Origin: Pseudomonadota bacterium
GTDB taxonomy: Bacteria; Desulfobacterota; Desulfarculia; Desulfarculales; Desulfarculaceae
Direction: 5' to 3'
DNA: 34,435 bases
Assembly: GCA_018819925.1 (NCBI GenBank)
Contig: JAHJPG010000064.1
Coordinates: forward strand, 1 to 34,435
Within the stretch, counting starts at the first letter, position 1. The number at the start of each line of letters is the position of its first letter. The notes under the pieces were generated by a model that did no database searches, was not told the DNA's origin, and saw nothing but the letters and a program-made list of their open reading frames with translations. A program made the position numbers and the translations under genes. Shown piece after piece: positions 1 to 34,435 of the stretch.

Positions 1-1
1 A

Positions 2-874
2 GAGTCGGGCAACACCCTGCACATCGAGTTCGATGAGCACCACGCCCTGGAAGACGCCAGGAAAATCGTCAGGGAGGCCGTGGACAACTTCACCAACCGC
101 CGCTCCGACGTGTTGATCCCCAACGTCAAGGAAAAGATGGTGGTGGGCTTCAGCCAAGAGGCCATCAAGTATCACCTGGGCGGCACCTTCCGCGGCTCCT
201 ACGTTCCCCTGAACGACAACATCATCAACGGCCGCATCCGGGGCATCGGCGGCGTGGTGGGCTGCAACAACGCCCGCACCATGCACGACTCGGCCCACCT
301 GACCGTGGTGAAGGAGCTTCTGAAGAACGACGTCATCGTCCTGACCACCGGCTGCAACGCCATGGCTTGCGGCAAGGCCGGCCTGTTGAGCCCCGAGTCG
401 GCGGCGGTCTACTGCGGCCCCGGCCTGGCCGAGGTCTGCGAGACGGTGGGCATCCCGCCGGTGCTGCACATGGGTTCGTGCGTGGACAACAGCCGCATCC
501 TCATGGCCGCCACCCAGGTGGTCAAGGCCGGCGGCCTGGGCAAGGACATCAGCGACCTGCCCGCGGCCGGCTCCGCCCCCGAGTGGATGAGCGAGAAGGC
601 CATCAGCATCGGTCACTACTTCGTGGCCAGCGGCGTGTACACCATCTTCGGAGTGGGCCTGCCGGTCACCGGCGCGCCGCGCTTCCAGAACCACCTGTTC
701 AAGGAGTTGGAGGACATCTACGGAGGCATGTGGGACCTTGAAGTGGATCCCTATGAGCATGCCCACAAGATGATCGCTCATATCGATAAAAAGCGCGCCG
801 CCCTGGGCCTGGACAAGAAGAAAGAGCGCGTACTCATGGACATGGCTGACCGGCAGAAGCTGGACGCGGCCTAG
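2..874 (+). CDS. cooS: Carbon monoxide dehydrogenase catalytic subunit (C-terminal part)
   Basis: The reading frame is open from the window edge, so only about the last 290 residues are present. The product is the Ni-Fe-S CO dehydrogenase (also called acsA when paired with ACS), which interconverts CO2 and CO and feeds CO to the acetyl-CoA synthase. All three C-terminal C-cluster cysteines of the family are seen in context: GCNN (codon at 263-265), TTGCNA (353-355) and HMGSCVDN (479-481). They match Cys446, Cys476 and Cys526 of Carboxydothermus CODH-II as I remember that sequence. The N-terminal B/D-cluster cysteines lie outside the window. The gene ends 30 nt before acsB, so an operon is very likely. 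The ACS neighbour marks it as the carbon-fixing (or acetate-oxidising) CODH rather than a respiratory one. Confidence 0.96.
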   Translation, partial: ESGNTLHIEFDEHHALEDARKIVREAVDNFTNRRSDVLIPNVKEKMVVGFSQEAIKYHLGGTFRGSYVPLNDNIINGRIRGIGGVVGCNNARTMHDSAHLTVVKELLKNDVIVLTTGCNAMACGKAGLLSPESAAVYCGPGLAEVCETVGIPPVLHMGSCVDNSRILMAATQVVKAGGLGKDISDLPAAGSAPEWMSEKAISIGHYFVASGVYTIFGVGLPVTGAPRFQNHLFKELEDIYGGMWDLEVDPYEHAHKMIAHIDKKRAALGLDKKKERVLMDMADRQKLDAA

Positions 875-904
875 GCCCGCTAGGGAGAAAGGGGACCATA
901 AGAA

Positions 905-3151
905 ATGTCCAAGCTAGTAGCATTTGCCGCCATCCAAGGCGCTTACAATATCGTGGCCAAAGTGGAAGGCCTGTACAAACGGGCCGTGGAGCAGTATGGA
1001 CCCGAGCAGAAGCTCGAGTTCCCCAACACCGGCTACTTCCTTCCCATCATTTATTCCTTGCTGGGCATCCCGGTAAAGGACCTGGCCAGCGCCAAGCGGC
1101 CCCTTGAGGTCGCCCGCAGCTTGCTGCCCGCCCACGTGCAGCGGGCCACCCACCTTCCCTACCTGGGCCCCCTGCTGGACGCCGGCATGGCCGCCCTGTT
1201 CGCCGAGGAAATCGCCGAGGCCATCCGCTACGTCGACGATCCCGACTTCTACCTGCACTCCGAGGAGTGCGAGGTGGTCAAGGACGCCGAGGGCAAGGTG
1301 GACTGGGCCAAGAGCAAGATATGGCTGGGCGCGGCCGACGACGTGGTCATGCGTAAACGCGGCGTGGAGTTCGTGGACGGTTCGGCCCCGGGCTTCGCGG
1401 CCATCGTCGGCGCCGCTCCCACCCCGGAGCTGGCCAAGGAGATCGCCGAGGAGTATCAGCGGCGCAACCTGTACGTGTTCATGGCCGCCAACCAAAGCGG
1501 CACCACCTTTACCGAGCAGCTGGTCGAGTCCGACGTGCAGGTCGGGTGGGGCACCCGCCTGGTGCCCTTCGGCCCCGACATCAGCGCCGCGGTCTTCGCC
1601 CTGGGCTTCGCCAACCGCGCGGCCATGGCCTTCGGCGGCGTGAAACCCGGCGACTATCGCCGCATCCTGCAGTACAACAAGGACCGCGTGTTCGCGTTCG
1701 TCAACGCGCTGGGCGAGGTTAACGCCGAGTGGGCCGCCAACGCGGCCGGCTGCGTCAACTGGGGCTTCCCCACCATCGCCGACACCGACATCCCCGAGAT
1801 CCTGCCCACCGGCGTGTGCACCTACGAGCACGTGGTGGCCAACGTGGGTCCGCACGAGATGGTGCAGAAGTCGGTGGAAGTGCGCGGCCTCAAGACCGTC
1901 ATCACCAAGGTGGACATCCCGCTCAGCTACGGCGCGGCCTTCGAGGGCGAGCGCATCCGCAAGGACGACCTGTTCGTGGAGTTCGGCGGCGGCAAGACCC
2001 AGATGACCGAGCTGGTGGAAATGGCGGAGATGGACGAAACCGAGGACGGCAAGGTAACCGTCATCGGCAAGGACCTCACCGACCTGGGCGAAAAGGGCGG
2101 CCGTCTTCCCATGGGCATCTCGGTCAAGGTGGCCGGACGCAAGATGCAGGCGGACTTCGAGCCCATCCTGGAGCGCCAGATTCACCACCTGATCAACTAC
2201 GCCCAGGGCGTCATGCACATCGGCCAGCGCGACATCGCCTGGGTGCGCTTGGGCAAGCCTGCGGTGGAGAAGGGCTTCACCCTGAAGCACTTCGGCCAGA
2301 TCCTACACGACATGTTCCACAAGGACTTCGGCAGCATCCTGGACAAGGTGGAAGTGACCATCTTGACCGATCCCAAGGACGTGGAGGAGTTCACCAAGAA
2401 GGCGCGCGCGGCCTACAAGGGCCGTGACGAGCGCGTGGAAAACATGACCGACGAGGGTGTGGAGACCTACTACTCCTGCACCCTGTGCCAGAGTTTCGCG
2501 CCCACCCACGTGTGCGTGGTCAGCCCTGAGCGCACCGGCCTTTGCGGCGCCTACAACTGGTTCGACTGCAAGGCCTCCTTTGAGATCAACCCCACCGGTC
2601 CCAACCAGCCCATCGAGAAGGGCGAGTGCCTGGACCCGGTGCTGGGCAACTGGAAGGGCGTCAATGAGTTCGTGTCCAAGGCCTCCCGCGGGGCCGTGGA
2701 GAGCTACAACTTCTACAGCCTGCTCATCGAACCCATGACCACCTGCGGTTGCTGCGAGTGCATCGCCGCGGTGCTGCCCGCCTGCAACGGCGTTATGACC
2801 GTACACCGCGACTACACTGGCGAGACCCCCTGCGGCATGAAGTTCACCACCCTGGCGGGCGTCATGGGCGGCGGTCAGAGCTCCCCGGGCTTCGTGGGCC
2901 ACTCCAAGTACAACATCGTGCAGCGCAAGTACATCGTCGGCGACGGCGGCCTGCTGCGCATGGTGTGGATGCCCAAGAGCCTCAAGGAAGAGCTGGCCGA
3001 TGGCATCAAGCGCCGTGGCCAGGAGATGGGCGTGCCCGACCTGTTCGATAAGATCGCCGATGAGACCGTGGGCATCGACGAAGCCACCGTGTTGGAGTAC
3101 CTGCAGAAGGTGGGACACCCCGCTATCAACATGGACCCCATCACCGGCTAA
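905..3151 (+). CDS. acsB: Acetyl-CoA synthase (CODH/ACS alpha subunit)
   Basis: This 748-residue cytoplasmic enzyme condenses CO, the methyl group of the corrinoid protein and CoA into acetyl-CoA, or runs in reverse during acetate oxidation. Length fits the bacterial AcsB family (about 730 residues). The A-cluster is complete: Cys525, Cys528, Cys537 and Cys547 are the cubane/bridging set, and the Cys614-Gly615-Cys616 motif holds the distal nickel. Each is offset by exactly 19 from Moorella Cys506, 509, 518, 528, 595 and 597. The N-terminal third is the CODH-contacting domain. The start is the ATG at 905, with a GGGGA stretch upstream. A strong hairpin follows the stop codon, before acsC. Confidence 0.98.
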   Translation: MSKLVAFAAIQGAYNIVAKVEGLYKRAVEQYGPEQKLEFPNTGYFLPIIYSLLGIPVKDLASAKRPLEVARSLLPAHVQRATHLPYLGPLLDAGMAALFAEEIAEAIRYVDDPDFYLHSEECEVVKDAEGKVDWAKSKIWLGAADDVVMRKRGVEFVDGSAPGFAAIVGAAPTPELAKEIAEEYQRRNLYVFMAANQSGTTFTEQLVESDVQVGWGTRLVPFGPDISAAVFALGFANRAAMAFGGVKPGDYRRILQYNKDRVFAFVNALGEVNAEWAANAAGCVNWGFPTIADTDIPEILPTGVCTYEHVVANVGPHEMVQKSVEVRGLKTVITKVDIPLSYGAAFEGERIRKDDLFVEFGGGKTQMTELVEMAEMDETEDGKVTVIGKDLTDLGEKGGRLPMGISVKVAGRKMQADFEPILERQIHHLINYAQGVMHIGQRDIAWVRLGKPAVEKGFTLKHFGQILHDMFHKDFGSILDKVEVTILTDPKDVEEFTKKARAAYKGRDERVENMTDEGVETYYSCTLCQSFAPTHVCVVSPERTGLCGAYNWFDCKASFEINPTGPNQPIEKGECLDPVLGNWKGVNEFVSKASRGAVESYNFYSLLIEPMTTCGCCECIAAVLPACNGVMTVHRDYTGETPCGMKFTTLAGVMGGGQSSPGFVGHSKYNIVQRKYIVGDGGLLRMVWMPKSLKEELADGIKRRGQEMGVPDLFDKIADETVGIDEATVLEYLQKVGHPAINMDPITG

Positions 3152-3167
3152 CAAACCGACCCGAACC

Positions 3168-3191
3168 GGGGCCCCCCTTCGGGGGGGCCCC
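3168..3191 (+). promoter_or_regulatory. Intercistronic RNA hairpin between acsB and acsC
   Basis: The bases GGGGCCCCCC (3168-3177), a TTCG loop (3178-3181) and GGGGGGCCCC (3182-3191) make a perfect 10-bp stem with a stable tetraloop. No T-run follows, so it does not look like a simple intrinsic terminator. Its place inside an obvious operon suggests an mRNA stability, processing or partial attenuation element that sets the ratio of AcsB to AcsC. That role is inferred. Confidence 0.6.
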
Positions 3192-3239
3192 ACGTAAGCG
3201 CTGAATGATACAAGCGGGTTCCTCGGAGAGGAGTGGACC

Positions 3240-4586
3240 ATGGCCCTGACTGGAATTCAAATCTTCAAACTTCTGCCCAAAACCAACTGCGGGGAGTGCG
3301 GGGTTCCCACCTGCCTGGCCTTTGCCATGAACTTGGCGGCCGGCAAGGCGGAGTTGGACTCCTGCCCCTACGTTTCCGACGAGGCTCGCGAGCAACTGGC
3401 CGAGGCCAGCGCTCCCCCCATTCGGCCTCTAACCGTGGGCAGCGGAGACACCGCGGTCAAGATCGGCGGCGAGACCGTCTTGTTCCGCCACGAGAAAACC
3501 TTCTTCAACCCTCCGGGCATCGCCGGGCGCATCAAGGACACCGACGCCGACATCGCGGACAAGGTCAAGAAATGGGCCGAGTTCCAGTATGAGCGCGTCG
3601 GCTTGAACCTTCGCCCGGAGCTGGTGTTCCTGGAGTGCGCCAGCGGCGACGCCGCCAAGTTCGAAGCCGCCGCCAAGGCGGTGGTGGAGGCCAGCGACCT
3701 GTCGCTGATTTTGGCCTGTGAAGACCCCGAGGTCATGGCCCCGGTGGCCAAGGCCATGAAGGACAAAAAGCCTCTGATTTACGGGGCCACCAACGCCAAC
3801 GCAGACAAGATGAGCGCCATCGCCGGTGAGCTGGGGCTGCCCCTGGGCATCAAGGCCGTGGACATCGACGAGGCCATGGCCCTGAGCGACGAGCTGACCG
3901 ACGCCGGACACAAGGATCTGGTCATCGACAGCGGCGCCCGCGACATCGCCGGCATGTTCCAGGACCAGATCGCCATCCGCCGCTCGGCCCTGCTGCAGCA
4001 GAACCGCACCCTGGGCTTTCCCACCATTTGCTTCGCCAGCGCACTGGGCGAGGACATGGGCGAGCAAGTAGTGGCGGCGGCCATGCTGGTGGCCAAGTAC
4101 GCCGGCATCATCGTCCTGGACGACCTGAGCGCCGAGGCGGTGTTCCCGCTCTTGCTGGAGCGGCTCAACATCTACACCGACCCCCAGCGGCCCATGACCG
4201 TGACCCAGGGCATCTACGAAATCGGCGGCCCCAACCCGGACAGCCCCCTGCTCATCACCACCAACTTCTCGCTGACCTACTTCATCGTCAGCGGCGAGGT
4301 AGAGTCTTCCCGTGTGCCCGCATGGCTCCTTATCAAGGACACCGAGGGACTCAGCGTCATGACCGCCTGGGCCGCCGGCAAGTTCTCCGGCGACGACGTG
4401 GGCATGTTCGTAAAGAAGGTTGGTATCGAGGAGAAGATCAATCACAAATCCCTGGTGATCCCCGGCTACGCCGCGGCCATCGCCGGTGACGTGGAGGAGG
4501 AGCTGCCCGGTTGGAACATCCAGGTGGGCCCCCGCGAGGCAGCGCACTTGACCAAGTTCCTCAAGGAGTGGGCGCCGGGCGCCTAG
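3240..4586 (+). CDS. acsC: Corrinoid iron-sulfur protein large (gamma) subunit
   Basis: This 448-residue protein carries the [4Fe-4S] cluster and, with the AcsD small subunit, the cobamide that shuttles methyl groups from AcsE to the ACS A-cluster. The N-terminal cluster motif is intact: Cys17, Cys20, Cys25 and Cys42, with the C-x2-C-x4-C-x16-C spacing of the family. The middle is the TIM-barrel domain and the C-terminus is the cobamide-binding domain. A clear GAGGAG ribosome site lies 6 nt before the ATG. The gene follows acsB after an 88-nt gap holding a hairpin and precedes acsE by 30 nt. Its normal partner acsD is not in this window, which is unusual since acsC and acsD are often adjacent. 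Confidence 0.97.
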   Translation: MALTGIQIFKLLPKTNCGECGVPTCLAFAMNLAAGKAELDSCPYVSDEAREQLAEASAPPIRPLTVGSGDTAVKIGGETVLFRHEKTFFNPPGIAGRIKDTDADIADKVKKWAEFQYERVGLNLRPELVFLECASGDAAKFEAAAKAVVEASDLSLILACEDPEVMAPVAKAMKDKKPLIYGATNANADKMSAIAGELGLPLGIKAVDIDEAMALSDELTDAGHKDLVIDSGARDIAGMFQDQIAIRRSALLQQNRTLGFPTICFASALGEDMGEQVVAAAMLVAKYAGIIVLDDLSAEAVFPLLLERLNIYTDPQRPMTVTQGIYEIGGPNPDSPLLITTNFSLTYFIVSGEVESSRVPAWLLIKDTEGLSVMTAWAAGKFSGDDVGMFVKKVGIEEKINHKSLVIPGYAAAIAGDVEEELPGWNIQVGPREAAHLTKFLKEWAPGA

Positions 4587-4616
4587 GCGTTTTCTCCCCG
4601 AGCAGAGAGGGTGATC

Positions 4617-5561
4617 ATGAAGACCATCGGCGAGAACCTTAACGTAATCAAAACAGAGATCGGCAAGGCCTTTAAAGACCGCAATCCCGAGCCGATCCAA
4701 AGGTACGCCTTGGCCGAAAAGGCCGCGAAGGTGGACTACATCGACATCAACCTGGGCCCAGCACGCAAGGGCGGCCCCGAGCTGATGCAGTGGGTGGTGA
4801 AGACGGTGCAGGAGGTGGTGCCCGACGTACCCCTGGCCCTGGACACCAGCAACATCGAAGCCATCGAGGCCGGCCTGGAGGTGCACAAGGGCACCGCGTT
4901 GGTCAACTCGGTGATGGCACGCCCGGAGCGCTACACCGTAATGTGGCCCATCGTGGCCAAGTACAACGCCGAGGCGGTGGCCCTGCTGTGGGGCCCCGAC
5001 GGCCTGCCCCGGGATGAGAACGAGCGCGCCGCCCTGTGCGTGGAGCTGTGCTATGCGGCCAACGAGCTGGGCATAGAAAACGAGCGCTTGTTCGTGGACC
5101 CCATCATCACCCCGGTCAACATCCAGCAAGAGCAGCTCATGAACAACCTGGCGTTCATGATGATGCTCCAAGACATCTGCCCTGGAGCCAAGAGCACCAA
5201 CGGCCTGTCCAACATCTCTAACGGCACCCCCTGGCGCGAGCCTCTCAACTCGATCTACATGATCATGTTGGAGCGCGCCGGCATGTACAGCTCCATCGTG
5301 GACTACGAGGACAAGCTGCTCATGCAGATCGCCCAGGGCCACCACCAAAACTTGGTGGATATCGTGCATAAGGTCCAGGACGGCGAGATCAACGACCCGG
5401 GCGAGGTGGAAGCCGGCGTCGGCCGCACCTTCGTGTCCGGCGCCCTGGCCATCCTGGGCAAGGTACTCTACTCCGACTCATGGTTCCAAATCGAAGGCGG
5501 GACCAGCGAGAAGGAAGTGGAGGAGTTCGCCGAGGCCTACGCCGCCGAGAAAGGGCTGTAG
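4617..5561 (+). CDS. acsE: Methyltetrahydrofolate:corrinoid iron-sulfur protein methyltransferase
   Basis: The product (314 residues) transfers the N5-methyl group of methyl-tetrahydrofolate to Co(I) of the corrinoid protein, joining the methyl branch to the carbonyl branch. It shows the pterin-binding TIM-barrel features of the family: an N-terminal IGENLNV stretch, the DYIDINLGP strand, the LDTSN motif and the NGLSNIS loop. It is longer than the Moorella enzyme (about 262 residues). I chose the ATG at 4617 over the in-frame GTG at 4611 because the AGAGAGG ribosome site ends right at 4610, which leaves proper spacing only for 4617. The 30-nt gap from acsC places it in the same operon. Confidence 0.93.
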   Translation: MKTIGENLNVIKTEIGKAFKDRNPEPIQRYALAEKAAKVDYIDINLGPARKGGPELMQWVVKTVQEVVPDVPLALDTSNIEAIEAGLEVHKGTALVNSVMARPERYTVMWPIVAKYNAEAVALLWGPDGLPRDENERAALCVELCYAANELGIENERLFVDPIITPVNIQQEQLMNNLAFMMMLQDICPGAKSTNGLSNISNGTPWREPLNSIYMIMLERAGMYSSIVDYEDKLLMQIAQGHHQNLVDIVHKVQDGEINDPGEVEAGVGRTFVSGALAILGKVLYSDSWFQIEGGTSEKEVEEFAEAYAAEKGL

Positions 5562-5643
5562 GCCCGATCTCCGGCGGCTACGGGCCGCATAAGCTCGCCA
5601 AGGCTGGTCCGAAGGGATGGCTTTGGCGTGGGAGAGGGAAATT

Positions 5644-5802
5644 ATGAGCGGGCAAAAGCTAAAAGCTAAAGCCTCCAAGAAACCGAAAGAGGAATACGGC
5701 GAGCCCCGCCCCCAGGGCGTGGCCGGACCCGATGCCTCCTACGTGGAAAAAACACTGAATCGCTGGCGCCTGCGCGGCAACGGCGTGTTGCGTAGTAAGT
5801 AA
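5644..5802 (+). CDS. Small basic protein of unknown function behind acsE
   Basis: The ORF encodes 52 residues. The N-terminal half is lysine-rich (KLKAKASKKPKEE) and the C-terminal half reads YVEKTLNRWRLRGNGVLRSK. I do not recognise a family. The ATG at 5644 has a GGAGAGGG ribosome site about 5 nt upstream, better placed than the in-frame ATG at 5617. It lies 82 nt after acsE, on the same strand and before the operon terminator at 5883, so it is probably co-transcribed with the CODH/ACS genes. The basic tail could bind nucleic acid or a partner subunit, but that is only a guess. A chance ORF remains possible. Confidence 0.6.
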   Translation: MSGQKLKAKASKKPKEEYGEPRPQGVAGPDASYVEKTLNRWRLRGNGVLRSK

Positions 5803-5882
5803 GATCTGCACCTGGCCGGCCCCGGCCGGCCGCTGAAGATCCTCCCAGGGGCATCACCGCCCCTCCCTTCCAAGGGACCCGG

Positions 5883-5920
5883 GACCGGCGAACGGCAACC
5901 CCGTTCGCCGGTCATTTATT
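5883..5920 (+). terminator. Intrinsic terminator of the CODH/ACS operon
   Basis: GACCGGCGAACGG (5883-5895), a 5-nt loop and CCGTTCGCCGGTC (5901-5913) form a perfect 13-bp stem followed by ATTTATT. It lies after the small ORF and just before the convergent methyltransferase gene, so it ends plus-strand transcription of the acs genes. Its opposite strand has no good T-run. Confidence 0.85.
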
Positions 5921-5942
5921 TGGGCCCGGCTGCCTGGGCAGT

Positions 5943-6536
5943 TCAGGTTTTTCGGTACAAGGCCAGGTAGTTGAAGCCCATGTCTTCCAGATGTTCGCGC
6001 CGAAACCCCTGGGGCGAAACCAGGCGGTCAAGCTCCGGGGGAGCAATGCGCAGGTGCTCCGGCGGGCCGAAGGATAGGTCGGCCAGGGAGCAGTTGAGCA
6101 CCGCCAGGCGTCCCCTGGGCCGCAGAACCCGCTTGATTTCGCCGAAGAGCCCGCCACCGGCCAGGGTGAACTTGATCACGTGCAGCACCGTGGCCAGCAG
6201 GCACAAGTCCACGCTTAGATCTTGCAGGGGCAGGGGTTCACGCAGGTCGGCGGCCAGGGTGGTGAGGTTCTCCAGGCCCCGCGCCTTGGCCTCATTCGCC
6301 AGGGAGGCCAGCAGGCGCGGGTCGCGGTCCAGGGCCCAGACCCGTCCGCCAGGGCCCACCCGCCGGGCGGCCTCCAGGGCGTAATCCCCCGGCCCGCAGC
6401 CCAGGTCGGCCAAGGCATGGCCGGGGCCGAGAGCCAGTATCCGCCACAGGCGCTGGGCGTCTTGCATGGCGTAGCTGCTGGGCCCGCGCCGTTGGCGGTT
6501 GGCGCTTGCAGCGTGGCCGCGCTGATCATGGCTCAT
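5943..6536 (-). CDS. Class I SAM-dependent methyltransferase
   Basis: This 197-residue protein has the Rossmann motif I DLGCGPGDY near residues 44-52, an acidic strand-2 end (ALDRD near 68-72) and a DLRE segment near 98-101, all typical of SAM binding. The substrate cannot be named from sequence. The ATG at 6536 is preferred over the upstream in-frame ATG at 6587 because GGGAG sits 5 nt before it. It is the last gene of a minus-strand row after two DUF5320-type genes and a DUF134 regulator. Small methyltransferases of this kind occur near such cassettes in anaerobes, so a link to metal or corrinoid chemistry is possible but unproven. Confidence 0.85.
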   Translation of the reverse strand: MSHDQRGHAASANRQRRGPSSYAMQDAQRLWRILALGPGHALADLGCGPGDYALEAARRVGPGGRVWALDRDPRLLASLANEAKARGLENLTTLAADLREPLPLQDLSVDLCLLATVLHVIKFTLAGGGLFGEIKRVLRPRGRLAVLNCSLADLSFGPPEHLRIAPPELDRLVSPQGFRREHLEDMGFNYLALYRKT

Positions 6537-6658
6537 GGCGGCTCCCGTTGTAGGCCGGCTGGAAATGGCGCCCCCAGACCTTCCCATGGGGGAGGCCCGG
6601 GGGGTTGAGGTGGGCTCGGGCCAACCGATGATTCATAGGTTGGCCGGCGCCTGGTTTC

Positions 6659-6874
6659 TTAGGCGCCTTGGCCGCGCCGGCCGCTGCCGCGCTGGCCTTG
6701 ACCCTGACCCTGGCCCTTGCCCTTGCCCTGGCCCTGGCCCTGACCCTGGCCCTGGCCATTGCCTTGGCCCTGGCCGCGCCCGCCTTGGCGATTTTTGCCG
6801 CCACCGCAGGGTCCTTGGCCCTTGCCGGTGCCGCGTCCTTGACCGCGAGGTCCGGTTCCATCCTTAAATGGCAT
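6659..6874 (-). CDS. Gly/Gln-rich DUF5320-like small protein
   Basis: The 71-residue product begins MPFKDGTGPRGQG, the typical start of DUF5320-type proteins, and has one PCGGG cysteine. From about residue 33 it becomes a near-pure Gly-Gln (with some Lys) dipeptide repeat, and it lacks the C-terminal coiled coil seen in its neighbour. Function is unknown. In many anaerobes such proteins lie beside DUF134 regulators and iron-molybdenum-cofactor-like (NifX/NifB type) proteins. It is a likely paralogue of the gene just upstream (6911-7228). Several overlapping frames are open here only because of the hexamer repeat. Confidence 0.72.
   Translation of the reverse strand: MPFKDGTGPRGQGRGTGKGQGPCGGGKNRQGGRGQGQGNGQGQGQGQGQGKGKGQGQGQGQRGSGRRGQGA
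6692..6775. repeat. Imperfect hexanucleotide repeat (GGCCAG/GGTCAG type)
   Basis: On the plus strand the segment is a run of CCCTGG, CCCTGA and CCCTTG-like units, about 14 in number. In the coding (minus) frame each six-base unit gives Gly-Gln or Gly-Lys, so length changes by whole units would keep the frame and vary the length of the protein tail. Confidence 0.8.
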
Positions 6875-6910
6875 GGGTATTACCTCCCATCGTTAGTTTG
6901 TTTCAAGTTG

Positions 6911-7228
6911 TCAGTCCGATGCTTCCACGTCCTGCCGGTTGAGCCGGGCCTCCAGCTGGGCCAGGCGCCGCCGCAGGGCTTGGTTTTCGGCCAGTAGATC
7001 CTGGGACGCGGGGCCCATGGCCCCCTGGCCCTGGCCGCGTCCGCGCCCCCTGGCCCGGCCTCCGCCGCAGGGGCCCTGGCCCCTTCCCCGTCCCTGGCCA
7101 TAGGCCTGGGGGTTTTCCCAAGCCATGCCCTGACCCTGGTCGGCGCGGGCATTTCCGGTGCAGCGTCCCCGGCCTCCGCCGGTCATCGGTCCTTGTCCCT
7201 GGGGTCCTCTTCCATTGAATCCAGGCAT
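6911..7228 (-). CDS. DUF5320 domain-containing protein
   Basis: This 105-residue protein starts with MPGFNGRGPQGQGPMTGGGRG, the hallmark of DUF5320, continues with a Gly/Arg/Gln-rich middle containing two cysteines (GRC and PCGGG), and ends in a heptad-like helix (residues about 79-100, LLAENQALRRRLAQLEARL) suited to a short coiled coil. The function is not established. GAGGAG lies 8 nt before the ATG at 7228. The gene sits 24 nt after the DUF134 regulator gene and is presumably co-transcribed with it. Confidence 0.85.
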   Translation of the reverse strand: MPGFNGRGPQGQGPMTGGGRGRCTGNARADQGQGMAWENPQAYGQGRGRGQGPCGGGRARGRGRGQGQGAMGPASQDLLAENQALRRRLAQLEARLNRQDVEASD

Positions 7229-7252
7229 ATCTTTACTCCTCGTGTCTGTAGT

Positions 7253-7642
7253 TCAGTCTTGCGCGGGACCGCCGCCGCCGCGTCCTCGGCCCATGCCCCG
7301 GCCCATGCCGCGCCCGCCGCCGCGTCCCCGGCCCATGCCTCGGCCCGGACCGGGAGGCACCAGCTCGTAGTCGCCTCCGGCCACCACCAGCTCCATGCCG
7401 TTGGTCAGGGCCCGGGCCACGCTGGCCCTGGCTGCGGCCAACACCCGCCCGAAGGTCTGGCGGCTCACCCCCATGAGGGCGGCGGCCTCCTCCTGGTCCA
7501 GGCCCTCCACCTCGGCCAGGCGCAGGGCCTCCAGGCCCTCCACCGGCAACACCAGCTCCCCGGCGGGAGGACGGTCGTAAGGGCCGAAACGGCGGGCCGG
7601 GGGCTCGGCGTAAACACGGCGGCAACGGCGGGGTCTGGGCAT
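7253..7642 (-). CDS. DUF134 (UPF0251) helix-turn-helix regulator
   Basis: The 129-residue protein starts MPRPRRCRRV, the conserved N-terminus of the DUF134 family, and carries a sigma-region-4-like helix-turn-helix at about residues 37-75 (LRLAEVEGLDQEEAAALMGV, then SRQTFGRVL). The tail from about residue 98 is a Gly/Arg/Met-rich low-complexity stretch like that of the next two genes, which is unusual for a regulator. I chose the ATG at 7642 over 7654 because it gives the family N-terminus and has GGAGG 5 nt upstream. It probably controls its own operon, where two related 20-bp sites flank the promoter. Confidence 0.88.
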   Translation of the reverse strand: MPRPRRCRRVYAEPPARRFGPYDRPPAGELVLPVEGLEALRLAEVEGLDQEEAAALMGVSRQTFGRVLAAARASVARALTNGMELVVAGGDYELVPPGPGRGMGRGRGGGRGMGRGMGRGRGGGGPAQD

Positions 7643-7658
7643 GAAGTCCTCCAAGCAG

Positions 7659-7731
7659 TTATGGTCTTATGCTCATAATCTAAGGCCGGGCCGGCCCGGT
7701 GTCAAGGACTATTATGGTCGTGCGCTCAAAA
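7659..7731. promoter_or_regulatory. Pair of related 20-bp sites flanking the DUF134 promoter
   Basis: TTATGGTCTTATGCTCATAA (7659-7678) and TTATGGTCGTGCGCTCAAAA (7712-7731) match at 15 of 20 positions, are in the same orientation and start 53 bp apart, about five helical turns. The first overlaps the -10 box and the second lies just upstream of the -35 box. The first also holds the near-palindrome TTATGCTCATAA. The arrangement fits a repressor that binds both sites, most simply the DUF134 protein itself (inferred). Confidence 0.55.
7677..7705 (-). promoter_or_regulatory. Sigma70-type promoter of the DUF134 operon
   Basis: On the minus strand TTGACA (7705-7700), a 17-nt spacer and TAGATT (7682-7677) make a near-consensus promoter ending about 35 nt before the DUF134 start codon. 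It is the best promoter I see in the window. Confidence 0.75.
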
Positions 7732-7759
7732 ACCCTGCGGGCCGGCCTCGCTTACCCCT

Positions 7760-7789
7760 TTGCAGAACGGCCCAATTAGGCCATAATTA
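7760..7789 (+). promoter_or_regulatory. Possible promoter of the TraT-like gene with tandem 10-mers
   Basis: TTGCAG (7760-7765), 18 nt and TAATTA (7784-7789) resemble a sigma70 promoter. The 10-mer AATTAGGCCA occurs twice (7774-7783 and 7785-7794) with an 11-bp period, so both copies face the same side of the helix and overlap the -10 region. A CCGGGGC-GGGA-GCCCCGG hairpin lies in the leader at 7806-7823. Confidence 0.45.
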
Positions 7790-7902
7790 GGCCAATGGAA
7801 CGTCTCCGGGGCGGGAGCCCCGGAATACCCGGTGAATCGGTCAGCGCCGGCCAGCCGGAGAGGGAAGCCTTTCGGCCCGCTGGGACAATAAGGAGAACTA
7901 GT

Positions 7903-8643
7903 ATGTTTGGCAAAGAGCACCGCTTGGCTGTCCTGGCCGCCTGCCTGGGGATCGTGGCCCTTTTGGCCGGCTGCGCCGCCACCTACACCGGCATCCGCTA
8001 TGCCGACCTGAAGGTGGAAAACAAGATGAGCGCCTCCATCTTCCTGGACCCGGTGCCCCCGGCCCAGCGCACCGTGTTCATCCAGGTGCGCAACACCAGC
8101 GACAAGCAGTTCAACCTCCAGCCGGAGATCGTGGCCGCGGTTCAGGCCAAGGGCTTCAAGGTGGTGGACGATCCCAACCGGGCCCACTACTGGCTACAGG
8201 CCAACGTTCTCTCCGTGGGCTTGACCGATGAGTCGGCCCTGGAGAAGGCCTCGATGGCCGGCTTCGGCGGACCCATCGCCGGCGGGGCCATCGGCGCGGT
8301 TTTGGGCGGCAGCCATGCCGGGGCCGGGGCGGCCATCGGCGCGGTGGCCGGCGGCGCGGCCGAGCTTATCTCCGGGGCCATGGTCAAGGTGAACACCTAC
8401 GCGGTGGTCACCGACCTCCAGCTCTCCGAGCGGGGGGTGACTCCCACCTCGCAGACCTTCAAGACCAGCCTGCAGCAGGGCACCGGCCAAACCACGGTAA
8501 GCCAGCAGTCGGCCAGCACCAGCGGCATGAAGAAGTACCAGACCCGCATAATCTCCACCGCACGCAAGACCAACCTGGAATGGCCCGAGGCCTATCCCGC
8601 CCTGCGCCAGGGCATCGCCCAGGCCATCGCCGGGATCATGTAG
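7903..8643 (+). CDS. traT: TraT-like outer-membrane lipoprotein
   Basis: The 246-residue product has a lipoprotein signal with lipobox LAGC at residues 21-24, so Cys24 should be lipidated. The rest matches the TraT (complement resistance / surface exclusion) family: a conserved FIQVRNTSDKQFN segment, a region on NRAHYWLQANVLSVG, and a glycine-rich hydrophobic stretch (about 125-165) that may insert in the membrane. Plasmid TraT blocks mating between like cells, but chromosomal copies such as this one have no settled role. I chose the ATG at 7903 because AGGAG lies 7 nt upstream. A perfect intrinsic terminator follows, so it is a single-gene unit. Confidence 0.88.
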   Translation: MFGKEHRLAVLAACLGIVALLAGCAATYTGIRYADLKVENKMSASIFLDPVPPAQRTVFIQVRNTSDKQFNLQPEIVAAVQAKGFKVVDDPNRAHYWLQANVLSVGLTDESALEKASMAGFGGPIAGGAIGAVLGGSHAGAGAAIGAVAGGAAELISGAMVKVNTYAVVTDLQLSERGVTPTSQTFKTSLQQGTGQTTVSQQSASTSGMKKYQTRIISTARKTNLEWPEAYPALRQGIAQAIAGIM

Positions 8644-8667
8644 CTCCGCATCCCCAGCCAACCATCC

Positions 8668-8699
8668 GCCCCTGGCCAGCATTGGCCGGGGGCTTTTTT
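8668..8699 (+). terminator. Intrinsic terminator after the TraT-like gene
   Basis: GCCCCTGGCCA (8668-8678), loop GCAT, TGGCCGGGGGC (8683-8693) and then TTTTTT. The 11-bp stem contains one G-T pair. This is a textbook Rho-independent terminator. Confidence 0.93.
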
Positions 8700-8868
8700 A
8701 TGCCCGGGCCGCCCGGGGGTCCGCCTGGCCGAGAAGGCGCGCCGGCGGCCATGAAGGGGGCCTCGGTTCGGCGGGCGGCTTTCATGGCTGTTCCCTCGCC
8801 CCGCTTCGGGTTAGTATTTGACCAGACAGCCGTCCGCCGCCGGGCGGGCCAGGGTGGAAGGAGGGAAC

Positions 8869-9249
8869 ATGTTCAAGGTGTTGCCGGAAAGCGAAGGCCA
8901 TGTCCTGGGGGTGGAGGTCAGCCGGGGTTATACCAAAAAGGACATGCAGGCCTTCAAAGAGGCCTTCGAGCAAAAGATCGCCCAGGGCCACGGCCGCATA
9001 AATCTTCTTGTAAGGCTGGACAAACTGGATCTGAGCAAAGTTCCGGTGGAGCATTATATCGAGGATTGCCGTTACGCTCTGAGCCAAGGGGAGAACCTGG
9101 GGCGCATCGCGGTGGTGGGCAACAGCCCGATGGCCCGGGCCATGGTGACCGCGGACAACCTGATCATGGCCGGCCCCAAGCGGGGCATAACCGAGCGCTA
9201 TTTCGACCTGGCCGAGTTGGAGCAGGCTTGGGAGTTCGTGCGGGGCTAG
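8869..9249 (+). CDS. SpoIIAA-like / STAS-fold protein
   Basis: The 126-residue cytoplasmic protein resembles the SpoIIAA-like (DUF3478, STAS-fold) family: an N-terminal strand pair (VLGVEVSRGYTKKDMQAF), a central GRINLLVRLDKL segment, and an RIAVVGNSPMARAM strand followed by the ERYFDLAELEQAWEFV ending typical of these proteins. They are thought to bind lipids or protein partners, but function is generally unknown. The start at 8869 has AAGGAGGG just upstream. It has its own space between the TraT terminator and a degenerate copy of the dispersed repeat that begins at its stop codon. Confidence 0.75.
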   Translation: MFKVLPESEGHVLGVEVSRGYTKKDMQAFKEAFEQKIAQGHGRINLLVRLDKLDLSKVPVEHYIEDCRYALSQGENLGRIAVVGNSPMARAMVTADNLIMAGPKRGITERYFDLAELEQAWEFVRG

Positions 9250-9320
9250 TCGCCTGGCGCAGCCAGGCGGCGGGGGGGCGGCGTTGCCGGTTGCACTCGG
9301 TCCTCGCCGTAGCTTTTGGC
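9247..9320 (+). repeat. Degenerate, truncated copy of repeat module A (R1)
   Basis: Beginning at the TAG stop of the STAS-like gene, the bases GGCGCAGCCAGGCGGCGGGG, then GGCGTTGCCGG and CCTCGCCGTAGC follow the order of the full module A copies at 21.2, 22.4 and 26.7 kb. The second arm of the central hairpin and the right end are lost, close to the end of the convergent DUF4019-like gene. It fills most of the 84-nt gap. Confidence 0.55.
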
Positions 9321-9333
9321 TGGGCCTGGAGCC

Positions 9334-9774
9334 CTATCTCAGGTAGTAGCCCGCCACCCGCCACTTGCCGTCGGCCCCCTTGATAAGGGCCACCTGCTCC
9401 AGGGCCTGGGGCATCTTGGCGAATCCCGGGGAATACAGCAGAAGGTAATACTCGCCCTTGGGCGCGCCGGGCAGGTCTGTGACCGCCTGGCCGCGCAGCA
9501 GCTTGCGCCCCTGGGCCGGGCCGGTCTTGGCGGCCAGCTCGCTCATGAGCTTTTGCCACTTCTGGGGGGTGGCGGCCTTTTGCAAAATCGGCGCGGCCAG
9601 ATCATAGGCCGCGCCGTACTCGCCCTGGCCCAGCAGGCCCAACCAGCGCTGGGCCTGGGCCTGGGCCTGTTGGTTGTCTCCGGCCCAGGCCGCCCCGGCC
9701 AGGGCCAAAACCAGCAGGGCCGCCAGCAGCGATAGGCCGGTCCGGGCCGCGGGGTTTGTTTTCATCTCAGGCAT
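9334..9774 (-). CDS. Exported DUF4019-like protein
   Basis: The 146-residue product has a Sec signal peptide (charged start, hydrophobic core about 13-27, cleavage after AWA at 31). The mature part (helical repeat on AQRWLGLLGQGEYGAAYDLAAP, then LPGAPKGEYYLLLYS and VALIKGADGKWRVAGYYLR) resembles DUF4019 proteins, which have an NTF2-like or small alpha/beta fold and unknown function. The ATG at 9774 has GGAG 8 nt upstream. It is 17 nt after metG on the same strand and may be read with it. The longer frame that continues upstream into metG is only an overlap. Confidence 0.75.
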   Translation of the reverse strand: MPEMKTNPAARTGLSLLAALLVLALAGAAWAGDNQQAQAQAQRWLGLLGQGEYGAAYDLAAPILQKAATPQKWQKLMSELAAKTGPAQGRKLLRGQAVTDLPGAPKGEYYLLLYSPGFAKMPQALEQVALIKGADGKWRVAGYYLR

Positions 9775-9791
9775 GGCTGGCTCCGTTTTGT

Positions 9792-11783
9792 CTAGCGCAC
9801 CTGGCTGCCCGGAGGCGTGGGCTTGGAGGGCGAGACCACGCACAGGCCGTCCGGCCCCACCGCCGCCAACACCATGCCCTGGCTGGTGATGCCCCTGAGC
9901 TTGGCCGGCTTGAGGTTGGCCACGATGACCACCTGCTTGCCCACCAGCTCCTCGGGGTCGTAGTGCTGGGCCACCCCGGCCACCACGGTGCGGGGCTCTT
10001 CCTCCCCGGCGTCCAGGGTGAGCTTGAGTATCTTGTCGGCCTTGGGGATGCGCTCGGCACTGAGCACCGTGGCCACCTTGAGCTTCACCTGGCCGAACTG
10101 CTCGATGCCGATCTCGGCGGGCTCTTCGGCGGCCTTTTCCGGGGCTTGGTCTTTCTTGGCGGCCTGGGGGGCGGGCTTGGCCTCGGCCTTTTGCCCGGCC
10201 TTGGCCGCCTTGGCCTGCACCTTGGCGGTGTCGATGCGCGGGAACAGGGCCGGAGGCTGGTGGGTCTGGGACCCCGGATCCAGCAGAGCTTGGCCCTCTT
10301 CCAGGCGGGCCAGCAGGCCGGGCTCGATGCGGCCCAGTCCCAATACTCCGGCCATCTGCTCGGCGGTGAGCGGCATCACCGGCCAGATCAAAACCGCCAC
10401 CCGGGCCAGGAGTTGGCACAGGTCGTGGAGCACCCGGTCCAGGCGGGGGGCCAGGGCCGGGTCCTTGGCCAGGGCCCAGGGCTCGCTGACCACCACGTAC
10501 TTGTTGCCCGCGCTTATCAGGCTCCACACCGAGGCCAGGGCCTTGTGGAAGGCGAAGGTCCGGTTCTCCCGCCGGTATTCGCGCAGCACCGCCGCGCCCA
10601 AGGCGGCCAGGTCCGCGTCCTCGGCCTGCTCGGGGCCTGGCTCGGGCACCACCCCGCCCCGGAATTTGTGCAGCAGGGTCAGCACCCGGGAGAAAAGGTT
10701 TCCCAGGTCGTTGGCCAGATCGGCGTTGTAGCGCTCCACCAGGGCCTGCTCGCTGAAGCTGGAGTCCAGGCCGAAGGCCATGTCCCGCAACAGGAAGTAG
10801 CGGAAGGCCTCCACTCCGTAGATCTCGGCCAATTCCAACGGGCGCACCACGTTGCCCAGGCTCTTGGACATCTTGGCCTGGTCCACGTTCCAATAACCGT
10901 GCACGTTCAGGTGCTTATACAGGTAGTCCTGGGCCGGGCGGCCCTCGGCCCGGGCCAGGGACATGAGCATGGTGGGCCAGAAGATGGCGTGGGGCTTCAG
11001 GATGTCCTTGGCGATGAGGTGCTGGGCCCCGGGCCAGAACTTGGCCATGTTTTCGCCGCCGGGCCAGCCCAGGCCGCTCAGGTAGTTGATGAGCGCGTCG
11101 AACCACACGTAGGTGACGTAGCCGGCGTCAAAGGGCAGGTCTATGCCCCAGGTGAGGCGGCTCTTGGGCCGGCTGATGCACAGGTCTTCCAACCCCTGCT
11201 CCAGCATGGCCAGCACCTCGTTCTTGTAGCGCTCGGGCCGGATGAAATCCGGGTGGGCCTCGATGTGGGCCTTGAGCTGCTCGGTGTAGTTGCTCATGCG
11301 GAAGAAGTAGTTCTCTTCCTCCTGATACACCGGCACGGTGCCGTGGTCCGGGCACTTGCCGTCCACCATCTCGTGCTCGGTGAGAAAACGCTCGCAGCCC
11401 ACGCAGTAGTGGCCGCCGTACTTGGCGAAGTAGATGTCGCCGGCGTCGTGGACCTTCTGCAGGATGCTTTGCACCACCTGCTTGTGGTCCGGGTCGGTGG
11501 TGCGGATGAACTTGTCGTTGGTGATGTGCAGCTCGGGCCACAAATGACGGAACAGGCCGCTGATCTGGTCGGCGTATTGCTGGGGGGTGACCCCCCGGGC
11601 CTCGGCCGCCTGGGCGATCTTGTCGCCGTGCTCGTCGGTGCCGGTCTGGAAGCGCACCTCGTCCCCGGTGAGCCGGTGGAAGCGGGCGGCCACGTCGGCC
11701 ACGATGGTGCTGTAGGCGTGCCCCAGGTGAGGCTCGGCGTTCACGTAGTAGATGGGCGTGGTTATATAAAACGGCTGGCTCAT
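9792..11783 (-). CDS. metG: Methionyl-tRNA synthetase
   Basis: The 663-residue enzyme charges tRNA(Met) with methionine. Class I signatures are seen: HLGH at residues 19-22 (the HIGH motif) and KMSKS at 304-308. A zinc-binding insert has Cys127, Cys130, Cys144 and His147. A charged Ala/Lys/Glu linker near 510-550 leads to the C-terminal EMAPII-like tRNA-binding domain (about 555-663, with VATVLSAERIPKADKILKL). The start codon overlaps the ricT stop by 4 nt (ATGA), so translation is coupled. Having the tRNA-binding domain fused is the usual longer bacterial form. Confidence 0.98.
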   Translation of the reverse strand: MSQPFYITTPIYYVNAEPHLGHAYSTIVADVAARFHRLTGDEVRFQTGTDEHGDKIAQAAEARGVTPQQYADQISGLFRHLWPELHITNDKFIRTTDPDHKQVVQSILQKVHDAGDIYFAKYGGHYCVGCERFLTEHEMVDGKCPDHGTVPVYQEEENYFFRMSNYTEQLKAHIEAHPDFIRPERYKNEVLAMLEQGLEDLCISRPKSRLTWGIDLPFDAGYVTYVWFDALINYLSGLGWPGGENMAKFWPGAQHLIAKDILKPHAIFWPTMLMSLARAEGRPAQDYLYKHLNVHGYWNVDQAKMSKSLGNVVRPLELAEIYGVEAFRYFLLRDMAFGLDSSFSEQALVERYNADLANDLGNLFSRVLTLLHKFRGGVVPEPGPEQAEDADLAALGAAVLREYRRENRTFAFHKALASVWSLISAGNKYVVVSEPWALAKDPALAPRLDRVLHDLCQLLARVAVLIWPVMPLTAEQMAGVLGLGRIEPGLLARLEEGQALLDPGSQTHQPPALFPRIDTAKVQAKAAKAGQKAEAKPAPQAAKKDQAPEKAAEEPAEIGIEQFGQVKLKVATVLSAERIPKADKILKLTLDAGEEEPRTVVAGVAQHYDPEELVGKQVVIVANLKPAKLRGITSQGMVLAAVGPDGLCVVSPSKPTPPGSQVR

Positions 11784-12823
11784 TGGCTTTTGGGTCCCTT
11801 TTTGCCCCGGCGGCGCGGCCGCCGCCGGCGGGAAGAGGCGGATTTGCTCTCCTGGGTGTCCGGGGCCTTTTCCTGCTCCTGGTCCTTGGATACCGGGGCG
11901 GGCTGGGCCTGCTGGCTGGGGGCGGGCTCGCGCCGGCTGGGGCGCCCCCCCCTGTCCTCGGGTACGGAGGCGGGGGGCTCGCCGGGCGGGGGTGGCTCCT
12001 GCGGGGTTGGGTTGAGCAGCTGGGCCAGCTCCTCGGGCCCCACCGCCAGCTCGCCCTCGCCGGGGATGTACAGTGTGACCCGCTTTTCCAGCACGTTCTG
12101 GCGGATCACCTTGGCCTCGCGGCCGTCGGCCAGGCTCAAGCGCTTGCCCAGCTTGGGAAGGTCCTTCTTGAGCGCCTTGTAGGTCTCGAATTCATAGGTG
12201 AGGCAGCACATCAGGCGGCCGCAGAGCCCGCTGATCTTGGTGGGGTTCAGCGAGAGGTTCTGCTCCTTGGCCATCTTCACGCTCACCGGCTCGAAGTCCT
12301 TGAGGAAAGTGGCGCAGCAGATCTCCCGGCCGCAGGAGCCCAGGCCCCCCAGGAGCTTGGCTTCGTGGCGCACCCCGATCTGGCGCATCTCCACCCTGGT
12401 GCGCAGGCGTCCCACCATGTCGCGCACCAGCTCCCGGAAGTCCAGGCGCCCCTCGGCGGTGAAAAAGAAGATCATCTTGGTGCGGTCGAACAGGCACTCC
12501 ACCTTGACCAGGTTCATGTCCAGCTTGCGGGCGGCGACGCGCTCCTGGCAGTAATGGTAGGCCTCTTTTTCCAGCACCGCGTTATGGGCCTGCTGTTCCA
12601 AGTCGTCCTGGGTGGCCAGGCGAAACACTTGTTTCAGCGCCGGGGCCGGTTGGTCTTCGCTGGGCTCGGGCAGGGCGCGGGGCGCCCGGGTCACTTCGCC
12701 CAGGGCCAGGCCGTATTCGGTGTCCACGATGACATGATCGCCGGGCTTGAGAACGAACAGGCCCGCGTCAAAGTCGTAGATCTTGCTGCCGCGATAAAAA
12801 CAGACGCCCACTACCTTAGGCAT
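11780..12823 (-). CDS. ricT: PSP1-domain protein RicT (YaaT)
   Basis: This 347-residue protein belongs to the PSP1/RicT family, which in Bacillus is part of a complex that helps RNase Y process mRNA and affects sporulation and biofilm genes. Signature cysteine clusters are present: GSCGREICC near residues 162-170 and GLCGRLMCC near 198-206. The C-terminal 90 residues are a Pro/Glu/Lys/Arg-rich disordered tail ending in a basic block (SSRRRRPRRRGKKG), which suggests RNA contact. The gene overlaps holB by 8 nt and metG by 4 nt, the common tmk-holB-ricT-metG order. Confidence 0.93.
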   Translation of the reverse strand: MPKVVGVCFYRGSKIYDFDAGLFVLKPGDHVIVDTEYGLALGEVTRAPRALPEPSEDQPAPALKQVFRLATQDDLEQQAHNAVLEKEAYHYCQERVAARKLDMNLVKVECLFDRTKMIFFFTAEGRLDFRELVRDMVGRLRTRVEMRQIGVRHEAKLLGGLGSCGREICCATFLKDFEPVSVKMAKEQNLSLNPTKISGLCGRLMCCLTYEFETYKALKKDLPKLGKRLSLADGREAKVIRQNVLEKRVTLYIPGEGELAVGPEELAQLLNPTPQEPPPPGEPPASVPEDRGGRPSRREPAPSQQAQPAPVSKDQEQEKAPDTQESKSASSRRRRPRRRGKKGPKSQ

Positions 12824-13811
12824 GTATTGGGGCCTCCTTTAGACCCGCCAACAGCACCACCAGGGCCAGCTCCGGGGCGGCGTTGCCCAGGATCTGCCCC
12901 TGGGCCCGGCGCACCCGGGCAAAGGCCCGGCAAGCGTTCTCGATGTCCAGGGCCGCCGGGGGGCCCGGCAGCCAGGCCAACTTGCCCCGTCCGGCGGCGG
13001 CCACCGCCGCGTCGCGGAAATAAAGGGCCAACAAATCCAGGGCCTGGCTGATGCCCTCCCGGTCTATGCCCCCGGTTCCCCGGTGGGCGCCCACCAGCTC
13101 CTCGGCGAAGCCCCAGTCCTCCAGGGCCTGGCCCCCCGCGCCCAACTGATGCACCAGGCGCTGAAGGTCGGTCTGCAGGGCGGCGGTGTCCAGATCCAGG
13201 GCCCGGCCCAGGCTGCCCCCGGCCAAGCCCGCCTTGAGCCTGGCGTGGGCCTCGCTTTCGCCCCGGCGGATAAGCTCGGCGGCGATCTCCTCGGCGCCCA
13301 GGGGCAAAAAATTCACCTTGCGGCAACGGCTCACCAGGGTGGGCAAGAGCTCCTTGGCGTCGCCCACGGTGAGCACCAGGATGTTGCCCGGCGGCGGCTC
13401 TTCCAGGGTCTTTAACAGGGCGTTGGCGCTGGCCGGGTTCAGGTGCTCGGCCTGCTTGATGAGGATCATGCGGCTGCCCCCGGCAAAGGGGGCGAAGCCG
13501 GTGGCCCGGATGGCCTCGCGCACCGCCTCCACCTTGATCTGGCTGGAACGGGCCTCGCTGGGCGGGGCCAGCACCAGAAAATCTTCGTGGGTGCCCGCGG
13601 CCAGGCGGTGGCAGGGGCCGCAGGAGCCGCAGGGGCCATCGGGCGCGGGGGCTTGGCAGTTGGCCGCCGCCAGCAGGGCCTGGGCGGCGGTGGCCCGCCC
13701 CACTCCCCGGGGTCCCACGAACATGTAGGCGTGGGCCAGGCGTTCGGCGTTCAACTCGTCCTCGAGCTGGGCCACGGCCCGGCGTTGGCCTATGATTCCC
13801 TTGATCCTCAT
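12816..13811 (-). CDS. holB: DNA polymerase III delta-prime subunit
   Basis: The 331-residue product is the clamp-loader delta-prime subunit. It has the AAA+ fold start with GPRGVGRAT (33-41) where the Walker lysine is replaced by Arg, so ATP binding is probably lost, as is known for E. coli delta-prime. A zinc module has Cys52, Cys61, Cys64 and Cys67. The sensor region with LKTLEEPPPGNILVL is present, and the C-terminal collar domain follows. It lies 6 nt after tmk and overlaps ricT. Confidence 0.93.
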   Translation of the reverse strand: MRIKGIIGQRRAVAQLEDELNAERLAHAYMFVGPRGVGRATAAQALLAAANCQAPAPDGPCGSCGPCHRLAAGTHEDFLVLAPPSEARSSQIKVEAVREAIRATGFAPFAGGSRMILIKQAEHLNPASANALLKTLEEPPPGNILVLTVGDAKELLPTLVSRCRKVNFLPLGAEEIAAELIRRGESEAHARLKAGLAGGSLGRALDLDTAALQTDLQRLVHQLGAGGQALEDWGFAEELVGAHRGTGGIDREGISQALDLLALYFRDAAVAAAGRGKLAWLPGPPAALDIENACRAFARVRRAQGQILGNAAPELALVVLLAGLKEAPIHA

Positions 13812-13817
13812 GGCTTG

Positions 13818-14495
13818 CTACGCCGACAGGCGCTTGTACTCCTTGAGCACGGGTTCGGCCAGGGACCACACCGCCAGGGCCACCTCCTCCTGGGGCAAGG
13901 AGGCGTCCACCACCTTGATACGCTCGGGCTCGGCCTCGGCCTGGTCCAAAAATCCCTGGCGCACCTGCAGGTGAAACTCCAGCCCCTCGGCTTCCAGCCG
14001 GTCCGGGACCAGGCCCAGTTCGCCCTGGCGCTTGTTGACCCGGCGCATTCCCTGGCCCGGCTCCAGGTCCAGCAGGATGGTAAGGTCGGGCCACACCTCG
14101 CCGCAGGCCCAGCGGTTGAGCTGGCGCACCCAAGTCACCCCCAGCCCCCGGGCCCGGCCCTGGTACACCTCGCTGGAGTCGGCGAAACGGTCGCAGATGA
14201 CCACCTGCCCCCCTTCCAGGGCCGGGGCGATGATCCGCTCCACGTGCTGGGCCCGGTCGGCCAGGTACAACAACAACTCGGCCCGCTGGCCGGGGTGGTC
14301 GCGGCCCGGGGCGGTGAGCAGGTCGCGCACCGCGGCGCCCAGGGGGGTGGCCCCGGGCTCCCTGGTGCTGGCGACCGTGAGACCCAGCCCCCGGGCCCGG
14401 CGCACCAGCATGTGCTGTTGGGTGCTCTTGCCCACACCCTCGCCGCCCTCCAGGGTGATGAAGGGGGGCCTTGCCTTGCCTGACTCGGGCGGCAT
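13818..14495 (-). CDS. tmk: Thymidylate kinase
   Basis: The 225-residue enzyme phosphorylates dTMP to dTDP. It has the P-loop GGEGVGKST (17-25), the TREPGATPLG segment that binds dTMP, and CDRFADSSEVYQG (DRF/DRY motif), followed by a lid region. The ATG immediately follows the stop of the upstream gene (TAG then ATG), which fits translational coupling. Its place with holB links nucleotide supply to replication, a very common gene order. Confidence 0.95.
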   Translation of the reverse strand: MPPESGKARPPFITLEGGEGVGKSTQQHMLVRRARGLGLTVASTREPGATPLGAAVRDLLTAPGRDHPGQRAELLLYLADRAQHVERIIAPALEGGQVVICDRFADSSEVYQGRARGLGVTWVRQLNRWACGEVWPDLTILLDLEPGQGMRRVNKRQGELGLVPDRLEAEGLEFHLQVRQGFLDQAEAEPERIKVVDASLPQEEVALAVWSLAEPVLKEYKRLSA

Positions 14496-15629
14496 CTAGC
14501 CTTCTCCCTGGCCGGAGCCGCCAAAGAGGTCCGGAACCTGGTCCTCGGGCGGCTCGGGGCGCTTCTTGCGCTTGGCCGGACGGGGGGCCGCCTCGGATGC
14601 CTCCGGCTCCTGGGGCGCGGCCTCGGCCTGGGCCTCGGGCATTGGCGGCAGCTCCTCGCCGGGTTCCAGTCCCTCCAGGGGGCCGGGGCCAACGTAGAGG
14701 AAGCGCTCCAGCAGGCGGTGGTATTCGCTCCAATGGCCCGGTCCGGCGGACCGCCGGGCGGCGGCGGCCATGGCCATCTTGGCGTCCAGGTCGTCGATGA
14801 AGTTCAGCACCAGGGCCTCGGCGGTCTTGGGCTTGCGGGGGCTGCCGAACTCGTAGGCCCCGTGGTGGCTGATGATCATGTGCCGCAGATGCTCGGCCAA
14901 ATTGGCGGGAAAGTCCTTTATTACCGCCAGCTTGTCCTCCAGCATCCTAAGCCCCAGCACTAGGTGGCCCTCCAGGCGGCCCTGGTCGGTGTAGCCGATG
15001 GGCGGGCCCAGGGTAAGCTCTTTGACTTTGCCGATGTCGTGCAGCAGGGCCCCGGCGATGAGCACCTGGGGCTCCAGGTCGCCGGGGTAGAGCCCGGCCA
15101 GGGCCTTGGCCGAGCGGGCGGTGCTCACCGTGTGCTCCAGCAGGCCATGCACATAGGCGTGATGGGCTCCCTTGGCCGCCGGGGCCCGCTCGAAGGCGGC
15201 GGCGAACTCCCGGTCCTCGACGAAGAAAGCTTGGAGAACCTGTTTTAGGTCGGGTTGGCTCACCCAGGACAGGGCTTGGGCCAGACCGTCTTTCAGTTCG
15301 GCCAGGGGCACCGGGCTGGCCGGCAAAAAGGCGGCCGCCTCGGCCAGGGGGTCAGCCTCCAGGGATTGCAGCACCGCCTGGGTGCGGCCCTGATAGCTGT
15401 CCACCCGGCCGGTTGCCCTCACCACCATGCCCGGGGCCAGGGGGGCCAAAAGCTCCTCGGCCTGGTCCCACAGGCGGCCTTCCAGCTCCCCGGTGCGATC
15501 GCCAAGGCGCAAGGTCCCGTAAGGCTTGCCGTTTTTGGTGGTGCCCAGGGAAGAGCGCAGCAGCAGATAGCTGCCGTCCAGTTCCTGGCCCGGCTGCAGG
15601 GAGGCCAGTTCGGGGGAGGCTTGGCTCAT
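14496..15629 (-). CDS. YhaM-like 3'-5' exoribonuclease (OB fold plus HD domain)
   Basis: The 377-residue protein has an N-terminal OB-fold nucleic-acid binding domain (about 10-95, with RLGDRTGELEGRLWD) and an HD-type metal-dependent hydrolase domain. Metal ligands are visible in HHAYVHGLLEHT, ALLHDIGK and ISHHGAYEFG. This is the layout of Bacillus YhaM, a 3'-5' exonuclease. The last 70 residues are an acidic/basic disordered tail (RPAKRKKRPEPPEDQ). The start overlaps the purQ stop by 4 nt and the stop abuts the tmk start. Confidence 0.88.
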   Translation of the reverse strand: MSQASPELASLQPGQELDGSYLLLRSSLGTTKNGKPYGTLRLGDRTGELEGRLWDQAEELLAPLAPGMVVRATGRVDSYQGRTQAVLQSLEADPLAEAAAFLPASPVPLAELKDGLAQALSWVSQPDLKQVLQAFFVEDREFAAAFERAPAAKGAHHAYVHGLLEHTVSTARSAKALAGLYPGDLEPQVLIAGALLHDIGKVKELTLGPPIGYTDQGRLEGHLVLGLRMLEDKLAVIKDFPANLAEHLRHMIISHHGAYEFGSPRKPKTAEALVLNFIDDLDAKMAMAAAARRSAGPGHWSEYHRLLERFLYVGPGPLEGLEPGEELPPMPEAQAEAAPQEPEASEAAPRPAKRKKRPEPPEDQVPDLFGGSGQGEG

Positions 15630-16471
15630 GCCAGGGCCTCCCGGGCGGCGCTCACCGCATTGGTGAACATGGCCAGGCCCAGGCCCGCGCCCAGGGGATC
15701 GGGCTCCTGGCCCTGGCGGCGGGCCCGCTCCCGGTGCAGGGTCCAGTCCGGATGCTGGCTGGCCCGGTAAAAGCCCTCGGGGTGGGGCATGAGCCCGAAG
15801 ACCCGGCCGCTGGGGTCGCAGATGCCGGCGATGTCGTGCAGCGAGCCGTTGGGATTGGCCGGCCAGCGGCCCCGGGCGAGCTTGCCCTTGCCGTCGCCGT
15901 AGCGCACCGCCACCATCCCCTGGTCCTCCAGCTCGCGCAAGGTGTTGTCATCGCAGACGAACTTGCCCTCGCCGTGACGCACGGGCAGATCCAGGCGGCC
16001 CAGGCCCTTGGTGAACAGACAAGGGCTCTGGGTTTCCACCAAAAGCTCCGACCAGCGGTCCTGGAAGTTGCCGCAATCATTGGCCATGAGGGCCACCTGC
16101 CGCTCCCAGCCCCGCAGCATGGGCAAAAGGCCCAGGTTCACCAGGGCCTGGAAGCCGTTGCAGATGCCCATGACCAGGCCGCCGCGCTCCAAAAAGTCCC
16201 GCAGCTGCCCGCCCAGGTGGTTGCCCAGGCGGGTGGCCAAAAGCACCCCGGCCCCGTGGTCGTCGCCCCAGGCAAACCCGCCGTCAAAGACGAGTATCTG
16301 GTAGTTATCAAGTGTTTCCATAGGCTTGCGCATGCGAGTGCCGGTAAGGTCGCTGATATGCACCCGCACCGCATCCGCTCCGGCCAATTCCAGGGCGTGG
16401 GCCGTCTCCCAGTCGCAGTTGAGCCCAAAGCCGCTGAGCACCAGGGCCCTGACCTTATCGCCGCCGGGCAT
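15626..16471 (-). CDS. purQ: FGAM synthase glutaminase subunit PurQ
   Basis: The 281-residue class I glutamine amidotransferase supplies ammonia to PurL in the fourth step of purine synthesis. The nucleophile cysteine is in GICNGFQAL and the catalytic His-Glu pair is in LMPHPEGF. The GFGLNCDWE start, DGGFAWGDDHGAGV and ANDCGNFQDRW segments are typical of FGAM synthase glutaminases. At 281 residues it is longer than the small (about 225) PurQ of Bacillus type and nearer the domain fused in large PurL proteins. It overlaps purL by 1 nt (TGATG). Confidence 0.95.
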   Translation of the reverse strand: MPGGDKVRALVLSGFGLNCDWETAHALELAGADAVRVHISDLTGTRMRKPMETLDNYQILVFDGGFAWGDDHGAGVLLATRLGNHLGGQLRDFLERGGLVMGICNGFQALVNLGLLPMLRGWERQVALMANDCGNFQDRWSELLVETQSPCLFTKGLGRLDLPVRHGEGKFVCDDNTLRELEDQGMVAVRYGDGKGKLARGRWPANPNGSLHDIAGICDPSGRVFGLMPHPEGFYRASQHPDWTLHRERARRQGQEPDPLGAGLGLAMFTNAVSAAREALA

Positions 16472-19400
16472 CAGACCATCCTCCCGAAGCGCCGCAGCCA
16501 GACCCGGCGCATCTGGGCCCCCTTGAGCCCCAGCACCGGCCGGCCGGCCAGGCTTGCCCTTAGTTCCTGTTTGCGGGTGACCCGGCCCACCTGGGCCCAG
16601 GGCACGCCTTGCATCAATTTCTCAAACTCGCCGGTCAGCCCCGGGGCCACGGTCACCACCATGCGCCCGGTGGATTCGCTGAACAAAAGGCGCATGGCGT
16701 CCAGGCCGTCCTGGGTGGGCAGGCCGTCCAGCTCAATCGTTAGGCCCAAGCGCCCGGCCAAGACCATGCGGGCCAGGGCCAGGGCCAGGCCGCCCCGGCT
16801 GGGCACGCAGGCCGAGGCCACCAGGCCGTCCCTCAGCCCGGCGTACAGGGCCCGGCACATGCGCTTGGAAGCGGCGAAATCGCTCTGGGGAACGTTGAGC
16901 CCGGTGTGGCCCCACAGGCCGTAGAGGGCGCCGGCCCCCAGCTCGTCCTTGGTCAGGCCCAACACGTAAACATGGTCCCCGGCCATCTTGGGCTCCAGGG
17001 TTTGCAGGGCCCCCAGGTCGGGCACCGGGGCGGTGGCGGTGAACATCATGGTGGGCGGACCGCTCACCCGCTGGCAGGAGCCGTGGCGTCCGGTGAGGGT
17101 GCCGTCCACGTACATGGAGTCCTTGCCCGAGAGCAGGGGAACCTCCAGGGCCTGGCAGGCGTCCTTGAGCCCCCAACAGGCCCGCACCAGCTGGGCCGCC
17201 TTGTAGCGGCCGTCGGGGTTGGTGGCCGGGTGGTAGATGATGCTGGGCCAGCAGAAGTTGTCCACCCCGCCCACCTGCTCTGGGTCGCCGCCCACCGCCA
17301 CCAGGCGGCGCATGGCCTCCTCCACGCTGGCGGTGACCATGTGGTAGGTGTCGATGTCGCCGTAGTCGGTATTGAGTACCTGGGCCATGGCCAGGCCGGT
17401 GGGGGAAGTGAGCACCGGCAAAATCACCGCCGCCTCGGAGGGGGCGTCCTGGTCCCGGCCCACGAAGGGCTTGACCAGGCTGGTGCCCTGCACCTCGTGG
17501 TCGTACTGGCGGTTTATCCACTCCCGGGAGCAGAGGTTGGGCGAATCCAACAGGTCCAGCACCAGGCCGCTGAGGTCGGCGGGCGGCTTGATCACCGGCT
17601 CGCTCAGGCCCCGGGCCTGGGGCGGGGTCCACAGGGCCTCGAACTCCCACTGGGGGAAGCCCTCTTCCAAAAACTCCACGTCCACGTAGCAGCAGACGTC
17701 ATCGCCGTAGGTGAGCTTGAGCTTGCCGTCGCCGGTGAAGCGGCCTATCACCGTGGACTCCACCTGGTGCTTGTCGGCCAGGGCCATGAAGGCTTCCCGG
17801 TCCTCTGGCTCCACGGCCACGGTCATGCGCTCCTGGCTCTCGCTCACCCAAATCTGCCAGGGGTCCAGGCCCTCGTATTTGAGCGGCACCTTCTTGAGGT
17901 CCACCTCGGCCCCGGGGCTGAAGCGGGCGCTCTCGCCCACCGAGCTGCTCAGGCCGCCGCCGCCGTTGTCGGTGATGTAGGGCACCAGTCCGGCGTCGCG
18001 GGCCTCCAGGAGGAAGTCGTGCATCTTCTTTTGGGTGTAGGGGTCGCCGATCTGCACGTGGCCCGCCGGGGTGTTCTCGCTGTAGCCGGCGCTGGAGGCG
18101 GTGACCCCGTGGATGCCGTCGGCCCCCACCCGGCCCCCGCACATGACCACCAACTGGCCGGGCTTGGTGGTCTTGTGCTCGGTGGGTTCGCCGTCCAGCC
18201 GGGCGGGCATAACCCCCAAGGCGGAGACGAACACCAGGCACTTGCCCAGGTAGCGGGGGTCGAAATACAAGATGCCCGAGGCGGTGGGGATGCCGCTCTT
18301 GTTGCCGCCGTCGCGCACCCCCTCGATGATGCCGTCCAGCAGGCGCCGGGGGTGCAGGGCCGGGGTCAGCTCGCCGCCGTAGTCCCGGGGGGCCACGCAA
18401 AAGCCCCACAGTCCGGCCACCAGCTTGGAGCCCTTGCCGGTGCCCATGGGGTCGCGGTAGACCCCCACGATGCCGGTGATGGCCCCGCCGTAGGCCTCCA
18501 TGTTGCTGGGGCTGTTGTGGGTCTCGCCGGTGATAACGTAGTTGTTCTCATCGTCCAGCTTGGCCACCCCGGCGTTGTCCCACAGCACGCTCACCACCCA
18601 GTCCTTGGCCGCGGCCAGCTCCTCGGTGGGGGCCTTGATGCACTCCTTGAACAGGTTGGCCACCTCCCGGCGCTCGCCGCTCACCAGGTCCTGGTAGACG
18701 AAGCGCCCGCCGAAGGTGTTGTGGTTGCAATGGTCGCTGCGGGCCTGGCTTACGTATTCCAGCTCCACGTCGGTGGGGTCGTCCAGGCCGATGGCCCGGC
18801 GCTGGGCCCGCACCGCCGGGTCGTTGAAATAGGCCCGGATCACCGGCACGTCCGCCGGGTTGAGGAACAGGTCCCGGGCCGCGCTCAAGTCCATCAGCTC
18901 CTGGTCGCTGCCGATGGCCAGGCTCCGCACGCTGGGGCTGTGGGCCAGGCGCACCTTGGGAATAACCACCCCCACGCCCTGGGCCGGGTCCCACTCGTCC
19001 CGGGGTATGATCCGCCAGGTCTGGATGAGCCCGTTGGCCAAAAGCTGGCGGCAGATGGCCTCGGCACCCTCGGCGTCCAGCTTGGGGGCCTCAAGCAGGA
19101 ACAGGCGGCTGAAGTACACCGCCTCGTCCTCGCCGAAGCTCACCCCCAGGGCGTCGGCCATGGCCTCCAGGGCGGTGTCGCCCTGGTTGTCCTTGACTCC
19201 GGGCTTGAAGCCCACCCACAGGGCCCAGTGGAAGCCGGGCAGCACCTCGTGGGCCAGGGGGCCGAAGGAGCTCAATTCGGTCACCGGGTTGGTGAATATC
19301 TCTTGCCGGGCCCGCTCCAGTTGGGCGGAATCCAGCCTGGTGTCGAAGGTCAAGACCTTGAGCACTCGAGCCCGTTCCAGGGTCAGGCCCAGGTAGGCCC

Positions 19401-19476
19401 GGGCCTTGTGGATGAGCCCGCCGGCGGCGGGGTCGTTAAGCTGGGGCTTGAGGCCTATTTCCAGGCGCTGGGCCAT
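16471..19476 (-). CDS. purL: FGAM synthase large subunit with PurS-like N-terminus (PurL/PurSL)
   Basis: The 1001-residue enzyme makes formylglycinamidine ribonucleotide from FGAR, ATP and the ammonia from PurQ. The N-terminal 150 or so residues (MAQRLEIGLKPQLNDPAAGG onward) are PurS-like, and the two-fold AIRS-type synthetase follows with QARSDHCNHNTFGG, GETHNSPSNMEAYGG and DNGGGGLSSSVGES motifs. The glutaminase is not fused but is the next gene. This PurS-PurL fusion with separate PurQ lies between the 1300-residue single-chain type and the three-subunit type. The ATG at 19476 has GAGGG 3 nt upstream. It leads the minus-strand operon that runs to metG. Confidence 0.95.
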   Translation of the reverse strand: MAQRLEIGLKPQLNDPAAGGLIHKARAYLGLTLERARVLKVLTFDTRLDSAQLERARQEIFTNPVTELSSFGPLAHEVLPGFHWALWVGFKPGVKDNQGDTALEAMADALGVSFGEDEAVYFSRLFLLEAPKLDAEGAEAICRQLLANGLIQTWRIIPRDEWDPAQGVGVVIPKVRLAHSPSVRSLAIGSDQELMDLSAARDLFLNPADVPVIRAYFNDPAVRAQRRAIGLDDPTDVELEYVSQARSDHCNHNTFGGRFVYQDLVSGERREVANLFKECIKAPTEELAAAKDWVVSVLWDNAGVAKLDDENNYVITGETHNSPSNMEAYGGAITGIVGVYRDPMGTGKGSKLVAGLWGFCVAPRDYGGELTPALHPRRLLDGIIEGVRDGGNKSGIPTASGILYFDPRYLGKCLVFVSALGVMPARLDGEPTEHKTTKPGQLVVMCGGRVGADGIHGVTASSAGYSENTPAGHVQIGDPYTQKKMHDFLLEARDAGLVPYITDNGGGGLSSSVGESARFSPGAEVDLKKVPLKYEGLDPWQIWVSESQERMTVAVEPEDREAFMALADKHQVESTVIGRFTGDGKLKLTYGDDVCCYVDVEFLEEGFPQWEFEALWTPPQARGLSEPVIKPPADLSGLVLDLLDSPNLCSREWINRQYDHEVQGTSLVKPFVGRDQDAPSEAAVILPVLTSPTGLAMAQVLNTDYGDIDTYHMVTASVEEAMRRLVAVGGDPEQVGGVDNFCWPSIIYHPATNPDGRYKAAQLVRACWGLKDACQALEVPLLSGKDSMYVDGTLTGRHGSCQRVSGPPTMMFTATAPVPDLGALQTLEPKMAGDHVYVLGLTKDELGAGALYGLWGHTGLNVPQSDFAASKRMCRALYAGLRDGLVASACVPSRGGLALALARMVLAGRLGLTIELDGLPTQDGLDAMRLLFSESTGRMVVTVAPGLTGEFEKLMQGVPWAQVGRVTRKQELRASLAGRPVLGLKGAQMRRVWLRRFGRMV

Positions 19477-19551
19477 GGTCCCTCACATGGTTAAACAAGC
19501 ATCACATCGGGAAAACATGATCTTAGCAAGCAGGCGGGAGCCTGGCAAGGC

Positions 19552-19695
19552 TCACTCCCGGGGAGGCAGCTTGGCGGCGAGTTTGCGCAACCAGCGGGCC
19601 AGGAGCAAACCCGTGCCCACGGCCACCAGAATGCCCAGGGTCATGGCCAGGGTCTTGATGGCCCACAGGGGCAGGGATTCGATGTATTCGAGCAT
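19552..19695 (-). CDS. Small single-helix membrane protein
   Basis: A 47-residue ORF starts at the ATG at 19695, with GAGGAG 3 nt upstream, and reads MLEYIESLPLWAIKTL, then a hydrophobic stretch (residues about 15-35, AMTLGILVAVGTGLLLA), then a basic end (RWLRKLAAKLPPRE). The order suggests one transmembrane helix with its positive C-terminus in the cytoplasm. I recognise no family. It stops 75 nt before purL on the same strand and could be the first gene of that operon or an independent one. Its amphipathic ends and good ribosome site make it more credible than the overlapping frames. Confidence 0.6.
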   Translation of the reverse strand: MLEYIESLPLWAIKTLAMTLGILVAVGTGLLLARWLRKLAAKLPPRE

Positions 19696-19710
19696 GGGCT
19701 CCTCGGCTTT

Positions 19711-19768
19711 GTTTCACGAGCGCGGCTTTGCTGGAAGCCCGAAGTGGTGAAGCCATTATTCGTGAAAC
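19711..19768. repeat. Nested inverted repeat between the small membrane gene and the permease gene
   Basis: GTTTCACGA (19711-19719) pairs with TCGTGAAAC (19760-19768), and inside it GGCTT (19724-19728) pairs with AAGCC (19750-19754), with 4-nt and 5-nt bulges between the stems. It lies in the divergent promoter region, so it could be an operator pair, a leader RNA fold or a small palindromic element. Confidence 0.6.
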
Positions 19769-19851
19769 ACTTCAGCTTACCCGAATATTATACCGGCTCG
19801 TCCCCGCGCTCAAGGCCTGGCGCTTTAGCCTTGGCTGTAACATAATGGGGC

Positions 19852-21192
19852 ATGCCCAATAGCGACTGCCAACCCCAGCCGGCCCTGGAGATTCTCCACC
19901 CCCTGGACCGCTGGCCTCCTCCGGGGGTCACCGTGGTGCTGGCCATTCAGTGGCTGGTCATCCTGGTGCCCGGAGTGTTGGTGCTGGGCGAGGTGGTGGG
20001 CCTGGCCTGGGGCCTGGACGCCGCCGCACGGGTGGAGTACATGCAGCGGCTCCTCTTGGTCAGCGCGGCGGCCCAGGCGGCCCAGGTGCTCTGGGGCCAC
20101 CGCCTGCCCGGCCAGGTGGGGCCCTCGGCGGTGCTCATCGTGGGCACCCTGGCCACCATCTCCAGCGGCCCGGCCTCGGTGGCCGGGGCCATGGCCGTGG
20201 GCGCGGGCCTCACCGCCCTGGCCGGCTTCAGCGGTCTGGCCGCCCGCCTGGGGCGTCTCTACACCCCGCCGGTGCTGGCCTCCACCTTGCTGCTGGTGGC
20301 CATGAGCCTGACCCCCACCATGCGCGACCTGCTCTACAGCCCGGCCGCCGGGGGCGGCTCCGTCTCGGGCGGCTTCCTGTTCGGCCTGGGCCTGGTGCTG
20401 GTAATGCTCCTGGCCCAGTACCGCCTCAAGGGCCTGTGGTCCTCGGCGGTGCTCTTGTTGGGCATGGCCGTGGGCAGCCTGGTCTACTACGCCATTGGCC
20501 TGGAGCCCTGGCCCGCCTGGCGGGGCGGCACCCTCACCGGCCTGCCGGCGCTGTTTCCCACCGGCCTGGAGTTCAACCCCGGGGTGATCGCCGCCTTCGT
20601 GCTGTGCTATCTGGCGCTCATCAGCAACGAGCTGGCCACCATCGAGTCCACCGGCCGCCTAATCGGGGCCACGGGCATGGACGGGCGGGCCAACCGGGCG
20701 GTGGCCGTGGCCGGCCTGGGGGGGGTGGCCGCCGGGCTCATGGGCTCCCTGGGGCCGGTGACCTATTCGGTGAGCCCGGCGGTGGTCATAAGCACCAGGA
20801 GCGCCAGCCGTTACACGCTGCTGCCCATGGCCGGAGCAGTGGCGGCCCTGGCCCTGTGGCCGGGGGGGCTGTCCCTGTTCAGCCTGGCGCCCGCCCCGGT
20901 GGTGGGGGCTGTGCTGGTCACCCTCATGGCCCAGAGCGTCTACGCCGCCCTGCACCTGCTTTTGTCCGGCGGCAAGATGCCCACCTGGGCCAGCGGGGCC
21001 ACGGTGGGGGTGGCGCTCACCGCCGGGGTGATCGTGAGCTTCATCCCCGAGGAGGCCCGCCAGGCCCTGCACCCGGTAATCCGGCCCATCCTGGCCAACG
21101 GCTTCGTGGTGGGCCTGGTGCTGGCACTGTTGCTGGAGCATGTCCTGCTGCGGCGCAAGAGGGAGGACCCGGCCCCGGTGCCTCGTCTGTAG
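19852..21192 (+). CDS. NCS2-family nucleobase permease, divergent
   Basis: This 446-residue inner-membrane protein has about 12-14 hydrophobic helices and fits the NCS2 (uracil/xanthine/urate permease) family: an AIQWLVILVPGVLVLG helix 1, GQVGPSAVLIVGTL in helix 3, NELATIESTGRLIG in helix 8, and LGPVTYSVSPAVVISTRSAS in helix 10. Key family positions differ: the usual QH of helix 1 is QW, and the N-x-G of helix 10 is S-P-A, so its substrate may not be a classical base. The start at 19852 has only a weak GGGG site. It faces away from purL. Purine or pyrimidine uptake is inferred. Confidence 0.82.
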   Translation: MPNSDCQPQPALEILHPLDRWPPPGVTVVLAIQWLVILVPGVLVLGEVVGLAWGLDAAARVEYMQRLLLVSAAAQAAQVLWGHRLPGQVGPSAVLIVGTLATISSGPASVAGAMAVGAGLTALAGFSGLAARLGRLYTPPVLASTLLLVAMSLTPTMRDLLYSPAAGGGSVSGGFLFGLGLVLVMLLAQYRLKGLWSSAVLLLGMAVGSLVYYAIGLEPWPAWRGGTLTGLPALFPTGLEFNPGVIAAFVLCYLALISNELATIESTGRLIGATGMDGRANRAVAVAGLGGVAAGLMGSLGPVTYSVSPAVVISTRSASRYTLLPMAGAVAALALWPGGLSLFSLAPAPVVGAVLVTLMAQSVYAALHLLLSGGKMPTWASGATVGVALTAGVIVSFIPEEARQALHPVIRPILANGFVVGLVLALLLEHVLLRRKREDPAPVPRL

Positions 21193-21389
21193 GCGGCGGC
21201 TGCGCCAGACGGCGGGATGCCGCGTTGCCGACCTCGCTTAGACCTCGGCGTATCAGCAATACGCCTGCGGTCTGCGCTCGCCGGCGCCTTGCCTGCCGCC
21301 GCCTGGCTGTGCCGCTGGGAGAGTGGTGGGGAATAGAGATTCTAGAATCGTGTAGGTTGGCGTAGAGGGCGCAAGCCCGAAACCCAACG
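21192..21389 (+). repeat. Composite dispersed repeat copy R2 (modules A and B)
   Basis: Module A runs from the permease TAG stop to about 21315. Its ends pair (GGCTGCGCCAG with CTGGCTGTGCCGC at 21303-21315) and its centre is GGCGTAT-CAGCA-ATACGCC. Module B (21352-21389) is a hairpin GGTTGG...GGGC-GCAA-GCCC...ACCCAAC. The rest of the intergenic stretch (21390-21552) is locally AT-rich (about 21405-21480) and may hold the methyltransferase promoter, but no clear boxes are seen. Confidence 0.8.
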
Positions 21390-21552
21390 ATTTCCGATCA
21401 TTCGATGCATATATTTTACCAAGTTTAAGCAATATTATCGCCGCTGTATTTGCCTCGCCCCGCCTATACATTTAAAAGAAGGGGGCTGGACGCGCTTCGT
21501 TGGGGGGCCGGACGCCCGCTTTCTTGATCACTCCCATCAAGGAGACAGGCGC

Positions 21553-22407
21553 ATGCAGGAGAACAAACCCAGCCACACCGCCCTGCGCGTGGCCACCCAG
21601 CGGGCGGCCCATCAGCTTTTGGACGACCCCAAGGTCCTGGACGACCCGCAGGCCCTGGCCATCCTGGGCCCGGAGAGCGCCGCCGCCCTGCGGGCCGACC
21701 CGCGCGGCTCCGAGACCTCACCCATATCGCCCTATCTGCGGGCCTTCACCGCCGCGCGCAGCCGCTACGCCGAGGACCAGCTAGGCCGGGCGGTGGAGAG
21801 CGGCGTGGGGCAATACGTGGTGCTGGGCGCCGGGCTGGACACCTTCGCCCTGCGCAACCCCCACCCCCCTCAGGCCCTGCGGGTGTTCGAGGTGGACCAC
21901 CCGGCCACCCAGGCCTGGAAGCGTGAGCTTATGGCCCAGGCGGGCTTGGCCGTGCCGGAGGGCCTCACCTTCGCGCCCATGGATTTTCATGAACAGACCC
22001 TGGCCCAGGGCCTGGCCCAGGCGGGCCACGACCCGGCCCGGCCCACCTTCTTCTCCTGGCTGGGGGTGACCCCCTACCTCACCCCCGAGGCGGTTATGGC
22101 CACCCTGGGCTTCATCGCCTCGGCCCCGGTGGGCAGCGGGGTGGCCTTTGACTACGCCATTCTGCCCGAGCTTCTGGACCCCAGGGGGCGAATGGTACTT
22201 GAGGCTATCCTCCAGCGGGTTCAGGCCTCCGGCGAGCCCTGGCACGCCTTTTTCGACCCCGCCGCCCTGGCCGGGGAGCTGGCCGCCCTGGGCCTGGGCC
22301 GGGTGCGCGACCTGGACCAGGCCGGGATCAACCAGCTCTATTTTCGGGATCGCGGCGACGGGCTGGGGGTGGGGACGATGTTTCACCTCATGAGCGCCTG
22401 GGTTTAG
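21553..22407 (+). CDS. TIGR00027-type SAM methyltransferase (leucine carboxyl methyltransferase fold)
   Basis: The 284-residue protein has the LCMT/PpmS-like SAM fold: an N-terminal helical cap, motif I YVVLGAGLDTFALR near residues 89-102, the VDHPATQAWKRE acidic loop near 115-126, and a PTFFSWLGVTPYLTPEAV segment, all typical of the TIGR00027 family often found in actinobacteria and soil or sediment bacteria. The natural substrate is unknown, though relatives methylate small molecules such as polyketides. AAGGAG lies about 9 nt before the ATG. The gene stands alone between two copies of the composite repeat, which suggests a separate insertion. Confidence 0.88.
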   Translation: MQENKPSHTALRVATQRAAHQLLDDPKVLDDPQALAILGPESAAALRADPRGSETSPISPYLRAFTAARSRYAEDQLGRAVESGVGQYVVLGAGLDTFALRNPHPPQALRVFEVDHPATQAWKRELMAQAGLAVPEGLTFAPMDFHEQTLAQGLAQAGHDPARPTFFSWLGVTPYLTPEAVMATLGFIASAPVGSGVAFDYAILPELLDPRGRMVLEAILQRVQASGEPWHAFFDPAALAGELAALGLGRVRDLDQAGINQLYFRDRGDGLGVGTMFHLMSAWV

Positions 22408-22410
22408 TTT

Positions 22411-22600
22411 GGCAGGCGGCTTCGCCAGACACCGGATGGCAGGCGGCTTCGCCAGACGGCCGGGGGCTGCGTTACCGGCATCGCCCGGGCCTCGACGTAG
22501 CCAAGGCTACGCCTGCGGCCATCGCCGCGTCCGCCTGGCTGTGCCGCGAAGATATGAGTAATAGCGTAGGTTGGGTAGAGGGCGAAGCCCGAAACCCAGC
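22411..22600 (+). repeat. Composite dispersed repeat copy R3 (modules A and B, left end duplicated)
   Basis: It begins 4 nt after the methyltransferase stop. The 20-mer GGCAGGCGGCTTCGCCAGAC occurs at 22411-22430 and again at 22438-22457. The central hairpin is CGTAGCC-AA-GGCTACG (22496-22511) and the right end CTGGCTGTGCCGC is at 22535-22547. Module B follows at 22564-22600 with an inner GGGC-GAA-GCCC stem. It ends right before the convergent acetyl-CoA hydrolase stop at 22607. Confidence 0.85.
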
Positions 22601-22606
22601 AACTCC

Positions 22607-24547
22607 TTAGATTCGGCTCAGGGGCTCCTCGCTTTTCTTGGCGCCGCCGCCGGGGCGGTAACGCTCGTCGTACTTGAGCTCCATCTTGGGCTCAGTGACC
22701 GGCTGGTCCAGGTGCAGCTTCATCTCGATGACCCCCTGGCTCACCAGGCCGGTGACCGCGTAACCCATGGACTTGAGGATGTTCAGGCTGGCCATGTTCT
22801 CGGGCATCACGTAGGCGTTGGCCGCCAGGTAGTCCCGGTCCCGGGCCACGTCCAACACGGCCCCCATCAAGGCCCGGCCCAGGCCCTTGCCCTGCATCTC
22901 CGTGGCCACGGCGAAATCCACCTCCGGCTCGCCGTCGCTGCCCAGCACGTAGCGGGCCACCCCCACCATGCGCTCGGACCCGAACTCCCCGGCCAGGGCC
23001 ACCAGGGAAAGCTCGCGGTGATAGTCGATGTTGACCATCTTCTGCATGTCTTTCCTGGGGAAGGCCTTGGTGGCGTGCAGGAAGCGGTAGTACACCTCGC
23101 GGTCGGTCATGGAGTAGAAGAACTCCTGCACCATGCGCTCGTCGGTGGGCTTCACCGGCCGGATGAAAACCTCGCTGCCGTCCTTGAGTGCGGCGCGGCG
23201 CTCGTATTTGTCGGGGTAGACCCCGGTGAACAGGGGGGCCAAAACCTGGCGCTGGCTGATGAGCCCGCCCTGGCGGGCGGCGGTCAACAGGGCGTCACGG
23301 TGGTTGGGGTGGGCGATGTCGATCAGGGCCACCGCCCGCTCGCGCAAGGACAGGCCGTGCAGATACACCGCGCCGTATTCCGTGGCCACGCTGCGCACCC
23401 CGGCGCGGGTGACCACCACCCCGGCCCCGGAGGCGATCTGGGGCACCACCCGGCTGGAGCCGTCGGGCCGAAGCGAGGGCAGCATCACGATGCCCTGGCC
23501 GCCGTGGCTGGCCGAGGCCCCCCGCAAAAAGTCCACCAGGCCCCCCATGCCCGAGTAGACCCTGCCCTCGCGGTCGGCGGCGCACACCTGGCCGGTCAGG
23601 TCCACCTCCAGGGCCTCGTGCACGCTGAACATGCGGTGGTTGGCCCCGATCACTGCGGGGTTATTCACCTGCCGGATGGGCAGCATGAGCACCTGGGGGT
23701 TGTCGTTGACGTAGTTGAACAGCTTCTCCCCGCCCAGGCAGAAGGAGGCCACCACCTTGTGGGGGTGCAGGGTTTTGCTTGCGCCGGTTATGGCCCCGCT
23801 TTCGATCAGCGGCAGGTAGGCGTCGGTGAGGGCGTCGCTGTGCACCCCCAAATTTTTGCGCCCGGCCAGCTCGGCCAGCACCGCCTGGGCCATGCGCCCC
23901 AGGCCGGCGTGGATGGTGGCCCCGTCGGGGATGAGCCGGGCCACCTGGCGGGCGGCCTTCACCGCCACCTCGTCGGGCTGGGCCTGGCTGAAGGTGACCA
24001 GGGGCTGGGCGTGCTCCACGATGCAGTCCAGGCGGCTGACCGGGATGAAGCTGTCGCCGTGGGTGCGGGGCATCTCCGGGTTCACCTGGGCGATGACCAG
24101 GCGGGCCTGGTCCAGGGCCTCGCCGATCACGTCCACCGAAACCCCCAGGGAGCACCAGCCGTGCTCGTCGGGCGGCGACACCTGGATCAGCACCGTGTCC
24201 ACCGCCAGGCGGCCGGAGCTGATGAGGTCGGGCAGGTCGCTCATGTGCAGGGGAACGTAGTCGGCGGCGCCCTCGCTCACCGCCCGCCGGGCGGCGGCGG
24301 CCACGAAAAAGCGCATGGCCGTGAAGTTGTCGGCATAGGCCTCGGAGGTGTATTCGCCGGCGGCCACGCTGATGGCCTGGACAACCTGCACGTCCAGCAG
24401 GGAGGGGGCCCGCCGGGACAGGGCGGACACCAGATGGCGGGGCTCGCCGCAGCCCGAGCCGATGAAAACGCTGCTGCCCGAGCGCAAACGGCTCAGGGCC
24501 TGGTCGGCGTCCATGCGCCGCTTGCGGTAAAGCTCGCGCCAGTCCAA
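22607..24547 (-). CDS. Acetyl-CoA hydrolase/transferase fused to a GNAT acetyltransferase domain
   Basis: The 646-residue protein has an acyl-CoA hydrolase/CoA-transferase module (about 1-440, with DWRELYRKR start, the VLIQVSPPDEHGWCSLG signature and the GQGIVMLPSL region) joined to a C-terminal GNAT module (about 462-615, with the acetyl-CoA-binding MQGKGLGRAL). The first part would move CoA between acetate or another acid and acyl-CoA. The GNAT part could acetylate a protein or sense acetyl-CoA. I favour the TTG at 24547 because it keeps the family's WRELYR start. The ATG at 24514 is the alternative. It starts 5 nt after a small ORF, so translation is probably coupled. Substrate is not readable from sequence. 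Confidence 0.87.
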   Translation of the reverse strand: MDWRELYRKRRMDADQALSRLRSGSSVFIGSGCGEPRHLVSALSRRAPSLLDVQVVQAISVAAGEYTSEAYADNFTAMRFFVAAAARRAVSEGAADYVPLHMSDLPDLISSGRLAVDTVLIQVSPPDEHGWCSLGVSVDVIGEALDQARLVIAQVNPEMPRTHGDSFIPVSRLDCIVEHAQPLVTFSQAQPDEVAVKAARQVARLIPDGATIHAGLGRMAQAVLAELAGRKNLGVHSDALTDAYLPLIESGAITGASKTLHPHKVVASFCLGGEKLFNYVNDNPQVLMLPIRQVNNPAVIGANHRMFSVHEALEVDLTGQVCAADREGRVYSGMGGLVDFLRGASASHGGQGIVMLPSLRPDGSSRVVPQIASGAGVVVTRAGVRSVATEYGAVYLHGLSLRERAVALIDIAHPNHRDALLTAARQGGLISQRQVLAPLFTGVYPDKYERRAALKDGSEVFIRPVKPTDERMVQEFFYSMTDREVYYRFLHATKAFPRKDMQKMVNIDYHRELSLVALAGEFGSERMVGVARYVLGSDGEPEVDFAVATEMQGKGLGRALMGAVLDVARDRDYLAANAYVMPENMASLNILKSMGYAVTGLVSQGVIEMKLHLDQPVTEPKMELKYDERYRPGGGAKKSEEPLSRI

Positions 24548-24552
24548 GGGGG

Positions 24553-24762
24553 CTAGCCCTCTCCGCCGGGCTCGTTCCCGCCGCACTTGGGGTTGGCCGG
24601 CAGGTGGCAGGACTGGTTCACCAGCTCCTCCACCGTGGCCAGGCAGGGGCCACCCCGCTCGATGATGTCGTCCACCAGGCGCTCCCACAGCTCCCGGCCG
24701 GTGTCGAAGCCTTCCTCGAGCTGGCCGGGCTGGCTCAAAATATCTTGAGGTTCCTTGTCCAC
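24553..24762 (-). CDS. Small protein of unknown function upstream of the acetyl-CoA hydrolase fusion
   Basis: The ORF gives 69 residues from a GTG start with GGGAG about 7 nt upstream. The sequence is acidic and helical in its first half (LEEGFDTGRELWERLVDDIIE) and has three cysteines in the second (PCLATVEELVNQSCHLPANPKC). I recognise no family. It ends 5 nt before the TTG start of the next gene, which fits a coupled two-gene operon. It might be a small partner subunit or a leader ORF that governs translation of the enzyme. The annotation rests on ribosome site and spacing only. Confidence 0.55.
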   Translation of the reverse strand: MDKEPQDILSQPGQLEEGFDTGRELWERLVDDIIERGGPCLATVEELVNQSCHLPANPKCGGNEPGGEG

Positions 24763-24808
24763 CGTGTCTCCCAGGCAAGATGAATAAACTATATAACTAT
24801 TTCACGCC

Positions 24809-24850
24809 AGTTGGTGGCGGTCAAGCACGGGGGGCTTGCCAGACGGCGGG
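24809..24850. repeat. Short fragment of repeat module A (R4) in the divergent intergenic region
   Basis: GGCTTGCCAGACGGCGGG (24833-24850) is near-identical to the left end of module A (GGCTTCGCCAGACGGC...). The rest of the 132-nt region between the two divergent genes has an AT-rich stretch (24781-24803, with TATATAAC) that may serve as promoter for one or both sides. Confidence 0.4.
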
Positions 24851-24894
24851 CGGCGGGTTAAGTTCGGTCAGATTATCCGAGGGAGTTGGCTATC

Positions 24895-25818
24895 GTGGCT
24901 CAAATCCTGGACAACGTGCTGCCGGTGTTCGTGCTCATAGCCCTGGGCCGGCTCGTCTGGGCCCGGGGCTGGGCTCCGCCGGCGTTTTTCGCCGCCTCCG
25001 ACCGCCTGGTCTACTATGTGTTCTTCCCGGCCCTGCTCTTTTGGAAGATCGGTTCGGCGGGGCCGGAGCTAACCGCCCCCCCGGCGCTCATGGCCGCGGT
25101 GCTGGCGGCCATCGCCCTGGTGTGGGGCCTGAGCCTGGTCTATGCCCGCCTGGCCGGAGTCCCCGCCTTCCAGGCCGGCACCTTCAGCCAGGTGAGCTAC
25201 CGCTTCAACACCTACGTGGGCATGGCGGTGATCGTGAGCGCCTTCGGCGAGGAGGGGGTGGCCCGCTTCGGCATCCTCATCTCCCTGGCCATCCCTTTCA
25301 TCAACCTGCTGGCCGTGTCCACCCTGGTGTGGTTTTCCCAGGCCCAGTACAGCGGAGCCCAAAAGGCCAAGCTGGCGTTCAAGGCCCTTGTGGCCAACCC
25401 CCTGATCCTCTCCTGCCTGGCGGGCATCGCCTGGGCCCGGCTGGGCCTGGAGCTGCCGGTGTTTTTGCAGCGCTCCCTGGTGCTGGCCGCCAACCTCAGC
25501 CTTCCCCTGGCCCTGCTGTCCATCGGCGGCTCCTTGGCCCTGGGCAAGTTGAAGGGCCGCTTGGGGCTGAGTCTGTTGTCGTGCCTGCTCAAGCTGCTGG
25601 TGCTGCCCTTGGTGGGGTGGGGCCTGCTGGCCCTGGCCGGGGTGCAGGGCCTGTCCCTGGCCGTGGCCATGGTCTTTCTCGCCCTGCCCACGGCCACCAG
25701 CGCCTACATCCTCTCCAGCCAGATGAAATCCGACGCCGACCTGGCCAGCGCCGCCATCGTCTTGGGCACCATGTTGAGCTTCTTCTCCCTGTCGGCGGTC
25801 TTGATGATCTTTGCCTAG
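24895..25818 (+). CDS. AEC-family transporter (auxin efflux carrier-like)
   Basis: The 307-residue inner-membrane protein shows about ten hydrophobic helices with the AEC family layout: an N-terminal VLPVFVLIALGRLVW helix, GTFSQVSYRFNTYVGMAVI in helix 4, and a C-terminal half with ANLSLPLALLSIGGSLAL and LALPTATSAYILSSQM. Bacterial members export or take up organic acids such as malate, but the substrate here is unknown. The GTG at 24895 is chosen because GAGGGAG lies 9 nt upstream. The in-frame TTG at 24886 abuts that site and cannot be used well. Confidence 0.9.
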   Translation: MAQILDNVLPVFVLIALGRLVWARGWAPPAFFAASDRLVYYVFFPALLFWKIGSAGPELTAPPALMAAVLAAIALVWGLSLVYARLAGVPAFQAGTFSQVSYRFNTYVGMAVIVSAFGEEGVARFGILISLAIPFINLLAVSTLVWFSQAQYSGAQKAKLAFKALVANPLILSCLAGIAWARLGLELPVFLQRSLVLAANLSLPLALLSIGGSLALGKLKGRLGLSLLSCLLKLLVLPLVGWGLLALAGVQGLSLAVAMVFLALPTATSAYILSSQMKSDADLASAAIVLGTMLSFFSLSAVLMIFA

Positions 25819-25856
25819 GCCCCCGGTGGTGTGATAAATTTCGGGTAGGAGGCATC

Positions 25857-26048
25857 ATGAGCAAACTGACGGTGTTTATAATCCGGGCCGCGGCGGGCCT
25901 GCTGGGCGGTTTCGTCCTGTGGCGCTTATTCTTCCGCGAGACCACGCCCTGGTGGACCTTCCTGGTTTTGGCGGTGATCGTGGTGGCCGCCGCCTACGCA
26001 TCGGAGATCTGGCGTTTCAAGAAAAAGATCGAGAAAAACCAACCTTGA
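25857..26048 (+). CDS. Small two-helix membrane protein
   Basis: The 63-residue protein has two hydrophobic segments (about 5-24 and 31-50) joined by an RETTPWW loop, and ends in a basic tail (WRFKKKIEKNQP). I recognise no family with confidence. Such short proteins are common in Desulfobacterota. TAGGAGG lies 4 nt before the ATG, and the gene is 38 nt after the AEC transporter, so the two are probably in one operon with the TPR gene that follows 46 nt later. Confidence 0.75.
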   Translation: MSKLTVFIIRAAAGLLGGFVLWRLFFRETTPWWTFLVLAVIVVAAAYASEIWRFKKKIEKNQP

Positions 26049-26094
26049 GGTTGCGGCGGCAAGGCACTCACCACTTGCCCGGAGGGAGACGCGC

Positions 26095-26664
26095 ATGAAG
26101 GCGTGGCTGCTGGTTCTGGTCTTGGGTTTGGCCTGCTGCTGGGGCGTGGCCCCGGCCCTGGCAGTGTCCACGCCTCAAAACCCCCCGGGCCATCCCCGTC
26201 AGGCCGCCCGCCTGGCGGTGGACCAGGGTTGGCAATACTTCGACCGGGGAGACCTGTCCGCCGCCCTCAGCCGTTTCCACCAGGCCACCGTAATCGATCC
26301 CGGCTTCGCCCAGGCCTACTTCGCCCGGGCCTTTGTCTATTCCCGCCAAGAGCGCTGGGGCCTGGCCGAGGCCAACTACCTTAAAACCATGGAGCTGGCT
26401 CCCAACTACACCCACGCCTACGGCAACTTGGCCGTGGTCTATTGGTCCCAGGGCAAGGTGGCCATGGCCGCGCCCCTGGTGCGCCGGGCCCTGGAGCTGG
26501 CTCCGGGGGACCCAATGGTGCAGGAAAACGCGGCCTACTACTTTTTCTACTCATCCAACTACGAGGCCGCCTGGCGGCATCTCAACAAGGCCAAGGCCCT
26601 GGGGGCTCGGCTCGATCCCATTTTCGTGGAGAATCTGAGGGTACGCCTCTCCAACAGTAATTAG
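26095..26664 (+). CDS. Exported tetratricopeptide-repeat protein
   Basis: The 189-residue protein has a Sec signal peptide (hydrophobic core about 4-20, cleavage after ALA at residue 23) and then TPR units from about residue 40 to 175, recognised by A-x-x-x-F/Y-x-R-A patterns such as AYFARAFVYSRQERWGLAEA and AYGNLAVVYWSQGKVAMA. It should act in the periplasm as a protein-binding scaffold. The partner is not known. It is the third gene of a likely operon with the AEC transporter. Its TAG stop is the first bases of repeat copy R5. Confidence 0.85.
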   Translation: MKAWLLVLVLGLACCWGVAPALAVSTPQNPPGHPRQAARLAVDQGWQYFDRGDLSAALSRFHQATVIDPGFAQAYFARAFVYSRQERWGLAEANYLKTMELAPNYTHAYGNLAVVYWSQGKVAMAAPLVRRALELAPGDPMVQENAAYYFFYSSNYEAAWRHLNKAKALGARLDPIFVENLRVRLSNSN

Positions 26665-26856
26665 GCGGCTTCGCCAGGCGGCCGGGGGCTGCGTTGGCGG
26701 CATCGCTTAGGCCTCGACGTAGCCAAGGCTACGCCTGCGGCCTGCGCTTGCCGCCGCCTTGCCCGCGACCCCCCTGGCTGTGCCGCTGAGGCTGGCCATC
26801 GGTCATAAAGATTTCAGATTAGCGTAGGCCGGGTGGAGCGAAGCGAAACCCAACAA
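26663..26856 (+). repeat. Composite dispersed repeat copy R5 (modules A and B)
   Basis: Module A runs 26663-26786: AGGCGGCTTCGCCAGG at the left, the central hairpin CGTAGCC-AA-GGCTACG (26718-26733), and CTGGCTGTGCCGC at the right (26774-26786). After a 34-nt AT-richer spacer, module B (26821-26856) has GGGTGGAGCGAAGCGAAACCC. The TPR gene stop codon is part of its left edge. Confidence 0.85.
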
Positions 26857-26885
26857 GAATTAAGATTCATCCAGCAAAACAGCAA

Positions 26886-27061
26886 GTCATTGCGAGGTCC
26901 GCCGCCCATGGCGCAGGCCTGAAAAAGGGGCTGCGTGCGGCGGGCCGTGGCAATCTTCCTTTTCCATCGTCATGCCTCCCTTCAGGGGATGCGGCCGTCC
27001 CGCCTGGGGGAAGGCGAAGTTCGCCACGTCGCATCTTTTCCAAGATGCTCCTCGCGATGAC
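26886..27061. repeat. Palindromic element with GTCATTGCGAGG ends
   Basis: GTCATTGCGAGG (26886-26897) is matched by CCTCGCGATGAC (27050-27061), an inverted repeat with one mismatch. Inside are the GTGGCAATCTTCC stretch that normally closes this class of widespread intergenic repeat and a perfect GCATCTT-TTCC-AAGATGC hairpin (27031-27048). No gene is seen in it. Confidence 0.7.
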
Positions 27062-27150
27062 GGCTATTGCTGGAGGCATGGGCGGGAATTGCGTGCCTTG
27101 TCCGGGCATTGATGCTGACACGAAAGCACCGTATTCGGTTGGACTAGATA

Positions 27151-27185
27151 GCTTAGGTTGGGTAGAGCGAAGCGAAACCCAACAA
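27151..27185 (+). repeat. Stand-alone copy of repeat module B (R6)
   Basis: GGTTGGGTAGAGCGAAGCGA followed by AACCCAACA forms a hairpin with GTTGGGT pairing to ACCCAAC. It matches the B part of copy R5 almost exactly but has no module A next to it. With R5, the GTCATTGCGAGG element and the terminator, it accounts for the 593-nt gap between the TPR and acetolactate decarboxylase genes. Confidence 0.8.
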
Positions 27186-27200
27186 ACCCCTTGCGCCGGA

Positions 27201-27231
27201 AATAAGAAAGGGCGGGGATAAACCCCGCCCC
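27201..27231 (-). terminator. Intrinsic terminator of the leu/acetolactate decarboxylase operon
   Basis: On the minus strand GGGCGGGG (27230-27223), loop TTTAT, CCCCGCCC (27217-27210) and then TTTCTTATTT follow the decarboxylase stop codon at 27258. The same GGGGCGGGGTTTATCCCCGCCC hairpin is a common repeat in other bacteria, so it may be a recruited repeat. Confidence 0.75.
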
Positions 27232-27257
27232 TACAGCAATGCTGTTTTCGGCTTAAC

Positions 27258-28046
27258 CTACTTTTTGCCTTGCTCCACCACATGCAGCGCCTTGCTGCGG
27301 TCGCTGCCCAGGTCCATCTTGAGGAACGGCCCCTGGATGGGCAGGGCGATGGTCAGCCGGGGGGTGAGGTCCACCTCCAGGCTCACCTTGCCCAGGCGGG
27401 TGGCCAGCAGGTGGCCGCCCTTGGTCTTGTCGGCGCTGAGGAAATGCAAATGCCAGCCCGGTGCGCCGGTGCCCTTGGCATAGGCCGGAGAGATGAAGCC
27501 CACCAGCTCGCCCTCCACGTCCTGCCAATTGAACACCGCCTGGTGTTTTACTACCTCCAACAGCGGCGGGTAGGGCGGCTTCTGGGCCGGCACGCTGCGG
27601 GCCTTGATCTGGCTGAAACTACCCTTCACCCGCACGGCGTAGAACAGGTTTTGGCTGGGCAGGCGCTCGGTCAACCACTTCTTGAGGCCCGGAAAGTCCA
27701 GGCCCGCCGGGGGGCTCAGGATCATGTCGGAATCGAAGTAGGTGACCTGGGCAAAGGGGGTCAGGGCCTTGGGAGGCATGACGTGGGGTTTGCCCTGCAT
27801 GTCCACCCGGTAGACCACTCCGCCGCTGACCACCATCTCGCCGTCCAGGTCCTGGAAGGTGCCCAGGCCGGTGTCGCCGTGCTTGGTCAGCTGGCCCAGG
27901 TTCATGGAGCCGTAGTAGTCCCCGGCCAACAGGGCGTCCAGCAGCGACACCTGGAAGAGGGTCTCCCGGCCCGGCCCACCGGCATAGGCGGGCAGGGCCA
28001 GGGCCAGGCACAGAGTCAGCGCGGCCAGCAGGCGAAGGGCGCGCAT
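27258..28046 (-). CDS. budA: Acetolactate decarboxylase with signal peptide
   Basis: The 262-residue enzyme converts 2-acetolactate to acetoin and CO2 (EC 4.1.1.5; also named alsD). The family body is clear: LFQVSLLDALLAGDYYG, HGDTGLGTFQDLDGEMV, TPFAQVTYF. Zinc ligands His199, His201 and His212 are present, with Glu70, Arg150 and Glu258. All are offset by 5 from His194, His196, His207, Glu65, Arg145 and Glu253 of the Brevibacillus enzyme as I recall them. A Sec signal peptide (MRALRLLAALTLCLALALPAYA, cleavage near 22) predicts export. It starts 2 nt after the leuB stop, with its ribosome site inside leuB. Acetolactate synthase is encoded in the same gene row. Confidence 0.95.
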   Translation of the reverse strand: MRALRLLAALTLCLALALPAYAGGPGRETLFQVSLLDALLAGDYYGSMNLGQLTKHGDTGLGTFQDLDGEMVVSGGVVYRVDMQGKPHVMPPKALTPFAQVTYFDSDMILSPPAGLDFPGLKKWLTERLPSQNLFYAVRVKGSFSQIKARSVPAQKPPYPPLLEVVKHQAVFNWQDVEGELVGFISPAYAKGTGAPGWHLHFLSADKTKGGHLLATRLGKVSLEVDLTPRLTIALPIQGPFLKMDLGSDRSKALHVVEQGKK

Positions 28047-28048
28047 TT

Positions 28049-29044
28049 TTAGGCTCCCATGCGGGCGATGACCGCCTGGGCCATGCCCATGGTGCCCAGG
28101 GAGCCGCCCAGGTCGGCGGTGGTCTGGCCCGAGGCCAGGCAGCCGGTCACCGCCGCCTCCACCGAGGCGGCCATCTCGGCGTAGCCCAGGTGGCGGAGCA
28201 TCATGGCCGCGCAGAGAATGGCCGCCGTGGGGTTGGCCTTGCCCTGGCCGGCGATGTCCGGGGCGGTGCCGTGGACCGGCTCGAACAGGGCTGGGCCGTC
28301 GCCCAGGTTGGCGCTGGGGCACATGCCCAGGCCGCCTATGAGCCCGGCGGCCAGGTCGCTGAGGACGTCGCCGAACAGGTTGGTGGTGACGATGACCTGG
28401 AAGTCCTGGGGCTTCATGACCATGCGCATGGCCACCGAGTCCACCAGGGCCTCCTCGTATTGGATCTGCTTAAACTCCGCCGCGGCCCGGCGGCAGGCAT
28501 CCAAAAAGACCTTGTCGGTCTTCTTGAGCACGTTGACCTTATGCACGGCGGTGACCTTGCCGTAGCCGGCCTGGATGGCGAACTCGAAGGCGCAGCGGGC
28601 GATGCGGTAGGAGGCGTGGTCGGTGATGACCCGGGTGGCGGTGGCCTTGCCCGGCTCGGGCTCGTCTTCGCCGCCGAAGTACATGCCCTCGCTGTTCTCG
28701 CGCACGATCATCATGTCGGTTTCCGGGCGCAGGCAGTCCACCCCCGGGTAGGCCTTGCTGGGGCGCAGGTTGGCCCAGGCCTTCAGCTCGGCCCGAAGGC
28801 GCAAAATCACGTCCGCCGCGCTGGCCCCGGCCGCGCCGAAGAGCACCGCCTCGGAGTTCAGGGCGCCGTCCAGGGTGGCCTGGGGCAGGGCCTGGCCGGT
28901 CTGCTCCAGGCAGTCGTCGCCAGCCTGGTAGTGGGTGAAGTTCAGGGGCGCGCCGGTGGCGGCCAACACCGCCAGGGCGGCCTGGGTCACTTCGGGGCCC
29001 ACCCCGTCGCCGCCGATCACCGCGATCTCATGCCGTTTGCTCAC
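28049..29044 (-). CDS. leuB: 3-Isopropylmalate dehydrogenase, isocitrate-dehydrogenase-like subtype
   Basis: The 331-residue enzyme oxidises and decarboxylates 3-isopropylmalate in leucine synthesis. The family is shown by [10 protein letters not shown] at the N-terminus, [28 protein letters not shown] and [17 protein letters not shown]. The segment that reads RELTGGIYFG in common bacterial LeuB is [11 protein letters not shown] here, as in NAD-isocitrate, homoisocitrate and archaeal-type enzymes, and the chain is shorter than the usual 350-360. Context (leuC, leuD) supports LeuB. The GTG at 29044 overlaps the leuD stop (GTGA), which is better than the ORF start further up. Confidence 0.9.
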
Positions 29045-29664
29045 TGCTGTTCTCCCTTCGCCGCCGCCTGCCAAGGCTCGGCGTGATTCTTTTCATAGGC
29101 CGTGATGGCCGCCTCGTGGGTCAGGGTGAGGCCCACCTCGTCCAGGCCCTCCAGCAGGCAGCGCTTGCGGAAGGGGTCCACCGGGAAGAAGCAGGCGAAG
29201 CCGCCGGGCCCGCCGAGGGTCTGCTCCTTCAGGTCCACGGTGAGGCGGTAGCCTTGGTTGGCTTCCGCCCGCTTGAACAAATCGTCCACCAGGGCGCTCT
29301 CCAGCTCGATGGGCAACAGGCCGATCTTGTAGCAGTTGCCCTTGAAGATGTCGGCGAAGCTGGGGGCGATGATGGCCCGAAAGCCGTAGTCCTGCAGGGC
29401 CCAGGGGGCGTGCTCCCGGCTGGAGCCGGAGCCGAAGTTCTCCCGGGCCAGCAGGATGGAGGCCCCTTGATATCGGGGCTGGTTGAGCACGAACTCATCC
29501 ACCAGCCGGCCGGCCTCGTCGTAGCGGTGATGGTAAAACAGCACCTCGCCGTAGCCTTCGCGCTCCACCCGCTTGAGGAACTGCTTGGGCACCAACTGGT
29601 CGGTGTCCACGTGGGCCATGTCCAGGGGAACCACCAGGCCGGTGAGCTTTACGAACTTTTCCAT
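29041..29664 (-). CDS. leuD: 3-Isopropylmalate dehydratase small subunit
   Basis: With LeuC the 207-residue LeuD isomerises 2- to 3-isopropylmalate. The conserved [19 protein letters not shown] swivel-domain loop and [12 protein letters not shown] are plain. It is of the longer, E. coli-like bacterial type (about 200 residues) with the C-terminal [27 protein letters not shown] region. The ATG at 29664 overlaps the leuC stop by 1 nt (TAATG), and the stop overlaps leuB by 4 nt. Confidence 0.97.
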
Positions 29665-31058
29665 TAGTTGAACTCCCGGGGATCGCTCAGGCGGCCGTTT
29701 ATGGCGCTGGCCGCGGCCATGGCCGGGCCGCACAGATGGGTGCGCCCGCCCTTGCCCTGGCGGTCCTTGAAGTTGCGGTTGCTGGTGGAGGCGCAGCGGC
29801 TGCCAGAGGGCAGCACGTCCGGGTTCATGGCCAGGCACATGGAGCAGCCGGGGAGCCGCCACTCAAATCCCGCCTCGCTGAAAATCTTGTCCAGGCCCTC
29901 GGCCTCGGCCCGGGCCTTCACCTGCATGGAGCCGGGCACCACGATGGCGGTGACCCCCTCGGCCACCTTGCGGCCCTTGGCCACCCCAGCGGCGGCCCGC
30001 AGGTCTTCCAGGCGGCCGTTGGTGCAGGAGCCTATGAAGGCGTAGTCGATGGTCACCTCGCTGAGGCGCTGGCCGGGCTTCAGGTCCATGTAGGCCAGGG
30101 CATCGGCCGCGGCCTTTTGCTTCTCGGCGGGCAGGGAGGCCAGCTCGGGGACCACGCCGCCGATGCCCGCCACCTGGCCGGGGTTGACCCCCCAGGTGAG
30201 CATGGGCTCCAGGTTGGCGACATCCACCTTCACCCGCTTTTGGAACTTGGCGTCCGGGTCGCTGGGCAGGGTCTTCCAGAAGGCCACCGCCCGCTCCCAG
30301 CCGTCGCCGTCCGGGGCCCAGGGGCGGCCCTTCAGCCAGGCGAAGGTGGTCTCGTCCGGGGCCACCATGCCCGAGCGGGCCCCGGCCTCGATGCTCATGT
30401 TGCACAGGGTCATGCGCCCTTCCATGGACAGGGCGCTGATGGCCGGGCCCATGTACTCGATGGCGAAGCCGGTGGCCCCGTCGTTGCCCAGTTGGCCGAT
30501 GACCGCCAGGATGATGTCCTTGGCCCCGCACCCGGCGGGCAGATCGCCCACGGCCTCTACGGCCAGGCAGGGCGGCTTGGCCTGGGGCAGGGTCTGGGTG
30601 GCCAAGACGTGCTCCACCTCGCTGGTGCCGATGCCGAAGGCCAGGGCTCCGAAGGCTCCGTGGGTGGCGGTGTGGCTGTCGCCGGCCACCACCGTGTTGC
30701 CCGGGAGCACGATGCCCTGCTCGGGCATGGTCACGTGGATCACGCCCTGGCGCTCTTGGCCCCAGCCGAAGTAGGGCACCCCGAAGTCCAGGGCGTTCTG
30801 CTCCAGGGCGGCCATCTGGGTCTCGGCCACCTCGTCGGCCAGGGGGCGGGCCATGTGGGTGGTGGGCACCACGTGGTCGCACACCGCCCAGGTGAGGTCT
30901 GGACGGCGCACCTTGCGGCCGTCGCGGCGCATGGCCGAAAAGGCCTGGGGTGAGGTCACCTCATGCACCAGATGGCGGTCGATGTAGATAAGGTCCGGCC
31001 GGTCATCTTCGCGCCGCACCAAATGATTGTCCCAAATTTTATCCAGCAGCGTGGGCAC
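29664..31058 (-). CDS. leuC: 3-Isopropylmalate dehydratase large subunit
   Basis: The 464-residue aconitase-family enzyme carries a [4Fe-4S] cluster. Its cysteine ligands are in [14 protein letters not shown] and [12 protein letters not shown], and the substrate-site [24 protein letters not shown] stretch is intact. It is the E. coli-like bacterial type. I chose the GTG at 31058 because it gives the family start ([13 protein letters not shown]) and has a GGGGAGG site just upstream. The in-frame ATG at 31124 would add 22 residues without a family counterpart. The 226-nt gap from ilvC holds a likely promoter. Confidence 0.96.
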
Positions 31059-31094
31059 GTTCCTCCCCTTTTCGGTCCGCCAAAGGGCCGATGC

Positions 31095-31209
31095 GCCAAT
31101 AAATTTACGCTTAGTTAGAACCAATCAACAATATATCACGGCCCGGCCAATATTGGCCGCCCCTGCGCGAGGCCAGAGGCGCGCCGGGGCCCCCCTCCGG
31201 GGGGCCCCG
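31095..31209 (-). promoter_or_regulatory. Regulatory region of leuC: palindrome, GC hairpin and AT-rich promoter zone
   Basis: In transcription order there is an 11-bp GC hairpin (31209-31185, GGGGCCCC and CCCCCC arms around a 3-nt loop, no T-run), the perfect 16-bp palindrome CGGCCAATATTGGCCG (31159-31144) and an AT-rich stretch (31139-31095) with TTGTTG and TAAATT 18 nt apart as possible -35 and -10 boxes. This suggests leuC-leuD-leuB-budA has its own regulated promoter besides any read-through from ilvC. Confidence 0.45.
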
Positions 31210-31284
31210 CCATCCAAGGCTTATGCGCGTCTTGTTCGGGAAGCGAGCAACCCGGAGGCGGCCATCATCGCGGCCGCCGGTTGG

Positions 31285-32280
31285 TTACTCACCAAGCCAC
31301 TTCATCATGCCGCGAAGCTGGGCGCCCACCTGCTCCATCTGGTGGCCTTCGTCCTTGCGCAGCAGGGCGTTGTACACCGGGCGGTTGACCTGGTTCTCCA
31401 GAATCCACTCCCGGGCGAAGCGGCCGTCCTGGATCTCGTCCAGAATGCGGCGCATCTCCTTTTTGGCCTCGGGGGTGACCACCCGGGGGCCCCGGGTGAT
31501 GTCGCCGTACTTGGCGGTCTCGGAGATGAAGCGGCGCATCTTCTTGAGGCCGCCCTGGTAGATCAGGTCGATGATCAGCTTGGTCTCGTGGATGCACTCG
31601 AAGTAGGCCATCTCCGGGGCGTAGCCGGCCTCCACCAGGGTCTCGAAGCCGGCCTTCATCAGGGAGGAGAGGCCGCCGCACAAGACCGCCTGCTCGCCGA
31701 AGAGGTCAGTCTCGGTCTCTTCCTCGAAGGTGGTCTCGATGACCCCGGCCCGGGCCCCGCCGATGCCCCAGGCATAGGCCAGGGCGATGTTTTTGGCGTT
31801 GCCCGAGGCGTCCTGGGCCACGGCGCACAGGCAGGGAACGCCCTGGCCCTGCTCGTAGAGGTCGCGCACCAGCTTGCCGGGGCCCTTGGGGGCCACCATG
31901 ATCACGTCGTTGGCCGCCGGGGGAATGATCTGGCCGTAGTGCAGGTTGAAGCCGTGGGCAAACAGCATGGCCGCGCCGGGCTTGATGTTGGGGGCCACGA
32001 ATTTATTGAAAACCTCGGGCTGGGAGGTGTCGGGCAAAAGGAAGCAGACGATGTCCGCCTCTTTGACCGCCTGGCCCGCCTCCATGGGCTCCAGGCCGTC
32101 GGCCTTGACCACTTCGAAGGTCTTGCTGCCCTCGCGCAGGCCCACCACCACGTTCAGGCCGCTGTCGGCCAGGTTGCGGGCGTGGGCCCGGCCCTGGCTG
32201 CCGTAGCCCAACACGCAGATGCGTTTGTCGGCCAGCAGCTTGGGATTGGTGTCGCTCTCGTAATAGATGTTCACGCTCAT
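31285..32280 (-). CDS. ilvC: Ketol-acid reductoisomerase (class I)
   Basis: The 331-residue enzyme converts acetolactate and acetohydroxybutyrate to dihydroxy acids with NADPH and Mg2+. The Rossmann motif GYGSQG is at residues 25-30, and the GLREGSKT loop has the Arg and Ser of NADPH-using forms. The knotted C-terminal domain shows [12 protein letters not shown] and [17 protein letters not shown]. The length is that of the short class I. GGGAG is found upstream of the ATG. It is 35 nt after ilvN, and it competes with BudA for acetolactate. Confidence 0.98.
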
Positions 32281-32315
32281 GGTCGGGTTCTCCCTATAAG
32301 ATTTGGCGAAACGCC

Positions 32316-32915
32316 TTAGTCCTGTTCTTGAATCTCTTGGGCCAGGCGCTCGGCCGCCCGGCTGATGTTGTAGGTTCCTTCTTCTTCCATGTTGAAACCG
32401 GCGGCCGTCTCGTTCCAGTATTCGGCCATGGGCCCCTGGCTGCGGGCCATGGCGATCTGGCCGGTGCGGGCCATCTCCTGGATGCCGTGGGGCCGGAGAA
32501 TGTCGATGAAGGCCTCCAGCTTCTCGCGGTTGCCGGTGACCTCCAGAATCAATGCGTTGGCGTCCACGTGGTCCACCCTGGCCCGGAAGATCTGGGCCAG
32601 CTGCAACAGCTCGCCCCGCATCTCGTGGGGGGCGTTGACCTTGATGAGCAAAAGCCCCCGCTCCACCCGGGGGCGGCCGGTGAGGTCGCTGACCTTTATC
32701 ACGCTCACCAGGCGGCGTATCTGCTTGACCACCTGGTCGATCACCGGAGGATCGCCGGCCACCACCACGCTGATGCGGCTGACCTTGGGGTCGTCGGTTT
32801 CGCCCACGGCCAGGGAGTAGATGTTGAAGCCGCGCCGGGCGAAGAGCCCGGAGACCCGGGCCAGGACGCCCGGCTCGTTGCGCACCAGAACCGATATGGG
32901 GCTTAGGTTCTCCAT
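32316..32915 (-). CDS. ilvN: Acetolactate synthase regulatory (small) subunit
   Basis: The 199-residue protein has an N-terminal ACT domain (about 5-75, [26 protein letters not shown]) that binds valine for feedback inhibition, and the C-terminal ALS_ss domain (about 80-160). It is slightly longer than the usual 160-175 residues because of a C-terminal tail ([24 protein letters not shown]). The start lies 4 nt after the ilvB stop, with its GGGAG ribosome site inside ilvB. ilvH would be an equivalent name. Confidence 0.97.
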
Positions 32916-32919
32916 GGCT

Positions 32920-34435
32920 CTAGTTCTCCCTTTTCTGGCCGGGGCAGGGGATGAAGTCGGCGTTGGCTCCGCCCGGGGGCACCATGGGTAGCACCAGGGC
33001 CTCGCGCTCCACCATCACGTTGAGCACCACCGGCAGGTGCTTTTCGGCCGCCTGGGCCCGGGCCCAGGCGATGGCCGGCTCCAGCTCCTCGGCGGTGGTC
33101 ACTTGGCGCCCCAGGCCCCCGAAGGCCTGGGCCACCACGGCGTAGGGGGGCGGCTGAAGCTCGGTCTCGGCCTGGCGTTTGTCCAGGAACATCTCCTGCC
33201 ACTGGCGCACCATGCCCAGGAAGTTGTTGTTGAGGATCAAGACCACCAGGCCCACCCGGTAGCGCACCGCCGTGGCCAGCTCCTGGATGGTCATGAGGAA
33301 GGAGCCGTCGCCGTCGATGAGGAAGACCTCCTTGTCCGGCGAGCCCACCTTGGCCCCCACGGCGGCGGGCAGGCCGAAGCCCATGGTGCCCAGGCCGCCG
33401 CTGGTGATGAGGGTGCGCGGCTCCTTAAACGGATAGAACTGGGCGGTGTACATCTGGTGCTGGCCCACGCCGGTGACCACGATGGCGTCCTGGGGCAGGA
33501 GGCGCCCCAGGGTTTCAACCACCGCCTGGGGGGCGATGGCGGGGGGCTTCTGGGCGTAGGTCATGGGGTAGCAGCTCTTCCAGGTCTCGATCTGGTCCCG
33601 CCACAGGGAGTAGTCCGGCTTTTGCTCCCAGGCGGCCGCACCCTCGGCCAAGGCCTTTAGCACCGGCTTGGCGTCGCCCACGATGGGCACCAGGCAGGGC
33701 AGGTTCTTGCCGATCTCGCTGGGGTCCACGTCCACGTGGATGAACCGGGCGCCGGGGGCGAAGGAGTCCAGCCTGCCGGTGACCCGGTCGTCCAGGCGGT
33801 TGCCCACGCACAGGATCAGGTCGGAGTGGTATAGGGCCAGGTTGGCGTAGCCGGTGCCGTGCATGCCGGGCATGCCCAAAAACAGCTCGTCGTCCGCCGG
33901 GAAGGCGCCCAGGCCCATGAGGCTGGTGGTCACCGGTATGCCGGCGGCATGGGCCAGGTCCCTGAGCTCCTGGTGGGCCCCGGCGGTGACAACCCCGCCG
34001 CCGGCCAGGATCACCGGCCGGCTGGCCTGGGCCAGCACCTTCAGCGCCCGCTCGATCTGCAGGGGGTGGCCCCGATAGGGGGGCTTGTAGCCGGTGGGGG
34101 CGCTGGGCGCGGCCAGCAGGCCGTCCCAGGGGGCGGTCATCACGTCCTTGGGCAGGTCGATCAAGACCGGGCCGGGGCGGCCCGACAGGGCCACGAAGAA
34201 GGCCTCGGCGAAGACCTCGGGAAGCTCCTCGACGCTTTTGATCTGGTAGTTGTGCTTGGTGATGGGCATGGTGATGCCGCGCATGTCCGCCTCTTGGAAG
34301 GCGTCGTTGCCCAGCAGGTTGCTGGTGACCTGGCCGGTGATGGCCACCATGGGAGTGGAGTCCATGAAGGCGTCGGCCAGCCCGGTGACCAGGTTGGTGG
34401 CCCCGGGGCCGGAGGTGGTCATAACCACCCCCACC
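32920..34435 (-). CDS. ilvB: Acetolactate synthase catalytic (large) subunit, 5' end cut by window
   Basis: The visible 505 or so residues lack only the N-terminal part (about 60-80 residues) outside the window. The product is the thiamine-diphosphate and FAD enzyme that makes 2-acetolactate or 2-aceto-2-hydroxybutyrate. TTSGPGATNLVTGLADA, GNDAFQEADMRGIT (Q/E region) and the diphosphate-binding motif GDGSFLMTIQELATAVRY followed by LNNNFLGMVRQWQE are all present, which identifies the anabolic IlvB/IlvI type rather than the catabolic AlsS. It leads ilvN and ilvC in a tight operon. Confidence 0.98.
   Translation of the reverse strand, partial: VGVVMTTSGPGATNLVTGLADAFMDSTPMVAITGQVTSNLLGNDAFQEADMRGITMPITKHNYQIKSVEELPEVFAEAFFVALSGRPGPVLIDLPKDVMTAPWDGLLAAPSAPTGYKPPYRGHPLQIERALKVLAQASRPVILAGGGVVTAGAHQELRDLAHAAGIPVTTSLMGLGAFPADDELFLGMPGMHGTGYANLALYHSDLILCVGNRLDDRVTGRLDSFAPGARFIHVDVDPSEIGKNLPCLVPIVGDAKPVLKALAEGAAAWEQKPDYSLWRDQIETWKSCYPMTYAQKPPAIAPQAVVETLGRLLPQDAIVVTGVGQHQMYTAQFYPFKEPRTLITSGGLGTMGFGLPAAVGAKVGSPDKEVFLIDGDGSFLMTIQELATAVRYRVGLVVLILNNNFLGMVRQWQEMFLDKRQAETELQPPPYAVVAQAFGGLGRQVTTAEELEPAIAWARAQAAEKHLPVVLNVMVEREALVLPMVPPGGANADFIPCPGQKREN

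Follow-up and report, generated by a model that had tools for sequence, protein, structure and literature searches.

Dispersed repeats in the window

The window, that is the whole stretch of DNA analysed (34,435 nt of contig JAHJPG010000064.1, from a member of the Desulfarculaceae), carries two short repeats, modules A and B, in the gaps between its genes; every copy listed below lies on the plus strand. Three pairs of modules, R2, R3 and R5, were located where the original prediction had placed them and align across both modules. At R2, module A (21196..21315) begins 4 nt past the TAG stop (21190-21192) of ORF 19852-21192 and is followed by module B (21353..21392), a GTAG-tagged, REP-like hairpin with the stem GTTGGCGT..ACCCAAC. 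The A copy of R3 (22443..22547), which has lost about 17 nt from within its right arm, precedes a B copy at 22567..22606. A further left-end fragment of module A (about 22412..22440) is found between the stop of ORF 21553-22407 and this copy, and GGCAGGCGGCTTCGCCAGAC occurs twice in the sequence here. At R5, module A (26665..26786) directly follows the TAG stop of ORF 26095-26664, and a degenerate B copy occupies 26825..26856. The limits of the A and B copies in all three pairs come from a profile and a covariance model. Two solitary pieces that had been predicted at 9247-9320 and 27151-27185 were recovered as the left half of module A (9257..9316; profile match, E 1e-5) and as a B copy without A (27154..27189; profile match), whereas a third presumed piece of A, at 24833-24850, is not matched by the profile and, at 18 nt, is too short for assignment. 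The modules themselves are real, but their dimensions had to be adjusted: A measures 120-122 nt rather than about 125 nt, and the gap to B in the window is about 20-38 nt rather than 16-36 nt.

Module A has sharp ends, with exact CGGC..GCCG termini, beyond which the flanks of different copies are unrelated. A covariance-model search of the draft genome from which the window derives revealed the module in at least about 105 distinct places (best E 2e-26), while seven other genomes of the genus hold from 26 to at least 119 copies each; these genome-wide counts are lower bounds, and the copy number is far above chance. The predicted picture of A and B as dispersed intergenic repeats in a fixed relative order holds. 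Copies near-identical to one another were found at different places. Carriage by plasmids or phages was rejected, the search having given no match on plasmids and four viral contigs.

Module A folds into a covarying hairpin

The pairing ends and central hairpin proposed for module A from the window are borne out by covariation. The fold comprises 37 pairs, 23 of which show two-sided changes, and 94.8% of the alignment cells are paired, compared with 24-45% when the alignment is slid; this support for the hairpin is decisive. The arms covary freely; it is the apex that is conserved. The strand, however, had to be reversed: the pairing ends and the central hairpin both have a better fold on the complement of the strand initially considered (minus for the R2 copy). 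In a relative with a complete genome, hereafter the complete relative, the better-folding DNA strand is the same in 88 of 92 copies. It is the antisense strand, relative to the upstream gene, that tolerates G-T or G-U pairs (73 G-U cells versus 11 A-C), a preference that fits neither a simple role at mRNA 3' ends nor exposure on the lagging-strand template. The ends of bare A form imperfect inverted repeats of 12-13 nt, which are simply the base of the hairpin, and in a search for target-site duplications (TSDs) at 126 copies no direct repeat rose above shuffled flanks.

Long imperfect palindromes of this kind include ERIC / RU-1 of enterobacteria, a 127-bp intergenic element with no coding capacity. 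Compared by description, module A and ERIC / RU-1 are alike as long, intergenic, non-coding imperfect palindromes; we know of no stop-codon or fork-orientation rules for ERIC such as those described below for A.

A superfamily with MITE forms

A search against Rfam 15 detected no family matching A above the gathering score in the window, and nothing relevant below the threshold, in keeping with the original view that A has no named family; literature searches with exact A motifs returned nothing relevant. The core of module A, CCGCAGGCGTA-loop-TACGYCGAGG flanked by CAAGGC and AACGC boxes, defines a superfamily whose fold comprises 29 pairs (25 with two-sided changes). Within the phylum it is present in 131 of 297 sampled genomes and in 90 of 198 genera, i.e. 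a single hairpin family that occurs in nearly half of the sampled genomes is without an Rfam entry. Some contigs of MAGs that bear the label of other phyla have the core as well.

This superfamily is mostly undescribed; the one precedent to emerge is in a supplementary figure dealing with Geobacter metallireducens, which presents '24 predicted short RNA elements' in an alignment covering Geobacter and Desulfotalea (Additional file 4 Figure S1; PMC2700814). These elements are intergenic and multicopy, and their central palindrome GRCGTAGCGCTGCTACGCC matches the core of A (GRCGTAGC..GCTACGCC, against GRCGTA..TACGCC across the copies of A). One of them lies between dapB and dapL, as does a superfamily copy in G305, a genome of another family in which six copies run among arg and dap genes. 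To judge by its main text, that study assigns these elements neither boundaries nor a rule on stop codons, and reports no bias in strand, no MITE forms and no wider distribution (PMC2700814).

In several lineages, the core lies inside complete MITEs of three types, T1, T2 and T3, which are units of 255, 176 and 143 bp, respectively, with terminal inverted repeats (TIRs) and no ORF, i.e. within the 70-300 bp expected of MITEs. Their termini are CCCGCATATTTCATGAAGG (T1), CCCGCATTTCTCACCACG (T2) and GTGTCCATCCATAAATGG (T3), and many copies are bordered by duplications of CTAG/TTAG/TTAA or of 6 bp (for example CTAG..CTAG, TTAA..TTAA, TAAATA..TAAATA and TAGATA..TAGATA). In their TIRs, TSDs, size and lack of coding capacity, T1-T3 resemble bacterial MITEs such as RUP, NEMIS and Nezha. 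The superfamily nevertheless differs from these in that a conserved internal hairpin core is common to elements whose termini and target sites are unrelated to one another, and module A differs in that its common form in this genus is the bare 120-nt core, which has neither TIRs nor TSDs. Module A resembles the REP GTAG super-family (PMC3733652) in placement and likely effect, but it is 120 nt long rather than 20-40 nt, has neither a GTAG nor a CGTC tag, and no RAYT gene accompanies it in its own genome.

A search for an autonomous partner found none. RAYT was rejected as the mover: neither the genome of the window nor the complete relative has a match to Y1 transposases (PF01797), and the eight RAYT-like loci that sister genomes carry have no B nearby and are not flanked by A, except for a single A copy about 1 kb away. 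A transposase sought between two T1 termini in L065 was rejected as well, the pair enclosing an unrelated host gene.

Module A accumulates behind stop codons

With genes called by a simple codon-usage caller, 33 of the 40 A copies tested in the genome of the window follow the coding stop of a co-oriented gene, 27 of these at a distance of 9 nt or less, and 71 of the 97 copies in the complete relative lie within 30 nt after a stop. Two further families of the phylum show the same placement. The 71 stops comprise 45 TAG, 20 TAA and 6 TGA codons, and YTAR occurs at 68% of the stops preceding A versus 41% of other stops (p 2e-5). We rejected the idea that A contributes the stop codon, since A-less relatives carry the stop in the identical position. 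A constant insertion motif beside the left end of the bare form was also rejected: the distance to the stop varies from 0 to about 15 nt, and there is therefore no fixed cleavage site.

Of 21 usable orthologous sites, with anchor genes 77-95% identical, 11 retain A in a sister species, and half were gained, lost or partly deleted between the two congeneric species, some bearing internal-deletion scars (e.g. CGGCTGTGCCG). Most other genera of the family lack module A.

We interpret module A as a non-autonomous, dispersed, REP/MITE-like mobile hairpin that accumulates at stop codons and belongs to a wide superfamily, and assign to this reading a probability of roughly 0.6. Because the core lies inside MITEs with TIRs and TSDs, which demonstrate this step for three element types, the superfamily has spread by transposition in trans. 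One target is YTAR (CTAG, TTAG, CTAA, TTAA), which in these G+C-rich genes is concentrated at stop codons, and the duplication of which preserves the stop of the gene. As no TSD accompanies the bare form, we infer its mobility from near-identical copies and from the turnover of sites; the bare core may be copied without TIRs or duplications through a replication-coupled, single-strand route. Once inserted, the hairpin would form part of the transcript of the upstream gene, at its 3' end, and probably influence mRNA stability or ribosomes at termination in the manner of REPs, and strong structure at so many gene ends probably shapes mRNA 3' ends. The abutment on stops also offers a testable idea, namely that a mobile element can settle harmlessly in a compact genome by targeting a motif found in coding DNA chiefly as the stop codon.

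A possible but clearly less probable alternative is that A is not primarily selfish, being instead a functional element that acts in cis, as RNA or DNA, and is maintained by selection at gene 3' ends, where it would control ribosome termination, protect mRNA 3' ends or block antisense or head-on transcription. The fixed distance and orientation of A relative to the stop would suit such a role, as would the report, cited in PMC12306157, that REPs of E. coli stall ribosomes when they lie no more than 15 nt from a stop, and the dapB-dapL position shared by G305 and the G. metallireducens element (PMC2700814). Retention at 11 of 21 sites points the same way, but the turnover of the other half between congeneric species and the absence of A from most related genera do not, nor does the presence of the core inside MITEs with TIRs and TSDs. 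The better folding of the antisense strand would also suit a functional role, but a structure on that strand cannot act as RNA in operons in which the antisense strand goes untranscribed.

Orientation relative to the replication fork

In the complete relative, 84 of 97 A copies are oriented with the fork, compared with 381:329 (54%) for genes (p 6e-12), and at convergent gene pairs with A, 43 of 51 copies adjoin the leading-strand gene. In two other complete genomes the fork-oriented copies number 60 of 77 and 34 of 44, close to the gene bias (about 68-69%). YTAR is symmetric and thus leaves the fixed orientation of A unexplained. The orientation, and only the orientation, might result from loss, in a manner compatible with a mobile element, if replication slippage deleted those copies that have their stronger hairpin strand on the lagging-strand template. 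Such loss is consistent with the 84 of 97 copies in which the better-folding strand is off that template, with the deletion scars, and with the minority orientation of 6 of the 11 best-scoring copies. We nevertheless regard it as rather unlikely: each of the 16 copies that have the closest paralogues already shows the biased orientation, so the bias arises at or soon after insertion, and slippage does not account for the abutment on stop codons.

For module A as a mobile hairpin, a tentative route may then be outlined. The core could be exchanged, in many bacteria, among transposons with unrelated termini; here, devoid of TIRs, it might insert one-way directly behind stops through a replication-coupled, single-strand route, via a putative enzyme that reads the folded antisense strand. 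The bare core does lie, in this genus, a few nucleotides past stops, in a fixed orientation and mostly at leading-strand genes, and its one-way fork orientation makes single-strand transposition by the putative enzyme directly testable. Neither the abutment on stops nor the fork-wise orientation nor the membership in a superfamily with MITEs is visible from the window alone.

That A is instead a folded single-strand recombination site placed after each gene, like an integron attC, is highly improbable despite the long imperfect palindrome directly past stops, the better folding of one strand and the tandem copies in the same orientation, as A ends in CGGC..GCCG and has no RYYYAAC/GTTRRRY ends, its conserved apex is the reverse of attC, and its neighbours are syntenic core genes (arg, dap) rather than cassettes, so that the gene-cassette idea raised by the six-copy run of G305 was rejected.

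Module B is an independent REP

Module B is a hairpin of 36-40 nt, intergenic in all 27 copies sampled in the complete relative, and GTAG precedes the stem in 25 of these 27, as it mostly does in the window. With GTAG next to a short palindrome and 20-40 nt, extragenic, multicopy elements dispersed downstream of genes as the hallmarks of the REP GTAG super-family (PMC3733652), all of which it shares, B is a separate, independent GTAG-tagged REP. A cognate RAYT (Y1 transposase), another mark of these REPs, was looked for and is missing from the genome of the window and from the complete relative. The original prediction had joined A and B into one composite family. A single composite mobile unit would agree with the identical order and orientation of the three copies in the window, and with the complete relative, where, of 18 B copies no more than 250 nt from an A, 17 are on its downstream side and oriented alike. 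This unit is already largely refuted, and we consider it very improbable: only about 5 of 48 BLAST matches to an A+B query in the genome of the window span both modules, A mostly occurs without B (in the stretches sampled from the complete relative, a downstream B accompanies about 17 of 75 A copies), a third of the sampled B copies (9 of 27) stand alone, and the A-to-B spacing in the complete relative ranges from 21 to 166 nt. At the R2 site of one relative, most of A is gone and B is retained. The two modules are gained and lost independently, and A+B is a co-location rather than a unit; they are found together because each of them is located, with one and the same orientation, at the 3' ends of genes.

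Module A is an abundant repeat with exact ends

The three composite copies described in the original prediction (R2, R3 and R5), each joining module A, a 120-nt hairpin repeat, to module B, a GTAG-tagged REP-like hairpin, proved to be real and alignable over their full length. The draft genome to which the window belongs, as contig 60, totals 4.03 Mb, and a BLAST search of it with R5 as the query returned 48 matches, most of which covered A alone. Alignment of 31 copies revealed exact ends, CGGC(T/G)NCGCCAG on the left and CTGGCTGTGCCG on the right, outside which the flanks are unrelated, except for a covarying G/C pair immediately adjacent to the ends. A covariance model of A yielded 112 matches in the same genome, or ~105 places after merging those matched on both strands. 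The seven other genomes of the genus carry from 26 to at least 119 copies, and 42 occur in a genome from a second genus of the family; no copies were found in the remaining 21 genomes tested, and a search of Rfam gave no match for A.

Module A follows stop codons and is oriented with the replication fork

In G005, a complete genome related to that of the window, 71 of 97 copies of A have their left end no more than 30 nt from the stop codon of a co-oriented gene, and for 62 the distance is at most 15 nt. The copies outside this rule are mostly second tandem copies or members of a MITE-borne class. In the window's own genome a coding stop precedes A in 33 of 40 tested copies, at 9 nt or less in 27, and two complete genomes from outside the family follow the same rule. 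The stop is already present at orthologous sites without A and was therefore not brought by the element. The stops preceding A in G005 are TAG (45), TAA (20) and TGA (6), as against 348, 165 and 247 overall, and YTAR motifs (CTAG, TTAG, CTAA or TTAA) are enriched among them (68% versus 41%, p = 2e-5). Apart from stops, YTAR is scarce in coding sequence: of ~900 coding YTAR sites, 323 are stop codons. TAG is the commonest stop in the genus (348 of 760 called genes in the G005 set), which is unusual for G+C-rich bacteria. About ten tandem arrays of 2–3 A copies occur in G005 (e.g. 148928/149049, 497971/498102 and 2454150-2454517), always co-oriented and with the stop-nearest copy 0–7 nt from the stop, as if new copies entered beside the stop and displaced older ones.

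The YTAR motif is symmetric; the orientation of A is nonetheless fixed. In G005, where dnaA lies at base 317, the gene-sense strand of A is on the leading strand in 84 of 97 copies, compared with 381 of 710 genes (p = 6e-12); of 51 convergent gene pairs with A between them, 43 have it beside the leading-strand gene, and copies are denser near the origin. In the two complete genomes from outside the family, the polarity of copies flips at GC-skew turning points (60/77 and 34/44), although an excess of this bias over that of genes is not established there, since ~68–69% of genes are themselves leading.

Structure and constrained strand

For the strand opposite to the window plus strand, RNAalifold predicted a structure of 37 pairs at -59.6 kcal/mol, versus -27.6 for the plus strand; 23 of the 37 pairs are changed on both sides. 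Paired cells amounted to 94.8%, compared with 24–45% with slid partners, and two-sided changes to 120, compared with a mean of 37 after shuffling. On the better-folding strand G-U cells outnumber A-C cells by 73 to 11, a count for which the structure was predicted on that strand itself, a choice favouring G-U; with the structure predicted on the plus strand, G-U is not in excess over A-C on that strand. Single-sequence folds point to the same better-folding strand for 78 of 92 copies under RNA parameters and for 88 under DNA parameters. On the strength of these counts and folds, the constrained strand of A is antisense to the upstream gene.

Turnover at orthologous sites

Of 21 usable sites in the window's own genome that were compared with a sister species (anchor identity 77–95%), A occupied the same spot at 11, had suffered partial deletion at 5 and was missing from 5, and deletions left terminal scars such as CGGCTGTGCCG. 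At the R2 site the sister species has lost most of A but retained B, and another species has neither. The body of orthologous copies is often more divergent than the flanks, which suggests that A copies have been replaced by, or converted between, one another.

The A core defines a superfamily that includes MITEs

A pattern search for the A core recovered at least 116 stretches, mostly from Desulfobacterota; other matches fell on MAG contigs labelled Acidobacteria, Nitrospira, Planctomycetes, Spirochaetes and others, for which binning errors are possible. Common to 45 diverse members are CCGCAGGCGTA-loop-TACGYCGAGG and the CAAGGC and AACGC boxes; their arms are divergent yet covarying (two-sided changes in 25 of 29 pairs), and a central G-U is kept in 36. 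Among the sampled genomes of the phylum, a second model had matches at E 1e-4 in 131 of 297, belonging to 90 of 198 genera; its E-values rest on a shortened calibration.

The core also resides within complete MITEs, both in other lineages and in a minority class of the genus itself. These MITEs are of three types: T1 (~255 bp, ends CCCGCATATTTCATGAAGG) and T2 (176 bp, ends CCCGCATTTCTCACCACG), both flanked by CTAG, TTAG or TTAA duplications, and T3 (~143 bp, ends GTGTCCATCC), with duplications of 6 bp (for example TAAATA and TAGATA) on either side. IS5-group transposases typically produce a 4-bp YTAR duplication. The MITE forms are mobile, as their termini and duplications show. For bare A, the 120-nt form without MITE termini, we infer mobility from near-identical copies at different places, since no duplication was found among 126 copies. 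In T1 units with CTAG/TTAG-type duplications (sampled stretches L029, L030, L051 and others) the A core sits off-centre, and the right terminus resembles a tiny ORF (MKYAG-stop), owing to the stop contributed by the target. Identical superfamily MITEs at the ends of four contigs of another genome (C169, C173, C174 and C175 of G234) reflect very recent spreading, which also causes breaks in the assembly. Near-identical copies of a gene of 263–268 aa matching the DnaA ATPase profile occupy ~24 places in G005 and probably encode IstB of a highly active IS21-type element.

The Geobacter metallireducens genome was reported to contain 24 'predicted short RNA elements' that share a central palindrome, GRCGTAGCGCTGCTACGCC; dapAB and dapL flank one of them (PMC2700814). 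In G305, a genome of another family, a superfamily copy separates dapB from dapL and others are found among arg genes (gene names read from translations), and the two are probably the same kind of element. Neither the main text of that paper nor the literature searched describes where these elements begin and end, how they are placed relative to stop codons and the replication fork, their MITE forms or how widespread they are. REPs of E. coli located no more than 15 nt from a stop have been reported to stall ribosomes (cited in PMC12306157), and by analogy an mRNA-level effect of A would be plausible.

Module B and neighbouring repeats

Module B consists of GTAG followed by GTTGGGT..ACCCAAC and is, by sequence definition, a GTAG REP; a cognate RAYT is absent from the window's own genome. 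Within 784 kb of G005 all 27 copies of B are intergenic; 18 of them lie no more than 250 nt from an A, 17 on its downstream side and co-oriented with it, and the other 9 have no A nearby. The intergenic region of R5 is a mosaic of several repeat families, including a third repeat of ~80 nt (CGCCACGTCGCATCTTTTCCAAGATGCTCCTCGCGATGACGGC, window positions 26995-27075), present in more than 12 copies in the same genome and also in sister genomes. A further hairpin, GGGCGGGGATAAACCCCGCCC (27209-27235), immediately follows the B-only copy, and sister genomes have a related stretch that again accompanies B.
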